The notes under the pieces: model-generated
What the model was told of the DNA's origin: nothing
What the model saw: only the letters and a program-made list of their open reading frames with translations
Database searches by the model: none
Position numbers and translations under genes: made by a program
Shown here: positions 1-64,000 of the stretch, one piece after another
Layout of the letters: each line of letters opens with the position of its first letter
Numbering within the stretch: the stretch's first letter is position 1
NCBI GenBank assembly: GCA_040755755.1
Contig: JBFLZW010000018.1
Coordinates: 62,001-126,000 of the forward strand
Length of the DNA: 64,000 bases
Direction: 5' to 3'
Source of the DNA: a bacterium
GTDB taxonomy: Bacteria; SZUA-182; DTGQ01

Positions 1-2
1 CC

Positions 3-686
3 GGTCATGTGCGCCGGGCGCTTCATATCGGCATCTCCGAATTTTATGTCAAAAAAAAGGCCAGGCTGAGCTTTACCATGATCCATACCTGGGCCGAAGA
101 GATCGTGGTCCGGCCACGATCTGTTGGCAGAGTCGAAGAAGAGGGGCTGTTTATCAGTAACTATATTTGCCTGATGCCGGTCAGGTCCATTCAGATGAAC
201 CCCACCACCTACCTGACTGGAAAAGGGGCCGTGGCCCGCTTCTACAGCCTGCTGGTGGGCAGCCCGGGGTCGGAGATAGATGTCGGCGGCAGGGTTTTCC
301 TGCAGGAGCCCGACACCAGGGCCGAGATTATTTCCCGGGCTATCACCAACGGCGGAACCATCATTTCCCGTGGCGACCTGATCGGTGAGGTGCCCGGCGT
401 GAAAGCACACCTGGAGTGCCGGGGGCTCATCCTGAAGGGAGGATCCATGCGTGCCATTCCAGAGCTGGAAGGAAGGGCCGATGGCGTGGAAATGTCCCAC
501 GAGGCGGCAGTAGGCAAAATTGCCCAGGAGGAAATCCTCTACCTCATGTCCCGCGGCCTGAGCGAGGATGAAGCCACTTCCACGATTGTCCGGGGGTTCC
601 TGAATGTTGACATCCCCGATCTGCCGCCCCAGCTCAAGACGGAGATTGACCGGGCTGTAGGGCTCAGTGATAAGGAGATGATGTAA
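3..686 (+). CDS. SufB/SufD family Fe-S cluster scaffold subunit, 3' part (5' end outside window)
   Basis: C-terminal part of a SufBD-fold protein, the scaffold of the SUF iron-sulfur cluster assembly system that works with the SufC ATPase in the cytoplasm. The reading frame is open to the left edge. The first possible start, a GTG at 9, lies inside a conserved strand, so the gene begins before the window. Family features seen are TMIHTW near the left edge, the beta-helix strands ([14 protein letters not shown]), and the C-terminal segment with [22 protein letters not shown] followed by the [11 protein letters not shown] helix. No sufC is visible because the upstream side is cut off. It could be the short, SufB-like scaffold of archaea and anaerobes. 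SufB and SufD cannot be told apart from this part alone. The gene is followed immediately by a repeat element. Confidence 0.85.
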
Positions 687-690
687 CATA

Positions 691-879
691 ACTACTCAGG
701 TTCAAAGGGGCAAAGGCACAGAGGCACAAAGTTACTTTTGCTTCTGTGCTGCTTAACTTCCCGATTACATTGCTCAGCATTCATTGTATCCTCTCTGCCC
801 CTGTGTGCCTTTGTGCCTCAGTAGTTACATTTGCCTTAAGGTAGCTTTGCGCCTCTGTGCCTTTGCCCCTCTCTGAACC
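691..879. mobile_element. MITE-like inverted-repeat element, copy 1
   Basis: Imperfect terminal inverted repeats: the left arm at about 698-735 (AGGTTCAAAGGGGCAAAGG onward) matches the reverse complement of 841-879. The inner region also matches, in reverse orientation, the interior of a second copy at 39902-40068, including the stretches GAATGCTG and GGGAAGTTAA. Homology over the whole unit, not only at the arms, argues for one dispersed non-autonomous element. No reading frame lies inside and no clear target duplication is visible. Its arms could fold into a long RNA hairpin downstream of the Suf gene. Confidence 0.7.
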
Positions 880-885
880 TCACAT

Positions 886-1026
886 CTAACTGCCGCTCTT
901 TACAACCGTAATCGAAAGCCAACCATAATCGTCAATTGAATTTGGGATTGTCCCAATCTTAAGGTGTTCTTTTGATAGTCGTCCAATTGCTCCTGTGGCT
1001 GATGCTGTCAATAATTTGAAATCCAT
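886..1026 (-). pseudogene. possible 46-codon gene remnant
   Basis: A short open frame (ATG at 1026, stop at 886-888) encodes MDFKLLTASATGAIGRLSKE and onward, ending in VVKSGS. The frame stays open about 15 codons upstream of the ATG to a TAA, so it may be the decayed C-terminal end of a longer protein. It abuts the right end of the inverted-repeat element, which would fit truncation by that element. The composition looks protein-like, but I do not recognise a family and see no convincing ribosome-binding site. Confidence 0.25.
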
Positions 1027-1137
1027 AAGTATTCCGTTTTCTAACTCCTGATTCAGCAAGATACGGGTTTAAAATCCCGGCGCGGAGGGTACTATCCGTT
1101 ACACAGCGCGGGAATTACGCGGCTGGTTAAATAATAG

Positions 1138-1388
1138 CCCCCCTCACCTCAGCCCTCTCCCCCCAAAGGGGGGCGAGGGAGTGGAGGATGGCTATCCCCC
1201 ATGAGAAAGGCAGCGACTACATGTATTCGATAGTCGCTAACGGAAGAGGGTGGGGCTGCTTTTTTGCCCCACCAAATACCGCACGAGATCCCTTTGTCGA
1301 GCCTAACTGGCCGCGGATTTATCGCGACGTGTACTTATAGCAGCGATTTTCCCCTCGCCCCTTCGAGGAGGGGGTTGGGGTGAGGGAG
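1138..1388. repeat. pair of CCCTCACCC-type REP hairpins in opposite orientation
   Basis: Two G/C-rich palindromic units, at 1138-1185 and about 1350-1388. The first reads CCCCCTCACCTCAGCCCTC then a C6/G6 hairpin. The second is the reverse complement of the same type, ending GGTTGGGGTGAGGGA. The same unit occurs at 30012-30049 and, more diverged, at 59943-59998. The interval between them holds no supported gene. The whole 687-1496 gap is repeats plus one gene remnant. Confidence 0.6.
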
Positions 1389-1496
1389 TGCTTTTGGTCT
1401 GCTAATTCCCCCGTCGTGTACTGAGCTCGATAGCAAAGGCGTTTGAGAGCTGACGGCTTACAATCCAAACAATTTTCATTCTGGAGGGTTTTTGAA

Positions 1497-2357
1497 ATGT
1501 TTTCAAAGAAGGTGAGCTCGATATTCCTGATTATCATGGCTGTATTGTTTTGGTTACTGTCACTCTCCTCAGTTTGTGCCCAGGGATTTTTAGGGATTCA
1601 ACCCCTGGCTCTGGGGCTGGGGCTGCCTTATGCACCAGGAGCTTATGGGGCTGGCCCATATTGGGGAGCTACCGGGCTGGTAAATCCATTTCAAAGCCCT
1701 GTCGTAAGTCCGTATTGGCCCCCTTCCTACTCCCAATATCCAGGTCAATCTTCCATAGGTTATCCGATGGGTTATTCAACCTACCCAACTTATCCAGGTT
1801 ATCCGACCACTGGTTATCCAACCTACCCACCTTACACGGGTTATCCGACCTACCCAACTTATCCGAGTTATCCGACCACTGGTTATCCAACCTACCCAAC
1901 CTACACGGGTTATCCGACCTACCCAACTTATCCGAGTTATCCGACCACTGGTTATCCAACCTACCCAACCTACACGGGTTATCCAGGCTATCCGGGTTCC
2001 GGCGGCTATGTGCCATCGACTCCCTATTATCAGTACGCTGATATAATGATAGACCATAATGCTGATGGGAAAGTGGTGAAAATCGACAAAGGAAAAACCT
2101 TGGGCATAACGCTGCCTTCAAACTATGCAACCGGCTATCAATGGGTACTCGATACTGCTTCCTTGAATACCACGGTAGCTCAGAAAAAAAGCTCGCAGTT
2201 TTTGACACCTGCCGGCACGATGGTGGGAACTGGCGGATCCGAGCAGTGGGTCTTCAATACTGTAGGTGTGGGAATCACGACAATCAGATTAGAATATCGC
2301 CGCTACTGGGAAACTTTTGCAACAGATACCTTTGAGATTGAGGTTGATGTCCAATAA
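1497..2357 (+). CDS. secreted Tyr/Pro-repeat protein with C-terminal chagasin-like (I42) domain
   Basis: About 286 aa. The ATG at 1497 is chosen because GGAGGG lies 8 nt upstream and a clean signal peptide follows (hydrophobic stretch ending near SVCAQG). A G/L/A/P/Y-rich segment leads into a 23-residue tandem repeat (TGYPTYPTYTGYPTYPTYPS then YPT). The last ~90 residues form a beta-rich domain with ATGYQW, a GGSEQW turn and IRLEYRRYW, which match the three loops of chagasin-type cysteine-protease inhibitors (MEROPS I42). The protein should be exported. The repeat may be an extended, matrix-like or wall-spanning stalk displaying the inhibitor domain. The inhibitor role is inferred from motif resemblance only. 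Its organisation resembles the secreted genes near 58.7 and 60.2 kb. Confidence 0.7.
   Translation: MFSKKVSSIFLIIMAVLFWLLSLSSVCAQGFLGIQPLALGLGLPYAPGAYGAGPYWGATGLVNPFQSPVVSPYWPPSYSQYPGQSSIGYPMGYSTYPTYPGYPTTGYPTYPPYTGYPTYPTYPSYPTTGYPTYPTYTGYPTYPTYPSYPTTGYPTYPTYTGYPGYPGSGGYVPSTPYYQYADIMIDHNADGKVVKIDKGKTLGITLPSNYATGYQWVLDTASLNTTVAQKKSSQFLTPAGTMVGTGGSEQWVFNTVGVGITTIRLEYRRYWETFATDTFEIEVDVQ
1809..1997 (+). repeat. 69-bp tandem coding repeat (2.7 copies)
   Basis: Units at 1809-1877, 1878-1946 and a partial one from 1947. Each encodes 23 residues built from TGYPTYP and TYPSYPT blocks. The copies are nearly identical at DNA level, so copy number could change by slippage or recombination without breaking the frame. 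Confidence 0.85.
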
Positions 2358-2692
2358 CCCACGGGGAGAAGAGGAGAGGAGGCTCTCTCTACTGCAAGAT
2401 GGGAAAACATTCGCTGCTCAGCCGTAAAAAGAGCTTTGCGCACGACTGATCGGCCAGTGTCTGGGCATTGTACTCAGGTTTCCGGTGGAGGAAGGAGGCT
2501 ATCCAGGCTCAGCTTGCCAGGAGAGTACGTTGTCAAGGCACTGACGATAAATCAGGGCCATGCGCATGCGGCTGAGCGTCCCCGTTTTTATCAGGATAGC
2601 GATGGCTTCCTGAGTGGTCTGTAAGCGTTCTCCAGCCCAGGGGAACCTGTCGGAGAATTGCCATACTGGATAGCGTCCAGAATTTAGCCAGC
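2358..2692. other. gap without a supported gene
   Basis: 335 bp between the convergent chagasin-domain gene and the molbindin gene. Short open frames occur on both strands, none with a good start signal or recognisable motifs. One on the minus strand (2499-2696) starts with TTG overlapping the molbindin stop codon and cannot be excluded as a translated product. Confidence 0.4.
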
Positions 2693-2902
2693 TCAATCCA
2701 CAGCAACCATGACACTGGTCGATTTAATAATAGCATAAACTTCCTTGCCTTCCCGAAGATCCAGATTTTCTGCAGATGCCTTGGTGATTATAGAAACAAG
2801 ATTGCTTCCTCCCGGCAATTCGATCGTAATTTCCGAATTAACCACGCCGTGAGAAATATGGCTTATTTTACCTTTCAAGACGTTACGGGCACTGATCTTC
2901 AT
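2693..2902 (-). CDS. molbindin (Mop/TOBE domain molybdate-binding protein)
   Basis: A 69-aa single Mop domain that binds molybdate or tungstate oxyanions in the cytoplasm, as oligomeric storage or buffering proteins do. It begins MKISARNVLKGKI and contains the family pattern ISHGVVNSEITIEL, a glycine turn, then SIITKASAENLDL and VYAIIKSTSVMV. I chose the ATG at 2902 because AGGAG lies 8 nt upstream. A GTG three codons earlier is less likely. It is downstream on the same strand of the HMA/DUF5132 pair. The formate dehydrogenase at 23-27 kb is a molybdenum/tungsten enzyme, so the cell has a use for such a buffer, but the genes are not linked. Confidence 0.88.
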   Translation of the reverse strand: MKISARNVLKGKISHISHGVVNSEITIELPGGSNLVSIITKASAENLDLREGKEVYAIIKSTSVMVAVD

Positions 2903-2907
2903 GTACC

Positions 2908-3486
2908 TCACTCCTTTCCTGATGATGGGTGGATAAAGCCGTTTGAAGGTTCATTAACCATGTTTTTTATCGGATTGAGCATAAAAAAGGTACCAAAAGA
3001 AAACCAGAGGAAGTCATACCAGGCCGGCACGGGGATACTCTCAGCAACCATGAGACTTCGCACGCCAAGGCCAAAAAGGGTTATTGGCAAAATGATTTTG
3101 AGGTCTGCTCCCCCGACCTTTTTCAACCGTTCATTCAGTGCCCCTGAGCATTCCGAGATTTTACTGGCCAGCGGAACATCCGAACCGGATGAAACGCCGG
3201 GCGAGGCCAGAGAGGTTTTCAGTTGTTCAAGGTTAACCTCCGGAAAAAGACTGGTGAAAGCACTCAAAAGAGGGAACAGGGAGCCGGGAAGACGAATCTC
3301 CTGGGGATCATAGAGCAGCAGGACACTGCCGGTAACCGGATTTACCTCGACCCGCTGGATTGATTTGATGGCAGAAAGCCGATCTCGTATTCTGGCTTCA
3401 AAGGCCGGATCCTGTTTTATTCGAGGCACTTTGAAGCGTACTCTGCCGGGAATAGCATGAACAGCCCTGATTTCTCCATTACCCAT
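2908..3486 (-). CDS. HMA-like (heavy-metal-associated) domain protein with C-terminal membrane segment
   Basis: 192 aa from the ATG at 3486 (AAAGGAG about 9 nt upstream); longer upstream frames lack a signal. The N-terminal ~80 residues look like a ferredoxin-fold HMA-related domain (AVHAIPGRVRFKVP, then VEVNPVTGSVLLLYD) but without the CxxC metal pair, as in the HMA_2-type family. A linker follows, then hydrophobic stretches (IILPITLFGLGV, WYDFLWFSFGTFFMLNPI) that predict one or two membrane helices. It sits 28 bp after the DUF5132 gene, a pairing often seen beside P1-type ATPases. No such ATPase is present here. The function is unknown; metal handling is only suggested. Confidence 0.65.
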   Translation of the reverse strand: MGNGEIRAVHAIPGRVRFKVPRIKQDPAFEARIRDRLSAIKSIQRVEVNPVTGSVLLLYDPQEIRLPGSLFPLLSAFTSLFPEVNLEQLKTSLASPGVSSGSDVPLASKISECSGALNERLKKVGGADLKIILPITLFGLGVRSLMVAESIPVPAWYDFLWFSFGTFFMLNPIKNMVNEPSNGFIHPSSGKE

Positions 3487-3514
3487 TATTGTAAGCTCCT
3501 TTGATAAACGGCTC

Positions 3515-3898
3515 CTACTTCTGTTGCTCTGATATTCCTGCCAGGTATGCCTGCCCAGCCACTCCCGACGGAGCAGCTTCTGAAGTACCTGCTTGACCGG
3601 CAATAGCTGCGGCGGCAGCACCTGCTGCAGCCGTTTGACCAGCCACAGTTGCCGGAGCTGTAGCTGAGGCTGCCTCTGCCTTGATCTCGGCTACAAGATC
3701 GCTGAACTGCTCCCTGACTTCAGCAGTTGCTTCCTTGACTTTGTCACCGAGGACAAGACCTGTTTTAATCACCGATTTGGCCAGTGGCCGAAGCGCGGTT
3801 CCCAGCACGGGCAGAATAACAGGTGCAGCCAGTGCAGCACCCACGCCGACCAAAATACCCGGAATCCATCCTTTGGAAATGTCCTTGAACACTGCCAT
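3515..3898 (-). CDS. DUF5132 family protein
   Basis: 127 aa. The start is ATG 3898, with AAGGAGG 9 nt upstream; the in-frame GTG three codons earlier lies too close to that site. The N-terminal half has the typical GWIPGILVGVGAALAAPVIL glycine-rich hydrophobic helix followed by GTALRPLAKSVIKTGLVLGD and an amphipathic helix (VKEATAEVREQFSDLVAEIK). The C-terminal third is an Ala/Gly/Thr-rich low-complexity tail. It probably forms a membrane-associated helical protein co-transcribed with the HMA-like gene. No biochemical function is known to me for DUF5132. Confidence 0.7.
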   Translation of the reverse strand: MAVFKDISKGWIPGILVGVGAALAAPVILPVLGTALRPLAKSVIKTGLVLGDKVKEATAEVREQFSDLVAEIKAEAASATAPATVAGQTAAAGAAAAAIAGQAGTSEAAPSGVAGQAYLAGISEQQK

Positions 3899-4352
3899 AC
3901 GAAGCACCCTCCTTGAGGCCAGATTGCCTGGTTATAATTAGGTTGCTGTTGATGAGTTGCGGGCTGAAAATTACGTGGCTCATGGTCAGTAGCTGCAACT
4001 TCCCTGAAAAAATATGATGCATCTGCCTTTCTATCAAAGATCGGCACGATAACCTCGTCAGTTAAGGAAAAATATCGGTGTTACAATAGCAGAATCAATA
4101 CCAAAAGTCAAGTCAAAATTTAATGATATTTATCCATATTGCTCAATATAGTACTCACTACCGGACACATTTTCATAATCTAGCCTCATGCGGTCGTTGG
4201 GGTCTAGAACGCCCTGGTATTAGAGGGGTAACCCTGCGGGCCATAGTAAAAGGGTAGATTGACTTTCCTCCTGGAAAGAGTGGTATTTTTTCTGCTGGAA
4301 ATGGGTCTGCTATGCGCGCTCCTATTCTCGGAGCTTGTCTGGTGACTGGCAA
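3899..4352. other. intergenic region, no gene seen
   Basis: About 450 bp between the DUF5132 gene start and the end of the decayed VapC gene. Overlapping minus-strand frames near 3765-4047 lie antisense and upstream of the DUF5132 start and show no family signal. The stretch should hold the promoter for the DUF5132/HMA/molbindin run. I recognise no RNA gene in it. Confidence 0.4.
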
Positions 4353-4773
4353 TTATTTTTCAGGCACTATAGTTACATGGTTCTTAAAGTGATATTGAGA
4401 GAAGTGGGAATCAAGAGTAAAGGCAAAGTTAATATCATGGGAATCGATCATCGCAAAACTTGTACAATCGACAAAGCTAAAGGTTTTATCCTTAATACTG
4501 CTTAAATATTTCCTTTGCCCGTTCTTCAATATCCTGGGGTACCCGAAGAAGCTTAACACGAGAAAGTTCGAATTCATCCATGAACTTGACAGCACTGGCA
4601 TAACTCACTCTGAAACGTATCAGAGTATATGTTTCAGAGAGGACAAAATTGGAACTATAAAAGATAGCCTCATCATTGACCAAGAATTTCAGGACATTAC
4701 TCGCTTTTTGATGCCATTGGTCTTTTTTATCAGCGATGGCGCAAAAAGCTCCGGTATCAATAAAAACTTTCAT
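4353..4773 (-). pseudogene. VapC-type PIN-domain toxin, frameshifted
   Basis: Two frames together give a complete PIN ribonuclease. The first (4773 down to 4492) has MKVFIDTGAF with the first acidic residue and NFVLSET with the second, ending at KEIFKQY. The second frame continues DKTFSFVDCTSFAMID and FTLDSHF, which supply the remaining acidic residues, and ends at 4353. Removing one T from the TATTAAGG stretch (either A at 4494-4495 on the plus strand) would restore the family sequence FKQYKDKTF. This is either a true inactivating frameshift or a base-calling error. The start overlaps the upstream antitoxin stop by 4 bp. Confidence 0.75.
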
Positions 4774-5015
4774 ATCTCTTCGGGCTGGTTGTAAAGGTAG
4801 TCATCATGATTGACAGAAAGGTCGTCAACATCGCTTTCGAATAATCCTATCAAACGTAAGGGCGATTCCGGTTTGGTAGAAGGAGCACCATGAGAGGATG
4901 TATCTTGGATGGTTTTCTTGACTATTAATTCCAACTTTTGATGTTCTTTGAAATCCACCTTCTGAAGTGGCTTAAAAACACCATCTTCATAAATGACTTT
5001 TAAGGATTTAGACAT
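4770..5015 (-). CDS. antitoxin of the AF2212-like (DUF104) family
   Basis: 81 aa. MSKSLKVIYEDGVFKPLQKV, followed by a basic/acidic strand ending LELIVKK, is the signature of the small AF2212/DUF104 proteins that precede PIN toxins. The C-terminal half (SPLRLIGLFESDVDDLSVNH) is the usual toxin-wrapping tail. AAGAGGAG precedes the ATG at good distance. It forms an ATGA-type overlap with the PIN gene, so it is the antitoxin of a type II pair. It remains intact although the toxin is frameshifted. Confidence 0.8.
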   Translation of the reverse strand: MSKSLKVIYEDGVFKPLQKVDFKEHQKLELIVKKTIQDTSSHGAPSTKPESPLRLIGLFESDVDDLSVNHDDYLYNQPEEI

Positions 5016-5146
5016 AAAAATCTCCTCTTTTCACTATTTGTAATGAATCCGTAAATAAAAGTAACATGACCTTATGAGAATGTCAATTATTCAGAACCAA
5101 TATTCAGAATCAGTTACAGAGCAACAAGATGCGAGGTTATAACTCT

Positions 5147-5314
5147 ATGGAAAAACTCAATGTCCCGATAGCCATCATGGTCACGTTTCTCTTTGTGTTC
5201 TTATTATCAGGTTGCCAGGCGGGTCTGAAAACCGGCCTTATCACTTCGTCACTTCGTCCCCTGCCCAGCATCCTCAAAGCTCCAAAGCACAGCCAGAGCT
5301 TTTTGTGTCGTTAA
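5147..5314 (+). CDS. possible short lipoprotein or truncated lipoprotein gene
   Basis: 55 codons from ATG 5147. MEKLNVPIAIMVTFLFVFLL is followed by SGCQAG, a good lipobox with cysteine after a hydrophobic signal. The remaining ~28 residues have no recognisable domain, so this may be the stump of a longer lipoprotein. The ribosome-binding site is weak. No homologue comes to mind. Confidence 0.35.
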   Translation: MEKLNVPIAIMVTFLFVFLLSGCQAGLKTGLITSSLRPLPSILKAPKHSQSFLCR

Positions 5315-6102
5315 ATTGGAGATTTTGGATTTCGCGATCATAAAACATTTTCTTTAAAACCGGGTCCCAGGATCTCAACTTGATATTCACTACTCCCCTC
5401 CGAATGCCCTTCGATGACTTTACCACCAGACTTACGCTGGAATTACGCTGGCGGAAAATAAAGGGTTATATCTATTTGTTTTTTAGTAAGTTATAGACGG
5501 CATCCATATAATCTCAGTATCCGTCCATAGGTCATATGATAACCATAAATTGTTCACAAGAGAGGACTGGATACTGACTTTCGCTCTTTCCCTTGAGAAG
5601 TCTTCTCTGCAATCTCGTTCTTTCTATGGTCCTTTTCTAACAGCCTCATCTGCTGCCCTGGTATAGCCAACTCTTTACAAATGATGCTAAAGCTTATGAA
5701 AATAACATCTTGAGATCAGCCTTTCCCCGACAAACCGGGGATTTTTTACCAAGGGCATGGAAGTTGCTCATCAATGATGGTGGATTGTAGTTATAAGTAT
5801 CTGATTTATTGTCCTATTTATTGATATTTTGCCAGGTATCGGCATGCTGCTTGTGAGGGCAGGGAACGAGAGATTCATATGGTGGGCAGGGGTATCTTCC
5901 CGACAGGGGGCTATTTTTACCGGATCATGGTCATTCCCCTGAAAATTCTCAGGAGTCCGCCGGAATCCCCTGAGTTGCCCGATATCCACTCAGTTTGTAT
6001 GGCCTGTTTCCCTCTGATACCCTGCGCCTTTCGGAGAGCAGCCCCAAGAGCATGCGGTTAGGAAGATCACAATAATTTGAACGTCGAAAAGGTGGGATAG
6101 TC
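5315..6102. other. long intergenic region with terminator-like hairpin and weak sigma-54-like site
   Basis: About 790 bp with no supported gene. A terminator-like hairpin (CCCCG stem, six-base loop, CGGGG, then T6) lies at 5725-5747 on the plus strand. Directly after it, at 5753-5768, GGGCATGGAAGTTGCT fits the GG-N10-GC spacing of a sigma-54 promoter and points to the secreted-protein gene at 6103, but 335 bp away. No known riboswitch was recognised. Confidence 0.4.
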
Positions 6103-6831
6103 ATGATTACGCGAAAAGGAAGCTGGTTCAAGATAAGTTTACTGACTTTTGGTTTTATGGTGTTGATAGCCTTGCCCGGTCAGGCTGATGATAATATTTG
6201 CAGCTTGTGTGATAAATCCAGTATTCAAATGGGCTTCGGAAGCAGCGGCGAGTCACATGAGAAATGGTATAACTTAAGTCCCGTTTTCAGGCTCGGCAAT
6301 CAATTCATGGTGCACACGGATAATCCCTGGGACAAACCCGATAGACCTGACATAGTCATTTATGCATCCTTTGACTCTCGGCAGAACATTAAACTTTCCC
6401 CCCAGTACGGCACCTGTGCCTGCGACAATCAGGGGCATCGGGCTACCCTGTCTGTCTCTGCCTACAATCTCGGTGTCAGCAGCGAGACTGCTGATCTGGC
6501 TGCCAGACTGAAAGCTGACGGTGTTCCCCAAAAGTTGTGGTCCGAACTGATGGGACCGTATATATACCGGATCAATATCCTCGCTCCTGATTACGGCCAG
6601 TATGCCACCAGCTTACTCAGCGTGTCGAGCGCATCGAGCTATGCCATCGGCAGGGCATGGGTAGATCATTATCGAATGGATGACACCGAGCGGGCGAGGA
6701 TCTGCAATTATGTAGGGAGTGTAAAGCTGCCCGGCCCGGAAATGGAAGAGGCTGATCCCAACAAACAGACAACAACACCTTTAGCCGGGGAATACGGGCG
6801 GTCATCGCCCCTCATGGCCCTGATCAAATAA
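6103..6831 (+). CDS. secreted protein of unknown function
   Basis: 242 aa with a signal peptide (basic start, hydrophobic core, predicted cut near PGQA-DD). The mature protein begins with two cysteines close together (ICSLCDK) and has a second pair (GTCACDN) plus one near the C-terminus (ARICNYV). These may form disulfides. The mid region has beta-like segments (DIVIYASFDSRQNIKL, HRATLSVSAYNLGV). No CXXCH motif is present, so it is not a c-type cytochrome. AAGGTGGG lies upstream of the ATG. It stands alone between a long upstream gap and a convergent lipoprotein gene. I do not recognise the family. Confidence 0.65.
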   Translation: MITRKGSWFKISLLTFGFMVLIALPGQADDNICSLCDKSSIQMGFGSSGESHEKWYNLSPVFRLGNQFMVHTDNPWDKPDRPDIVIYASFDSRQNIKLSPQYGTCACDNQGHRATLSVSAYNLGVSSETADLAARLKADGVPQKLWSELMGPYIYRINILAPDYGQYATSLLSVSSASSYAIGRAWVDHYRMDDTERARICNYVGSVKLPGPEMEEADPNKQTTTPLAGEYGRSSPLMALIK

Positions 6832-6870
6832 TAAGCTCAGGACAGAGCGATGCGGTCTTGGAGATGAACG

Positions 6871-6906
6871 AAAAAATTTTCAGGCGGGGCTTTCAAACCC
6901 CGCCTG
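6871..6906 (-). terminator. rho-independent terminator of the DUF4382 lipoprotein gene
   Basis: The stem CAGGCGGGG / CCCCGCCTG at 6881-6906 is followed on the minus strand by a T-rich run (the plus strand reads AAAAAATTTT at 6871-6880). It lies between two convergent genes and could stop both. Confidence 0.75.
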
Positions 6907-6924
6907 TCAATTGATCAGCAGCAG

Positions 6925-7860
6925 CTATGGAAGGAGGAAATCACAGATGGTTTCCGCACCGGCCAGAACAGCCACATTGGCGGTTTCACCGAAAATGATG
7001 TGGTCATCTGTCTCAGGATCATCGTCCCCGGCCTGGCAGGTAAAAGCCAGGGTATAGTCGCCAGCATTAAGAAATGCAGCCCTGAAGGTGTATTCACCGC
7101 TCAGGGGATCCAGTTTAATGGAGGCTGTAGTAAGAGGCCCGGTTTCTGATCCATTGATGTTAATGTCAGCAGGAACTGCATCCCGGCCCTCAAACAGGTA
7201 AACTGCACAGACAGAGCCCTCCGCATGAGAGATGAGGTCAGGGTCAACGGTTCCGGCAATGCTGCCTGCTTCGACATTATCAACAAGACGCAGGGTCGGC
7301 CTGAGCCGGTATTCATCGCTTGATTCTGGAGAGGGTTTGTGCACTGACTTGCGTAAATCAAAATCAATGGTGAAAGATGCTGTAGCTCCGGCAGGGACTA
7401 TGAATCCTCTGTTCAGTTTGAGGCCGCTCTGGTTTCCACTGGGAATCACCAGGGGATATATTGAATCGTCTGCGAGTTTAACATATGAATCGAGACTACC
7501 GGGACCAGTCTCCACTTTGAGCCGTATCCAACTATAGCGACCGGCGGGCAAAGGTTTCTGGGCCAGGAGGAAGTCACTGACTCCAGACTGGAGGTCAAGA
7601 AGGTCTATCTGTCTGGGCTCTTCAAATTCGAACTCCAGCCGATCACCGGTTTCAGGCTGTATCTCCACCCCGGTAAACTGTACAATGACCGAATCCACTT
7701 CATCTATTGGAGCATCGGTGATGCTGAGGTTTAAGAAACCCTGAGAGCTCTGTGATGAGCCTGTATCTTCATTGCCGCTATCGTCACCGCCACATCCGGC
7801 CAGAGCCACAATCAATAAGGTTGCCAGTAGTATCACCCGCATGAATCTGCTGCTCTTCAT
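6925..7860 (-). CDS. DUF4382 domain lipoprotein
   Basis: 311 aa. The signal peptide ends in LIVALAGCGG, a good lipobox. After a Ser/Gly/Asp linker, FLNLSITDAPIDEVDSVIVQ opens a DUF4382 domain, which continues with the SVIVQFTGVEI strand, the IDLLDLQSG segment and GRYSWIRLKVE. The C-terminal ~110 residues (SIAGTVDPDLIS onward, ending AETICDFLLP) are a beta-sandwich resembling carboxypeptidase-regulatory-like domains. It is predicted to be anchored in the outer or inner membrane facing the periplasm. The role of DUF4382 proteins is not established. It is monocistronic with its own terminator. Confidence 0.8.
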   Translation of the reverse strand: MKSSRFMRVILLATLLIVALAGCGGDDSGNEDTGSSQSSQGFLNLSITDAPIDEVDSVIVQFTGVEIQPETGDRLEFEFEEPRQIDLLDLQSGVSDFLLAQKPLPAGRYSWIRLKVETGPGSLDSYVKLADDSIYPLVIPSGNQSGLKLNRGFIVPAGATASFTIDFDLRKSVHKPSPESSDEYRLRPTLRLVDNVEAGSIAGTVDPDLISHAEGSVCAVYLFEGRDAVPADININGSETGPLTTASIKLDPLSGEYTFRAAFLNAGDYTLAFTCQAGDDDPETDDHIIFGETANVAVLAGAETICDFLLP

Positions 7861-8356
7861 GATGTTCTCCTTTCCTTCTTATTCCGCCGCTGCTTCCTGG
7901 TTTTCAGGATCGATCCAACCTGTACAGCGACGCGAGACAGGGTGAAATAAAGAGAGTGGACTCTATCCTGTACAAAAAGGCTCCATCATCAGCATATTGC
8001 ATTGTGCATAAATTATTCCTTGCCCATTCATCAGGCTCCAGCAGAACTTGCAGCGAATGTAAGATCAACTTCTGACGGCATTCCCGAACAGGGCAGCGGG
8101 TTTGAAAAGACCTGAAGCCTAGGGAAAAAATTCAAAATTAGGATCGGAGATGACAGGATTGTCTTCCCCTGGTTACGGATTTGCAATTAAAGACGAAATT
8201 ATCCTCGCGGAAAATGACCACGATCCACAATACCGGCTCAAAAATCTCATGGCTACCCGCCGAGATTTGGAGTATTATATACCCCAATGACCTGAAGGAA
8301 TACAAAAAAATAATTATAGGATAAAAATAGAGAAGGATAAAAGGAGCAGATAGAGC
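7861..8356. other. divergent intergenic region with candidate promoters
   Basis: About 500 bp between the divergent lipoprotein and siroheme decarboxylase genes. TGGTTACGGATTTGCA at 8170-8185 has the sigma-54 spacing and a good -12 half (TTGCA), pointing to the gene at 8357. A weaker minus-strand match is at 8005-8020. Both could be chance. No RNA gene was recognised. Confidence 0.3.
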
Positions 8357-9346
8357 ATGACCATCACGCTATCTCCAGAAGAACGAAGACTGTTGCAGCT
8401 TGTGCAGGCAGGAGTGCCTGTTGTCCCCCGGCCTTTCGATCATCTGGGCCGTGAGTCTCAGATGGAAGAGGCCAGGGTCCTCGAACTCCTCAGAACATGG
8501 AAAGAGCAAGGGCTGATTCGCTGGCTTGGGGCCATATTCTCCACCCATGCCCTGGGATACCAGAGCACTCTGGCCGCCTTCAGCCTCACTCCTGACCACA
8601 TAACCGAAGCAGCCGGTATCATCAGCAGGCATCCGGGAGTATCCCATAACTATCAGCGGGACTATGAGTACAACCTCTGGTTTACCCTGGCCGTTCCGCC
8701 GCAGGAGAACCTTGAAGCCCATCTTGAGAGACTGGCTCAGGCCAGTGGAGCAAGAAAGTGGATAAACCTGCCGGTAGTGAAAACGTACAAGATCAGCCTG
8801 GTCCTGCCCGTGGCTGAAGAAGGGCAGGAAGGAAGAGCGCCGGGCGCGACGCAAGGCGGCCGGATATATTCAATTACCGACGAGGAAAAGGCCCTGATCC
8901 GGATTCTCCAGGAGGACTGGCCTCTTGTCCCTGCACCTTACCAGGTTCTGGCCGGACAATGGGGAAGCGGTGATGAGAGATACCTGATTGAAAAGATCAG
9001 GCAATGGAAGGAACAGGGCATTATCCGCAGAATTGCTGCCATTCTCCGGCATCACCATGCAGGCTTCACCGTAAACTGGATGGTTGCCTGGCAGGTGCAG
9101 GAAAAAAAAATCGACGAGGCCGGAGAGCGGGCAGCTCAGAATCCCCTGGTAAGCCACTGCTACCGAAGGGCTTTGGCCGCTGACTGGAAATATCCCCTTT
9201 TTACCATGATCCATGCCCGGAGCGAGGAGGAAGCTCAGCAGGCCGTCGATAAACTCCATCGGCTGCTTGAACCCCTGGATTATAAAATTTTACCTACAGT
9301 CAGGGAGTTTAAAAAAACACGGCTGAAGCTGTTCGCTGGTAACTAA
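8357..9346 (+). CDS. ahbAB: siroheme decarboxylase, fused AhbA-AhbB (NirDL-type)
   Basis: 329 aa made of two homologous Lrp/AsnC-like halves, roughly 1-155 and 170-329. Each half starts with a winged helix (LSPEERRLLQLVQAG; ITDEEKALIRILQED) followed by an RAM-like domain. The conserved segments are VSHNYQRDYEYNLWFTL in the first half and VSHCYRR with YPLFTMIHAR in the second. The enzyme removes two acetate carboxyls from sirohaem to give didecarboxysirohaem, the committed step of the alternative (Ahb) haem route in sulfate reducers and the d1-haem route in denitrifiers. Anaerobic haem supply fits the multiheme cytochromes in this window. AhbA and AhbB are often separate proteins; here they are one chain with a short polar linker near residue 160. 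It stands alone as a transcription unit. Confidence 0.88.
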   Translation: MTITLSPEERRLLQLVQAGVPVVPRPFDHLGRESQMEEARVLELLRTWKEQGLIRWLGAIFSTHALGYQSTLAAFSLTPDHITEAAGIISRHPGVSHNYQRDYEYNLWFTLAVPPQENLEAHLERLAQASGARKWINLPVVKTYKISLVLPVAEEGQEGRAPGATQGGRIYSITDEEKALIRILQEDWPLVPAPYQVLAGQWGSGDERYLIEKIRQWKEQGIIRRIAAILRHHHAGFTVNWMVAWQVQEKKIDEAGERAAQNPLVSHCYRRALAADWKYPLFTMIHARSEEEAQQAVDKLHRLLEPLDYKILPTVREFKKTRLKLFAGN

Positions 9347-9612
9347 CTTGACAATGTCAAGATAATGCTGCGCGGTCAAAAGGCCCTCCCTGGCATCTTT
9401 GATATTCATTAGCTCTGAAAGCTCTGCTGTGGTCAGGTAAGCGATAATGTCAGGGATTTTACTGCCAGGAACATTTGTAAGGATAGTCCATAGAAATTCC
9501 CTCCTCTTGGAGGGTCCCTTTGTGGTAAGATATATTCAACCGCGCATGGAGGGACCGTAAAACCATGTGCGGCCAGGTCCTGGAATGGTGATAGCGCACC
9601 TTCCGGGACCGA

Positions 9613-9912
9613 CTACTTAAACAGCGCAAACATGGTAAGAATAGCTCCTGTTTGAGCCATTAAAAGACCGACCATCCAGCCGACTACCCATTTAATCGTG
9701 CTGGATTTTACCTGTTCTATCTCTTTGGTCAGCTTCAGCTCAACCTCTTTGATTTCCTTTTTCAATTCCAGGATATCACCTTTGGTAGCAAGGTCTTGTT
9801 TCCGAGCATCGATTATTTCCTCGATATCTTTTACTATGACCTGAGCCTCTTCTTTGGTGTAAGTCTTTGAGAAAATATTGAATAGCTCCAGTACCTGTGT
9901 ACTTGTGCTCAT
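9613..9912 (-). CDS. DUF1640-like coiled-coil protein with C-terminal membrane helix
   Basis: 99 aa. The N-terminal helix (VLELFNIFSKTYTKEEAQVI) leads into a charged coiled coil (about residues 40-72, LELKKEIKEVELKLTKEIEQ) and one C-terminal transmembrane helix (WVVGWMVGLLMAQTGAILTM). This is the layout of the small prokaryotic DUF1640 / CCDC90-type proteins. The start codon overlaps the stop of the upstream HTH gene by 4 bp, so the two are co-translated. The function is unknown. Confidence 0.7.
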   Translation of the reverse strand: MSTSTQVLELFNIFSKTYTKEEAQVIVKDIEEIIDARKQDLATKGDILELKKEIKEVELKLTKEIEQVKSSTIKWVVGWMVGLLMAQTGAILTMFALFK

Positions 9913-10097
9913 CTTGTGGCCACCTTTAGATTCTCATTTACCCTTAAATCTTCTTCCAATTCTGTCTTTTTGAATCGGTAAGCCCTACCGACTTTAAATG
10001 CTCTGATTTTGCCTTCATGAATAAGCCGAAGTAAGGTAACTTTGGTTATCCGAAAGTATTTTAAAGCCTCTTCTGTTGTTAATATTTCTTGTTCCAT
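9909..10097 (-). CDS. excisionase-family (HTH_17) DNA-binding protein
   Basis: 62 aa. The MerR/Xis-like winged helix ILTTEEALKYFRITKVTLLR, then LIHEGKIRAFKVGRAYRF, is the standard HTH_17 pattern. Such proteins act as small DNA-binding regulators or recombination directionality factors. No integrase lies nearby, so it may regulate its own operon with the DUF1640-like gene, which it overlaps by 4 bp. Confidence 0.82.
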   Translation of the reverse strand: MEQEILTTEEALKYFRITKVTLLRLIHEGKIRAFKVGRAYRFKKTELEEDLRVNENLKVATR

Positions 10098-10432
10098 TGT
10101 TTCCCTCGTTCTAATTATGTGTGATATGATTGTCTTAAATATACCAAGATAAACTATACCACGTCAAGCAAATAATTAACCATGCGGGAAAAATATTAAA
10201 TAGCACAGAGATTCCCACTTTCGCGGGAATGACATTTTGAAAGTCTCGTTGTAGTATTAGGCTGTAGGCTGTTAAGCTAAAAACCATTTTTGCAGTCGGG
10301 AAGCGTTGTCTTTTCCTACAGTCTAAATGCCTATAGTCCATCAACCTGAATGGTTATTCTTGATCATGCATTTCCCTCATTATCTCCGATAAGATACCTG
10401 GTTATCGGTACAACCCAAGAGGAGAAAAAAGG
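10098..10432. repeat. intergenic region with dRS3-like palindrome
   Basis: 335 bp. ATTCCCACTTTCGCGGGAAT at 10211-10230 fits the ATTCCC-N8-GGGAAT pattern of dRS3-type dispersed repeats. The rest probably holds the divergent promoters for the HTH gene and the flavodiiron protein. No gene was seen. Confidence 0.5.
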
Positions 10433-11632
10433 ATGGATTCCCTGATTCCCATTCGTGAGAATCTTTTCTGGATAGGCAGCAATGACCGGACTACAGACCT
10501 CTTCGAATCGATCTGGCCCCTGCCGCACGGCATCTCGTACAATGCCTACTTTCTGGCTGATCAAAAGGTAGCCCTGATTGATACGGTCAAAAGCGATACG
10601 GTTGACCAGTACGTAGAGAAAATCAAACATTTGACCCGGAATTATGGCCAGGTGGATTACCTGATTATCAATCACATGGAACCTGACCACAGCGGTGCGG
10701 TTTCCATTCTGCGATCCATTTGGCCTCAGATACGGATTATCGGCAACACGAAAACAGCCGGATTCTTAAAAGAGTTCTATGGATTAACCGAGAATATTCA
10801 GATTGTTCACGATGGAGAGGAACTATCGTTAGGTAAATGCCGCCTCAAATTTCTCCTTACCCCTATGGTCCACTGGCCCGAAACCATGATGACCTATGAG
10901 ACGGACGGGAAAGTCCTTTTTTCCGGTGACGCTTTTGGCGGCTTTGGGGCTATGGAAGCAGGACTTTTCGATGATGAAGTAGACCTCCCCTATTACGAAG
11001 ATGAGATCTTACGTTACTTTTCCAATGTCATTGGAAAATACAGCTCCTCTGTCCAGAGGGCGATCGAGAAACTCCGGGGACTTGAAATTCGCCTGATTGC
11101 CTCTACTCATGGCCCGGTCTGGCGAAGCAATCCCCGGGAGATTATCAGCCGCTACAGCCAGTGGAGCAGTTACGGAGCCGAGCGCGGTGTGGTCATCATC
11201 TATGGCTCCATGTATGGTAATACCAGAAAGATGATGGAGGCAGTGGCCAGAGGGCTGTATTCAGAAAAATGTGGAAGTATCCGTATCCACGATATTTCCC
11301 GTGTTCATCTTTCATACCTTATTCAGGATGCCTGGAAATACCAGGCCGTTATCTTTGCAACTCCTGCCTACGATGCCCATCTCTTTCCACCGATGGCCCA
11401 TTTGATCACTATGCTGGAGCGTAAGGGATTGAAAAACCGGATCATGGGCATTGTCGGTACCTATGGCTGGAGTGGCGGAGCGTTGAAGCCCCTTCACGAA
11501 TTCAGCGAAAAAATGGGCTGGAAACTGATTGAGCCAGTGGTGGAAGCCAAGTGCTCCCCCACCGAAGAAGACCTTCGGCATTGTTACCAGTTAGGGAAAA
11601 ATCTGGTGCAGTATGTATCGTCCCTGGATTGA
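10433..11632 (+). CDS. flavodiiron protein (A-type flavoprotein, O2/NO reductase)
   Basis: 399 aa, a full-length two-domain FDP. The N-terminal metallo-beta-lactamase-like domain carries the diiron ligands in NHMEPDHSG (H81, E83, D85, H86), H147, the aspartate of FSGDAFGG (about D166) and H226 in STHGPVW. The C-terminal flavodoxin domain (from about 252) begins VVIIYGSMYGNTRKM, the FMN phosphate loop. FDPs reduce O2 to water or NO to N2O in the cytoplasm of anaerobes, fed by rubredoxin or similar carriers. No rubredoxin or flavorubredoxin reductase gene is adjacent. The ATG follows GAGGAG at a slightly long distance. Expected role: oxidative or nitrosative stress defence. Confidence 0.93.
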   Translation: MDSLIPIRENLFWIGSNDRTTDLFESIWPLPHGISYNAYFLADQKVALIDTVKSDTVDQYVEKIKHLTRNYGQVDYLIINHMEPDHSGAVSILRSIWPQIRIIGNTKTAGFLKEFYGLTENIQIVHDGEELSLGKCRLKFLLTPMVHWPETMMTYETDGKVLFSGDAFGGFGAMEAGLFDDEVDLPYYEDEILRYFSNVIGKYSSSVQRAIEKLRGLEIRLIASTHGPVWRSNPREIISRYSQWSSYGAERGVVIIYGSMYGNTRKMMEAVARGLYSEKCGSIRIHDISRVHLSYLIQDAWKYQAVIFATPAYDAHLFPPMAHLITMLERKGLKNRIMGIVGTYGWSGGALKPLHEFSEKMGWKLIEPVVEAKCSPTEEDLRHCYQLGKNLVQYVSSLD

Positions 11633-11638
11633 CAATGA

Positions 11639-11775
11639 TTGACAATTTTTGTCAAACATTCTTCCCTTTTTTGTCAATTTCGGCTATCAGCATGATCTTA
11701 AAGACTGAGCAAGTATGATTCCCAGTATCCCGCCCATCCTGTCTCTCCCCCCACTTGACAAAAATTGTTGATCTT
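11639..11775. repeat. cluster of TTGACAA palindromes
   Basis: TTGACAATTTTTGTCAA (11639-11655) is a perfect inverted repeat just after the flavodiiron gene. Half-sites recur at about 11668-11680 (TTTTGTCAATTT) and 11757-11773 (TTGACAAAAATTGTTGA). They may be operators or decayed repeats. No T-run supports a terminator. Confidence 0.35.
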
Positions 11776-11858
11776 ATCTGCCCGGTATGCAGAGCCCATC
11801 ATCCCGATCAGGTCATAACCTGCTGAAAAATAAAATATTTTAGATAAAAGTACAGAGG

Positions 11859-11874
11859 TGGCATTACTCTTGCT
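11859..11874 (+). promoter_or_regulatory. sigma-54 (RpoN) promoter for the pilin gene
   Basis: TGGCATTACTCTTGCT has the -24 GG and -12 GC exactly 10 nt apart and both flanking consensus halves (TGGCA, TTGCT). It lies about 190 bp before the pilin start in an otherwise empty region. RpoN/PilR control of pilin genes is established in Geobacter, Myxococcus and Pseudomonas. Confidence 0.72.
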
Positions 11875-12067
11875 CTTCTATAAAGCCGTAAACAGCAACG
11901 GGAAATCACCTGATCAGAAGGGGGGATATCCAAAGGAAGAGGACGAGAGAAGGTTGTTGTGGAGCTTGAGGTTCCCGTGGGAAACGTGATTGCGGAAAAA
12001 GAGAGTGCTTGATCTTTGTGTTTCTCTTTCACTCTAACTTTGCAACCTCTTGAAAGGAGGCACCACC

Positions 12068-12526
12068 ATGGTAAGGAATCTGAAGAACCAACAAGGTTTT
12101 ACCCTGATCGAGCTCATGATCGTTGTGGCCATCATCGGTATTCTGTCAGCTATCGCCATCCCCAACTTCATGACTTTCCGGCTGAAAGCAAAGACCTCGG
12201 AAGCCAAGGCCAATCTCGGATCGATCCGAACCTGCGAAGAGGCTTACAAGGCTGAACAGGAGACCTATTACGGCACTATCGCCCAGTATCCAACCTCTGT
12301 TCCCGGCACAACCTCGGCAACATGGACAAGCTCGGCTACCGCGTTTTCGGCCATCGGCTTTGCTCCTTCCGGCAAAGTATACTACAGCTATGAAGTAACT
12401 GCGGCCAGCGCCTCGGCCTTCACAGCCAAGGCCTATGGAAACCTCGATGGTACTGCCCCCAACTCGACATACTCGATCACCAACGACGGTGATGTCAGCC
12501 GGGATAGCGCGGCAGAGATATACTAA
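12068..12526 (+). CDS. pilA: type IV major pilin-like protein
   Basis: 152 aa from ATG 12068, preceded by AAAGGAGG; an upstream in-frame TTG is ignored. The class III signal MVRNLKNQQG is cut before F11 by prepilin peptidase, and FTLIELMIVVAIIGILSAIA follows with Glu at mature position 5. The globular part (~100 residues) is Ser/Thr/Ala-rich with YYGTIAQYP and ends DSAAEIY. No cysteine pair is visible in the globular domain outside TCEEAYK. A strong terminator follows. It is the first gene of a set with an O-antigen-ligase-like protein and a TPR protein. Whether the filament conducts electrons cannot be judged from sequence. This pilin is longer than the short Geobacter e-pilins. Confidence 0.92.
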   Translation: MVRNLKNQQGFTLIELMIVVAIIGILSAIAIPNFMTFRLKAKTSEAKANLGSIRTCEEAYKAEQETYYGTIAQYPTSVPGTTSATWTSSATAFSAIGFAPSGKVYYSYEVTAASASAFTAKAYGNLDGTAPNSTYSITNDGDVSRDSAAEIY

Positions 12527-12560
12527 ACACCTTGTGACCATAATCGAAGTCCGATCATCC

Positions 12561-12598
12561 AAAAACCACCTGCCGGGAAATCCCGGCAGGTGGTTTTT
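12561..12598 (+). terminator. strong terminator after the pilin gene
   Basis: A12561-A12565 precede a perfect 12-bp stem (CCACCTGCCGGG / CCCGGCAGGTGG, loop AAAT) followed by T5. The flanking A and T runs make it bidirectional. It probably limits read-through into the membrane-protein gene, giving higher pilin mRNA than downstream mRNA. Confidence 0.9.
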
Positions 12599-12618
12599 AT
12601 TCATTATCAAGGTTCCTT

Positions 12619-14541
12619 ATGTTCTTTCTGGTTCAAGTCGATCGATATAATCTGCCGCGATATCTGCTTCTCCTCCTGCTGGCCCTGGCACCTTTCGGCT
12701 ATGGAGGCTCATCCCGCCTGCCGACCATGATCATCGAGCTTTTGATCACGGCCGCCTTTCTGGTTTTCTGGCTGGCCAACTGGTCCCGGCAGCCAAGGAT
12801 CAATGCTTCACGGTTCGATGTGTTTTTGTTCCTCTTTCTCGTCATGCTCTTTATTTCCTTCACTCTTGCACCCTGCAAGCATGATGCGCTTCGATGTCTG
12901 CTGCTGATACTGGGCTGCCTGGCCACCTATTATCTGCTGCTGTTTAACTTCAGCCGCTCCACCATCCGCGGTCCGGCTATCGTCCTGATTCTGTCAGCCT
13001 GTTTGCAGGGAGGAATCGGGCTCTTCCAGTATAAGCTCCTGGGAATGGAGCGGGTTGCAGGGACTTTCCTGAATGCCAACTTCTATGCCGGGTTTTTGGT
13101 AGCTATCCTGCCTCTTTCCCTGGGAGAATTTTTGTTTCACCGGAAAAATCCGCTCTGGTATGTGGTCAATGCTGTTATCCTGACCGGTATCCTGCTCAGC
13201 GGGTCACGGGGAGCAGCCCTTGTCCTGCTCATCATCAGCCTGTTTCTGCTCTGCTTCTTCCGGAAAAAGAAGATCATCATCGGTTTTCTCCTGCTGGTAA
13301 CAGCTCTTGCCGCATTACCAAACCCGTTGAGAGACAGAGTCCTGACAGCAGGAAAAAACGACATCTATGCCTATACCCGTATCTCGATCTGGAAAAGCGC
13401 CCTGGCCATAATCCGGGATCACTGGAAAACCGGAGTCGGACTGGGCCAGTACCGGTATATATCCACAGCCTACAGTTTCCCGGTCGAGAGGGCCTGGGCC
13501 CGCTACGCCAGAGTGGCCGAATATGCACATAACGAATATCTACAGTTAGGTGCAGAGATGGGTCTGTTGAGCCTGTTCCTGGTTCTGGCTGCAATCGCCT
13601 GGTTTTTCTCTGATGCCGCAGCCCAAATCCGGATCCAGCGGTTCCTGAGTCCGGAAAACAAAAGAAACCAGGTTTTACTACTGGCCGGGATTATGGCTAT
13701 TCTGCTCCATGCTCTCGTTGATTTTGGTCTCCATGTTCCGGCCAATGCACTGCTCCTGACTGCCCTGGCCGCTCTTTTCCGGACACTTGATGAGCGGCCG
13801 CCGGAAAAGAGCCTCTGCTTTATCAACCGGCAGGTATACAGGGTTCCTATCGCCCTCATACTCCTCGGATATGCCATTGCCAGCATCAGGCCGTTTCTCG
13901 GCTATTATTTTTTTCAGAAAGTTGATCTCAACCGGCAAGTGACGGAAAATATCTTTTTCCTCAAAAAAGCGCTCCTCGTGGATTCATTATGCGCCTCATA
14001 CCATAACTCACTGGGCGGTGCCTACTTTGCCAAGTACGGGGAATCCCGCAATATTATCTGGCTGTTCAAAGGCATTCATCAGGCAGAGATAGCAGCCTCA
14101 CTCAATCCGAACGACTACCAGTTTCCCCGCAGCCTGGGCGACGGCTACTATAATCTCTACTGGTCCGTTTTCAAGGATCCCAGCTACCTGCGGTATGCAC
14201 GTGAGGAATTGCTCAAGGCTATCGAGCTGGCCCCCTATGATTATCGCCTCCACAGCCGTCTGTCTTCAGTAGAATACCTCGATGGCAAGTTCGATAAAGC
14301 TCTTCAGTATATGGCCGAGGCTGTCAGACTTGAGCCGAACTATCTGAGAGGACACTACCAGTTGGCTTTGATCAGGAAAAAACTGGGAGATACGGCCGGG
14401 GCTTCCAGAGAATATGAAAAAATCAGGGAAATCCGCAAGCAGCATCTCGAAGATAAAGTAACTTCCGAATATGAAGCAGAGCTGATTGATTTTGATTATT
14501 CCTGCCTTGATATTGACTCCCCGGCCAAGGAAGCGATATGA
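12619..14541 (+). CDS. O-antigen ligase / polymerase-like (Wzy_C) membrane protein with C-terminal TPRs
   Basis: 640 aa. The first ~420 residues hold about ten to twelve hydrophobic helices. The Wzy_C signature region is GSRGAALVLLIISL, then RISIWKSALAIIRDHWKTGV, GLGQYRYIS, and AEYAHNEYLQLGAEMGLLSL, the large periplasmic loop typical of WaaL/PglL-type ligases. From about 440 a TPR-like helical region follows (ELAPYDYRLHSRLSSVEYLD, AVRLEPNYLRGHYQLALIRK). Such proteins move a lipid-linked glycan onto lipid A-core or onto protein. Directly downstream of a pilin, a pilin O-glycosylation ligase (TfpO/PglL-like) is a reasonable inference, but O-antigen ligation is equally compatible. It overlaps the next gene by 4 bp. 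Confidence 0.78.
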   Translation: MFFLVQVDRYNLPRYLLLLLLALAPFGYGGSSRLPTMIIELLITAAFLVFWLANWSRQPRINASRFDVFLFLFLVMLFISFTLAPCKHDALRCLLLILGCLATYYLLLFNFSRSTIRGPAIVLILSACLQGGIGLFQYKLLGMERVAGTFLNANFYAGFLVAILPLSLGEFLFHRKNPLWYVVNAVILTGILLSGSRGAALVLLIISLFLLCFFRKKKIIIGFLLLVTALAALPNPLRDRVLTAGKNDIYAYTRISIWKSALAIIRDHWKTGVGLGQYRYISTAYSFPVERAWARYARVAEYAHNEYLQLGAEMGLLSLFLVLAAIAWFFSDAAAQIRIQRFLSPENKRNQVLLLAGIMAILLHALVDFGLHVPANALLLTALAALFRTLDERPPEKSLCFINRQVYRVPIALILLGYAIASIRPFLGYYFFQKVDLNRQVTENIFFLKKALLVDSLCASYHNSLGGAYFAKYGESRNIIWLFKGIHQAEIAASLNPNDYQFPRSLGDGYYNLYWSVFKDPSYLRYAREELLKAIELAPYDYRLHSRLSSVEYLDGKFDKALQYMAEAVRLEPNYLRGHYQLALIRKKLGDTAGASREYEKIREIRKQHLEDKVTSEYEAELIDFDYSCLDIDSPAKEAI

Positions 14542-15269
14542 AAGTGGAGGAGGGTTCCATGCAAAAGAATTCGTCAGCAGGTTTAAAAGTTATATTCTTC
14601 ATGATGCTCATTGGAGCTGTTCTTCTTGTCTATCAGGTCCAGAAGAAGATTGAAACCATCTCTCCCTCGAATAATCCTGAATCTCTGCTCTACCTTCCCT
14701 CGGGGAAGTACCTGAAACCGCTGATGCTGGGATTTGATCAAATGGCTGCGGACATTCTCTGGCTCAAGGTGATCATTTACTTTGGCGATCATTACTTAAC
14801 GGACAAGAACTATCAGTGGCTGTACCATATTCTCGATTTAACCACTACCCTGGATCCTTATTTCCGGCTTCCCTATGAGTTTGGCGGCATCATTCTCACC
14901 CTCGAAAAAGGAGATATCGATCAAAGCAACTCACTGCTCAGGAAAGGGATTCAGAACCATCCTGATTACTGGCGGCTGCCCTTTTATCTGGGATTCAACT
15001 ACTTTTTCTACCTGAAGGATCCCAAGACCGCAGCCCGTTACATTTCCAGGGCTGCCTCCCTGCCTGACCATCCCCCTTATCTGCCGAAACTGGCTGCCAG
15101 CCTTTATGCCTATGCAGGAAGCAAGGAAACAGCTATCAACTTTCTCGATCAGATATACCAAAATACCGAAGATCCCTGGCTGAAAGAAAATATTGCCCAA
15201 AAGATCACCGATCTGCAAAAGGGAAAACTCCCTCAAAGTCTTGAGGGTATCCTGAAAAATAAAAGCTGA
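14538..15269 (+). CDS. TPR-like membrane-anchored protein of the pilin cluster
   Basis: 243 aa, or 236 aa if the better-placed ATG at 14559 (after GGAGGAGGG) is used. An N-terminal transmembrane helix (KVIFFMMLIGAVLLVYQV) is followed by a conserved-looking block, YLPSGKYLKPLMLGFDQMAA then DILWLKVIIYFGDHY, and by helical pairs of the TPR type (LDLTTTLDPYFRLPYEFG, KDPKTAARYISRAASL). The start overlaps the ligase-like gene (ATGA), so the two are translationally coupled. The likely location is the inner membrane with the TPR part in the periplasm. I infer that it assists the ligase-like protein. The function is unproven. Confidence 0.7.
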   Translation: MKVEEGSMQKNSSAGLKVIFFMMLIGAVLLVYQVQKKIETISPSNNPESLLYLPSGKYLKPLMLGFDQMAADILWLKVIIYFGDHYLTDKNYQWLYHILDLTTTLDPYFRLPYEFGGIILTLEKGDIDQSNSLLRKGIQNHPDYWRLPFYLGFNYFFYLKDPKTAARYISRAASLPDHPPYLPKLAASLYAYAGSKETAINFLDQIYQNTEDPWLKENIAQKITDLQKGKLPQSLEGILKNKS

Positions 15270-15282
15270 TCCCTGCTGATGA

Positions 15283-15314
15283 CCCCGCCTGCTGCCGCAA
15301 CTCCAGAGGCGGGG
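15283..15314 (+). terminator. hairpin after the pilin-cluster TPR gene
   Basis: The stem CCCCGCCT / AGGCGGGG has a 16-nt loop. The following T content is low, so termination efficiency is uncertain. Confidence 0.45.
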
Positions 15315-15556
15315 ATTTCCCTGTTTACTATTTTCTTGCGTGGAAATCAATTTTCCAGTAATATTTCATTGGCTGGCCTGTTCATCTAACCCTTCGCCGA
15401 GGAGCCTCTGTCGGATAACCCGCTGGAAATCCTTATGCAGTATTCCCTTCACAGTATCCCTTTCCCCCAGAGGGCAATATCATTAACACAAAGGGGCGGG
15501 TCAAGGCATAGGCATAGTTACCATTTTACTCTGTTAGTCAAGGAGGTCGTAATGCT

Positions 15557-17041
15557 ATGAAGAAGAAACACTGGATAAATTTCATTCCACTTTTTATGGT
15601 TTGTGCTATTTTTAGTTCAGCTTTCCTGTTCCCGGGTTGTGCAGCAAGAACTTACCAGGACAAGGGCCTGCCGGAGATAAGCGGTAAGGATCAAGATGTG
15701 CCCCGCCCCCCTAGAGAGGGCGTAGATCGGGTCCCAGCCGAAGCAGGCGGACTGGAAGCCGATATCAGCGGCCTGCTTATGAGTGAGCAGACCTGCGCGG
15801 CAGCGGGTGATGAGGTGACTTTCACGGTTTTGATGCACAATGCTCCAAATGCCGTAAGCGCTTTGGGATTTGATATTGTTTTTGATCAGAATATCCTGGA
15901 ATACAGGGGATTTGCCAGAGGAGATCTTACCCAGGGATTCGATATGTTTGACGTTGGCCAGAAAGAGGGTGACACTCTGCGGGTTGGCGGAGTAATTGCT
16001 CAGGGCGAAATTGCCAGGGGATCGAGCGGAGCGGTAGCGGAATTTACCTTTGCCGTCAGGGAGTGTGAATCCACCACACTGAAGCTGGATCATCTGACTG
16101 ATGATGTAGGAGGCTGGACCGTGCAATCCGGACAATTGAGTACTGAGGAAGGCAGTGATGAAACTGAAGAGGGAGAGAATATCCAGACGCCCGAAGCTCT
16201 CGAGCAGGAGCCCGCTGGTGCGGAGACTGTCGGGGAGGAGGCCTGGGATGATCAGACTTTTGAATCTGCAGATTCCTCTGAAGAAAGGGATAACCTCTCC
16301 TCTCCTGCCGGAGACGAAAATACAGCCGTGGATAGCGACCGGACAGAAGCAGAGGTGGACCAATCAGAGCAAACCGGCGCTTCTCCCGGAGGAGATGCCG
16401 GTGCTCCTGCCGTGCATTCTGAAGGCAATGCCGCCACAGCACAGACCAGCCATGCATCGTTCTTTACGGTCCAGTCCCCGGAGAAGGTCGATAAAGCTGG
16501 AGACAAAGCAGTCCAGAACACTATGGCAGTCTTCCTTCCTCAGCAGGTTCAAGGCAATGCTCCTGCCGAGGTGTCGGGAGGCGGTTTTTCGAATGAGCCG
16601 GTGAATGCCCAGCCTGTGGATACTCCTCCCGCACAGGATCGGGGCGGCATAATATCGATTGATGATCAACCCTGCCAGGGTCCCGGCCAGGATGTGATCT
16701 TTTCGGTATCAGTAAATAATGTCCTCAATAAGGCCGATGCTCTGGGGTTTGAGATAGGTTTCGATGAGAGCATCCTTACCTATAAGGGATTCTCCCGAGG
16801 CGATTTAACTCAAGCGTATGATTTATTTTATGTCAATCAGGCGGGAGCAGGCAGACTCAGGGTTGCGGGAATCAACAGCAGCGGCACCGGCATTGTTCCG
16901 GCAGCAAACGGCACGATTCTGACATTGGCCTTCAGTGTCAATAATTGCCCATCCACCACTTCCACTTTGCATCTCGGAAGCCTGGCTGATGATCTGGCAG
17001 GGTGGTCCCTCCACAATGGGCATCTTTATTTATTGCGTTGA
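15557..17041 (+). CDS. lipoprotein with two cohesin-like domains
   Basis: 494 aa. The signal peptide ends LFPGCAA (lipobox). Two ~135-residue homologous domains occupy about 75-205 and 365-494. Each has the cohesin pattern: a starting strand, GDEVTFTVLMHN / GQDVIFSVSVNN, LGFDIVFDQNILEYRGFARG / LGFEIGFDESILTYKGFSRG, DLTQ-DLF, LRVGG / LRVAG, then a DDVGGW / DDLAGW turn. The ~160-residue linker is acidic and low complexity (Glu, Ser, Ala, Gly, Pro). Cohesins bind dockerins with calcium. No dockerin-bearing protein is encoded in the window, so the partner, if any, lies elsewhere. The AAGGAGG site is at good distance. Most likely it is a cell-surface anchoring or matrix protein. Confidence 0.78.
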   Translation: MKKKHWINFIPLFMVCAIFSSAFLFPGCAARTYQDKGLPEISGKDQDVPRPPREGVDRVPAEAGGLEADISGLLMSEQTCAAAGDEVTFTVLMHNAPNAVSALGFDIVFDQNILEYRGFARGDLTQGFDMFDVGQKEGDTLRVGGVIAQGEIARGSSGAVAEFTFAVRECESTTLKLDHLTDDVGGWTVQSGQLSTEEGSDETEEGENIQTPEALEQEPAGAETVGEEAWDDQTFESADSSEERDNLSSPAGDENTAVDSDRTEAEVDQSEQTGASPGGDAGAPAVHSEGNAATAQTSHASFFTVQSPEKVDKAGDKAVQNTMAVFLPQQVQGNAPAEVSGGGFSNEPVNAQPVDTPPAQDRGGIISIDDQPCQGPGQDVIFSVSVNNVLNKADALGFEIGFDESILTYKGFSRGDLTQAYDLFYVNQAGAGRLRVAGINSSGTGIVPAANGTILTLAFSVNNCPSTTSTLHLGSLADDLAGWSLHNGHLYLLR

Positions 17042-17060
17042 TACAGGAAACCGGAAACTC

Positions 17061-17100
17061 AAAAAAACCTACCCCCTATCAGACAGGAATAGGGGGTAGG
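17061..17100 (-). terminator. terminator shared by convergent genes
   Basis: A 12-bp stem CCTACCCCCTAT / ATAGGGGGTAGG (17068-17100) is followed on the minus strand by T7 (A7 at 17061-17067 on plus). It is oriented for the seven-repeat lipoprotein gene and also lies just after the cohesin gene. Confidence 0.85.
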
Positions 17101-17132
17101 GGGGAACTTGCACAACAAATAGCTGATCACAC

Positions 17133-18695
17133 TTACTGATTGTCCGTCGTGGAGAGCGTCCCATTGCTCTCAAGCTTTATGAGGTAAAAATCACCATCTC
17201 CGCCGATAGTCCTGGTGCCGGCAACGATATACCCTCCATCGGAGATCTGATAAATGGATCTGGCCTCTTCATCCTCAGTGCTCCCAAAGGTCTGATCCCA
17301 GACCAGCATGCCACCGGCATCAAGCTTGATGATATAGAAGTCACGGCCTCCTGTTCCAAGAGATTTCGTATATCCGGCAATGATATATCCACCACCCTGT
17401 ATCTCCTGGACAGAGGCAGCTTCTTCATCACCCTGCGCTCTTCCGAAGGTCTTATGCCAATCCTCATTGCCGTTTTCATCGAGCTTCACCACGTAGCTGT
17501 CAAAATTAAAATTATCCACCCCTGAACTATATCCGGCAGCTATATATCCTCTATCAGTGGTCCGCCGGATGGATAAGATTTCCGTATAGCCATTTCCCGG
17601 CAAGATTTTCGACCAGTCCTCAAAACCGTCCTGGTCGATTTTCACCAGGTAACCATGCAGATCTCCTTCGCTATCAGTTGATCCGGCGATAATATATCCA
17701 TTATCAGCGGTTTCCTGGATAGAGCAGGCATCTTCATAGCCCCCGTTATCGAAAACTTCATCCCAGATTAAAGATCCGTCACTCTGCAGCCTTACCACAT
17801 AGATATCGCTTCCCTCATCACCTTCAGTATATTCAGTATATCCGGCAGCAATATAACCGCCATCAGTGGTCTGCTGGACAGATTTGGCAACTTCATTATT
17901 CATGTTGCCATACGTTTCTTCCCATTCAAGATCGCCGTCGCCATCGAGCTTTAGCACATAAAAGTCATTGCTGCCATCCTCAGCAACAATGTACCCACCC
18001 ATAATATATCCGCCATCAGAGGTTTGCTGAATGGAATAAGCCTCGCCATTACCACTATCTGGAAAAGTCCTGTCCCAAACCAGGCTGCCAGCACTGTCAA
18101 GCTTTAAAATATAACAGTACGTATCATCTGCGGCAGTATAACCGGCGACAATGTATCCGCCGTCATCAGTCTGCTGGATGGATCGAGCCACATCGTCACC
18201 CAATTTATTGAAAATTTTCGCCCAGGAACCGGGAGGCTCTATGGAAGGATCATCGATAATAATTTCAAGACTTGCCGTTTTGACATTTCCGCTGCTGTCA
18301 GTTGCAGTTAACGTTATGGTATGTTTTCCGGCTGATAAAATTTTTCCATTCAGTGAAGACCCTGTTCCAATCTGCCCATCTCGTGATGATCTCCAGACAA
18401 GTGAATTTTCCGGTAAAATTCCATCTTCGGGGTCCAAAGCAGTCCCCCTGAAAGTTACCGGGGTTCCCTTCTCGATAACCTGATTGTTTGAGGGAGTATC
18501 AATAGTGACTGTCGGGTAACCCTGAACCGGATTTCCCCCGCCTCCATCATTACCGGGTGTTCCTGTACCGCTCCCCCCTCCCCCGTCTTCTCCTCCGCAA
18601 CCTGGCAAGAGTACCATGCAGGTGATGAGCATCGAAAAGAAAACTGTCAGCCGTAATACTCGGGCAACCGATAAGTTTTTTGATTTTGTCTTCAT
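17133..18695 (-). CDS. lipoprotein with Ig/PKD-like domain and seven DGGYIVAG repeats
   Basis: 520 aa. The signal ends MVLLPGCGG (lipobox), followed by a Gly-rich linker. Residues ~55-150 form an Ig-like/PKD-like domain (ENSLVWRSSRDGQIGTGSSL, GKHTITLTATDSSGN). From ~160 to the end there are about seven repeats of 50-55 residues with the core ARSIQQTDDGGYIVAGYT, then D-F/C-Y-ILKLDSAGSLVWDRTF. This repeat type is common in secreted proteins of environmental bacteria and probably builds a seven-bladed beta-propeller. It should be surface- or periplasm-exposed. The function is unknown; a binding role is likely. It has its own start signal (AGGGGAG) and terminator. Confidence 0.72.
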   Translation of the reverse strand: MKTKSKNLSVARVLRLTVFFSMLITCMVLLPGCGGEDGGGGSGTGTPGNDGGGGNPVQGYPTVTIDTPSNNQVIEKGTPVTFRGTALDPEDGILPENSLVWRSSRDGQIGTGSSLNGKILSAGKHTITLTATDSSGNVKTASLEIIIDDPSIEPPGSWAKIFNKLGDDVARSIQQTDDGGYIVAGYTAADDTYCYILKLDSAGSLVWDRTFPDSGNGEAYSIQQTSDGGYIMGGYIVAEDGSNDFYVLKLDGDGDLEWEETYGNMNNEVAKSVQQTTDGGYIAAGYTEYTEGDEGSDIYVVRLQSDGSLIWDEVFDNGGYEDACSIQETADNGYIIAGSTDSEGDLHGYLVKIDQDGFEDWSKILPGNGYTEILSIRRTTDRGYIAAGYSSGVDNFNFDSYVVKLDENGNEDWHKTFGRAQGDEEAASVQEIQGGGYIIAGYTKSLGTGGRDFYIIKLDAGGMLVWDQTFGSTEDEEARSIYQISDGGYIVAGTRTIGGDGDFYLIKLESNGTLSTTDNQ

Positions 18696-18782
18696 AATGA
18701 ACTCCCCTCTGTGCTATCTCAAAACTCCCCCCATAATAAGTATTGAGCAGGCTGCACGCTGGCAAGAGTTTTGGGATGAGCT

Positions 18783-20375
18783 CTACGTCCCTGAAGTGGA
18801 CGATTCCACAATGGTTATTTTACCGTAACGTTGCTTTTCCTCTTCAATCCGCCGCATTGTCAGTTTCATCTTGATAGCTTGTTTTACCATATCGAATGGC
18901 CTGACATCACCACCCTTTTTGTCTACCAGTTGGATAATTTCGTAGCCTGCCTTTGTTTTAATCACTCCGCTGATTTCCCCGGTCTTCAGTGCCAAAGCTG
19001 CTTTTTCCAGGTCAGGGTCTTTTTCTCCTTTACCAAACCAGCCAATTTCCCCCGCTTTTGAAGCTGAAGGGTGAATGGATTTTTTCAGAGCCAGAGCACC
19101 GAAAGAAGCACCTTCCTTGAGCTCTTTCAGCACAGTCTCAGCCTCTGCCTGCGTCTTGACCACAATTGATTTAACCCGCAGCTTGAGCGGTATGGTAAAC
19201 TCTTCGAGGTGAGACTGATAGAAGCTGTCGACATCCTGGTCGCTGATTTTTACCTTATCGATAATAGAGCTTTTCTGAAAGGCACTTGCCAGAATGTGAT
19301 CTGTTTTTCTCTGTATCTCGGCCGCTACCTCCGGATCACGCTCAAGGTCTGCCTTTCCTGCCTCCCGTGAGAAGACTCTGGTCTCTACCAGATAATGAGC
19401 CCATTTCTCCCTCAGCCCGGCTTTTTCATTCTCCGAAACCTTGCTCATGATCGGGGTCAGAATTTCCTCGGATATGTTCTCCTCGCCTATTGTAGCCAGA
19501 AGATGCTCGCCGGGGGGGTAAAAAGTTACCTTCGCCTTCTGGTAAAAGTCCTGGACAAGTTTGTTTTTCTTTTGCCGGAAGAGCCCGGAGCGTATGCTGT
19601 TTTTAGCTTCTTCAAAAGGTATTTCTTTCTGGTCCCTGGTATCCAGTACTTTAATGATCTGGTACTTCTTCCCGGTTTTAATAATACCGCTGAGCTTTCC
19701 GGCCTTCAGGGAAAAGGCTGCCTTTTCAAGTTCCGGCTCCATTCTGCCCTTCATCAGCCATTCATGTTTTCCACCCTGTTTCCAGCATCGGCAGATGGAT
19801 TTCTGCCTGGCCAGGTCCTCAAAGGAAGCCCCCTGATTCAATGCCCTGAGAAGACCCTGTGCCCGCTGCATGCTCTGGGTTACCAGGTGCTGAATCAGCA
19901 CACTTTGAGGGATAACAAACTTATCCTTGTTTTCCTGATAATATTTCTTCAATTCCTCCTCTGAAGGCTCGGCCTGTTTATCGACATGTTTTTTGACGAA
20001 AAACCGGGCCAGGGTTTCATCGGTCATTTTCTTAATATCCTCCCTGACCTGCCGATTCTTCTCCAGACCCGCTTTCCGCGCTTCCTGAGCGAACACCTTT
20101 GTTTCTAATAAATTGTTCAGTACCCTCTCTCGAAACTCTTCCCGTCTGCGCTCCGGCAACTTATTGAGAGCAGATTCCAGCTCATCCCTGGTAATTTCCT
20201 GATCACCCATCCTGGCCACTACCTGCCCTGTACCACGTCCGCGAACCGCTGCTCCGCTCTTATCGCTGTCGCGGCAGCCAATTACCGAGGGCAGGAAAAG
20301 TGAAACAACACAGACCACAAGCGCTCCTTGTGCCGATAATGACTTCGTTGACAACGTCTTCATGGATATTCTCAT
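18783..20375 (-). CDS. lipoprotein peptidyl-prolyl isomerase with two parvulin (SurA/PrsA-like) units
   Basis: 530 aa. An N-terminal signal with possible lipobox (PSVIGCRD). Two tandem copies of a chaperone-plus-rotamase unit: unit 1 (~50-290) has VARMGDQEITRDELESALNK, ETKVFAQEARKAGL, then the PpiC core LIQHLVTQSMQRAQGLL, ASFEDLAR and GKLSGIIKTGKKYQIIKV. Unit 2 (~290-530) repeats it with ETRVFSREAGKADL, ASFGALALKKS, GEIGWFGKGE and GEISGVIKTKAGYEIIQL. It helps fold exported proteins in the periplasm. It is the last gene downstream of the formate dehydrogenase / 8-haem cytochrome operon, so it may help fold those exported proteins. An 88-bp gap with a hairpin separates it from the cytochrome gene. 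Confidence 0.85.
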   Translation of the reverse strand: MRISMKTLSTKSLSAQGALVVCVVSLFLPSVIGCRDSDKSGAAVRGRGTGQVVARMGDQEITRDELESALNKLPERRREEFRERVLNNLLETKVFAQEARKAGLEKNRQVREDIKKMTDETLARFFVKKHVDKQAEPSEEELKKYYQENKDKFVIPQSVLIQHLVTQSMQRAQGLLRALNQGASFEDLARQKSICRCWKQGGKHEWLMKGRMEPELEKAAFSLKAGKLSGIIKTGKKYQIIKVLDTRDQKEIPFEEAKNSIRSGLFRQKKNKLVQDFYQKAKVTFYPPGEHLLATIGEENISEEILTPIMSKVSENEKAGLREKWAHYLVETRVFSREAGKADLERDPEVAAEIQRKTDHILASAFQKSSIIDKVKISDQDVDSFYQSHLEEFTIPLKLRVKSIVVKTQAEAETVLKELKEGASFGALALKKSIHPSASKAGEIGWFGKGEKDPDLEKAALALKTGEISGVIKTKAGYEIIQLVDKKGGDVRPFDMVKQAIKMKLTMRRIEEEKQRYGKITIVESSTSGT

Positions 20376-20405
20376 CGGAAAATACCCCCCATCCCCCTTT
20401 GAAAA

Positions 20406-20448
20406 GGAAGAGAGGAGGGGATACTACAACAGCCCCTCCCCTCTCTCC
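20406..20448 (-). terminator. hairpin between cytochrome and PPIase genes
   Basis: GGAAGAGAGGAGGGG (20406-20420) pairs imperfectly with CCCCTCCCCTCTCTCC (20433-20448). The T-run on the minus side is short, so it may attenuate transcription or protect the mRNA end rather than fully terminate. Confidence 0.4.
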
Positions 20449-20463
20449 TGTTTACATCTTACG

Positions 20464-22527
20464 TTACGGTAAAGGTATCAGTATCTTGATCCTCTGATAG
20501 TTACTCTTGAACCTGTCTTTTTCGACCCAGACATACTTATACTGGCCTGCCCACTCAGGAGGTGAGGCCACCCTTACCTTAATTATGGTGTTGCTCCAGC
20601 TCTTGATATCGCCCAGTACTGTGCCCCCGCCAAGATCAGGATGTTCAGCCTCCGATAGCGAGCCGATGCGCACCCGGCCGCTTCCCTGAGGATAGCCGAA
20701 GTTAAGACCGTAGATACTGAGCAGGTTATTGTGGGCAATTCTGGTAGGCGTAACCCGATAAATAACAGGACTCCTGGTAAGCTCAAAATAGAGTGGATCG
20801 CTGGATATCACCTGAAAGATGGTGTCACCGGCGCTCAGGGTTCCGCTTGCATCCTCGTCACCAAAATAGATAAACTTCACGTAGACAGCCCACTTGCCCA
20901 GAGCCATGCCCGTACCTTTGGCCAGGGTAGGTTCACTGCCACCCTGGATAAAATCACGCTGCCCTTCATCGTCCAGTCTATCTTTAAAGAAATCGTAGAA
21001 TCTGACCTCGAAGCTGTCTTCGCTCCAGTTCCGGTAATCAAGGGCCGTATAACTTCCTTGTGACGAAGCAAAGTCTACCAGGCGGCATACACCGTGATAG
21101 TCATCATCAAACATCTCAGACCGGCTATTGCCGAAACTGCCGACATCAGGATCCTGCAGCGAGATGGTAATCCAGGTACCGCATGGTCCCTCTTCGGGAT
21201 CAATATCCAGATGAGAAGAGGCATCGCAATCATTCTCTATGGTGAAGACCCTGATATTGCTGGCACCGGACGGAGTTACGACCTTGACATCATAGTTTCC
21301 GGGCGCAATAACAGTCCAGCAGGGAACCTCGAACTCGATAAGGGTATCGGTCCAGGCGTGGACAGGCATATCGATCCACTCGGTCCCGGTATTTAACTGG
21401 ACTTTGTAGCCTTCTTCCCGTTCTTCACCGAAGTAGGCACCCCGTAAGGTTACGATCGCCCCACAACAGCCGTGACTCGGCTGAATACCGGCCGCAGAAT
21501 CGTCGATAATCGGAGGTGATGGCGGTGGCGGCGGCGGTGCAGGAACATTGTCTCCGTGGCATCCAAAGCATTGCTGATCAGCCGTAAACCCAGGCTCTGC
21601 CTCAGGCAGATAAGGACCTGCAAGATCCCATGTCCTGTAGCGAACCGGATCGTAATCCGTTGGATCACTGCTGCCTGATACATGGAAGCCGACTGCTTCC
21701 CAGCCATTCGTATTCTGGACATGGGGGCCGATTCTGTGGAGGGTAGCGATGCTGTGGCAGATCTCGCAATAGCGGATAAGCTGTGGATTAAAAGGATCCC
21801 AGGAGGGGTTGGTGGGATTTTGAGAGTGGCATCGGTAACATTCAGAAGCCACGTTCCCCAAAAAGCCCATATGGTGGGTCTGAGAGTTCCCGGCGATCGG
21901 CTTTTGATATTCGAAGAAGCCCATGAACTCACCCTTGTCATTAACGTGACTATAGGTGGAAGGATGTCCAGGATTATCAGGATTTCCGGTAGCCGAGGCC
22001 ACCTGTTCCCAGTGACAGTTCTCGCAGGAGAATGGAGTGGGAGTGACTACTGATGGCGGATACAGACTGAGATCACGTCTTGGGGTGATCGGTTCGATCA
22101 GCCCTGGATTATGGCAGGTAACGCAGTTTCCTGAGCTTGACATGTCAGTAGCATGGTGCCAGCCATTGGCATCGAGATCAAACTGGCTGTGGCAGCCGCC
22201 GGTTGTGCAGTCCCTGATGATGAATACACCACTGGGAGAAGCCGGGTCCACCTGGTGGCAGACGATGCACCTGCGATCTCTGACCACCGTGGGTGTGGCG
22301 TGGTGTCTGTCGGCCAGGCTGTTGCCGTGGCAACTGCGGCAGTCACTTTCGATCAGGTTCCCATAGGTTGTATCATAGATGCCGATCTCCTGAGGCACAT
22401 AGTCCATGAGTGGCCGGGGGCGGTTGTAATCCATATTGACAGCCCGCAGGACCCCTAAGGTGCCGAAAATCAAGAGCACTGTCAGTCCCAAGCTCAAAAT
22501 AAACTTACTCTTTATGATGCTTCTCAT
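20464..22527 (-). CDS. octahaem c-type cytochrome with IPT/TIG domains, in the formate dehydrogenase operon
   Basis: 687 aa. An N-terminal hydrophobic segment (FILSLGLTVLLIFGTLGVL) serves as signal or anchor. Haem motifs in order: CRSCH, CIVCH, CTTGGCH (a CX4CH), CVTCH, CENCH, CYRCH, CEICH and CFGCH, so eight sites, all in the first ~330 residues. A proline run (PAPPPPPPSPP) links to beta domains: an IPT/TIG-like unit (SHGCCGAIVTLRGAYFG), a middle domain (GPCGTWITISLQDPDVGSFG) and a second IPT-like unit (PTRIAHNNLLSIYGLNFGYP). It lies 18 bp behind the FeS subunit gene, with GGAGGG before ATG. It takes the place of the usual cytochrome b (FdnI) subunit, so it is the likely electron acceptor. 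The shorter paralogue is at 28.4 kb. Confidence 0.88.
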   Translation of the reverse strand: MRSIIKSKFILSLGLTVLLIFGTLGVLRAVNMDYNRPRPLMDYVPQEIGIYDTTYGNLIESDCRSCHGNSLADRHHATPTVVRDRRCIVCHQVDPASPSGVFIIRDCTTGGCHSQFDLDANGWHHATDMSSSGNCVTCHNPGLIEPITPRRDLSLYPPSVVTPTPFSCENCHWEQVASATGNPDNPGHPSTYSHVNDKGEFMGFFEYQKPIAGNSQTHHMGFLGNVASECYRCHSQNPTNPSWDPFNPQLIRYCEICHSIATLHRIGPHVQNTNGWEAVGFHVSGSSDPTDYDPVRYRTWDLAGPYLPEAEPGFTADQQCFGCHGDNVPAPPPPPPSPPIIDDSAAGIQPSHGCCGAIVTLRGAYFGEEREEGYKVQLNTGTEWIDMPVHAWTDTLIEFEVPCWTVIAPGNYDVKVVTPSGASNIRVFTIENDCDASSHLDIDPEEGPCGTWITISLQDPDVGSFGNSRSEMFDDDYHGVCRLVDFASSQGSYTALDYRNWSEDSFEVRFYDFFKDRLDDEGQRDFIQGGSEPTLAKGTGMALGKWAVYVKFIYFGDEDASGTLSAGDTIFQVISSDPLYFELTRSPVIYRVTPTRIAHNNLLSIYGLNFGYPQGSGRVRIGSLSEAEHPDLGGGTVLGDIKSWSNTIIKVRVASPPEWAGQYKYVWVEKDRFKSNYQRIKILIPLP

Positions 22528-22545
22528 GATCTTCTGCCCTCCTTT

Positions 22546-23283
22546 CTAATACATGGCGCTCTTGAGCGGCAAAGAGTAGAAACCTGGTTTTCTGGTCAGA
22601 ATCGAAATAACCCGAAGCCCTCCGAACGGGCCGGTATCTCCATAGACATTCACTTCAGGGAATTTCTCCCTGACCTTGGCTTCGGCTGCCCTTTCCTGGG
22701 CCAGCGTTATAATCGCATTTCGGTCTCCATACTTCAGTGCCCCTGAAGGACAGGTCGATACGCAGGCTGGTGCCAGATCAGGGCCGGTCAGCCAGCTCGA
22801 GGCAGGATCTTTGATGGTACCCGGATAGGTGTAGCCCCGCCTGCTGATGCAGGCATTGCATTTGCGGACAGACTGGCCATCCGACTTGGGAACGCCGAAT
22901 GGGCATCCTGCCATGCAGGCATTACAGTTGGCTGGCTGGCAGATACCCTGGTTAATCTGAACAAATCCGTCAGCATCTTTATAGATTGCCCTGTGGATTG
23001 TATCGCAAACCAGCTTGCATCGAGGATTTATGCAATGCATACAGCCGTATTTCAGGAATTGCCAGTTGCCGTATGCATCCACATCCGCCCCTTTTTTGCC
23101 GCTCCAGAAAAACTTCAGCAGCGTGAAGGTAATGCTGGAGAGATCCTTCGGGTTCTGGTAACCAGGCCCTCCGAAAAAGGAGGTGTTCTCTGCCGGAAGA
23201 TCGTTCCAGTTCTTGCAGGCTACCTGGCAGCCCCGGCATGCGGTACACTTGGTCGTGTCGATTAAAATTGCTTTATCTCCCAT
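22546..23283 (-). CDS. fdnH: formate dehydrogenase Fe-S (beta) subunit
   Basis: 245 aa ferredoxin-like electron-transfer subunit with four [4Fe-4S] motifs: CTACRGCQVACKNW, CMHCINPRCKLVC, CNACMAGCPFGVP with the preceding CQPAN, and CNACISR with CVSTCPSGAL. It passes electrons from the molybdopterin subunit outward. It follows the alpha subunit by 14 bp with AAGGAGG. Unlike E. coli FdnH it lacks a C-terminal transmembrane helix; its end (RKPGFYSLPLKSAMY) is soluble-looking. It should be co-exported with the Tat-signal alpha subunit. Confidence 0.92.
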   Translation of the reverse strand: MGDKAILIDTTKCTACRGCQVACKNWNDLPAENTSFFGGPGYQNPKDLSSITFTLLKFFWSGKKGADVDAYGNWQFLKYGCMHCINPRCKLVCDTIHRAIYKDADGFVQINQGICQPANCNACMAGCPFGVPKSDGQSVRKCNACISRRGYTYPGTIKDPASSWLTGPDLAPACVSTCPSGALKYGDRNAIITLAQERAAEAKVREKFPEVNVYGDTGPFGGLRVISILTRKPGFYSLPLKSAMY

Positions 23284-23297
23284 CTCAGATCACCTCC

Positions 23298-26200
23298 TTA
23301 TACCTTCTCGATCTTGCAGAGGAAAGCCTTATATTCCGGAATCCGGGTATTGGCATCACCCACATGAGGGGTCAGCCTGTTGGCGCTGTGGCCTGTTTTG
23401 ATGCCTTTGTAACCCCAATGCCACCATACCCCGATCTCATGGCGGGTTTCACCGAATATTCTGAAGGTCTTAAACCGGTTGGTTACCAGAGCGCGGGCTT
23501 TCATGTAGCCCCGCATGGTGGTAATCTTCACCCAGTCGCCGTTATTGATACCCTTACTCCTGGCCAGATCCATGCTCATTTCCACAACTACGTCAGGCAC
23601 AAGCTCGCACAGCCAGGGGAGATGCCTCGTGGCTGCTCCCGCCTGCCAGTGCTCGCTGACCCGGTAGGTGGTGCCGATGATCGGGTAGTTATTCGGCGTG
23701 CCGATCTTGTCCGGCTCATAGATTTTAATGCAGGGATTGATCAGTTGAGCATGCCCCGCTCCATAGGGAACAGGATTCTGGCCTCTGCCCGCAAGTGGCG
23801 TATCGAGAGGTTCGTAATGCTCCGGATAGGGACCTTCAGCCATTCCCATGCCATGCAGCCGTGCGTGTCCTTCGTTTCTCATGATAAACGGACTTCGCTC
23901 GGTGTGACCGGCATATCCGTGAGGATTGGCCACACCATCCATGACATCGCCTGTCCATGCGGTTCCATTCCACCAGATAACCTTATGGCTTGAATCTGCT
24001 GGTGTCTCCGTGACTCCGCCAAATCCGCAGGGGACAAGGGAAGCACCGTTATAGATAATCCTCCGGTTAACCGGCCAGGCCCAGGCCCACTGGGAATAAA
24101 CAGGAGCCATGCCCGGTGCCTGGGTGTTGTTCCTTCTCCTGGACAGATTATTACCGATGCTTGGATACATGCCGCAATAGACCCAGCAGCCGGATGAGGT
24201 GGTACAATCATCTTTCAAGTCGGCAAATTTGGGCACCGGTGTTACCCCATCGCTCATTAATCCATTGATTTCAAGGTCGAGGATGTGGATCGGAGGATCA
24301 GCCGTTCCTCCATACCAGGCAGAGCCCATGGTCAGATGGGTCATTCCATAGTCATTAGCCCCGGCGGCTTTGCAGGCATCAAAGATCTTGTTAATCATCA
24401 GGATCTCATGCTCGGCATCACCAGGCGGCTCAACAGCCTTGTATCTGGTCTGTGCCCATCGAGAGCTGTTGACCACAAATCCTTCTTTCTCCATATGAGC
24501 GGCAGCAGGCAGCAGGAATACCTCGGTATTGATGGCAGCCATTTCCGCACTGGTGAGCGGCTGTCCCGTTGTGCTGTACTGCCAGAAAGCCGCTGTCTCA
24601 TTCTCCCATATCTCAGAGATTACCAGCCAGTCGAGATTTCGCAGAGCCTCCCTCTCTTTGACCGAATTTGGTCCGCCTACGGCAGGATTTGTACCAAAAG
24701 CAAGCAATCCCTTGATCGTGCCGGCCAGCATATCCTCAAAGAGCTGCATATGAGAGCAGTTGCCGGGTATCTTGGGTATCCAGTCATAGACCGCTTGAAG
24801 CTGATCGCGTAGTTGTACCGGATCATTCGTTGGAGGTAGGGCATTCCACCAGTAGCACTTCATGAGACTGACAATGTACTTCTTGAAGTTACTCCACCAG
24901 TTCAGCTCATTCTGGTGCACCTTGAAAGGCGTATTCCGCTTGACATAACTTGGCAACTGCAATGGATGTCCCGGCTCGCCGATGCCGGGATCAGTGCGGT
25001 CAAACCAGGCATCACCGGGGATGGTGCCGTCAGGCTGGCCAAGATATCCAGGGAGGATGTGGAACAGCAGGGCAAAATCCGTTGACCCCTGGACATTGGA
25101 TTCACCCCGTTGGGCATTGATTCCGCCTCCTGACTTTCCCATGTTCCCCAGGAGAATCTGCAAGGTAGAATAAGCACGGATGTTCTGGGTGCCGACGGTG
25201 TGCTGAGTTGTTCCCATGGCATACAGGATAGTACCTGCCTTGCCCTGTTCTCCGGTAATGGAAAACAGCTCGCAGATATCGTCGTAGACCGTTGAATCCG
25301 CACCGGTGAGGTTGATGACCGTGTTCTTGTCATAGCGGGCATAGTGGAGAAGCACATGCTCCCAGACGGTCCTTTGATTGGCCACATTTGGCCCCATATC
25401 GGCGGCGTTGAGAATACCCGTATCCAGAAGGTGCTGCCTGAACTTGCCAAGGTAGGATGGACTCTCAGGATCAAGGCTCAGGGTATCCTTACTGAATCCG
25501 CATGAGGTGCCGCAGGTGCAGTTTCCCGATCCATCCCAGAAATCAGTGGCAATGTTCGGGGCCAGGAAAGCCTTGGTGGCATGGGTAGACACAAACTTGG
25601 CATAATCCCAGGATGACTTGTCATATTTCCCGATCTGGCCAAGAGCCGGAACAGGCTGGCTTGCATCCGGAATAAAACCCGAGAATCTGCCATCTCCCGT
25701 TTCAGCCGGTCCCCTGAAGTTTTCATTGATCAGGAAGCCGGCATTGCTGTAATTCAGCACATAAGGCTGATCATACTTCTTATTCTGGATAACATAATTG
25801 ATCATCCCATTGACAAAGACGATGTCCGTTCCGGATCTCATCTTGCAGTACATCTGTTTGCCGTTCCAGATCGACGCCTTCGAGGCGGTTCTGGTAAAAC
25901 GCGGATCAACAACAATCAGCTTTGCTCCGTTACCGTCAGGCCCGGTGTTTCCATATTTGTTTTCCAGAGCATTGGTGATGTGTCTAAAAGCCATAGGATG
26001 ATTTTCCGCGGGATTTCCACCGATAACGAGAATAACGTCACTGGTGCCGATATCATTCCATGTATTGGTCATGGCCCCTCGACCGAACGACTCTCCCAGA
26101 GCCGATACTGTCGAGGAGTGTCAGAGGCGGGCCTGATGTTCTACGTACACCAGGCCAAGTCCGGTGAAGAATTTGCGCAGCAGGTGGCATTCCTCACTGT

Positions 26201-26747
26201 CGTGAGCTGCCCCGCCCATACCGGCGATGGCTCTGGTGCGGTTTACTGTCATGCCGTTGGCTGTCGTTTCCCAGGTAGCCGCACGGGTTTCGGCAATCTT
26301 TTGACCGATCAGGGGAAGAGCATCCTCCCAGCTCATGACCGTCCACTTGTCATCGCCGGGAGCCCGGTGCAGGACTCTGGCCAGCCGTTTATCCGCAGGC
26401 CAGGCATCAATCCGCGCCCCGATGGCGAAATCGGTATTCAATTCTTCCTCGCTCACGATCTGGGTGGAAATCTGCCTCGTAGCTACACCCTTGCTGCACA
26501 GTGCTCCCTCGTTTATCGGGTGGGTCGGATCACCTTCAACATTGATCACCGCACCACCACTTGCGGTAACAATTATCCCGCAGCCGCAACCGCAGAAGCA
26601 GCAGATGGAGGTGGTTTCAACTCCCGTTTTCAATCCCATGTCTGCCAGTGCCTGGGGGATCTTTATCCAGTTGAGCAGAGAGCTTGAAAGCAGGAAAGCT
26701 GTCGCTCCCCCGGAAAATTTCAAGAAACTTCTCCTCGTTACATTCAT
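23298..26747 (-). CDS. fdnG: formate dehydrogenase alpha subunit, selenocysteine-containing, periplasmic
   Basis: About 1149 aa when the in-frame TGA at 26121-26123 is read as selenocysteine 209. The N-terminus has a Tat signal (VTRRSFLKFSGG) and a [4Fe-4S] cluster motif (CCFCGCGCG with ALCSKG). The sequence around the TGA, HQARL-U-HSSTVSAL followed by FGRGAMTNTW, is exactly the FdnG/FdhA pattern where Sec ligates Mo/W. Downstream, ILVIGGNPAENHPM, MGTTQHTVGTQNIRAYSTLQ and the C-terminal SMDLARSKGINNGDWVKI are typical of the family. It oxidises formate to CO2 in the periplasm. Gene callers would split it into 26121-26747 and 23298-26072. AAAGGAG precedes the ATG. Selenocysteine genes (selA/B/C) must be elsewhere. 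Confidence 0.93.
26079..26123 (-). promoter_or_regulatory. selenocysteine UGA codon and candidate SECIS hairpin
   Basis: The TGA (26121-26123) is followed within about 25 nt by CTCTGGGAGAG, which can form a small stem (CTCT / AGAG) with a G-rich loop, with outer pairing possible between CGAC and GTCG. The position fits a bacterial SECIS, which lies just 3' of the UGA. The codon is supported strongly by protein context; the exact hairpin is uncertain. Confidence 0.65.
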
Positions 26748-26904
26748 TACACTACTCCTTTTCTCTCCGAGAACCTCTTACCTCAGAACCTCTCAATCTC
26801 TAATGCACCCCATACAGACTGAAATCACGCTTTAAGTAAGATACGATGAACCACCTCCTTACGATCCTTTGGCTTTTCTCATGCTTACTTGCCGCCTGTT
26901 GGAT

Positions 26905-27840
26905 CTAATTCAAAGGATTATGTTTTTCCGGGCACGGGGTCAGTTCCCGGCCACTGATATCCATTGACAGGGATGGAGGCAGGTAGCCTTTCTCCCGCGC
27001 CAGGACGTCAAAGAACAGGGTGGCTATATCCTCCATGGCCAGGTTAACCGTTCTGGTCTGATCCATCCGCCTTTCATCAACGCACTTGATATACCGTTTA
27101 CAGCAATCACAAACGTAGAGCCGGTAAGGGCTTGACTCATGATAGAAGAAAAACTTCAGGCTCTTTTGGTCTTCATTGTTGCAGAAGGGGCATTTTACTC
27201 TGTCAAATTTCCACTCCACAGCGCAGAGGGAACAGCGCAGGATCCGCATTCCATCCTCTCGCCGGATCCTGGTCATAAAGGGAATGCCTCCGCAGGCTGG
27301 ACAGTAATTCCGCCACCAGGGATACTCGGCCAGGAAGTCTTTCATATCACCGGCTGCCAGCTCAAAGAGGGGCCTGGCCAGGGTAAGAGCTATAAATTCC
27401 AGGGTATTGGCATCTATGTCCGCCTGGCCGCAGACGTGCAGAAGATAATCGGGATCACGGAAAATCGTCTTATGGATTAACTCTTTCAGGTCCAGATGGT
27501 TACAACTCTCAGATACGATAAACGATTCCATCCGGGCGGAGTCTGACTCTGCACATTTCTTGAGAATAGTGCTCAGTTCCATGAAATGGTCTCTGAGAGG
27601 TTCTGCCCTGATATTCATCTGGTTAAAGTTAATGAGGGGCATCCCCTGGGTAAGTATTTCCTGCACTCTGTCCTGACTCATCGGGGGGTAAATCTTATCC
27701 GCAGCCAGGCGATCTTTGGCCTGATAGTGGGCCTGGAAGATATATTCAAAGAAATCGATGTGAGTCTTCGGAATATACTCCAGAGCTCTTAAACGCTCCA
27801 AGTCGTTACGCCATTGTTGTGGTTCAGAATTATTATTCAT
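26905..27840 (-). CDS. fdhE: FdhE, formate dehydrogenase accessory protein
   Basis: 311 aa. A cytoplasmic rubredoxin-like zinc/iron protein needed for maturation of Tat-exported formate dehydrogenases. Metal-binding pairs seen: CPACGGIPF (~185), CSLCAVEWKF, CPFCNNEDQ and CDCCKRYIK, the family's four CxxC motifs. The helical N-terminal half has family-like YPPMSQDRVQEILTQGMPLI. It is first in the operon, 157 bp before the alpha subunit. GAGGAAAGAGG precedes the ATG. Its placement confirms that the dehydrogenase downstream is a periplasmic, Tat-dependent enzyme. Confidence 0.92.
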   Translation of the reverse strand: MNNNSEPQQWRNDLERLRALEYIPKTHIDFFEYIFQAHYQAKDRLAADKIYPPMSQDRVQEILTQGMPLINFNQMNIRAEPLRDHFMELSTILKKCAESDSARMESFIVSESCNHLDLKELIHKTIFRDPDYLLHVCGQADIDANTLEFIALTLARPLFELAAGDMKDFLAEYPWWRNYCPACGGIPFMTRIRREDGMRILRCSLCAVEWKFDRVKCPFCNNEDQKSLKFFFYHESSPYRLYVCDCCKRYIKCVDERRMDQTRTVNLAMEDIATLFFDVLAREKGYLPPSLSMDISGRELTPCPEKHNPLN

Positions 27841-28432
27841 AGATTTACCTCTTTCCTCATATGTTTTGGGGGATTATCCCTCATTTCCCGGAGTCTCTCC
27901 CTGGATTCATTCAGGGATTGCGTCATATCTTTCTGTTCAAAACAGGTACCACGATACCGACCTTGAATATCTCTCTGATTGCTTGAGCTTTCAGCTTCCA
28001 GCAGATGAAAAGATGTCATGGGCTTTATGTCTCTTATTCATATTTCTTATACCTGTCTTATGCTTACCTGTCTTATGCTTGCCCGCAATGTCAAGAAAAC
28101 TGAATCAAAGATTCCTGCCAGGGCTGAAGAGAATGTCCTGCTGGGGGGTAGTCAGGAGGTTGTATGATTCCACCGGCCTTTGAGAAAACCGGAACAGAAT
28201 AGCATAGCATATCCTGCTGAACGAGCGTGGCACTGCTGCCTTATTCTGCAAGCATAATTCATACCTTCATGGGGTCAATGCAAGCCAATGATATGCGCAA
28301 TGAAAATATGTTTTCAAACGAAATAAATTAATCTCACTCCTGCAAATTTTTAATTAAGTAAAGAATTTATTGTTTATTTTATAGTTGCATTTTGCAACTT
28401 TCCTCAATGCTTGGCGTGATTCCAGGAGTTTT
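27841..28432. other. upstream region of the formate dehydrogenase operon
   Basis: About 590 bp. It contains a perfect 15-bp tandem repeat (ACCTGTCTTATGCTT at 28051-28065 and 28066-28080). It also has a weak sigma-54-like match on the minus strand at 28251-28266 (AGGTATGAATTATGCT; GG-N10-GC spacing, shared TATGCT half). A 60-codon minus-strand frame overlaps the fdhE start but lacks a ribosome-binding site. No other gene was seen. Confidence 0.4.
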
Positions 28433-29608
28433 TTACCGAATCTTGACCCTCTGGCAGTTACTCTTTTCCCTCCCCTTTTCCATCCACAGGTATTTGACCT
28501 TACCTGACCAGTCAGGAGGCACATTCACCCTGATCTTGACCGCGGTGCTGCTCCAGCTCAGCACAGCATCCTGTGGCTCGCCCAGGCCCAGAGCGGTGCT
28601 TTGTGCCTCATCCGCTGAGCCGATACGAATCCGGCTGCTGCCCTGGAGGGGGTTGAACCCGGTGCCGCTGACTCTGACCAGGTTATTGTTTTTCATCGCG
28701 GTTGGGATGATAGAATAGATGACCGGTCTTGCGCTCAGCGTAAAAAGCAGAGAATCACTGCAATCTACCTGATAAATAATATCCCCGCTGCTGAGCACCG
28801 TGTTGTGATCACTATCTCCAAAATGGATGGATTTTATCGACACTGCCCACTGACCTGATGCCAGGCTTCCGGTTATTGTTGGCTCATTCCCGCTGTCCTG
28901 GACATAATCCCGTATGCCGGTGGCAGAATCAGCACTGTCTTTGAAGACACTGGAGAATTTGACCTCAAAACTCGAAGGGCTCCAGTTCCGATAGGCAAGG
29001 GCCGTGAAGGTGCCTTGTGAGGAAATAAAATCCACGATGCGGCATACACCATGATAGCCATCGTCAAAAATTTGTGTCTGGCTGCTGCCAAAGCTGCCGC
29101 CGATCTCAGGATCGTCGAGCGATATCTTGATCCAGGTGCCGGATGGCCCGCTGTCCGGATTTATGGTCAGGGAGGATAAGCGGTTTTCCTGTTTGTGGTG
29201 GCAGCCGCTGGTTGTACAGTCTCTTGTCACCGCCAGGCCGACCCCTGGGACTATTGCATGGCAGGCACTGCACCGATGTTCCTGGACCACCAGGGGAGTG
29301 GTATGATGCCGCTCAGCCAGACTGCTGCCATGACAGCCCCGGCAGCCGCTTTCCGTAAGCTCCTCGGAGGGAGGATCAGAAATACCGGTATTCTGAGCTC
29401 CATAACCCATGACAGGATAGAAGGGACAGCTATAATTTGTATTAATGGCCTCTCCCAGTCCAGGAGTGCCGAAAACAAGAAGCATGATGATTACTCCAGA
29501 GCTTACCAGGCTTCTCTCCCGGGCCATAAGCGGTTTCAGTCTGCGTAACAGGCTAAGGCCCGGTGCTTCTGCTGCCTCCATCGACATCTTCATGACTTGA
29601 CATCTCAT
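28433..29608 (-). CDS. trihaem c-type cytochrome with IPT/TIG domains (short paralogue)
   Basis: 391 aa from ATG 29608 (GAGGAG 9 nt upstream); an earlier in-frame start is ignored. A hydrophobic segment (SGVIIMLLVFGTPGLGEA) follows a longer-than-usual N-terminal region. Haem motifs CRGCH, CSACH and CTTSGCH (CX4CH) align with the first three of the octahaem cytochrome at 20.5 kb. The rest aligns with its C-terminal beta domains (GPSGTWIKISLDDPEI, FDDGYHGVCRIVDFISSQGT, NNNLVRVSGTGF). Relative to that paralogue it lacks five haems and one IPT unit, so it arose by internal deletion or represents the ancestral core. It is predicted to be periplasmic or surface located. It stands alone, with a sigma-54-like site 60 bp upstream. 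Confidence 0.83.
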   Translation of the reverse strand: MRCQVMKMSMEAAEAPGLSLLRRLKPLMARERSLVSSGVIIMLLVFGTPGLGEAINTNYSCPFYPVMGYGAQNTGISDPPSEELTESGCRGCHGSSLAERHHTTPLVVQEHRCSACHAIVPGVGLAVTRDCTTSGCHHKQENRLSSLTINPDSGPSGTWIKISLDDPEIGGSFGSSQTQIFDDGYHGVCRIVDFISSQGTFTALAYRNWSPSSFEVKFSSVFKDSADSATGIRDYVQDSGNEPTITGSLASGQWAVSIKSIHFGDSDHNTVLSSGDIIYQVDCSDSLLFTLSARPVIYSIIPTAMKNNNLVRVSGTGFNPLQGSSRIRIGSADEAQSTALGLGEPQDAVLSWSSTAVKIRVNVPPDWSGKVKYLWMEKGREKSNCQRVKIR

Positions 29609-29670
29609 ACCCACACTCTCCTCACCGGGAACCATCACAGTGCCCGGCGTATTTTCTTCTCTTATTCAAG

Positions 29671-29686
29671 AGCATATTACATGCCC
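29671..29686 (-). promoter_or_regulatory. sigma-54-like promoter of the trihaem cytochrome
   Basis: On the minus strand GGGCATGTAATATGCT: -24 GG and -12 GC are 10 nt apart, with GGCAT and TATGCT halves shared with the motifs before the two beta-helix/cytochrome modules. It lies 63 bp before the ATG. Confidence 0.48.
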
Positions 29687-29909
29687 TTATTGAGAGAAAA
29701 ATATTAGATGTTTAAAATGAACTGATTATTTCTTATAATAAGGTCATTGGGGAGGGATTGTTTCAAATTGATTGAGAGGAAAAGCTTACATAGCTTAATA
29801 ATTGTAAGGAAAATTGCCCAACTGAAAAATACCCAATATGAGTTCGAAATTTATCTTTATAGAAATGGCTTTAAGATCAATATGTTATGTTGGCTTTTTA
29901 ATTTTAGAA

Positions 29910-29949
29910 TTCGGCGAGGATGTTTCACCTCTGAAACATCCTCGCCGAA
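29910..29949. repeat. perfect 18-bp inverted repeat
   Basis: TTCGGCGAGGATGTTTCA, four-base loop CCTC, then its exact reverse complement. No adjacent T-run, so it is not an ordinary terminator. It could be a transcription factor site, a cruciform or the scar of a mobile element. Confidence 0.75.
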
Positions 29950-30011
29950 AGAACGGGAAGCTCTGAAAGAACGGAAAGTTATGATGACCAGAAATGCACA
30001 GTCTAAGAACG

Positions 30012-30049
30012 CCCCTCACCCCGACCCTCTCCCCGAAGGGGCGAGGGGG
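30012..30049. repeat. CCCTCACCC-type REP hairpin
   Basis: CCCCTCACCCCGACCCTCTC followed by CCCGAAGGGGCGAGGGG folds into a hairpin of the same family as the units at 1138-1388 and 59943-59998. It lies in the 517-bp gap between the trihaem and the first 15-haem cytochrome genes, downstream of both the perfect hairpin and the latter gene. Confidence 0.6.
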
Positions 30050-30124
30050 AAAAACACTGCCCTGGGCTCTGTGTTTGCTGAACAATGACCAATAACCTGC
30101 AATGGTCAGGGCGAATAATCTGCC

Positions 30125-33100
30125 TTACCGAGTCACCTCCAGAGATACCTGGGTTTGGTCCTGCCTGCCAGCGGCATCCTGGGCGGTTATCGTCAGTTGC
30201 TTCACGCCGGCAGATACTCCCGCCTGGATAGTCACGGTAATGCTGTAGACATGGTCGATGGCCAGGGAATCCCCGTGAGTGCCGTCATCATACATAACCT
30301 GGGATGAACTGCCCAGAATAGAGCTCAAATCAATGGTGACCGACGCCAGATTATTATCCGTATCAAAAGCATAGGCAGTGATCGTGGTGTTTTGGCCCAC
30401 CATTACTGCCTGAGGGACAGCCCTGGCTTCTGAAACTGCCGGTGCGAACGATGTCTTGGGCGCAATGCTCGGATGGGCATAAAAGATATTGCTATGGCAG
30501 CCGACGCAGCTATGGTTGTAAATGATATTATCCGGCCTGGCCATATTGCCGCCGACACTCTCACTGCGGGTGGCGCTGTCATCATTTCGCAGCGACTTTC
30601 GGGCATAGTGGAAATTGTTGCCATAGTATGTTGAAATAGGTTTATCTGGCTCTGACCATAGACCTTCAAATTCAGCCTGAGAATCATCAATTATTATGGT
30701 AGATCCGTCACTCACCGACTTAAACTTGACAGCATCGGCGATAACATAACTGAGAGCATCCCTTCGCGGATTACTTAAGTTGCTGACTGTATCCTCGATA
30801 TCCCCGGAAGTAAGCTCGACAGAGCCGGAAGTCCCCTGATCGAAGGAGAAGGTTCCCAGCAGGTTCCAGACGATCGGGCTTTTGCCCGCATTATTCCGCT
30901 GATTTTGGTAGATGACAGTTTCTCCGCCGGAATGTACGACCTTGTACTTGGCATGGCTGGAATTTAAACTGGGGTCGATGCCCCTGATATCAGACCAGGT
31001 TACAAAGACTTTATACTGCCCGGCACTCGGAAGATCGGGCCTCCAGGTGCAGGAGCTGCTTTCGTTTCTGATCAGCCAGCCAAAATCGAAGGAGGGCACC
31101 CAGTCCTGCGTTCCCGGCGGGCTGATCAATTCACCGTGCCTGATCATGGCCGCAGAGGGCGAGCCGTGGACATTGTGGCAGGTTGTGCAGGTCGAGGCTG
31201 CATCGCCGGTACCGTCGAAATCAGAGTCGCAGTAATTCCTGACATTCAGCTTAAGGTGCTGATAATGCTCATTCCGGCAGGTTCCGAAATTCGTGCCAAA
31301 AGGTGGATCTTTGTGCCATGGTCCCTGTCCTTCACTATGGCCCAGGAGCTCATATTTGTTATGGCATCTCAGGCAGAGGGCAAAATCCTGCCACGACGAG
31401 GCAGGATCGGGAATCGTTGGCGGAGTATTTCTGATTCTCAAGGGAGCCCCGCCATTGACATTTTTTAACCGATATCCTGCCTGATAATTCTTCAGGGAAG
31501 CCCGATAGGTTCGATGCTGATGATCGATATGCGCCATTGAGGGGTCATGGCAGTCGGTGCACAGAACCAGGTTCTGTTTTCCGTGTCCTGTCTTATAGTA
31601 ACCATACGGCTTATCAATGTTCTCGTTACCGATCACCGCCGGAGCATCCACTCCTGGACCATCGGCCCGGCTCCCGGCAGGAACCTCATCATGACAGCCG
31701 GCGCACCACGTTTCTTTACCGGCTTCCAGTCTGGTATCGGTATCCTGATATACCCCGCCGCTCCAGTTATTTTTGGCCCCAATGGCCGGATCATTCACTC
31801 CGTCATAGGTCCCGTCAGGGCTGTGGCAGGGATCACAGACGCCGGTTTCAGCCAATGGTTTATTATCGGCAAAAAGAAACGTATGCGGATTACCCTCACT
31901 GCCGGCAGCATGACAGTCCCAGCATCCGATGGACGGACCACGGTCCGCTGCAAGGTGAGTGTGATGGCTTGGATGGGACTGCACATACTGACTATGGCAA
32001 TCCTGGCAGGTATTGACGGGAGCACGGTGGTAGGTCATCTGGTCCGGATGGCACATGTTGCACATTTTATTTTTATTCACTGAGCCGGGGCCGGGGCCGG
32101 AGAACTGGGTGCAGCCGCCGGTGCTTTGCATGACATCCGAAAGGTCGGCATCCTGTTTTCCATCTGTATCCAGGTACTGGAAGTTGAACATGGGAGCTTT
32201 ATCGGCAGTACCCGGTGTACTTGCCAGCTCTCCATGCCTGGTCATGGCCGGAGATGGGGAGCCATGAACATTGTGACAGGCCGGGCAGCTCTGGGGTGAA
32301 TCTCCGGTACCATCCCAGTCAGAGTCCCAGTCCATGGTGTTACCACAGTTACCCCTTCCCTGCAAATGGCGAAGATGCTCATTTTTCACTTTGCCGTTTG
32401 CATCGGGGTGATCTTCGTTGCGAAAATTCGTGGCCGGGGGATCCTGGTAAAAATTGCCTGAAGCATAGGCATCGCTCAGGAGCTTATATTTGTCATGGCA
32501 GGAAAAGCACAGGGCAAAGTCATTGTCTGTTCTGGGGTATTCCCCGCTGTTGCACCCGGTCCGCGGAATCTCGAGAGGAGGAACCGTCTGTCCATTCACC
32601 TCCACGCTCCTGAGACGATAGCCGCTCTGATAGTTGTTCCGGCTGGCCTGGTAGGTCCTGGCCACACCATCGATGTGAGCACTGGCCAGGTCATGGCAGC
32701 CATCGCACCTGATCTTGTGGCCATTCCGGTAATAGCCGTACTGTAAATCCTTTTTGAATTCAAATTCACGCAGGCAATTGACGGTCAGCGGCCAGCCACT
32801 CACCTTGACAAGTTTGAGGTAGCGGACCGGAATAAACCTGTCCAGCCTGACTTCATTCCATCCCTCTGCCGGTCCTGTTTTCCAGGTAGGAGAGCCAAAG
32901 AGGGTGGATGACCCAAGCAAAACCCTGGTACTGCAAGATAAATCATCTCCGCCATCGATGCTCCAGTTGACCTCAAGACCCGAAGCAGTATAAAGCCTGA
33001 CGTGGGTAACATCGGTAGACTGAGCAAGGTCAAAGGTAATGTATCCCCCTGCGGTACCGGTCGTTCCCGTATTGACGTTATGGTCCAGAAGATTCTCCGC

Positions 33101-33607
33101 ACCCTGAATTCCTGATGCGGCTATGAGAGCAGGGCTCTGCCAGTCTCCAGTCAGGGATTTTCCGGCAATGTTCGGCGCAGCCACAGTCTCAATCACGCAA
33201 CTTCCGTCATCATGGCAGCCGACACACCATTTTTCCCGGCCCGGCTTCAGATGATCGCCCGCATACACACCCCCGGCCTGCCAGTTGGCTTTGGCCCCGA
33301 TGACCGGATCGTTCACTCCGTCAAATTGCCCGTCCGGACTATGACAGGGATCACAGACCGTAGTATTGACCAGAGGCAGTCCATCCTTGAAATACCCTGG
33401 ATAGGGGTTATCGTGACAGTAGCTGCAATCGTCCGGAAGATCAGGCCCCCTCATACTGCTCTGATGGGTTTGCGCCGGACCAGCCGCCGCCTGCCCCCTC
33501 CCGGCCTCTCCGAAAATGCCCGGCAAACAAAGCACAAAGAAAATCAATAGTGCTGTCGATCCCTTACCTCTACTCCTCCACCTGTTCTTAATCCTTCTCG
33601 TATGCAT
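30125..33607 (-). CDS. 15-haem c-type cytochrome with discoidin-like and golvesin-like domains (module copy A)
   Basis: 1160 aa. A signal segment (STALLIFFVLCLPGIFGEA) is followed by haem motifs in order CSYCH, CDPCH, CVGCH, [discoidin-like beta domain ~150-290: GGYITFDLAQSTDVTHVRLY, RYLKLVKVSGWPL], CDGCH, CFSCH, CPACH, CNMCH, CQDCH, CWDCH, CDPCH, CAGCH, CTDCH, CLRCH, CTTCH, then a golvesin/xanthan-lyase-like domain (GQYKVFVTWSDIRG), CVGCH, and a C-terminal Ig-like domain (ITAYAFDTDNNLASVTIDLS). Fifteen haems in all. The haem region is internally duplicated. The beta domains suggest binding to glycans or the cell surface, so an extracellular electron carrier is the natural inference. It lies 49 bp downstream of a beta-helix lipoprotein gene. 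The neighbour copy B has the same layout. Confidence 0.88.
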   Translation of the reverse strand: MHTRRIKNRWRSRGKGSTALLIFFVLCLPGIFGEAGRGQAAAGPAQTHQSSMRGPDLPDDCSYCHDNPYPGYFKDGLPLVNTTVCDPCHSPDGQFDGVNDPVIGAKANWQAGGVYAGDHLKPGREKWCVGCHDDGSCVIETVAAPNIAGKSLTGDWQSPALIAASGIQGAENLLDHNVNTGTTGTAGGYITFDLAQSTDVTHVRLYTASGLEVNWSIDGGDDLSCSTRVLLGSSTLFGSPTWKTGPAEGWNEVRLDRFIPVRYLKLVKVSGWPLTVNCLREFEFKKDLQYGYYRNGHKIRCDGCHDLASAHIDGVARTYQASRNNYQSGYRLRSVEVNGQTVPPLEIPRTGCNSGEYPRTDNDFALCFSCHDKYKLLSDAYASGNFYQDPPATNFRNEDHPDANGKVKNEHLRHLQGRGNCGNTMDWDSDWDGTGDSPQSCPACHNVHGSPSPAMTRHGELASTPGTADKAPMFNFQYLDTDGKQDADLSDVMQSTGGCTQFSGPGPGSVNKNKMCNMCHPDQMTYHRAPVNTCQDCHSQYVQSHPSHHTHLAADRGPSIGCWDCHAAGSEGNPHTFLFADNKPLAETGVCDPCHSPDGTYDGVNDPAIGAKNNWSGGVYQDTDTRLEAGKETWCAGCHDEVPAGSRADGPGVDAPAVIGNENIDKPYGYYKTGHGKQNLVLCTDCHDPSMAHIDHQHRTYRASLKNYQAGYRLKNVNGGAPLRIRNTPPTIPDPASSWQDFALCLRCHNKYELLGHSEGQGPWHKDPPFGTNFGTCRNEHYQHLKLNVRNYCDSDFDGTGDAASTCTTCHNVHGSPSAAMIRHGELISPPGTQDWVPSFDFGWLIRNESSSCTWRPDLPSAGQYKVFVTWSDIRGIDPSLNSSHAKYKVVHSGGETVIYQNQRNNAGKSPIVWNLLGTFSFDQGTSGSVELTSGDIEDTVSNLSNPRRDALSYVIADAVKFKSVSDGSTIIIDDSQAEFEGLWSEPDKPISTYYGNNFHYARKSLRNDDSATRSESVGGNMARPDNIIYNHSCVGCHSNIFYAHPSIAPKTSFAPAVSEARAVPQAVMVGQNTTITAYAFDTDNNLASVTIDLSSILGSSSQVMYDDGTHGDSLAIDHVYSITVTIQAGVSAGVKQLTITAQDAAGRQDQTQVSLEVTR

Positions 33608-33656
33608 CGACCCGCTCCTTAACCTTATTCCTTAATAATGAGAGAACCTCACATCC

Positions 33657-34550
33657 TCATTCAACCACATTGGCCTCAAGGCCACTGACAGGCAGGTAAT
33701 GATTGCCTGTCTGGTAGAAATCCCCGGCAGTATTATTGCCGGCCTTATTCTTGATGGCGTAACTGTAGTCAGGATTCAAATACAGCCCATACCCGCCATT
33801 GTTCCTCATGATGTTCCCCTCGATACGACATTTACCATAAGTACAAATGCCGTGGGAGCTATTGGATTGAGCGGTGCAGCCAGTGACTGTGGATTCGCTG
33901 GCTTGCAGACCGCAGGAACTGTTGGAATTTGCCGTGCAGTTGGTTATAGTCGAGGAGTTGGCCTTAAAGCCATGAGATCCATTGGAAATGGCCTGACAAT
34001 CGGTTATGAGAGAGTATCCGGCCTCGATGCCAAAGGAGCTGTTATGGCTAGATGTGATATTTCTTACTTGATGATTGCTTCCGGACAGGCTGATGCCGGA
34101 CAGGAAATTCTGCACCGCTCCATTCATGATTTGGGCATTCTCCCCCTGAGAGACAAAGATACCCACACCGCTCCCTCCACTTCCGGGGCCGGTGATGGTA
34201 TAGCCTGCCAGATCGAGAGTCACATTGCCAGCCCTGATCTTGATCCCGTTCACATTGAGAGTGGATACGGTGATGTTGCCGGTCAGGGTATAATTCCCCG
34301 GCTGGTCGATAACGATGGGAAAAGTGGTGGATGGTGTCTGGCTGACTTCAGCCTGTCCCTCTGCCAGGAACAGCAAGCCATTATTAGAGGCAGTAGAGGC
34401 AGTGCTGCTCGTGGCGGATGGTGTCTGGCTGGATGTATCCTGCCTCTCCTTCTCGTCAGGAGAAAACAGGCCGCAAGCAGAGAGGATAGCGGTAAGCACG
34501 ATAAATAACATGGTCAGCAGGACCAATTGAATATTTTTTTTATTTTCCAT
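33657..34550 (-). CDS. beta-helix (NosD-like) lipoprotein, module copy A
   Basis: 297 aa from ATG 34550, with AGGAG 10 nt upstream. The signal ends LTAILSACGLF (lipobox). After a Ser/Thr linker, TFPIVIDQPGNYTLTGNITV opens a right-handed parallel beta-helix: GIKIRAGNVTLDLAGYTI, then coil repeats such as SLITDCQAISNGSHGFKA, STITNCTANSNSSCGLQA and STVTGCTAQSNSSHGICT (about 21-24 residues each). The C-terminal cap is GGYGLYLNPDYSYAIKNKAG. Such proteins bind glycans or serve as scaffolds. It is first in a two-gene module with the 15-haem cytochrome, and copy B is 4.9 kb away. A mobile element has landed 55 bp upstream of its start. Confidence 0.82.
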   Translation of the reverse strand: MENKKNIQLVLLTMLFIVLTAILSACGLFSPDEKERQDTSSQTPSATSSTASTASNNGLLFLAEGQAEVSQTPSTTFPIVIDQPGNYTLTGNITVSTLNVNGIKIRAGNVTLDLAGYTITGPGSGGSGVGIFVSQGENAQIMNGAVQNFLSGISLSGSNHQVRNITSSHNSSFGIEAGYSLITDCQAISNGSHGFKANSSTITNCTANSNSSCGLQASESTVTGCTAQSNSSHGICTYGKCRIEGNIMRNNGGYGLYLNPDYSYAIKNKAGNNTAGDFYQTGNHYLPVSGLEANVVE

Positions 34551-34604
34551 ACAGATTGTTCTCCTGAGGTCATTATGGGCTGAACTCACATGGGGTCCTA
34601 AAGG

Positions 34605-34878
34605 GAATGGCACTTACATAAGAATTAGTAATTTTCCCGCAGAGACGCTGAGACGCAGAGGATATCATTGAAAAGTAAAAGTAAAATAAGTTCCTCCTTG
34701 TGCTTTTTTACTTTTTGCTTGCTTCCATGCCGTTGACACATCGGGATATCCCGACTTTCATCAGGCCCTTGCCGGATTGGTTGCTCTCTGCGCCTCTGCG
34801 TCTCTGCGGGAGATCGTTTTCCCCTGTGCGCTTTGTGTTCTCTCTATATTATAAGCTTAGCTTATGTAAGTGCCATTC
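34605..34878. mobile_element. 274-bp MITE with 18-bp terminal repeats and 10-bp target duplication
   Basis: Terminal inverted repeats GAATGGCACTTACATAAG (34605-34622) and its exact complement (34861-34878). The element is flanked by GTCCTAAAGG direct repeats at 34595-34604 and 34879-34888, a clear target-site duplication. Inside is a second inverted repeat of the CGCAGAGACGC type (about 34636-34661 and 34785-34812). It encodes no transposase; a 61-codon frame inside it has no family signal. It separates the sigma-54-like site from the copy A beta-helix gene. Copy B lacks it. Confidence 0.88.
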
Positions 34879-34953
34879 GTCCTAAAGGCCCGTATGCAAT
34901 TCAGCCTGTTGGCAATAATATGCACGAGGCATGGTATCTCCCTCTGTATAAAG

Positions 34954-34969
34954 AGCATAAATGATGCCA
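34954..34969 (-). promoter_or_regulatory. sigma-54-like promoter of module copy A
   Basis: On the minus strand TGGCATCATTTATGCT: GG-N10-GC with good -24 half. The identical 16-mer is found before copy B (39848-39863), although surrounding bases differ. It lies about 400 bp before the gene, of which 284 bp are the inserted element and its duplicated target. Confidence 0.52.
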
Positions 34970-35143
34970 ATCTTCAGCGGCAGATGAACGATGATCGCTC
35001 ATATTGGTAAGACAACACAATAATATTTCTCCCCTCTATAGGATTTTCACTTCGCTGAAGGCATCAGATCCAAACAGTGTGATGGTTACCATATATGAGC
35101 GACGATGATTCAATTTGAATCAAAAAAAGAGGGCATGGTGATA

Positions 35144-35173
35144 GTTCAGGGGCGGACAGGTCCGCCCCTGAAC
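35144..35173 (-). terminator. perfect hairpin after 15-haem cytochrome copy B
   Basis: A 13-bp perfect stem GTTCAGGGGCGGA / TCCGCCCCTGAAC with loop CAGG. A T7 run follows on the minus strand but 16 nt away (plus-strand A7 at 35122-35128), so the terminator call is moderate. Confidence 0.5.
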
Positions 35174-35226
35174 TCAAGGGGAAAGGAGAGTAGCGGAATC
35201 CGCGTTACAGGAAGCAATAGTCTGCC

Positions 35227-38200
35227 TTACTGAGTCACCTCCAGAGATACCTGCGTTTGGTCCTGCTTGCCGGTGGCATCCTGTGCGGTTATCGTCAGTT
35301 GTTTCACGCCGGCAGGTACCCCCGCCTGGATAGTCACGGTAATGCTGTAGACATGATCGCTGGCCAGGGAATCCCCGTGAGTGCCGTCATCGTACATAAC
35401 CTGGGATGAATTGCCCTGGATGGAGCTCAAATCAATGGTGACCGAGGTCAGGTCATTATCCGTATCAAAAGCATAGGCAGTGATCGTGGTGCTTTGGCCC
35501 ACCATTACTGCCTGAGGGACAGCCCTGGCTTCTGAGGCTGCCGGAGCGGATGATGTCTTGGGCACAATGCTCGGATGGGCATAGAAGATATTGCTATGAC
35601 AGCCGACGCAGCTATGGTTGTAAATGATATTATCCGGCCTGACCATATTGCCGCCGACACTCTCACTGCGGGTGGCACTGTCATTTCTCTTCGACTTGCG
35701 GTAATAGCGGAAATTAGTACCGTAATGCGTTGAAGCAGTGCTCTTTGTCCATGTTCCCTGAAATTCGGCCTGAGGATTATCGATAACGATAACCGACCCA
35801 TCAGCCACGTTTTTGAATTTAACAGCATCGGCAACAACACAACTGAGAGCGTCTCTTTCCGGAGTATTGCTGCTGCTGACCGTATCCTCGATATCCTCGG
35901 AGGTAAGCTGAAGATAGCCGGAAGTTCCCTGATTGAAGGAGAAAGTCCCAAGAAGGTTCCATACGATCGGGCTCTGGCCGGCATTTTCACGCTGATTCTT
36001 ATAGATGACGGTTTCTCCGCTGGCATGCACGACCTTAAATTTGGCATGGGATGAGTTTTCACTGAAGTCAAAACCCCTGATATTAGACCAGGTTACCAAA
36101 ACCTTGTATTGCCCTGCACTCGGGAGATTGGGTCTCCAGATGCAGGAGCCGTCCTCATCTCTGGTCATCCAGCCAAAATCGAAGGAGGGCACATAACTTT
36201 GCGTTCCCGGCGGGCTGATCAATTCACCATGTCTGATCATAGCCGCAGAGGGTGAGCCGTGGACATTGTGACAGGTCGTGCAGGTCGAGGCTGCATCGCC
36301 GGTGCCGTCAAAATCGGAATCGCAGTAATTCCCGACATTCAGCCTGAGGTGCTGATAGTGCTCATTCCGGTAGGTTCCGAAATTTGTACCAAAAGGCGGA
36401 TCCTTATGCCATAGACCCTGGCCCTCGCTGTGGCCCAGCAGCTCATATTTATTATGGCAGCTCAGGCAAAGGGCAAAATCCTGCCACGATGTAGTCGGAT
36501 CAGAAATCATGGGCGGAGTGTCTCTGATCTTCAAGGCAGGCCCGCCATTGACCGTCTTTAACCGGTATCCTGCCGTGTAGTTGTTCAGGGATTCCTGATA
36601 GGTTCGATGCTCATGGTCTATATGCATCAGGGAGGGATCGTGGCAGTCGGTGCACAGGACCAGATTCTGCTTTCCATGCCCTGTTGTATAATAGCCATAA
36701 GGCGCAGCAGCACTCTCGTCGCCGATCACCGCCGGAGCATCCACCCCTGAACCATCGGCCCGGCTCCCGGCGGGAACCTCGTCATGGCAGCCTGCACACC
36801 ACTTTTCTTTACCCGCTTTCAGCCTGGTATCCTGATAGACGCCGCCGCTCCAGTTATTCTTGGCCCCAATGACCGGATCGCTTACTCCGTCATAGGTCCC
36901 TTCGGGGCTGTGGCAGGGATTACAGACTTCGGTTTCAGCCAATGGCTTATTATCGGCAAAGAGAAAGACATGCGGGCTATTCTCATCGCCGGCAGCATGG
37001 CAATCCCAGCATCCGATGGATGGCCCCCGGTCTGCCGCAAGGTGAGTGTGGTGGCTTGGATGGGACTGCACCTCCTGGCTGTGGCAATTCTGGCAGGAAT
37101 TGCCAGGAACGCGATGGTAGGTCACCTGATCGTTATGGCACATGCCGCACATTTTATTTTTACCCACTGAGCCGGGGCCGGGGCTATAGAACTGGGTGCA
37201 GCCGCCGGTGCTTTGCATGACATCCGAAAGGCCGGAATCGGCTTTCCCCTCAGCGTTCAGATACTGGAAGTTGAACATGGGAGCCTTGTCAGCAGTACCG
37301 GGTGTACTGGCCAGTTCTCCATGCCTGGTCATGGCCGGAGAGGGGGAGCCATGAACATTGTGACAGGCCGGGCAGCTCTGGGGTGAATCTCCGGTACCAT
37401 CCCAGTCAGAGTCCCAGTCTTTGGTGTTACCACAGTTGCCCCTTCCCTGCAGGTGGCGAAGGTGCTCATTTTTCACTTTGCCGTTTCCATCAGGATGATC
37501 TTCATTTTTAAAGTTCGTGGCCGGAGGATCCTGAAGAAAGCTGCCCGAAGCATAGGCATCGCCCAGGAGCTTATATTTGTCATGGCAGGAAAAGCACAGG
37601 GCAAAGTCATTGCCGGTTCTGGGATTTTCCCCGCTGTTGCACCCGGTCCGCGGAATCTCGAGAGGAGGAACCATCTGCCCATCCACCTCCACGCTCCTGA
37701 GACGATAGCCGCTCTGATAGTTGTTCAGGCTGGCCTGGTAGGTCCTGGCCTCGCCATCGATGTGAACACTGGCCAGGTCGTGGCAGCAATCGCACCTGAT
37801 CTTATGGCCGTTACGGTAATAGCCGTACTGTAAATCCTTTTTGAATTCAAATTCACGCAGGCAATTGACGGTCAGCGGCCAGGGACTCACCCTGCCAAGT
37901 TTGAGATACCGGACCGGAATGAATCTATCCAGCCTGACCTCATTCCACCCTTCCGCAGGCCCTGTTTTCCAGGTCGGAGCGGCAAAGATGACGGATGACC
38001 CCAAGAGTGTCTTGGTGCTGCAGGCCGGATCGTTCCCCCCGTAGACATTCCAGCAGACCTCAAGATCCGACGCTGTGTAAAGCCTGATGTGGGAAACATC
38101 GGCAGTCTGAGCAAGATCAAAGGTGATGTATCCCCCTGCGGTACCGGTCGTTCCCGTATTGACGTTATGGTCCAGAAGATTCTCCGCACCCTGAATTTCG

Positions 38201-38703
38201 GATGCGGCTATGAGAGCAGGGCTCTGCCAGTCTCCAGTCAGGGATTTTCCGGCAATGTTCGGCGCAGCCACAGTCTCAATCACGCAACTTCCGTCATCAT
38301 GGCAGCCGACACACCATCTTTCCCTGCCCGGCTTCAACTGATCGACCTCATACACACCCCCGGCCTGCCAGTTGGCCTTGGCTCCGATGACCGGATCGTT
38401 CACTCCGTCAAATTGCCCATCCTGGCCGTGGCAGTGATTGCAGACCGTGGTGCTGGCCAGAGTCAAACCATCCTTCAGATATCCAGGATAGGGATCATCA
38501 TGGCAATAGGTACAGCCAATGAGTTGAGGCCCTCTCAAGCTGCTCTGGTGTATGCCGCAGAGCGGGCTGGACCATCCCCTCCCTGCTTTCCCTGCAATAC
38601 CTGATAAACAAAGAATAACAAGAGCCAAAACCGCTCTTGATCCTTTCCCATTCCCTCTCTCAGTCCTTCTGTTAATCCTTCTGTTAATCCTTCTCTCAAG
38701 CAT
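35227..38703 (-). CDS. 15-haem c-type cytochrome with discoidin-like and golvesin-like domains (module copy B)
   Basis: 1158 aa, co-linear with copy A along its whole length. Haem motifs: CTYCH, CNHCH, CVGCH, [discoidin-like domain], CDCCH, CFSCH, CPACH, CGMCH, CQNCH, CWDCH, CNPCH, CAGCH, CTDCH, CLSCH, CTTCH, [golvesin-like domain], CVGCH; all fifteen are kept. The Ig-like C-terminus is almost identical to copy A, while the signal peptide and first 60 residues differ more. The N-terminus carries a small direct repeat (INRR twice). A divergence pattern with all haem sites kept implies both copies are functional. It lies 92 bp downstream of its own beta-helix lipoprotein gene. Confidence 0.88.
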   Translation of the reverse strand: MLERRINRRINRRTERGNGKGSRAVLALVILCLSGIAGKAGRGWSSPLCGIHQSSLRGPQLIGCTYCHDDPYPGYLKDGLTLASTTVCNHCHGQDGQFDGVNDPVIGAKANWQAGGVYEVDQLKPGRERWCVGCHDDGSCVIETVAAPNIAGKSLTGDWQSPALIAASEIQGAENLLDHNVNTGTTGTAGGYITFDLAQTADVSHIRLYTASDLEVCWNVYGGNDPACSTKTLLGSSVIFAAPTWKTGPAEGWNEVRLDRFIPVRYLKLGRVSPWPLTVNCLREFEFKKDLQYGYYRNGHKIRCDCCHDLASVHIDGEARTYQASLNNYQSGYRLRSVEVDGQMVPPLEIPRTGCNSGENPRTGNDFALCFSCHDKYKLLGDAYASGSFLQDPPATNFKNEDHPDGNGKVKNEHLRHLQGRGNCGNTKDWDSDWDGTGDSPQSCPACHNVHGSPSPAMTRHGELASTPGTADKAPMFNFQYLNAEGKADSGLSDVMQSTGGCTQFYSPGPGSVGKNKMCGMCHNDQVTYHRVPGNSCQNCHSQEVQSHPSHHTHLAADRGPSIGCWDCHAAGDENSPHVFLFADNKPLAETEVCNPCHSPEGTYDGVSDPVIGAKNNWSGGVYQDTRLKAGKEKWCAGCHDEVPAGSRADGSGVDAPAVIGDESAAAPYGYYTTGHGKQNLVLCTDCHDPSLMHIDHEHRTYQESLNNYTAGYRLKTVNGGPALKIRDTPPMISDPTTSWQDFALCLSCHNKYELLGHSEGQGLWHKDPPFGTNFGTYRNEHYQHLRLNVGNYCDSDFDGTGDAASTCTTCHNVHGSPSAAMIRHGELISPPGTQSYVPSFDFGWMTRDEDGSCIWRPNLPSAGQYKVLVTWSNIRGFDFSENSSHAKFKVVHASGETVIYKNQRENAGQSPIVWNLLGTFSFNQGTSGYLQLTSEDIEDTVSSSNTPERDALSCVVADAVKFKNVADGSVIVIDNPQAEFQGTWTKSTASTHYGTNFRYYRKSKRNDSATRSESVGGNMVRPDNIIYNHSCVGCHSNIFYAHPSIVPKTSSAPAASEARAVPQAVMVGQSTTITAYAFDTDNDLTSVTIDLSSIQGNSSQVMYDDGTHGDSLASDHVYSITVTIQAGVPAGVKQLTITAQDATGKQDQTQVSLEVTQ

Positions 38704-38795
38704 TATCCTGCTCCCTGACCTGTGAATTTTCCGGAAAAAAGCTGCAATAACCCCTGGTGTATCTTATGGTATGTTATTTATGACATATTGTAGAG

Positions 38796-39602
38796 TTATT
38801 CATCCACATTAGCCTCATCACCGCTGAGAGGCAGGTAATGAGTGCCTGTCTGATAGAAATTCCCGGCGGCATTATTGCCAGCCACATTCCTGATGGCGTA
38901 GCTGTAGTCAGGATCCAGATACAGCCCATATCCGCCATTGTCCCTTATGGTGGTCTCCTCAAGACAGCATTTATCGACAGCATAAATGCCATGTGAGCCA
39001 TTGAAGCTGGCCGTGCAACCAGTAACCGTGCAGGAGGTGACATGCATACCGCAGGAACCGTTGGCATTCGCCGTGCAGGTGGTTATCGTCGAAGAGGTGG
39101 CCATAAGGCCATGTAAGCCGTTAGCATTGGCCTGGCAATCTGTTATGAGAGATGATCCGGCCTCGATTCCAGAGGAACTGTTCTGGCAGGCACTGACATT
39201 TTTGAGCTGATGATTATTGCCGGAAAGGTTGATGCCGGAAAAAAAACCCTGCACTGTTCCGTTGATGATTTCAGCATTCTCCCTCTGAGCAACAGAGATG
39301 CCGATGCCGGTCCCTTCACCTCCCGGACCGGTGAGAGTGTAGCCATTCAAGTCAAGAGTGACATCGTCGGCCATGATCTCAATGCCGTTTACCTGAGGGG
39401 TTGATACAGTGATATCGCCAGTCAGGATATAATTTCCCGGCTGGTCAATGACAATGGGAAAGGTGGTAGATGGCGTCTGGCTGATTTCAACCTGACTGTC
39501 CCCCTCATCAGCGGAAAGGAGCCCGCAAACCGAGGGGATAGAGATAAGCGTTATAAACAGTAAGGTCAGCAGGACCAATTGAGTATTCCTTTTACTTTTC
39601 AT
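38796..39602 (-). CDS. beta-helix (NosD-like) lipoprotein, module copy B
   Basis: 268 aa from ATG 39602, with AGGAGG 9 nt upstream. A longer upstream frame covers what is clearly promoter and leader DNA in the duplicated module. The signal ends TLISIPSVCGLL; the residue before the cysteine is Val, unusual for a lipobox, whereas copy A has a standard one. The repeat region aligns with copy A (SLITDCQANANGLHGLMA, STITTCTANANGSCGMHV, CTVTGCTASFNGSHGIYA) with the same cap (GGYGLYLDPDYSYAIRN). The Ser/Thr linker after the signal is shorter. Role as for copy A: likely surface scaffold for the paired cytochrome. Confidence 0.82.
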   Translation of the reverse strand: MKSKRNTQLVLLTLLFITLISIPSVCGLLSADEGDSQVEISQTPSTTFPIVIDQPGNYILTGDITVSTPQVNGIEIMADDVTLDLNGYTLTGPGGEGTGIGISVAQRENAEIINGTVQGFFSGINLSGNNHQLKNVSACQNSSSGIEAGSSLITDCQANANGLHGLMATSSTITTCTANANGSCGMHVTSCTVTGCTASFNGSHGIYAVDKCCLEETTIRDNGGYGLYLDPDYSYAIRNVAGNNAAGNFYQTGTHYLPLSGDEANVDE

Positions 39603-39847
39603 ACAGGTCATCCTCCTGAGATTATTAATTGGGTTAGAGATATCTGCTGCAACCGTGAGTTCTGCTTCCGGCTGTTTGAGCCGGTCCGATAAGCTTCGAT
39701 AGGTATCCTGGCCTTTCCCACCTCCTTGTAAGGAATTCTTTACAGCTAACCACCCTGCCAGGAATATGGAATAGGGCCTAAGATTGGATGAAATCGAGGC
39801 TACTGGTAGCAATATATTCAAGGCATAGGTATCTTTTTAAATAAAGT

Positions 39848-39863
39848 AGCATAAATGATGCCA
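39848..39863 (-). promoter_or_regulatory. sigma-54-like promoter of module copy B
   Basis: TGGCATCATTTATGCT on the minus strand, identical to the copy A motif. It lies about 245 bp before the beta-helix gene. Conservation of this 16-mer plus a few flanking bases (CTGAAGAT upstream) between otherwise diverged leaders supports a functional site. Confidence 0.52.
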
Positions 39864-39901
39864 ATCTTCAGTGATAGATGAGAAACAATTCAATTCCTGA
39901 G

Positions 39902-40068
39902 GTAACTACTCAGGCACAGAGGCACAAAGGGGCAAAGGCACAAAGGGGGCAAAGAAGATAGATGAATGCTGGGCAATTTAGCTGGGAAGTTAAACAGCAA
40001 ATAGACACAAATAGGCAAAGGTAACTTTGTGCCTCTGTGCCTTTGCCCCTTTGTGCCTGAGTAGTTAC
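39902..40068. mobile_element. MITE-like inverted-repeat element, copy 2
   Basis: The left arm GTAACTACTCAGGCACA onward pairs with the right arm 40021-40068, which ends TGAGTAGTTAC, over more than 40 nt. The interior GAATGCTGGGCAA and GGGAAGTTAAACAGCA matches the reverse complement of copy 1 (691-879). It ends 3 bp before the stop codon of the following minus-strand gene. No coding capacity. Confidence 0.75.
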
Positions 40069-40071
40069 GAT

Positions 40072-40302
40072 TTATGAAAATACCTTCTCTGCAGCACGTG
40101 GGACCTCAATGGGAACGAAATAATCAGCCGGATATAGATAATCCTCCCCTGATTCATCAATGACTCGAAGGTATTGATGTTCGCCAGCTTGCTTGTCGTC
40201 TATCACTTGATAGATTTTCCGCAATTCCAGAGAAGCAGAGTAATTTTCATTTTTAATGCAAACAACGAATTTTGATTCCAAAATATGTTTATCCTTCCTC
40301 AT
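40072..40302 (-). CDS. conserved small hypothetical protein (76 aa)
   Basis: MRKDKHILESKFVVCIKNEN then LRKIYQVIDD and LRVIDESGEDYLYPADYFVP. This looks like a widespread family of ~70-residue bacterial proteins with the YLYPADYFVPI ending, usually annotated as hypothetical. It is soluble with no signal. It follows another 76-aa gene on the same strand by 18 bp, probably as an operon. The function is unknown. Confidence 0.7.
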   Translation of the reverse strand: MRKDKHILESKFVVCIKNENYSASLELRKIYQVIDDKQAGEHQYLRVIDESGEDYLYPADYFVPIEVPRAAEKVFS

Positions 40303-40320
40303 TATTTTTATAAATTAATT

Positions 40321-40551
40321 TTACAGAATCCTTTTTAATTTAATTTCCTTCTTGCCAATTCCATGAGCCTCGTACCAATGCACCTCGGCTTTACACATAA
40401 ATCCATCGGAGAGACGAACCAAAGCTATCCCCTTTAATTTTCTCCATCTCCCAGTGCCATATATTTTCCGCAATCTTTTAACCTCATGAATTGAATTTCC
40501 CACCGATATTATTTCAATACTCGTGATTTCACTAATTATTTCAAAATTCAT
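40321..40551 (-). CDS. conserved small hypothetical protein (76 aa)
   Basis: Begins MNFEIISEITSIEIISVGNS and ends EVHWYEAHGIGKKEIKLKRI. The pattern RLRKIYGTGRWRKLKGIALV followed by WYEAHGIGKKE recalls small conserved proteins of cyanobacteria and proteobacteria of unknown function. It is basic and soluble. It lies upstream of, and likely co-transcribed with, the other 76-aa gene. Confidence 0.7.
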   Translation of the reverse strand: MNFEIISEITSIEIISVGNSIHEVKRLRKIYGTGRWRKLKGIALVRLSDGFMCKAEVHWYEAHGIGKKEIKLKRIL

Positions 40552-40652
40552 CGATCACTATGGGACAAATATAAGTCCATCTCCTCCGTAGCCTATTATT
40601 AGCATAGATTAAAATAGTTGAGATTGTCAACTTGCAAGGTGGTAATGTAGCT

Positions 40653-40755
40653 TTAGCTTATTGTACTTACCAATCCATAATCATCTCCATACCCTCGCAC
40701 ATTACATAAACCAACTTCATCTGGCTGGAGAGCCAGAACTGCCTCCACGAATATT
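40653..40755 (-). pseudogene. possible 3' gene remnant at the left edge of the transposase unit
   Basis: A minus-strand frame reads PIFVEAVLALQPDEVGLCNV then RGYGDDYGLVSTIS and stops at 40653-40655. It enters the transposase unit's terminal repeat at its upstream end. The composition looks coding, so this may be the tail of a gene cut by the insertion. No family recognised and no ribosome-binding site inside the element. Confidence 0.3.
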
Positions 40756-41826
40756 GGGGTCAAATCTTTATTTTTGACAATTATGATCATTTTAAGGTAA
40801 TCTTTAAGCATGAGTAGACCTTTGCGTATCCAATATCCAGGTGCAATATATCACATCACAGACCGTGGAAATGAGCAGAAAAGTATTTTTGGGGATGATG
40901 AGGATCGCCTACGTTTTCTGAACATTCTTGCTCAATCGGTTAAGACCTATCAGGTCAGAGTCCACTGTTTTGTATTGATGTCGAATCATTTCCACCTGTT
41001 GGTTGAAACTCCCTTGGGAAATCTTGGAGATTTCATGCGTCACTTTACTATTACCTATACATCTTATTTCAATCGACAACATAATCGTTGCGGTCATCTG
41101 TATCAAGGTAGATATAAAAGTCTACTCATCGAAAAAGATGCCTATTTTTCAAGTGTATCCCGTTATATTCATCTGAATCCGGTCAGGGTCAATGATATCA
41201 GGAAAAAAACAATCGGAGAACAACTTGATGTTTTGTGGAATTACCAATGGAGCAGCCTTCCCGGATATCGAGATACCAAAGGCAGATATGAGTTCGTTGA
41301 GTATGGATATATACTTGAGGAATTTGGTGGTGATACTCTTGGGGGAAGAAGAGCGTATACAAAACAGATTGAGTCAGATGTGGCGGAGGGTTTATCGATA
41401 AAGGATAAAATCATTGGACAAAGCCTGCTTGGAGGAGATGGTTTTGTTTCCTGGGTCAGTGATAAGTTTTTGAAAGGAGTAAAAGACAGAGAGCGGCCAG
41501 CGGTAGGTAAGGTTTACCGATATGTCGCCAAGGATGAAATCCTCAAAGCTGCAGCGGAGGTGCTTGAGATGAGGCCAGAGGAATTGATAAAAACCTCTGG
41601 AATAACAAGATATATTAGCATGGATCTTTTGTATCGGTTTGGCGGATTGAATAACCGGGAAATAGGAGAGCTGTTTGGAGTCGACTACTCGACCGTGAGC
41701 CAGAGCAGAAAGCGATTGCGGCAGGGTATGAAACATGATGAGGAACTTCAGGGTCTCTTTCGAAAGATTGAACGACTATTGTCGCCTGGTTGCTATCGGA
41801 CGTTACAAGAATAAAGATTTGACCCC
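40756..41826 (+). mobile_element. REP-associated (IS200-like) transposase unit bounded by inverted repeats
   Basis: GGGGTCAAATCTTTATT (40756-40772) is repeated inverted at 41810-41826 (AATAAAGATTTGACCCC). The pair encloses a single transposase gene, and the right repeat overlaps its stop codon. The right-hand flank is a coding sequence lacking a start, so the unit seems to have inserted into or replaced part of a gene. Confidence 0.75.
40810..41814 (+). CDS. REP-associated tyrosine transposase with C-terminal DnaA-like HTH
   Basis: 334 aa. The Y1/HUH nuclease domain covers about residues 1-190: PGAIYHITDRGNE, the HUH pair H60 and H62 in MSNHFHLLVET, GHLYQGRYKSLL, and RYIHLNPVR with the likely catalytic Tyr119. 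The C-terminal part (~240-334, IGELFGVDYSTVSQSRKRLR) is a helix-turn-helix like DnaA domain IV, common in long RAYTs. These enzymes cut and join single-stranded DNA at REP-type hairpins. The enzyme could act on the hairpin repeats scattered in this window. AT-rich relative to its neighbours. Intact and probably functional. Confidence 0.88.
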   Translation: MSRPLRIQYPGAIYHITDRGNEQKSIFGDDEDRLRFLNILAQSVKTYQVRVHCFVLMSNHFHLLVETPLGNLGDFMRHFTITYTSYFNRQHNRCGHLYQGRYKSLLIEKDAYFSSVSRYIHLNPVRVNDIRKKTIGEQLDVLWNYQWSSLPGYRDTKGRYEFVEYGYILEEFGGDTLGGRRAYTKQIESDVAEGLSIKDKIIGQSLLGGDGFVSWVSDKFLKGVKDRERPAVGKVYRYVAKDEILKAAAEVLEMRPEELIKTSGITRYISMDLLYRFGGLNNREIGELFGVDYSTVSQSRKRLRQGMKHDEELQGLFRKIERLLSPGCYRTLQE

Positions 41827-41827
41827 C

Positions 41828-42095
41828 TTGCTCTTATTACCATAAAACAGAAAAAGGTAAAATTATTTATTTTGCTGTTCAGCTTGAGGTAGAGTTAGAA
41901 GGGAAATGGAAACCAGTAATTCGATATGATTGTAGTCATAACTTTGCTCATATAGATCGATACAATAATAAAGGCAAAAAAATAAAAGAGAATATTAATC
42001 TTCCATATGAAGATAGTTTAACCTTAGCGGATGAAGATATAAACATTAACTGGGAATTGTACAAAGAGAAGTTTTTAAGAGGAGAACATCCATGA
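41828..42095 (+). pseudogene. 5'-truncated gene coupled to the DUF5647 gene
   Basis: An open frame without start: YHKTEKGKIIYFAVQLEVEL then EGKWKPVIRYDCSHNFAHID and so on, ending FLRGEHP. Going left, the frame hits a TGA inside the transposase unit's terminal repeat, so the 5' end is missing. Its stop overlaps the next ATG (ATGA), so the intact gene formed an operon with the DUF5647 gene. It is a small hypothetical protein with a charged C-terminus. It is unlikely to be translated now. Confidence 0.6.
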
Positions 42096-42352
42096 ACATT
42101 TATGAAAGAAGAACCAGCGTTCTTGGAATTGAATTTGATCGATACATGAGAGAGCATCCGGAATTTTCTGAAAAGATTCCCAACAATGCCCACATAGTCC
42201 TGCTTTTGGAGGGAGATAAAGAATTCAATGAATGGAGTACTAATCTTGCAAAGAAACAAGCAGAAGAAGATCAAACAATGGTCTATATCACTATCAAAAA
42301 AATGGCACCAGCTCACTCACGGATAAAGGATTTAGAACTGGTAGCTGGATAA
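42092..42352 (+). CDS. DUF5647 family protein
   Basis: 86 aa. MNIYERRTSVLGIEFDRYMR, then HPEFSEKIPNNAHIVLLLEG and NEWSTNLAKKQAEE, is the pattern of a small family (DUF5647) found beside other short hypothetical genes and toxin-antitoxin-like loci. It overlaps the truncated upstream gene by 4 bp. AGAGGAG precedes the ATG. The function is unknown. Confidence 0.72.
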   Translation: MNIYERRTSVLGIEFDRYMREHPEFSEKIPNNAHIVLLLEGDKEFNEWSTNLAKKQAEEDQTMVYITIKKMAPAHSRIKDLELVAG

Positions 42353-42774
42353 ACCTTTCGAAAATTAACGCCTAACCAGGGCTGAGGTAAGCATAAATAT
42401 CGACACGAGAAAATGGGGTTTTTTGCCCAACGCCCCGAAAAGGTAAAACGAGGACTTTTCAATTAGCCTCAACTTATTGATTAAAAATAGATTCCTTGTT
42501 AAGGAGCAACCAACGGTTTGACTATTTCTCAATCTCAATTAGAAGAAATTCCATTTCTTCCAATCCTACCGCAAAATTAAACGATCGTTTTTACTATCAC
42601 TCCACAAAGATAAAAATGTCTGACAAATATCTAACTAGAATATATAATTAAATCGAAAATGATGTTTTATTCTAACTATTGCCTTTTAAGTCCCAATATA
42701 GCCCAAACCCACCATTCTTATGCAAGCACTTGACATCCACCACACTCCCCCTCCCCTCCTATTCCCTCCCTTTT
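42353..42774. other. AT-rich intergenic region, nothing recognised
   Basis: About 420 bp between the convergent DUF5647 gene and the efflux permease gene. A weak hairpin around 42415-42450 (GGGGTTTTTTGCCCAACGCCCC) could terminate transcription from the left. No reading frame with support. Confidence 0.35.
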
Positions 42775-43986
42775 CTACTCGTGCCTGAGCGCATCGATGG
42801 GGTTGAGTCTTGCGGCCTGGCGGGCAGGGAAGAAGCCGAACAGTATGCCTACGGCCCCTGAGAAGAGGAAGGCGATCAGGGTAATTCCGGGATCGAACAC
42901 GAAGGGTACATGGAGAAGATTGGTGCCTGCGGCGGCCATGGCAAATCCGAGCATTATTCCGGCAACCCCGCCGAGCAGCGAGAGAACCACCGCCTCTACC
43001 AGAAACTGCATGAGCACCTCCCTCTCCCGTGCGCCGATGGCCAGACGAATGCCGATTTCCCGCGTTCGCTCGGTGACGGATACCAGCATGATGTTCATGA
43101 TGCCGATCCCCCCGACCAGAAGGCTCACGGCGGCCACGGCGGCAAGCAGCGCGGTAAGCAGCCTGGTCGTGCCGGTCATGGTGCTCACCAGCTCCTGCAT
43201 GTCCCTGACATGGAAATTATCATCTTCCCCCTGCGGGATGCGCCGGCGCTCCCGCATCAGGCGCTCGATATCCAGCCGGGTCTTTTCCGTGGAGATGCCA
43301 TCCTTCACCGACAGAAAAATGGCACTGATCTCCTGGTTTCCGGCGATGCGGCGATGGAAAGTGCGAAGCGGCACCAGGACGACATCGTCCTGGTCCATTC
43401 CGAAACTGGACTGCCCCTTGGATTCGAGGACGCCAATGACTTTGCAGGAAAGCTTTTTCAGGCGGACCATGGCCCCCAGAGGGTCCTGGCTGCCGAAAAG
43501 CTCCTTGCACACGGTAGTTCCCAGAATGCAGACTGCCTTTCCCCCGGAAAGCTCGGTATCCGTGAATTTGCGACCGGCCTTGAGTGGCCAGTTTCGCACC
43601 TGCAAATAGGCGTTGTCGGTGCCGGTGATCGAGGTGGACCAGTTTTCATTGCCGAAAATAGCCTGGAGGTTTTGTGAGGCTGTCGGCGCTACGGCCACCA
43701 GACCGGAGATAGTATGAGCCACCGCCTCGACATCCTTGAGGTCGAACGGCGGAGCTGTTGACCGCGTGCCACCGGGGCCTCGAAAACCCTGGCCTGGCCT
43801 GACCTGAAGCATGTTGCTGCCGAGTTTGGCAATATCTGAAGTTACCTGAAGCGTTGCCCCTTTGCCCAGAGTCACCATGGTGATAACTGCGGCCACTCCG
43901 ATGACAATACCCAGAATGGTCAGTGACGAGCGCAGGACATTGCGCCGGATCTCCCGCAGGGCAAGAAAAATCGTGTCCCATACCAT
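42775..43986 (-). CDS. MacB-like ABC transporter permease
   Basis: 403 aa. The N-terminal helix LREIRRNVLRSSLTILGIVI with VAAVITMVTLGKGA is the MacB_PCD start. A large periplasmic domain (~45-280) contains VRPGQGFRGPGG and GVLESKGQSSFG. Then three C-terminal helices form the FtsX-like core (VSLLVGGIGIMNIMLVSVTE, REIGIRLAIGAR, LLGGVAGIMLGF) and end PARQAARLNPIDALRHE. The permease and ATPase are separate genes overlapping by one base. It works with the MacA-like adaptor and TolC-like channel in the same operon to export a substrate across the envelope. The substrate is unknown. Confidence 0.9.
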   Translation of the reverse strand: MVWDTIFLALREIRRNVLRSSLTILGIVIGVAAVITMVTLGKGATLQVTSDIAKLGSNMLQVRPGQGFRGPGGTRSTAPPFDLKDVEAVAHTISGLVAVAPTASQNLQAIFGNENWSTSITGTDNAYLQVRNWPLKAGRKFTDTELSGGKAVCILGTTVCKELFGSQDPLGAMVRLKKLSCKVIGVLESKGQSSFGMDQDDVVLVPLRTFHRRIAGNQEISAIFLSVKDGISTEKTRLDIERLMRERRRIPQGEDDNFHVRDMQELVSTMTGTTRLLTALLAAVAAVSLLVGGIGIMNIMLVSVTERTREIGIRLAIGAREREVLMQFLVEAVVLSLLGGVAGIMLGFAMAAAGTNLLHVPFVFDPGITLIAFLFSGAVGILFGFFPARQAARLNPIDALRHE

Positions 43987-44714
43987 TATCGGATACCTCC
44001 CCCGTTGTGCTTCTCGAATTCGATCAGGCCATCGCGAAAGTGAATGATGCGCTGCGCATAAGCCGCCATATCTGCTTCGTGGGTCACCATGACAATGGTG
44101 AGTCCGTGCTCCCGGTTGAGGGAGCGGAGCAGCTCCATGATTTCCCGGCTGCGGACCGTGTCCAGGTTGCCGGTAGGCTCATCAGCCAGCAGCACGGCAG
44201 GGCTGGTTACCATTGCCCGTGCTATGGCCACCCGCTGCTGCTGCCCGCCGGAAAGCTCGCCCGGCGTATGCTTTTCCCTCCCCGCCAGGCCCACTGCCTC
44301 AAGGGCCTTGCGGCTTCGCATATGCCGCTCCCTGGCTGGAACGCGGCGGTAGATCAGGGGCAGTTCTACATTCTCCAGGGCCGAGGTGCGGTTTAAGAGG
44401 TGAAATCCCTGAAACACGAATCCGAGATAATGTCGCCGCAAAAGGGCGCGCTGATCCCGGGAAAGTGCACCCACCTCGATGCCCCGGAAAAGATAGCTGC
44501 CGCTCGTGGGTACATCCAGGCATCCCAGGATGTTCATACAGGTTGATTTCCCCGATCCGCTCGGCCCCATGACAGCCACAAAATCGCCATTATAAATCTG
44601 CAGGTCTACACCGGCCAGGGCCTTCATGGCTGCATGGTCTTTGCCATAGACCTTGGTCACCCCCTGAAACTCGATAAGCGGCCGATCATGCGGTGACGAA
44701 GCGCTCCCTGTCAT
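43986..44714 (-). CDS. MacB-like ABC transporter ATP-binding protein
   Basis: 242 aa, the usual length of MacB/LolD-type ATPases. Walker [10 protein letters not shown] (residues 50-58), Q-loop in [20 protein letters not shown], signature [15 protein letters not shown], Walker [13 protein letters not shown] and H-loop [13 protein letters not shown]. It couples ATP hydrolysis to the permease encoded next. It overlaps the adaptor gene by 4 bp and the permease by 1 bp, so translation is tightly coupled. Confidence 0.93.
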
Positions 44715-46051
44715 TGACCCGGCCTCACCATATCGACCAGCAAGGGAAGCCCCGGCTGGACATCGCCCGCCTTCACCTCGGTCATCTGGCCGTCGGTTAA
44801 GCCGATGGTCAGGGGTATGGCTGCCGGTTTCCCCTCACGAAGTATCCAGACCTTGCGCTGATGACTGTTAGCTGCTGCCTTCTTCTGCTGCCGCTGCATG
44901 GCCGAGGCAGGTCTTCTCCCCGGAGGGCGCGGCAGGAGCATGGTCACCAGGTTCCTGCTCTGTTGAGGTTTTTCGTCCTCCTCAGCTTCAGGATCAAACC
45001 GCAGGGCAGCGTTCGGCACCAGGAGCGCATTTTTAACCTCCCTGACGATAATATCGGCAGTGGCAGTCATGCCTGGCCGAAGCAGCAAGTCCTGGTTATT
45101 TACCTTCAATACAGTTTCGTAAGTCACGACTCCGTTGACTGTCTGGGCACCATAGCGCACTTCGGTAATATGTGCCGGAAACCTGCGGTCAGGGAAAGCA
45201 TCTACCGTGAAGGTGGCCTCCTGCCCTTCTGTCACCTGGCCCACATCAGCCTCATCCACATCCACATGAAGCTCCATCTGGGTCAGGTCCTCGGCCAGGA
45301 CAAAGAGCACCGGGGCCTGCAGAGAAGCGGCCACGGTCTGGCCCGGCTCGACACTCCGTTTCAGGACCAGGCCGTTGATGGGGGAGCGGATGACCGCTTT
45401 GGAAAGGTCTGTCTGATAGGCCTCAAGCTCCGCCCTGGCCTCGGCAACCAGGGCCCTGGCGCTGGCCTCATCAGCCTGACCGCGCTTTACGGCCGCCTCG
45501 GCCGCATCAAGATCATTCTGTGAGGGCACCTTGTGATTGCTCAATTGATAAAGCTGTTTGAGCCGGTCCAGCCTGCTGAGGGCTTCGGCCACCGTTGCCC
45601 TGGCCTGCAGGACTTTGGCCCGGGCCGATTCCAGGGCAGCCCTGGACTGGGTGACCCGCGCGTTCAGCTTTTCCGTATCGAGCCGCGCCAGAACCTGTCC
45701 GGCTGTTACCCGGTCATTGTAATCAGCCTCCACACTCTTGACGATGCCGGAAAGCTCACTTCCCACATCCACCTGGTTGGTGGGCTCAAGGGTGCCGGTG
45801 GCGGTCACGGTTACGGTCAGATCTCCCCGCTGTGCTTCCTGGGTCTTGTACTGCATCGAATTGGCCTTGTCAGCATCCCTGCGGAGGCTGACAATAATTA
45901 TGGAGGCCGCAATCAGGACGGCCAGGATGAGCAGTCCGGCCTTTCTTCGCCTCCTTCGGCCTAAAGATGCCTGGTCAAGGCCGAGGTTTTCTTCCATATC
46001 GGATTGCTGATCGGATGTTCGATCAGGTTTCTGACTCATCTTTGATTTCAT
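44711..46051 (-). CDS. MacA-like periplasmic adaptor (membrane fusion protein)
   Basis: 446 aa. An N-terminal membrane anchor (RRKAGLLILAVLIAASIIIV) follows a 35-residue cytoplasmic tail. The biotinyl-lipoyl halves are QVDVGSELSGIVKSVEADYN and SPINGLVLKRSVEPGQTVAA, with a long alpha-helical hairpin between (~105-220). The beta-barrel region contains MELHVDVDEADVGQVTEG and the end contains VLKVNNQDLLLRPGMTATAD. A basic low-complexity insertion (PRPPGRRPASAMQRQQKKAA) sits near the C-terminus. It bridges the inner-membrane ABC pump and the outer-membrane channel. Confidence 0.9.
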   Translation of the reverse strand: MKSKMSQKPDRTSDQQSDMEENLGLDQASLGRRRRRKAGLLILAVLIAASIIIVSLRRDADKANSMQYKTQEAQRGDLTVTVTATGTLEPTNQVDVGSELSGIVKSVEADYNDRVTAGQVLARLDTEKLNARVTQSRAALESARAKVLQARATVAEALSRLDRLKQLYQLSNHKVPSQNDLDAAEAAVKRGQADEASARALVAEARAELEAYQTDLSKAVIRSPINGLVLKRSVEPGQTVAASLQAPVLFVLAEDLTQMELHVDVDEADVGQVTEGQEATFTVDAFPDRRFPAHITEVRYGAQTVNGVVTYETVLKVNNQDLLLRPGMTATADIIVREVKNALLVPNAALRFDPEAEEDEKPQQSRNLVTMLLPRPPGRRPASAMQRQQKKAAANSHQRKVWILREGKPAAIPLTIGLTDGQMTEVKAGDVQPGLPLLVDMVRPGQ

Positions 46052-46071
46052 CGATCCTCTCCATAAAATGG

Positions 46072-47484
46072 TTACGAAAAAAGCGGTATCCAGCCGCCTC
46101 CGAGGGCCTTGTAGAGCCGTATCAGACTGGAGGTGACCTCGCTGTCGCTCGCTGCCAACTGGTTCTGGAGGGACAGCGTGGACCTTTGCGCATCCAGCAC
46201 CGCCTGAAAATCGATCAGTCCGGCGGAATACTGGCTTTCGGCCAGGGCTTCGGCCCGCTGGGCAGCCTGCGATGCCTCCTCCAGGTGCTGCCGGCGCACC
46301 TGCTCTTTGGCATAAGCGACCAGTGCATCCTCGACATCCTTCAAGGCTGTGAGGACCGCTCTTTCATACTCGATTACGGCCTGCTCCAAAAGTGCATCCT
46401 GCACCTCGACGTTTTGCCGGATGCGGCCTGCGTCAAACAGGGGCCAGGTAATATTCGAGCCGATTCTGAGAATCTGAGTGGCTGAGGTGAACAGGTCATT
46501 CAGCGTAAGAGACTCAAGGCCGATTGATCCGGTCAGGCCGAACGTGGGATATCGCTGCGCATTGGCCGCGGCGACCCTGGCAGTCTGCGCTGCCAGCCTG
46601 CGCTCTGCCTGCCGGACAGCGGGAATGCGCCGCAGGGCCTCAGCAGGCACTCCAACCGCGATCTCGACCGGTGCGACCGGGACAGGTGCCGTCTGGGAAA
46701 GCTCTTCATGGAGCGAGCCCGGTTTTTTACCCAGCAGCAGGGCAAGCCGGTTCATGGCCTGCTCAAGCCCTGCCTGAAGCGAAGGTATGGATGAGCGGGT
46801 CTCCTCCAGATTGGATTTGGCCCGCTCGACATCGAGGGAACCCGTCAGGCCGGCTTCAGAGCGCCAGAGCGTAAGATTATAGGTTTCCTCCTGCGCTTTG
46901 CGGCTCTTTTCAGCTATGGCCAGCCTGGTCTGATAGAGCCGGACCTCGACATAATTCAGGGCCACTTCAGCCGAAAGGCTCACCAGAACGTCCCGCATAT
47001 TTTCCCGGCTGGCCTCGATATCCGCTTGCGCCGCCTCGGTGGAGCGCTGCACCCTGCCAAAAAGATCCATCTCCCAGGCGGCGTCAAATCCCGCCTTGAA
47101 GAGCTTGCTCTCCCTGCCGTCGCTGCGGCTCAGGGAGGCGGAGCCGGTCGCATCCAGGGTCGGATAACGGTCGGACTCGCTGATGCCCCGGCGCGCCCGC
47201 GCCTCCCGCAGGCGGGCCCGACTGCTGCGAAGATCCAGATTGCCATTGACCGCGCGGCTGATCAGGCTTGTCAGCACCGGATCATTCAACCGGGACCACC
47301 AGGCAGCCAGGGTCTGGGCGTCCAGGGGGGATGCAGTCAAACCACCTGACAGCTCGGCGTTCCACGCTTTGGGCGCCGCCGGATCAGGCGGCACATAATC
47401 CGGCCCGACAACCACGCACCCCGCAAACAGCAGCGGCACAAGCAGCAGCAGCATGAGGATGTTTTCAATCCGCTGATTATTCAC
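46072..47484 (-). CDS. outer-membrane efflux lipoprotein (TolC/NodT family)
   Basis: 470 aa. The signal ends LVPLLFAGCVVVGPDYVPP, the standard lipobox and start of NodT/OprM proteins. Two repeats of the outer-membrane-efflux fold follow, with LRSSRARLREARARRGISES, SLSAEVALNYVEVRLYQTRL, and in the second half IPAVRQAERRLAAQTARVAA and QYSAGLIDFQAVLDAQRSTL. It forms the exit duct for the MacAB-like pump. The first codons overlap the Spy-like gene's end by 8 bp. Confidence 0.92.
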   Translation of the reverse strand: MNNQRIENILMLLLLVPLLFAGCVVVGPDYVPPDPAAPKAWNAELSGGLTASPLDAQTLAAWWSRLNDPVLTSLISRAVNGNLDLRSSRARLREARARRGISESDRYPTLDATGSASLSRSDGRESKLFKAGFDAAWEMDLFGRVQRSTEAAQADIEASRENMRDVLVSLSAEVALNYVEVRLYQTRLAIAEKSRKAQEETYNLTLWRSEAGLTGSLDVERAKSNLEETRSSIPSLQAGLEQAMNRLALLLGKKPGSLHEELSQTAPVPVAPVEIAVGVPAEALRRIPAVRQAERRLAAQTARVAAANAQRYPTFGLTGSIGLESLTLNDLFTSATQILRIGSNITWPLFDAGRIRQNVEVQDALLEQAVIEYERAVLTALKDVEDALVAYAKEQVRRQHLEEASQAAQRAEALAESQYSAGLIDFQAVLDAQRSTLSLQNQLAASDSEVTSSLIRLYKALGGGWIPLFS

Positions 47485-47944
47485 GATCCTTCCCTTTTCC
47501 TTCCGGGCCGGGATGATGCTTCCCGATGAGGTCCAGAAATTTTACCAGTTGTTGTGGAGTTAAAATTTTTCTTACTTCCAGGATTCCTTCCAGCCGGTTA
47601 TCCTCTTTCTGGCCAAGTAAAGCCTTTAATTCTGCATGAAGCTGGTTGATTTTCTCCATCTGGAGATCAGGTTTTTGCAGCTCCTGTTTCAGCTCTTCCT
47701 TCTTGGCCCGAATACGACCTTTCAGTTCCTCTTGTTGTTTTTCATGCCTGTTTCGATGGGCTTTCAGTTGGCTATCCTGTTCAGGAGTCAGATTAAGCTG
47801 CTGAAAGATTTCTACAATCTGGGCCTCTCTTGTCTCCGGATTCGGTTCATCCTGCCTACCCCGGGAACTGGCTGCATACGCGGGAGTCGCACCGAGACTC
47901 ATGATTACCAGAAGACAGATAAGTATCCTGCCCTGTAATTTCAT
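47477..47944 (-). CDS. Spy/CpxP-like periplasmic (LTxxQ) protein
   Basis: 155 aa with signal peptide (ICLLVIMSLGATPAYA). The mature part is a charged helical hairpin with two LTxxQ-type motifs: LTPEQDSQLKAHRN and LTPQQLVKFLDL. This is the Spy/CpxP/ZraP/CnrX-like fold, acting as periplasmic chaperone or as metal/envelope-stress sensor. Located between the sigma/anti-sigma pair and the efflux genes, it may sense the inducer and signal to the anti-sigma factor, as CnrX does in metal-resistance systems; that is inference. Confidence 0.8.
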   Translation of the reverse strand: MKLQGRILICLLVIMSLGATPAYAASSRGRQDEPNPETREAQIVEIFQQLNLTPEQDSQLKAHRNRHEKQQEELKGRIRAKKEELKQELQKPDLQMEKINQLHAELKALLGQKEDNRLEGILEVRKILTPQQLVKFLDLIGKHHPGPEGKGKDRE

Positions 47945-48149
47945 CGGATATTCCTCCTTTCCTCTGTATAGCGGTTTTCACCTGGCCAAACTACAAAAAT
48001 TAGCTCCAGAGGTTTTTCACTCTCCCATACTCCCACTCCTATGCTTTTCTCTGGGCTTACCTCTGTGCCTCTGTGTCTCTGTGGTATCCTTTGTCTTTGT
48101 CTTTTTGTTAGTTTATCTATCACCCCGGATGCAATAGACATATCCGGGG
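47945..48149. repeat. intergenic gap with a partial CTCTGTGCC-type repeat
   Basis: CCTCTGTGCCTCTGTGTCTC (about 48060-48079), then a TGTCTTTGTC stretch. It resembles one arm of the CAGAGGCACAGAGG element family, without a matching second arm. It separates the anti-sigma gene from the Spy-like gene by about 200 bp, so a second promoter here is possible. Confidence 0.4.
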
Positions 48150-48668
48150 TTACAGGAAATATTCTTCAATGGCTGTACCATATCCATCATTTTCTTCAAT
48201 CGAAGCGTGCTCCGGCTCCTCCATGACATCAGAAAGGTATTTGACCTGCCTGAGCGGCTGCACTCCGGCAAATCTTGCCCTGGCAGCTCTCTTATGGTTC
48301 AGGTGAAAGTCCGACAGGATAACCATCATGACCAGGGCCGATACCGCTACGATGAGCACGGCAAAAGCAGTTTTGGGCGTAGCGAAAATATACTGGAGCA
48401 GACTGTGTATTCTTGCCGGGAAGCTTTTCGCCCTGCTGCCTTCCTCGGTACCAATGCCCTCTTTGACCCGGTTCCATATTACCTCCGGCGGCTTGATTCT
48501 CCGGGCATATTCAAATGGCTCCCTGGCTGCATTGTGGATGCTCTGTTCGAATTGCCTGCATGCAGGGCAGACAGCCAGATGACCTTCAATTTCATTGGTC
48601 ATTATCTCGTTCGTTTCGCCGTCAAGATAATCTGTCAAGAGCAACTCCTGAATTTTTTTGCATTTCAT
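48150..48668 (-). CDS. anti-sigma factor with zinc-finger (zf-HC2-like) domain
   Basis: 172 aa. The N-terminal cytoplasmic domain has the HLAVCPAC zinc motif (HxxxCxxC) of anti-sigma factors that hold ECF sigma factors inactive (residues ~1-60). A single transmembrane helix (TAFAVLIVAVSALVMMVILS) is near residue 105-125, followed by a ~45-residue periplasmic tail. The gene start lies inside the end of the sigma gene (47-bp overlap), the usual arrangement for a cognate pair. Confidence 0.85.
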   Translation of the reverse strand: MKCKKIQELLLTDYLDGETNEIMTNEIEGHLAVCPACRQFEQSIHNAAREPFEYARRIKPPEVIWNRVKEGIGTEEGSRAKSFPARIHSLLQYIFATPKTAFAVLIVAVSALVMMVILSDFHLNHKRAARARFAGVQPLRQVKYLSDVMEEPEHASIEENDGYGTAIEEYFL

Positions 48669-49218
48669 TTTTTGTAGCCTCGCTTTTCCGGTAAGCTATA
48701 AGAGCCTCCCGTGCTCTTTTGAGCCTTGAGCGTACCGTGTTAATATTAATATTCAAAACCTCGGATATTTCTTTATAATTCAGTCCCTCGATCTCTCGCA
48801 GCACGATGCAGGCTCGCTGATCAGGATTGAGCACCCCCAGTAAATCGGTGATGAGTCTTTCGGTGTCATCCTGATCAATGGCTGTTTCTGCCAGGGGAGA
48901 GATGCACTGCTCAGCAAGGGAACTGTCATCGTCCCGCCGGTTCATCTCCTCGGTTATTCCTTTGCAGGCAGTTATGGCTGCATTCACCGTAATTCTGTAT
49001 ACCCACGTCTTAAAGGATGAGAGAAACCGGAAGTCTTTAAGATTCTTATATATTTTTATAAATACCTCCTGAGTGACATCTTCCGCATCGTCACGGTTGT
49101 TCGTTATCCGGAAAGCTATGGTATAGACAAATTCAGAAGCAGCCCGGTAAATCATCTCGAAAGCTTCTTCATCACCCAAAGATGCCTGTAGTAAAATATC
49201 CCTGGAAATGTCCTTCAC
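48622..49218 (-). CDS. ECF-family RNA polymerase sigma factor (RpoE-like)
   Basis: 198 aa, GTG start with GGAGGG upstream. Sigma region 2 at ~20-90 (FEMIYRAASEFVYTIAFRIT, DDAEDVTQEVFIKIYKNL, FKTWVYRITVNAAI) and region 4 at ~125-180 (LLGVLNPDQRACIVLREIEG, LNYKEISEVLNININTVRSR). It directs transcription of its own operon: a consensus ECF promoter lies 33 bp upstream. The operon continues with anti-sigma, Spy-like, TolC-like, MacA-like and MacB-like genes, so it is an envelope-stress or metal/toxin-inducible efflux system. Confidence 0.93.
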   Translation of the reverse strand: MKDISRDILLQASLGDEEAFEMIYRAASEFVYTIAFRITNNRDDAEDVTQEVFIKIYKNLKDFRFLSSFKTWVYRITVNAAITACKGITEEMNRRDDDSSLAEQCISPLAETAIDQDDTERLITDLLGVLNPDQRACIVLREIEGLNYKEISEVLNININTVRSRLKRAREALIAYRKSEATKNEMQKNSGVALDRLS

Positions 49219-49250
49219 TTGTCCCTCCAGTCAATGCGCCCTTACACCAC

Positions 49251-49279
49251 TTAGACAAGAGAATTTCGGAAAAAGTTCC
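49251..49279 (-). promoter_or_regulatory. ECF-sigma promoter of the efflux operon
   Basis: On the minus strand GGAACTT (49273-49279), exactly 16 nt spacer, then GTCTAA (49251-49256). This matches the RpoE-type consensus (GGAACTT-N16-GTCTAA). It lies 33 bp before the sigma factor start, indicating autoregulation. Confidence 0.88.
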
Positions 49280-49328
49280 CTCGATCGCGAATTGTAGCAC
49301 AATTCAAAGAAGAGAAGATATCAGGATG

Positions 49329-50618
49329 TTAAAACGTGTAGCCAATGCTTATGGCCAGAGAATGGGCATAGCCATTTTTAAAAGTGATGGCATGTGAGCG
49401 GTCAACGGGATCACCTTCAACAACCACAATTCCCTTCCTGTCCCTCGAAAGCACAGAGGTATACGCAATATCCATGGTCCACTTGATCCAATGGAAGCCG
49501 GTTCCCAGGCTGAACATGGCAAGGTCATTATTCGGGACCATATAATCCAGGTGGTGCTCATCGATCGGTGATTCGTCAAACACGGAGCCTGCCCGCAGAT
49601 CCAGCCAGTCATTCACGGCATACTCCAGGCCGAGCTGATATCGCCAGGTATTGTGCCAGTCCTTGGGGATTTTCTGATGGGATGATGCCGGGTCAGCGGG
49701 ATTGGGGGGCGTGGATAGATCAATGACCAGCTTATCGAAGCTGCTCCAGCCGGTATAAATCAGAGAAAATTCAGCACTCAACTGTTCTATCGGCGATACG
49801 GCCACACCTGCGGAAATTGACGCAGGCAGCCTGATTTTACCGGATCCATTGGAGTTATGAAAAAACTTTACGGTTGGATCGAGTGGATACGGCACGCTGG
49901 AGGGGCTGTACTGAACCTCGCCTCTCAGATTCTGATTGACATTACTGCGGCAGGTCAGGCTCAAGGACAAGCGGTCGCCGGGCTGGTAATGAAGGCCAAG
50001 ATTTGCACCGAGAGCAAGGTCGTCGGCAGTTATTCGGCTGTCGATTTCTCCACCGGCAAAACCGGGATCGGCAATTTTGTTTTTTGACACTATTGCAAAG
50101 TACATGGCCTCCAAACCAATGGCAGCAGATAGTTCATCGCTGATTTTAAAGGCCCAGTCGGGATTGAGAGAATAACTTTCGATGTCAGCGCAGTAGCTGC
50201 CATACCTTCCTGCCCAGTTCGCGGGGAATCGGGTTGAGAGACCGAATCGTGAATAGAGGCCCAGGCCAAACCAGGAACGGTCATTACACTGGCAGGTGAA
50301 GTAGACGTTGGACGGGAAAAGTAATAAATCCCTGGTGTCAGTTGAGGTAGTTGTATTGCCTCTGCTGACCACTGCGGTGACTTTGGGGCTGATCATGCTC
50401 GATCCGAATGAGGCCTGGACACCTTCCAGGCGGGTGATTCCAGCCGGGTTAAATGCCAGTGCGCAAGGATCGTCAGCTCTGGCTATGGCCGCCCCGCCAA
50501 GGGCGCTGCCCCGCGCCCCCCACTCGTACAGGGCAAAACCGGCGGACCAGACCAGGCTGCAGTCGCCAAGCATGGCAAATAACAGTGCACATAAACAAAT
50601 GAATAGGATTTTTTTCAT
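49329..50618 (-). CDS. OMPP1/FadL/TodX-family outer-membrane transport protein
   Basis: 429 aa. A signal peptide (FICLCALLFAMLGDCSLVWS-A) is followed by the family N-terminal hatch motif FALYEWGARGSALGGAAIAR and DDPCALAFNPAGITRL (the NPA segment). Beta strands alternate through the rest to a terminal aromatic residue (LAISIGYTF), the outer-membrane sorting signal. It imports long-chain fatty acids or hydrophobic compounds such as aromatic hydrocarbons. It stands alone, with GGGGGAGG before the ATG. Confidence 0.9.
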   Translation of the reverse strand: MKKILFICLCALLFAMLGDCSLVWSAGFALYEWGARGSALGGAAIARADDPCALAFNPAGITRLEGVQASFGSSMISPKVTAVVSRGNTTTSTDTRDLLLFPSNVYFTCQCNDRSWFGLGLYSRFGLSTRFPANWAGRYGSYCADIESYSLNPDWAFKISDELSAAIGLEAMYFAIVSKNKIADPGFAGGEIDSRITADDLALGANLGLHYQPGDRLSLSLTCRSNVNQNLRGEVQYSPSSVPYPLDPTVKFFHNSNGSGKIRLPASISAGVAVSPIEQLSAEFSLIYTGWSSFDKLVIDLSTPPNPADPASSHQKIPKDWHNTWRYQLGLEYAVNDWLDLRAGSVFDESPIDEHHLDYMVPNNDLAMFSLGTGFHWIKWTMDIAYTSVLSRDRKGIVVVEGDPVDRSHAITFKNGYAHSLAISIGYTF

Positions 50619-50886
50619 ACCATCCTCCCCCTTGAGAGTTCCTTCGGTATTTTGGGCTGGTTGTGATGAGCTTGGCAGTGATAAATATTTATATTTTTGG
50701 TCTTAAATATAAAGATCAATTTCAAATAGTATTTATCATATAAATTTTATCCTGCTTTAAAATTTGAACAAAATATAAGATTATGGTATTATACTATAAG
50801 AAGGGGTAAGCGATACCGAAGGAACCATATTTTACTCAGTAAATTTACCAGCTCTCTCCCCTGCTGAACGGCGAAGGGGCTCGATC

Positions 50887-53121
50887 ATGAGTTTTTTGAC
50901 GGTTGTCAATATTTTGAGTTTTGTTGTTCACTCGTTCCTGGCTATTTTCGTATTGGTAAAAAGCCCCAGGTCTCCACTGAACAGGGTAGGGTCAGCTCTC
51001 ATCGGCTGTTTTGCCATCTGGAGCCTTGGAGCCATGTTCATGTGTAACCACTTTATTCCCAGGGACATGGCTATGAGATTTGTTAACATAATCTTCGTTG
51101 GGGCTGCAGGATTTATGGGCCTTACCGTCTGGTTTCATCTTATCTTTACTGATAAGAAAGCCATACTGAAAAATAAAATATTCTCTGTGATTAATTTCTC
51201 CTTACCCCTGTTTTTCATTTATCTGCAGTGGAAGGATCAGGCAATTGCAGAGGACGTATTGAAGGAAAGTTATGGATGGACGCTGGTCTGGTCGAATTCA
51301 ATCTGGACATATGCCTATGATCTTTATTTCATTTCCACCATTATGGCGGCACTTTACCTGCTTTTCCGTTTTCGGAGAGAAACGAAATCGCCAATTAAGA
51401 AAAAACATACCCTTGTTCTCATGACAGCCACCGGCATTGCATTCATGTTTGGAACGATAACCGATGTCATTCTTCCACAATTACATATTCATGTCATCCC
51501 GGTGTCGGGGAACGTCATTGCCCTGATATGGATAGCCGGACTGGTCTACGCAATCGCCAAGTACAAACTTTTTACGGTTTCCCTGGCCACGGCAGCCGAA
51601 AACATCATTTCCACCATGAGTGACTGCCTCATTCTTCTGGACACCGGGGGAAGGATACAACTTGCCAATGAGGCCTGTTTCGATACGCTGGGATATACGG
51701 AAAATCAGCTCAAGGAGCAGCCATTGACTATCCTTCTCCCCCCTGAACAGGTGGAGAACCATCAGCTCAGGGAAATAATGAGCGGAAAGGAACTCAGGAA
51801 CTTCTACCTTACTCTCAGAGACAAAAACGGGGTGCAGGTCCCGGCCAGTCTCTCGACTTCGGTCCTGCACGACAAGGAGGGGAATACAGCCGGAATTGTC
51901 TGGATCGCCCGTGACATGACCGAGCGCTGGCGGGCGGAGGAGGAGAAAGCCAGGATCCAGACACAACTGCTTCAATCACAAAAGATGGAAGCCATCGGTA
52001 TCCTGGCCGCAGGTGTGGCCCATGATTTCAATAACCTGCTGACCACCATTCAGGGCTATACCACCCTGGCCATGATGAATATATCCGATGAGGACCCTGC
52101 GTCCATGGACCTTAACCAGGTAAGAGAAGCGGCTGGCAGGGCGGCGAACCTTACCCGCCAGTTGCTCCTTTTCAGCCGCAAGCAGCCGATGGAGCATACG
52201 TTCGTCGATCTGAACGATCTGATAGATAACCTGCTCAAGATGCTCTACCGCCTCATTGGTGAGGATATTACCATTGCTACTGAGCTGGAGCCCCATATCT
52301 GGCCGATTCTGGCCGATGAGGGAACAATCGAGCAGGTAATTATGAATCTGGCGGTCAATGCCAGAGATGCCATGCCAAAGGGGGGCAGGCTTACCATCAA
52401 GACGGAAAACGTAATCCTGGATGAAAAGGATTCTGAAAATATTCCTGAAGCCCGGCCCGGCCAGTTTGTCTGTCTCCAGATTGCGGATACCGGATGCGGT
52501 ATGGATGAGAGGACCGCCGAGCGGATATTTGAACCCTTTTTCACCACCAAAGAGATCGGAAGAGGAACCGGTCTTGGCCTTTCGGTAGTCTACGGCATTG
52601 TCAAACAGCATGAAGGGTGGATTAACATTTACAGCAGGTTGGGAGAAGGATCGGTATTTAAGGTGTACCTGCCGGTCCTTCTCTCTCAGGCATACTGGAA
52701 GGGAGAAGAGGTTATTCCGCTTCAGGATCTTCAGGGCAGGGGTGAGCGGATTTTAGTCGTGGAGGATGAAGAGGGGGTTCGTAAATCGACCGTCAGGGTG
52801 CTGCAAAAAAACAACTATACGGTAAATGAGGCTTCAAGCGGGCGGGAAGCCCTGGATATCTGTGAGCGGGCACAAGGAAAGTTCGCTCTGGTGTTAAGCG
52901 ATGTAGTGCTCCCCGACCAGAGCGGTCTCGAACTGGTCAACCGGCTTCTTGCGCGCCAGCCTGACCTCAAGGTTCTCATGACCAGCGGCTATACTGACCA
53001 GAAGTCACTGTGGCCTGCCATCCAGCAGAGAGGATTCCGGTTTCTCCAGAAGCCCTATTCCCTGTCTGACCTGCTTCGGAATTTGCGGGAGATAATAGAG
53101 GGAGATAAAGTGAAGGTTTAA
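50887..53121 (+). CDS. hybrid histidine kinase: 7TM sensor, PAS, HisKA, HATPase, receiver
   Basis: 744 aa. Residues ~1-225 contain about seven hydrophobic helices of the histidine-kinase N-terminal 7TM type ([32 protein letters not shown]). A PAS domain (~235-350, [38 protein letters not shown]) precedes HisKA with phospho-acceptor H379 in [12 protein letters not shown]. The ATPase domain has [24 protein letters not shown] and [15 protein letters not shown]. The C-terminal receiver (~620-744) has the acidic pair VVEDEEG and D672 in [11 protein letters not shown]. No separate output regulator is encoded beside it, so it probably signals to a distant partner. The upstream 270 bp are AT-rich promoter DNA. 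Confidence 0.92.
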
Positions 53122-53320
53122 ATTCCCCAAAACCCGGCCTTTTACAATTGCACTCTTCAGTTATCCCCAAAATCATGATACTATTACCTGTGGTGGGAAG
53201 GAGACAGCCCTCCAGGCTGTGGCTGTTCCCTGCCCCATTATTCAATCACTGCCTGCATACCTGATATACCCATACAGGTACAGCACATACAGATACTACC
53301 TATACAAAAGGGGGATACTT

Positions 53321-54235
53321 ATGAGTCTTTTGGTTGTGGGGTCTGTTGCCCTGGATACGATTGAGACGCCGTTTGGGAAAACGCAGGAAGCCCTGGGAGG
53401 CTCAGCCATTTATTTTTCCTGTGCTGCCAGCTACTTCACCGATGTATCCCTGGTGGCTGTTGTCGGCGAGGATTTCCCCGCGGAGCATGTCGATCTGCTG
53501 GAAAAGCGGGGGATAGACACTTCCGGGCTGATCAAATCCAGCGGGAATACCTTTCGCTGGATTGGAAAATACGGGTTTGACCTCAATGAGGCTGAGACGA
53601 TCAATACCCACCTCAACGTATTCGAGCAATTTCAACCGACCCTGACCGACCGGCATAAGGAAAAGGAGTTTATCTTTTTGGCCAACATCGATCCGGATCT
53701 GCAAAAATCGGTATTGCGCCAGGTCGAGCGGCCCAGGTTTGCAGCCTCGGACACCATGAATTTCTGGATCGAGCGGAAAAACGACTCCTTGAAATCTCTC
53801 CTTCAGAGCATTGATGTCCTGGTCATCAACGAGGGAGAGGCCCGGCAGCTTGCCGGGGAAGCCAATATTTTCAAGGCAGCGCGCGCGATCCTTTCTTTTG
53901 GGCCAAAGTCCCTGATTATCAAACGGGGAGAATATGGCTCCCTGACCTTTCACAATCATTCCATTTTCGCTGCACCAGCCTATCCTCTGGAAACGGTCTT
54001 TGACCCGACCGGGGCCGGTGACAGCTTTGCCGGAGGGCTGATGGGCTTTCTGGCCAAAACCAGGAACTTTGATACAGACAACATCAAGCGGGCGGTGATC
54101 TTTGGCAGTGTCATGGCTTCCTTTGCCGTGGAAACATTCAGCCTGGAGCGACTGGCTAACCTCGATGAGGGGGAAATTTTCCAGCGGTACCGGAAACTGC
54201 GGGAGATCACCAATTTTGAGGATTTTGAGGATTAA
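53321..54235 (+). CDS. PfkB-family (ribokinase-like) sugar/nucleoside kinase
   Basis: 304 aa from ATG 53321 (AAAGGGGG upstream); the longer frame to 53219 has no start signal. VVGSVALDTIETPFGK opens the fold, LGGSAIYFSCAASYFTDVSL is the first PfkB region, VLVINEGEARQLAGE and SLIIKRGEYGSLTF follow, and DPTGAGDSFAGGLMGF is the C-terminal signature with the catalytic Asp. The substrate cannot be fixed from sequence; ribose, adenosine and related substrates are possible. Its stop and the next gene's ATG share one base, so the two are co-translated. Confidence 0.9.
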   Translation: MSLLVVGSVALDTIETPFGKTQEALGGSAIYFSCAASYFTDVSLVAVVGEDFPAEHVDLLEKRGIDTSGLIKSSGNTFRWIGKYGFDLNEAETINTHLNVFEQFQPTLTDRHKEKEFIFLANIDPDLQKSVLRQVERPRFAASDTMNFWIERKNDSLKSLLQSIDVLVINEGEARQLAGEANIFKAARAILSFGPKSLIIKRGEYGSLTFHNHSIFAAPAYPLETVFDPTGAGDSFAGGLMGFLAKTRNFDTDNIKRAVIFGSVMASFAVETFSLERLANLDEGEIFQRYRKLREITNFEDFED

Positions 54236-56862
54236 TGCAGGTTATCACAAGCCATATCAACTCTGATTTCGATTCTCTGGCATCCATGATTGCCGCCAAA
54301 AAGCTCTATCCTGAAGCCAGGCTGGTTTTTGCGGGAGCTGTGGAGATGAATCTTCGCCTCTTCCTGAAAATGCCTGCCTGGCGGATCCCTCACCTGAAAA
54401 TCCGGGATATCCGCCTGGAGGAGATCGACCATCTCATTCTGGTCGATACCAGGCTGCCTGACCGGATCGGAGACTTTGCCAGGATTCTGGGCCGCCCTGG
54501 TTTGAAAATCCACATCTACGATCATCACCCCGGCCAGGCGGGAGATATCCGGGGAGAAGTGGAGGTGGTCAAAGCCTATGGTTCAACTACGACCATATTC
54601 GTGGAAATATTCCGCAAGCGGGATATCAGGATTTCTCCCAGGGAGGCGACTCTGATGGCCCTTGGCATCTATGAGGACACCGGATTTTTGACCTTTACCT
54701 CTACCACCCCGGAGGATCTTCAGGCCGCCGCTTACCTGCGCTCCTGCGGTGCAGACCTGACCATGATATCCGATCTGATCAATCGCGACCTTACCCAGGA
54801 GCAGATATCCCTCCTCAATCTCCTCCTCCAGTCGATGGAAAGATACATGATCAACGGGACCGAAGTGGTCATTGCCTCTGCTTCCATAGAGCGCTACATC
54901 GGCGATGTAGCTATTCTGGCTCATAAGATCCGTGACCTTGAGAATGTGGATGCCCTGTTTGTCCTGGTCCAGATGGATAACCGGGTTCATATGGTGGCCA
55001 GAAGCAGGATTGCCGGGGTGGATGTCGGTGACATTGCCCATGCCTTCGGAGGCGGCGGGCATCACTATGCTGCTTCGGCAACCATCCGGGACAAGCCCCT
55101 GGTTCAGGTCAGGGAAACCCTCATCGGCCTGCTCCGCCAGCGGACCAAACCAGCCATCACTGCCCGCGATATCATGAGCTCGCCGGTCAAAACCGTTGCT
55201 GAAACCTCTACTGTTCAGCAGGGAAAGCAGGCTTTCGATCGATACAGTGTCGGCACTCTTCCGGTCGTGGACCAGGAGGGAAAGCTGGTCGGCCTCATCA
55301 GTGACCAGACCATTGGCAAGGCCACCAGGCATGGCATGGAAAAGTCGATGATCAGGGATTTCATGCAAACCGATTTTCTTACGGTCAGCGAGGAAACAGG
55401 GATCGATCAGATCCGCGAGTATATGGTCGAGGGCAATCAGCGGTTTATTCCGGTCCTGCACAATGGACATCTGGTCGGCGCCATTACCAAGAGCGATCTT
55501 CTGCGGGCCATGCACGATCACCTGCTGCATCTGGCCACGATCGGCCACCGGCTTCATTCTGCCGGAGAGGTTCATCCCAGGAATTTAAGCCGTCTTCTGA
55601 AGGAGCAGCTCCCTGCGCACATCCTGTCGATCCTGCAGACTGCCGGCCAGGCTGCCGATGAGCTCGGTGTTTCGGCCTATGTGGTCGGAGGGTTCGTCCG
55701 GGACCTGCTTTTGCGGGTCAGCAACTTCGACATCGACCTGGTGATCAAGGGAAACGGGATCCTCTTTGCCGAGTATCTGGCCAACATGGTTCATGGCAGG
55801 CTGAGAGCCCATCAGCGGTTTGGAACTGCGGTGGTGGTTTTCCCGAACGGATTTAAAATCGATGTGGCCACGGCCAGAATCGAATATTACGAGCGTCCGG
55901 TAGCCCTGCCCCGGGTTGAGCTCAGTTCTCTCAAGCATGATCTTTACCGCCGGGATTTCACTGTCAACACCCTGGCTCTTCAATTGAACCGTCAAAAATT
56001 CGGCTACCTGATCGATTTTTTCGGCGGGCAGAAAGACCTGAAGGATAAAAAAATCCAGGTACTGCACGGCCTCAGCTTTATCGAGGACCCGACCAGGATC
56101 TTCCGGGCCATCCGGTTCGAGCAGCGGTACGGATTCAGAATAGGGAAAAATACCCTGGGGCTGTTGAATTACACCGTCAAACGAGGGCTTCTGACCAGGT
56201 TGAAGGGATACCGGCTGTTTACCGAGCTTTCCCTCATTCTTCAGGAGGAGGAACCCCTGCGGGCTGTCACCAGGATGGGAGAGCTGGACCTTTTGAAATT
56301 TATCCATCCCCGCATTCATGTCGATGAGCAGCTCTACCGGATCTTTCATGAAATCAAGAAGGTCATGGACTGGTACCAGCTCCTCTACCTCGAGCCTCCG
56401 GTAAAAACGTGGCTTTTGTACTTTGTCGGTCTGGCTGATCAGTTATCCGTGGAGGAATTTATTGCCCTGTGCCGAAAAATCGAGATAAGCCAGAAATATT
56501 ATCCGATTCTCCTGCAAATCAAGATCAAACACCAGACCATAGTGAAAAACCTTCTTGCTCTTTCCCATCCCAGGCCGAGTCAGATTTACCGGACCTTAAG
56601 CCCGTTTGCTCTTGAGCCGCTTCTCTATGCCATGGCCAGGAGCCCTGTCGAGGAGGTGAAAAAAAGGATTTCTTCTTACCTGACGAGCCTGCGGGCAACC
56701 AAAGTGCTCCTGACCGGCAAGGACCTTCAATCCCTGGGTTATCAGCCAGGTCCGGTTTATAAGAAAATCCTGGATAGTCTGCTTCAGGCAAGACTGGATG
56801 GAGAGATCGAAACCCGACAGGATGAAATAAATTATGTGAAGCAACGATTTTCGACTGAGTAG
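54235..56862 (+). CDS. DHH phosphoesterase - CBS pair - tRNA nucleotidyltransferase/poly(A) polymerase fusion
   Basis: 875 aa. DHH/DHHA1 part (1-~305): NSDFDS (9-14), VDTRLPD, YDHHPG (~97) and GGGGHHYAAS, the nanoRNase/RecJ-like motifs. Two CBS repeats (~310-435): ARDIMSSPVKTV, LPVVDQEGKLVGLIS, MQTDFLTVSE, VLHNGHLVGAITKSD. Class II nucleotidyltransferase part (~480-875): VVGGFVRDLLLRVSNFDIDL, with the DxD metal ligands, then LYRRDFTVNTLAL and DPTRIFRAIRFEQRYGF. This fused architecture is known in deltaproteobacteria and other anaerobes, where the NTase part is a CC- or A-adding enzyme or poly(A) polymerase. It probably combines tRNA/RNA 3'-end addition with short-RNA degradation, with nucleotide sensing through CBS. 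Confidence 0.9.
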   Translation: MQVITSHINSDFDSLASMIAAKKLYPEARLVFAGAVEMNLRLFLKMPAWRIPHLKIRDIRLEEIDHLILVDTRLPDRIGDFARILGRPGLKIHIYDHHPGQAGDIRGEVEVVKAYGSTTTIFVEIFRKRDIRISPREATLMALGIYEDTGFLTFTSTTPEDLQAAAYLRSCGADLTMISDLINRDLTQEQISLLNLLLQSMERYMINGTEVVIASASIERYIGDVAILAHKIRDLENVDALFVLVQMDNRVHMVARSRIAGVDVGDIAHAFGGGGHHYAASATIRDKPLVQVRETLIGLLRQRTKPAITARDIMSSPVKTVAETSTVQQGKQAFDRYSVGTLPVVDQEGKLVGLISDQTIGKATRHGMEKSMIRDFMQTDFLTVSEETGIDQIREYMVEGNQRFIPVLHNGHLVGAITKSDLLRAMHDHLLHLATIGHRLHSAGEVHPRNLSRLLKEQLPAHILSILQTAGQAADELGVSAYVVGGFVRDLLLRVSNFDIDLVIKGNGILFAEYLANMVHGRLRAHQRFGTAVVVFPNGFKIDVATARIEYYERPVALPRVELSSLKHDLYRRDFTVNTLALQLNRQKFGYLIDFFGGQKDLKDKKIQVLHGLSFIEDPTRIFRAIRFEQRYGFRIGKNTLGLLNYTVKRGLLTRLKGYRLFTELSLILQEEEPLRAVTRMGELDLLKFIHPRIHVDEQLYRIFHEIKKVMDWYQLLYLEPPVKTWLLYFVGLADQLSVEEFIALCRKIEISQKYYPILLQIKIKHQTIVKNLLALSHPRPSQIYRTLSPFALEPLLYAMARSPVEEVKKRISSYLTSLRATKVLLTGKDLQSLGYQPGPVYKKILDSLLQARLDGEIETRQDEINYVKQRFSTE

Positions 56863-56950
56863 TTTCAAGTTTTATTCCCCGGTCCTGTCTGCCGGGCATA
56901 CGCCCATAAGACCGGATCACAACTATCGTCTATAGTATCAATCTGAGATT

Positions 56951-57667
56951 ATGGAAGAATATATGGAAACTGCAGCTTCTTTTATCAAGGTTATCAGTAT
57001 CTCGGCCATTCCAATCCTCATGGCCATCATGCTCCATGAAATCGGCCATGGATGGATGGCCAACCGGCTGGGAGATCCAACGGCCAAACATGCAGGACGA
57101 TTGACCCTGAATCCGATCCCTCATATCGATATCTTCGGGACGATCATCCTGCCGGTCCTTTTACTGCTTACCAATACGGGCATTGTCTTCGGCTACGCAA
57201 AACCGGTACCGATCAATCCCTATAATCTGCGGGAGCCCAGAAAAGATATGATGTGGATTGCAGGAGCAGGCCCCTTGACCAACCTGATTCTGGCCATCCT
57301 CAGTGCCATTGCGCTGCGGATGCTCGGCCTGTTCGACCCGGGGCTCCTGCACGTTCAATCGCCGCTGTTTCGCAGGTTAAATCTCGGCCATTCACTATTC
57401 TATCCCCTGGCCCTGATGTTAATGAAAAGTATTCAGATCAATATTGTTCTGGGATTATTTAACCTCATTCCTATCCCTCCGGCTGACGGCGGGAGGATCA
57501 TGACAGGATTACTGCCGCAACGGCAGGCAGAGGCCTATAGTAAAATTGAACCGTTTGGCCTGATTATTCTCTTTGCAATTATCTTCTTCGACGATCAGCT
57601 CGGGATCTTATCCAGAACGCTGTATCCCATGATCCAGTTTCTGACCCGGCTGCTCATCTGGATATGA
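56951..57667 (+). CDS. site-2 protease family (M50) membrane metalloprotease
   Basis: 238 aa. Zinc motif HEIGH (H29, E30, H33) in helix 1 (MLHEIGHGWMANRLGDPTAK) and the third ligand in NLIPIPPADGGRIM. About five hydrophobic helices. The motif GAGPLTNLILAI is the conserved NxxG-like loop. This short form without PDZ domain matches the YwhC/Rip2-like group (rhomboid-neighbour type) often placed next to scpA/scpB and trpS in bacteria. It cleaves proteins inside the membrane; the substrate is unknown. It overlaps scpA by 4 bp. Confidence 0.9.
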   Translation: MEEYMETAASFIKVISISAIPILMAIMLHEIGHGWMANRLGDPTAKHAGRLTLNPIPHIDIFGTIILPVLLLLTNTGIVFGYAKPVPINPYNLREPRKDMMWIAGAGPLTNLILAILSAIALRMLGLFDPGLLHVQSPLFRRLNLGHSLFYPLALMLMKSIQINIVLGLFNLIPIPPADGGRIMTGLLPQRQAEAYSKIEPFGLIILFAIIFFDDQLGILSRTLYPMIQFLTRLLIWI

Positions 57668-58488
57668 GATCAGGCTCAGCGATGGAAGAAGACACCTTGA
57701 ACAGGGAAAACAGGGGGGAGGAGAACAAGAACAGAAAAAATCAAGCCATAGTATCACCAGTATCATCCCAAAGCGAGTACCGGGTGGTTCTGGACATTTT
57801 CGAAGGGCCGCTGGACCTTCTGGTGCATCTCATCAAAAAGGAAAAAATCGACATTTACGATATTTCCATTACCAAAATCACTGATCAGTACCTTGCTTTT
57901 CTCGAAACCATGACTATCCTGAACCTTGATGTCACCAGCGAGTTTCTGGTCATGGCAGCTACCCTGATCTACATGAAGTCGCAGACTCTGCTGACCCCGA
58001 AAGAGCCTCATGAGGAGGAGGAACTTGAGGAACAGAAAAAAGACCTGGTTGACCGGCTGGTGGAGTACCAGCGATATAAAGAGGCTGCTGAATTCCTCTG
58101 CACCATGGCTGATGAGCACAGCAGGATTTTCTTCCGCCCTCCCCTGCCGGACCCGGAGCAGGGAGATTCGCTCTCCATCGGCGAGGCAGAGATATTCGAC
58201 CTCGTTCTGGCTTTCCGGAACATCCTCCATGCGCACCAGGCAGAAGAGCCGGTTATTCCGCTGAAGATCGACGAGATTGACGTCAAGGACAAGATACAGC
58301 AGATTCTGGTATTCCTGCGGGTATATCACCATGCACACTTTGAAGAGCTCCTCGAAGGGAGATATGAAAGGCATATCATCGTTGTCACCTTTCTCGCGCT
58401 CCTCGAAATGGCAAAAACGGGAATTATCCGCCTGCGGCAGGCAATGCCCTTCGGAAAGATATCAATATCGGTCGTTCCTTCGGAATAA
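57664..58488 (+). CDS. scpA: segregation and condensation protein A
   Basis: 274 aa. EYRVVLDIFEGPLDLLVHLI is the ScpA/kleisin start, then KEKIDIYDISITKITDQYLA, TSEFLVMAATLIYMKSQTLL and a C-terminal winged helix (VVTFLALLEMAKTGIIRLRQ). It has an extra polar ~35-residue N-terminus rich in Asn/Glu/Lys. The protein bridges SMC heads in the bacterial condensin. It overlaps the site-2 protease gene by 4 bp, a common pairing, but scpB, which usually follows, is absent here. Confidence 0.93.
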   Translation: MRSGSAMEEDTLNRENRGEENKNRKNQAIVSPVSSQSEYRVVLDIFEGPLDLLVHLIKKEKIDIYDISITKITDQYLAFLETMTILNLDVTSEFLVMAATLIYMKSQTLLTPKEPHEEEELEEQKKDLVDRLVEYQRYKEAAEFLCTMADEHSRIFFRPPLPDPEQGDSLSIGEAEIFDLVLAFRNILHAHQAEEPVIPLKIDEIDVKDKIQQILVFLRVYHHAHFEELLEGRYERHIIVVTFLALLEMAKTGIIRLRQAMPFGKISISVVPSE

Positions 58489-58748
58489 AAATTTCGCTGT
58501 ACTCTTTGAAGGGGGGAGAATCACGGGCAAACTATCAAGTATGAAATATCTTGCATGCTAAGATTTTTTTTTCATAGAGAGGGAGAAAAAAGTTATCAGT
58601 TTGAAGTTATCTATTACCAGTTTTTTCACTGACAACTGGCAACCGGCAATTGATAACCGCTGCCTGTCGCCCCGCACGGGATACGGCAAAAATATTGCAT
58701 ATTTGCAAGGAGCGGCAGTTTATTTTATGGATGGAGGCGTATTAAACT
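58489..58748. other. intergenic gap with ACTGGCAACTGG-like simple repeat
   Basis: 260 bp. ACTGACAACTGGCAACCGGC at about 58629-58648 resembles the TCAGTGGCCAGTGG repeats inside pyrK (61953 onward) on the other strand. A T9 run (about 58564-58572) follows a weak stem and could end scpA transcription. No gene seen. Confidence 0.35.
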
Positions 58749-59915
58749 ATGGAAAAGCGACGGCAAGAGTTTTTGAAAGAGATTTGGCTCAGAAAGCATC
58801 TGATCTATGCATTGTCAGGAGTAATTCTTTGTCTGGCGTTATGGTGTGGAAAAAGCACAGCCCAGTTTTTCCCCCTGCCGTTTGGCGGCCCTGTTTTCGG
58901 CGGAGCTCCTTTTGGCGCAATCGGTCCCCTGGGGTTTGGAGGCGGACTCGGATTCGCACCCGGGATTGGCCTTCCCGCTCCTTCCTTAGTAGGTGATCCT
59001 TTTGCCCTGGGCGCGGCATCAGGTTACGCCGGCTTAGGATTTGGCTGGCAGCAACCGGTTCCAATATATGGACAGCCGACATTTATGCAGCCTTCAGGCA
59101 TGTTCGGCTCAGCAGCCTTTATGCCGCTCACTCAGCCCCCTGTGGGATCACCTTATGGGGCAGGGGTATATGGACAGAGCATGCCAGGCTATGGTGCTTA
59201 TCTGCCCACGGCACCGGCAAACTATGGGCAGGGCGGGTATATGCCGCCTTATGGGACCGGCATGCCGACCACCTATGCTCAGCCGGGATATTGGCCCACC
59301 TCACCGACTACACCGGGAAACTATTTTCTCGACCCGCGATATGCCCAGAGTACTACTTATGGGCAGTCCGCCAATCCGGGCGGGTATTTTGGAGGGACAT
59401 CATATCCCTATACCAATCCCGCGCAGCCGACTACTCCCACTACGCCCACTACCCCCACCCAGCCATCGGACTCGGGCGGTGATACATCTATCCAGGATCT
59501 GCCCAACCTGAGCGCTCTGTGGCAGGGCTCATACGTTCTTTATGACCCCAACAGCACGAGCCTGGAGGTTCTGGCTGAAGGAACTGTCAACCTGGGGCTG
59601 ACACAGAAAAAGAACGATTATCAGGTCAGCGGATACATGACTGTTACCAATTGGGAAATTGTCAACGAGAAGAAAAAGGGGCGTGTTGTGGCTACTGCCA
59701 ATTATGCCGACAGCACGAAGGTCGATTTTCTCAACGTCATTGTCAGATTTTATCCTGATCTCGAGGACGACGAGACACCTACGAATGACAGCGTCCAGTA
59801 TGTTTGGGTATTCAGCGGAAATATCAAAAACAATACACTTGAGGGCAGCCTTAACATAAGCGGCGATAACTATTCAAAAGCCGGAACTATTACGCTGGCA
59901 AAAAAGCAGATCTAG
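58749..59915 (+). CDS. secreted Gly/Tyr/Pro-rich low-complexity protein with C-terminal beta domain
   Basis: 388 aa. An N-terminal hydrophobic segment (HLIYALSGVILCLALWCGKS-TAQ) is a signal peptide. Residues ~40-235 are low complexity, rich in Gly, Tyr, Pro, Phe and Ala (FGGAPFGAIGPLGFGGGLGF, YGQGGYMPPYGTGMPTTYAQ), leading to a PTTPTTPTTPTQ run. The last ~140 residues are a beta-rich globular domain (LPNLSALWQGSYVLYDPNST, DYQVSGYMTVTNWEIV, YVWVFSGNIKNNTLEGSLNI) of unknown family. Its layout resembles the protein at 1497: disordered Tyr/Gly/Pro stalk plus folded tip. It is likely surface or matrix located. GGAGG lies upstream of the ATG. The function is unknown. Confidence 0.68.
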   Translation: MEKRRQEFLKEIWLRKHLIYALSGVILCLALWCGKSTAQFFPLPFGGPVFGGAPFGAIGPLGFGGGLGFAPGIGLPAPSLVGDPFALGAASGYAGLGFGWQQPVPIYGQPTFMQPSGMFGSAAFMPLTQPPVGSPYGAGVYGQSMPGYGAYLPTAPANYGQGGYMPPYGTGMPTTYAQPGYWPTSPTTPGNYFLDPRYAQSTTYGQSANPGGYFGGTSYPYTNPAQPTTPTTPTTPTQPSDSGGDTSIQDLPNLSALWQGSYVLYDPNSTSLEVLAEGTVNLGLTQKKNDYQVSGYMTVTNWEIVNEKKKGRVVATANYADSTKVDFLNVIVRFYPDLEDDETPTNDSVQYVWVFSGNIKNNTLEGSLNISGDNYSKAGTITLAKKQI

Positions 59916-59942
59916 CTCGCAACCTCAAGAGCCTTAGAATTG

Positions 59943-59998
59943 CCCCCTCACCCTGTCCTTTTCTCCCGCACGATGGGAGAAAGACAGGGTGAGGGGGG
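59943..59998 (+). terminator. long hairpin (REP-like) after the Gly/Tyr-rich protein gene
   Basis: CCCCCTCACCCTGTC ... GACAGGGTGAGGGGGG with inner TCTCCC / GGGAGA pairs forms a long stem. It belongs to the CCCTCACCC repeat family of this genome and could stop transcription or stabilise the mRNA end. No T-run follows. The remaining gap to 60230 holds only a 7-codon open frame. Confidence 0.5.
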
Positions 59999-60159
59999 AA
60001 CATTATCGCGAATTTGATGCAAATAAAGTCCTCAACAAGAAAAATAATTGCTGATATTTTCCTGAGAGAGTATAACTAATCAGGTATCTATCGCGTCTAA
60101 TGAACAAAGCATACTTTCCCCCTTGGTATTAAACCTTATTCCTGGAGGGGGGTGAATAG

Positions 60160-60183
60160 ATGGAGCAAGTTTGTGGGGGTTAA
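60160..60183 (+). other. possible 7-codon leader peptide
   Basis: ATG at 60160 with a strong GGAGGGGGG 7-8 nt upstream encodes MEQVCGG and stops. It lies about 48 bp before the start of the Ser/Tyr-rich secreted protein. It may be a translated leader or simply an old start site. Confidence 0.25.
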
Positions 60184-60230
60184 AGAATAGGGTTTATGGT
60201 GTAAAAACAGAAAGGAGAAAGGTGTGTAGT

Positions 60231-61277
60231 ATGAGAAGTAAACGGTTTTTGAGAGCATGGATTTTCAGTATTGTCCTGATAGCTGGTACCAGCCTGATTT
60301 ACTCTTCAGCCTTTGGCCAGTTCAGCCAGGATGTCTCTATCAGCGGGGGAAATCTTTTCAGCACGTACAGTCTCGATTCGAGCCTTTTTATCAGCCCGTT
60401 TCTCCAGACCTCTGCGTATTCTTCGACTCAGGTAAATCCCTTCAGCACATCAACTCTTGATTCGAGCCTTTATGTCAGCCCGCTTGTCCAGTCTTCTTCG
60501 TATTCCTCGTCGGTGACGAATCCCTTCGCTGCAGCGTCCAGCGAGTATTCCACGTATCATGACCTGTTTTCCACCTCATATGACCAATCTTCCAGTTACC
60601 AGAATATTCTGGGCTTCGGCTATTCCACGGGCTCCAGTTTCTCTGCCGGCCCGTTTTCTACCTCAGCGGGCGGATATTCCAGCTTTATGGCTCCGGGTTC
60701 ATCGTATTCAAGTGAATATGATGTTTCCCAGAACCTTTTCGGGGGAAGCAGCCATTACGAAAACAGCCTGGTACTGCCCTGGACCACGTATGGTTCTGAA
60801 GTGACCAGCAGTTATGGCCTGGATGCCTTTCCTTTTGCCACCGAGTTTTCCGGCTCTTCCGTAGCGGTAGGAACGCCAACGGTTTTCAGCGGCCCCCTTA
60901 CCGGCTTCAACCGCACCAGTGAGGGGATCGCCAATTTAATATATTATGCGCCGATCTCTGCTCAACTGGATCAGGTTCTGGGGGACCGTCCGATGTACAC
61001 TGCTGAAGGCATGCCTTTCTATGCAACAGCCAGCTATTTCAATCCCTATAATGCCTCCAATTACTATTTTGCACCTGGAGTCAAGACTTCGACAACCGGG
61101 ATCACGCCTGGCGGAGTCATGGGCCCGCCCGCGGTGATCTCCACGGGCTCTTACGTCGGAGTCAGCGGACCGGCAGGTGTAGGGTTAGGAGGTGCAGGTG
61201 GCGGAACCGGAAGCCCTGCTGCCGGTGGTATCTCAGCAGCAGGTTTTTCAGCGGTAAGTTATGGAATAATGCCATAG
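60231..61277 (+). CDS. secreted Ser/Tyr/Phe-rich repetitive protein
   Basis: 348 aa from ATG 60231 (AAAGG upstream); an earlier in-frame start is less likely. Signal peptide (AWIFSIVLIAGTSLIYSSAF-GQ). The mature region starts with two ~36-residue repeats (STYSLDSSLFISPFLQTSAY and STSTLDSSLYVSPLVQSSSY, each with NPF-S/A-). Long Ser/Tyr/Phe/Gly-rich stretches follow (SSYQNILGFGYSTGSSFSAG). The C-terminal end is Gly-rich (AGVGLGGAGGGTGSPAAGGI). No folded domain recognised, no cysteine. High Ser and aromatic content recalls prion-like or silk-like sequences. Possibly a surface or matrix filament. A strong terminator follows. Confidence 0.65.
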   Translation: MRSKRFLRAWIFSIVLIAGTSLIYSSAFGQFSQDVSISGGNLFSTYSLDSSLFISPFLQTSAYSSTQVNPFSTSTLDSSLYVSPLVQSSSYSSSVTNPFAAASSEYSTYHDLFSTSYDQSSSYQNILGFGYSTGSSFSAGPFSTSAGGYSSFMAPGSSYSSEYDVSQNLFGGSSHYENSLVLPWTTYGSEVTSSYGLDAFPFATEFSGSSVAVGTPTVFSGPLTGFNRTSEGIANLIYYAPISAQLDQVLGDRPMYTAEGMPFYATASYFNPYNASNYYFAPGVKTSTTGITPGGVMGPPAVISTGSYVGVSGPAGVGLGGAGGGTGSPAAGGISAAGFSAVSYGIMP

Positions 61278-61325
61278 TCACAATTTTTGAATCGATTCAA
61301 TCGCCAGATTGATTGAAGTGCTTAA

Positions 61326-61370
61326 GCCCAGGAAAAGAAGAAAAGTCTTCTTTTCCTGGGCAGTTTTTTT
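61326..61370 (+). terminator. strong rho-independent terminator
   Basis: A 15-bp stem GCCCAGGAAAAGAAG / CTTCTTTTCCTGGGC with six-base loop, then AG and T7. It ends the Ser/Tyr-rich protein transcript. Confidence 0.92.
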
Positions 61371-61529
61371 CTCAGCTCCGGTTTGTGCCTGTGTACATAT
61401 GCCCCTGAGCAAGTTACCATTTTTTATTTTGACTTCCGGGAAGGTCTATGGTTTAATAGACTTAATAATTTAATAGATTATTGAAACTTTTGATAAAAGT
61501 CTCCCTTATCGATTACCGCGAAGAGCACC

Positions 61530-62483
61530 GTGAGCGCAATGACAACCGAAGTTATTGAAAACGTCCGGATATCAGGCCAATACTATCGGCTTACCCTGGC
61601 TTGCGCCGAAATAGCCAATCAGGCATCTGCCGGACAATTTGTCATGATCAGGGTGCATCAGGGCCTGGATCCCCTGCTGCGCCGCCCCTTTTCCATCCAC
61701 CGGCTGTGGGACTCCCGCCGGCACAGGCCATCCCCGGATTCCGGAAGCGACCGCCCGCAAGGCATCCAGATACTGTTTCGCCTGGCAGGGAAAGGAACAG
61801 CGTATCTGGCCTCGCTGTCCACAGGAGCGAAAATCGATGTTATTGGTCCGCTCGGCCACGGTTTTCAGCTTGAAAAGCCGGTTCTGCACCCTGTTTTGAT
61901 TGCCGGGGGAATCGGGATTGCTCCTTTGCTTTTCCTGGCTGATCAATTAAGAGTGGTCAGTGGTCAGTGGCCAGTGGTCAGTAAAGAGAAGACAGGAGAC
62001 AGAAGCCAGGAGTCAGGAGTCAGGAGTCAGGAGAAAAACAAACTGCAAGCGACGTCATTGATGGAAAGTCCATTATTCCAGCCCCGGCTGTTCCTTGGGG
62101 GAAAAAGTGCCGAGGACATTCTCTGTCAGGAGGATTTTCGGAAACAGGGCTTTTCTCTCTCCATCTCCACTGAAGACGGGTCCCTGGGGCATAAGGGGCT
62201 GATCACGGAACCCTTGTGCGCATATCTGGAGCAGGTGACCCGGATTTCGTCCGGGATTGAACCTGTTCTTTTTGCCTGCGGTCCCCTCCCCCTGATGTCC
62301 AGGGTAATTGAAATTGCCCGGCACTATCATCTGAGCTGCCAGGTTTCCCTGGAGCAAAGAATGGCCTGCGGAGTTGGTGCCTGCATGGGATGTGTGGTAG
62401 AATTGGAAGAAGGCGATAATTCGCATCAATACCGAAGGGTCTGCACGGAAGGCCCGGTTTTTGAGATACTCATAAAGAATTAA
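61530..62483 (+). CDS. pyrK: dihydroorotate dehydrogenase electron-transfer subunit, with in-frame repeat insertion
   Basis: 317 aa; the family is usually near 260. GTG 61530 or ATG 61539 may be the start. The FAD-binding part has QFVMIRVHQGLDPLLRRPFS (RxxS-type FAD motif), then the GKGTAYLASL turn and IDVIGPLGHGF. The NAD region has VLIAGGIGIAPLLFLAD, and the C-terminal [2Fe-2S] motif is CGVGACMGC with the last ligand in RRVCTEGP. Residues ~141-172 (SGQWPVVS, then SQESGVRSQE) derive from simple repeats and interrupt the NAD domain in a surface loop. PyrK links NAD+ to PyrD in class 1B dihydroorotate dehydrogenase. It sits upstream of pyrD. Confidence 0.9.
   Translation: MSAMTTEVIENVRISGQYYRLTLACAEIANQASAGQFVMIRVHQGLDPLLRRPFSIHRLWDSRRHRPSPDSGSDRPQGIQILFRLAGKGTAYLASLSTGAKIDVIGPLGHGFQLEKPVLHPVLIAGGIGIAPLLFLADQLRVVSGQWPVVSKEKTGDRSQESGVRSQEKNKLQATSLMESPLFQPRLFLGGKSAEDILCQEDFRKQGFSLSISTEDGSLGHKGLITEPLCAYLEQVTRISSGIEPVLFACGPLPLMSRVIEIARHYHLSCQVSLEQRMACGVGACMGCVVELEEGDNSHQYRRVCTEGPVFEILIKN
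61950..62045 (+). repeat. simple repeats inserted in the pyrK coding sequence
   Basis: GTGGTCAGTGGTCAGTGGCC and three direct copies of AGTCAGG (about 62010-62032) are plainly repetitive DNA. They add about 32 codons without a stop or frameshift. Similar repeat DNA lies near 58630. Confidence 0.8.
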
Positions 62484-62488
62484 CGATT

Positions 62489-62556
62489 ACCACGAAACAC
62501 ACGAAACACACGAAAGAATTCAAAGTCTTTTTCGTGTACTTCGTGTGTTTCGTGGT
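62489..62556. repeat. 27-bp inverted repeat of the CACGAAACACACGAA type between pyrK and pyrD
   Basis: Arms ACCACGAAACACACGAA (from 62489) and TTCGTGTGTTTCGTGGT (to 62556) with a further near-repeat toward the centre and a short loop. The hairpin ends 12 bp before the pyrD ATG and covers the place where a ribosome-binding site should be. Confidence 0.85.
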
Positions 62557-62568
62557 TAAAATTCATCA

Positions 62569-63498
62569 ATGACCACCAATACCATCGATACGAAAGTTCA
62601 TCTGGCTGGCCTTGAGCTGAAAAATCCGGTTATGGTAGCTTCCGGAACCTTTGGCTATGGCCGGGAGTATGCCGGTTTCATCGACCTCAATCAGCTTGGG
62701 GCTATTGTGGTCAAAGGGGTGTCTGTTCAGCCGATGGCAGGAAATCCTCCACCCCGCATTGTCGAGACACCGGCTGGCATGCTGAATTCCATAGGATTGC
62801 AGAATGTCGGCCTGAAGACCTTCATCAGCGAGAAGCTGCCGTTTCTGGAGGAGATTGACAGCCTGGTCATCGTGAATATTCTGGGGCACACGATCGATGA
62901 ATATGTGACTCTGGCCAGCGAGCTGTCAAAACACCCGCGGGTGGATGCCCTGGAGATCAATATCTCCTGCCCCAATGTTGACAAGGGAGGTCTTGCTTTC
63001 GGAACAGATGGGGAGGCCACGTTTGAGGTTGTGCAGGCTGTCCGGAAGGCAACTCATCTTCCCCTCATTACCAAGCTCACGCCCAATGTGACCAGTATCG
63101 CGCTGATTGCCCGCAGCGCTCAGGAAGCGGGCAGCGATGCCATTTCCCTGATCAACACGGTCCTTGGCATGGCCATCGATATTCACCGCCGAAAGCCGGC
63201 CCTGGCCAGAATCGTCGGCGGGCTCTCCGGCCCGGCCATTAAACCCATTGCCCTGCGGATGGTCTGGCAGGTATCGCAGGCGGTGGATATTCCCATCATC
63301 GGCATGGGCGGAATCATGAGCGCGGAGGATGCCATAGAATTTCTCCTGGCCGGAGCCAGTGCGGTTTCCATCGGCACCGCTCAATTTGTTGATCCGCAGA
63401 TACCAATCAAAGTGGTCAAAGGGATCGAAGAATATATGATGAGGTATCAATTTCACAAGATCAGGGATATTACCGGAAGCCTCGATGTTTCATTATGA
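62569..63498 (+). CDS. pyrD: dihydroorotate dehydrogenase, class 1B catalytic subunit
   Basis: 309 aa. A cytoplasmic FMN barrel that oxidises dihydroorotate to orotate in pyrimidine synthesis, paired with PyrK. Motifs: NPVMVASGTFGYG, KGVSVQPMAGNPPPRIVETP, AGMLNSIGLQNVG, ALEINISCPNVDKGG with the class 1B catalytic Cys, LITKLTPNV, ISLINTVLGMAIDI and GGLSGPAIKPIALRMV. No good Shine-Dalgarno is visible because the inverted repeat occupies the upstream region. The stop overlaps the RelA/SpoT gene start (ATGA). Confidence 0.94.
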   Translation: MTTNTIDTKVHLAGLELKNPVMVASGTFGYGREYAGFIDLNQLGAIVVKGVSVQPMAGNPPPRIVETPAGMLNSIGLQNVGLKTFISEKLPFLEEIDSLVIVNILGHTIDEYVTLASELSKHPRVDALEINISCPNVDKGGLAFGTDGEATFEVVQAVRKATHLPLITKLTPNVTSIALIARSAQEAGSDAISLINTVLGMAIDIHRRKPALARIVGGLSGPAIKPIALRMVWQVSQAVDIPIIGMGGIMSAEDAIEFLLAGASAVSIGTAQFVDPQIPIKVVKGIEEYMMRYQFHKIRDITGSLDVSL

Positions 63499-64000
63499 TC
63501 AGAATCTCGGATATCACCGAAAAAGTTCAATCATATATCCCCTCTCCGGACATTGACCTTATTCACCGGGCCTATGTTTTTTCAGCCAAGGTCCATAAAG
63601 GCCAGGTCCGGCTCTCCGGAGAGCCCTATCTGACCCATCCCCTCGAGGTTTCAGCCATTCTGGCGGAGCTGAGGCTGGATGAGGTGACCGTGGCCGTGGG
63701 ACTGCTGCACGATACGGTTGAAGATACCCTGGCCACGGAAAATGAGATCAGGGAACTTTTCGGTGAGGAAATCGTATTCCTGGTCAATGCCGTAACCAAG
63801 ATCAGTCAGATTTCCTTTGCCTCCCATGAGGAAAAGCAGGCCGAAAACTTCAGAAAAATGCTTCTGGCCATGGCCAAGGATATCAGGGTTATCCTGATCA
63901 AACTGGCTGACCGGCTCCATAACATGCGCACCCTGGAGTACCTGCCCAGAGAAAAGCAGATCCGCATCGCCCGCGAAACCATGGAGATTTATGCTCCCTT
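63495..64000 (+). CDS. RelA/SpoT-family (p)ppGpp hydrolase/synthetase, 5' part
   Basis: The first 168 codons are visible and the gene runs off the right edge. The HD hydrolase domain is clear: AYVFSAKVHKGQVRLSGEPY, LTHPLEVSAILAEL (first His), VAVGLLHDTVEDT (HD pair, with ED), then RKMLLAMAKDIRVILIKLAD and RLHNMRTLEYLP. All hydrolase motifs look intact, so at least ppGpp degradation is expected; the synthetase half is outside the window. It overlaps pyrD by 4 bp, an unusual coupling of pyrimidine synthesis with the stringent response. Confidence 0.92.
   Translation, partial: MIRISDITEKVQSYIPSPDIDLIHRAYVFSAKVHKGQVRLSGEPYLTHPLEVSAILAELRLDEVTVAVGLLHDTVEDTLATENEIRELFGEEIVFLVNAVTKISQISFASHEEKQAENFRKMLLAMAKDIRVILIKLADRLHNMRTLEYLPREKQIRIARETMEIYAP

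Follow-up and report, generated by a model that had tools for sequence, protein, structure and literature searches.

Heptanucleotide repeat DNA captured as coding sequence in pyrK and in other genes of one bacterial genome

Dispersed repeats inside protein-coding genes are known from Rickettsia, in which, according to the available portions of two accounts (PMC10969869, PMC3767692), the Rickettsia palindromic elements (RPEs) lie in frame inside unrelated protein genes without destroying the reading frame. Dispersed heptanucleotides have been described separately. The available text of PMC2670836 presents the cyanobacterial STRR heptanucleotides as dispersed tandem units of seven bases, sometimes capable of forming hairpins, and that of PMC4692102 describes GGGNATC and GGGGA(C/T)T heptamers in Xanthomonas and Nostoc as dispersed arrays that are mostly intergenic and near the ends of ORFs. 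The repeat reported here shares a feature with each of the first two systems: as in the portions of the RPE accounts cited above, it is inserted in frame into unrelated protein genes, and as in the STRRs of that cyanobacterial text, it consists of tandem seven-base units scattered over the genome. We describe its position within pyrK, in a stretch of 64,000 nt (hereafter referred to as the window), and its distribution in the rest of the genome.

Two heptamer arrays in the reading frame of pyrK

The ORF carrying the arrays (Table 1) has the FAD/NAD-binding domains of PyrK, adjoins a class 1B pyrD gene, and ends in a [2Fe-2S] domain with four cysteines. It was matched by PF10418 (58.6 bits, cut-off 23.9), by NCBIfam PyrK models over residues 6-139 and 193-310 (best score 162 bits, under the whole-protein cut-offs), and by the Lactococcus lactis PyrK structures 1ep1, 1ep3 and 5ksw. 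PyrD was identified by PF01180 (286 bits) and PRK07259 (442 bits, cut-off 269). L. lactis PyrK (1EP1/1EP3) has the same domains and cysteine motif but lacks the insert, its helix running straight into the next strand (alignment, residues 137-140). The single-sequence AlphaFold model of the protein had a pLDDT of 32, too low to be used; the loop is putatively exposed. Searches for PyrK relatives in viral contigs, for alignment, and for named PyrK relatives in a scan of the genome contig collection found none. Between pyrK and pyrD (62487-62556), there is a nine-base inverted repeat, CACGAAACA / TTCGTGTAC, which looks like another dispersed hairpin family.

Table 1. Features of the pyrK-pyrD region (positions in the window)
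Feature	Position	Strand	Evidence
pyrK CDS, 314 aa, dihydroorotate dehydrogenase B electron-transfer subunit with repeat insert	61539..62483	+	PF10418, NCBIfam and PDB matches
NAD-binding GGIGIAP motif, intact, directly 5' of insert	61905..61925	+	alignment A1 and 30-row alignment
TCAGTGG heptamer array, 4.4 copies, translated VVSGQWPVVS	61952..61982	+	Tandem Repeats Finder (7-base consensus AGTGGTC, 91% matches); translation
short spacer separating the two arrays	61983..61989	+	sequence
AGTCAGG-type heptamer array, 6.4 copies, translated GDRSQESGVRSQE	61990..62034	+	Tandem Repeats Finder (7-base, AGACAGG-type, 86% matches); translation
enlarged loop, non-repeat portion (KNKLQATSLMESPLF)	62035..62079	+	gap in relatives' alignment
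[2Fe-2S] cysteine motif C277, C282, C285, C302, intact	62367..62444	+	invariant columns in A1; PF10418
pyrD, class 1B dihydroorotate dehydrogenase, partner gene 3' of pyrK	62569..63498	+	PF01180, PRK07259

The period-7 signal of pyrK is far beyond chance: identity at a lag of seven bases reached 61/75 in the 75-nt segment starting at 61952, the highest value of the whole window, against a background mean of 19.0 (SD 4.1) and a second-highest value of 38. The 314-codon frame stays open across both arrays from its ATG, in agreement with the initial annotation, which had described a repeat interrupting the NAD-binding region without a frameshift. That annotation placed the repeat at 61950-62045, with about 32 codons (96 nt). 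The repeat is there, but it is shorter, at about 83 nt or 27-29 codons (peptide RVVSGQWPVVSKEKTGDRSQESGVRSQEK, residues 138-166), the proposed 3' limit being about 11 bases too far; beyond the second array, the loop is extended by sequence that is not repeated. The insert sits between the GGIGIAP motif and the next strand (LFLGGKSAEDIL).

Both units have a property of direct relevance to their presence in a gene. Read cyclically in the sense direction, TCAGTGG and AGTCAGG contain no stop codon and, because seven is not a multiple of three, all three frames give a single cyclic peptide, (SVVSGQW)n for the former unit and (SQESGVR)n for the latter. The only requirement for a sense array is therefore a net length divisible by three. 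The antisense unit contains TGA, which closes all frames within three units, and TCAGTGA-like variants introduce a stop in one frame of the sense strand. By computation, 18% of all heptamers are open on a given strand only, and 15 of the 16 NN variants of the GTCAG core have an open sense strand encoding one peptide in every frame, with a closed antisense strand. This frame-independent reading suggests that tandem heptamers are well suited to capture. In this and other AGTCAGG arrays, AGGAG, a Shine-Dalgarno-like core, recurs with a period of seven bases, and the TCAGTGG unit includes a GTG; arrays lying 5' of genes could act on translation starts.

A unit of seven bases would also fit a phase-variation switch, in which an array growing or shrinking by one heptamer would shift the frame and reversibly silence PyrK. 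In simulations, adding one unit led to a stop at residue 151 and removing one to a stop at residue 172, and heptanucleotide repeats and phase variation are reportedly dealt with together in a study of HMW1A of H. influenzae. We nevertheless consider a switch very improbable here, as the arrays contain only four to six imperfect copies and are interrupted, and their target is a housekeeping gene.

A search for PyrK in 97 genomes gave matches in 71, including the source genome, and loci from 29 of the 70 other matching genomes were aligned with the PyrK described here (30 rows). The distance from GIGxAP to just past the next strand is 73 residues in this protein, versus 32-58 (median 35) in the 29 relatives, and the heptamer repeat is present at this site in none of them (0/29). 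The insert occupies the loop that follows the NAD-binding helix with the GxGxAP motif, a loop of variable length among relatives; two relatives have longer loops (54 and 58 residues) with sequences unrelated to the repeat, indicating that the site tolerates changes in length. An ancient insertion conserved across PyrK proteins, the outcome that the initial annotation had named as fatal to its reading, is thus ruled out for the 29 relatives compared. The flanking motifs and cysteines, which had been reported as intact, are indeed so: when this protein was aligned with three relatives (four sequences), the cysteines and the principal residues of the motifs fell in invariant columns.

No clear pyrK was found in the same-genus and same-family genomes G001-G003. 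In G001, from the same genus, pyrD adjoins the same relA/spoT-like gene (L342, G001:C25:1-4389, a contig of 4389 bases), but no pyrK was found in the 590 bases of contig upstream from pyrD and no good PyrK match was obtained elsewhere in that genome. In G002 and G003, PF01180 had no strong match, the scores being 51 and 49 bits, respectively. The nearest PyrK relatives therefore come from other families of the class, and the date of the insertion is only loosely bounded. The lack of an adjoining pyrK in G001 also tempers any claim that the enzyme is needed, and pyrK may be dispensable in the source genus. These observations in G001-G003 would be compatible with a decaying pyrK, the repeat having been inserted into a gene that selection no longer strongly constrains, with the frame not yet disrupted. 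We consider decay unlikely, given the 314 open codons, the preservation of the motif columns common to the three relatives, and the intact adjoining pyrD, which is the sole strong match to PF01180 in the genome. Moreover, in-frame inserts are also found in UvrD and in the only good full-length CysS match of the genome (see below), which argues that working proteins tolerate such inserts. PyrK likely retains its enzymatic function.

Dispersal of the heptamers and capture by other genes

The genome (5.26 Mb, 88 contigs) contains exact two-unit TCAGTGG repeats at 73 places and exact two-unit AGTCAGG repeats at 112 places, whereas the reversed control patterns occur at 0 and 3 places, respectively. 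The TCAGTGG double unit was found in the source genome alone among the 97 genomes, and GGAGYCAGGAGYC occurs 257 times here, versus 1, 1, 0 and 0 times in G001-G004. We retrieved 107 clusters (L039-L145), leaving 12 of the 112 AGTCAGG places outside this set. The arrays are heptamer runs of variable extent, mostly 20-100 nt, and only a minority are palindromic. Inverted arms in some of them would allow hairpins to form. Arrays located between co-directional frames were in the sense orientation in 37 cases and in the antisense orientation in 16 (two-sided p 0.0055), in a count based on longest-frame gene calls from which 4 of the 92 non-genic clusters, near contig ends, were dropped. Arrays often abut the 3' ends of genes, giving C-terminal tails of the SQESGVR type, as in MurG, KdtA-like and BadF-like proteins (e.g. 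L114, L138 and L050). The genome also has six matches to the Y1_Tnp transposase, including one in the window (40843-41172) and another (L332) about 300 bases from an array (L068), at the end of contig C11. We make no claim of a link between transposase and array, as there is one retrieved cluster per approximately 49 kb and this proximity may be due to chance.

A repeat dispersed in a genome of 88 contigs could be misjoined into pyrK during assembly, or be collapsed or given the wrong copy number, and three contigs (C6, C13 and C21) start with near-identical sequence around an array. The two halves of pyrK and the pyrD gene are nevertheless collinear and in frame, many other genes show this pattern, and a misjoin would not preserve the frame of the same gene. 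We consider an assembly artefact very improbable.

Capture is not limited to pyrK: 28 of the 107 clusters lie inside frames of 100 codons or more that extend for at least 15 codons on each side, and 15 of the 107, that of pyrK included, are in frame in genes recognised by Pfam, mostly in linkers between domains. These 15 include three (L060, L067 and L127) that lie near the end of the protein, past the recognised domain, with uncertain gene limits. A double UvrA, fused into one protein of 1789 residues (L266:2512-7878), carries an array between its two units. According to Pfam, arrays are also present between the catalytic and DALR domains of CysS, inside the UvrD_C domain of UvrD, after the T2SSE domain of a GspE/PilB-type ATPase, before the prodomain of an S8 protease, and, in five clusters, in two polyketide synthase frames, mostly between domains. 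Further in-frame arrays were found by Pfam in a Mu-type portal and transposase, a TolC-type protein and a cytochrome. At L265:5063-19295, paired large frames resembling polyketide or PUFA synthases contain several arrays, and the palindromic copies among them are kept open.

The corresponding CysS loop is short and free of the repeat in G002; in G001 (L275), a long GSQEPG-rich insert, possibly a decayed older array, lies in this loop. In UvrD, the array fills a loop of variable length among relatives, the loop of G001 being longer than that of the source genome. We also looked for genes broken by an array. Among the other 92 clusters, 14 have long same-strand frames entering the array from both sides and could be evaluated in this way, clusters with shorter frames falling outside the test. 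The two sides matched different Pfam families in nine of these clusters (e.g. MurG/MurC, FtsA/FtsZ and KdtA/LpxK); in a tenth, they correspond to two flagellar rod/hook genes, and the other four had a Pfam match on a single side. No single gene broken out of frame by an array was found among the 14 testable clusters.

The suggestion made at the outset, that a dispersed repeat has become protein in pyrK, is upheld by the copies present genome-wide, their absence from the 29 PyrK-like proteins, the open frame and the intact surrounding motifs. The insert is very probably a composite of TCAGTGG and AGTCAGG arrays from a dispersed heptanucleotide family, captured in a tolerant loop and kept in frame by selection. 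In the scenario we propose, the family would have expanded in the source genome, and an array would have been inserted, or have grown, in the sense orientation within pyrK, at the loop joining the first helix of the NAD-binding domain to its second strand. Such an array, being free of stops, would have had to satisfy the length requirement alone, and selection would then have retained the copies preserving the frame. Slippage, hairpin-mediated copying and a transposase are candidate means of spread.

Heptamer arrays in other organisms and in known repeat families

Four-unit GTCAGNN arrays were found in 20 of 290 genomes, with differing NN. In a named collection, GTCAGKRGTCAGKRGTCAG occurs in at least 117 stretches, and the matches listed include records from Cyanobacteria, Planctomycetota, Chloroflexota, Acidobacteriota, delta-proteobacteria and others; the GTCAGKR heptamer itself is present in cyanobacterial records. 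In 80 loci of other organisms, containing 89 clusters, there were 17 sense frames (15 arrays) and no antisense frame, because the antisense strand carries stops. Six of these frames were checked with Pfam. In proteins from other phyla, an array lies between the B12-binding and activation domains of MetH, and another inside the hydrolase domain of a P-type ATPase, both with recognised domain sequence on each side; in a nitrogenase-type protein, likewise from outside the phylum of the source genome, Pfam matched two stretches over a length of 950 residues. In the remaining three frames, the array lies outside recognised domains. It is conceivable, though in our view rather doubtful, that GTCAGNN arrays are phylum-crossing, frame-blind coding inserts, that their sense dispersal can add soluble linkers, that they are, in this genome, a continual source of linkers and tails for housekeeping proteins, and that the intergenic sense bias reflects selection on the transcript.

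Searches of the literature with the exact repeat strings and peptides retrieved no paper, and searches with combined terms retrieved none on the capture of heptamer arrays by conserved proteins. STRRs have reportedly been found in an RNA gene (Vioque, 1997). The insertions in PyrK, CysS, UvrD, UvrA and the polyketide synthases, conserved enzymes all encoded by one genome, make up a clean natural data set, permitting direct tests of where proteins tolerate new sequence and of how repeat DNA becomes protein.

The arrays differ from each of the known families. RPEs are palindromes of approximately 100-150 bp with a family-specific consensus, whereas those described here are seven-base tandem arrays, mostly short and one-sided, with only some copies in palindromic form. 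The cyanobacterial STRRs have promoter and intergenic copies in the available text of PMC2670836, a portion that does not describe capture by conserved proteins, whereas the present arrays also lie within coding genes. The Xanthomonas and Nostoc heptamers, as presented in the accessible part of PMC4692102, form G-quadruplexes and are under-represented in coding regions, and their units differ from those found here. In-frame dispersed repeats (Rickettsia) and dispersed heptamers (cyanobacteria, Xanthomonas) were known already; this repeat, and its capture by conserved proteins, appear from the literature searches to be new.
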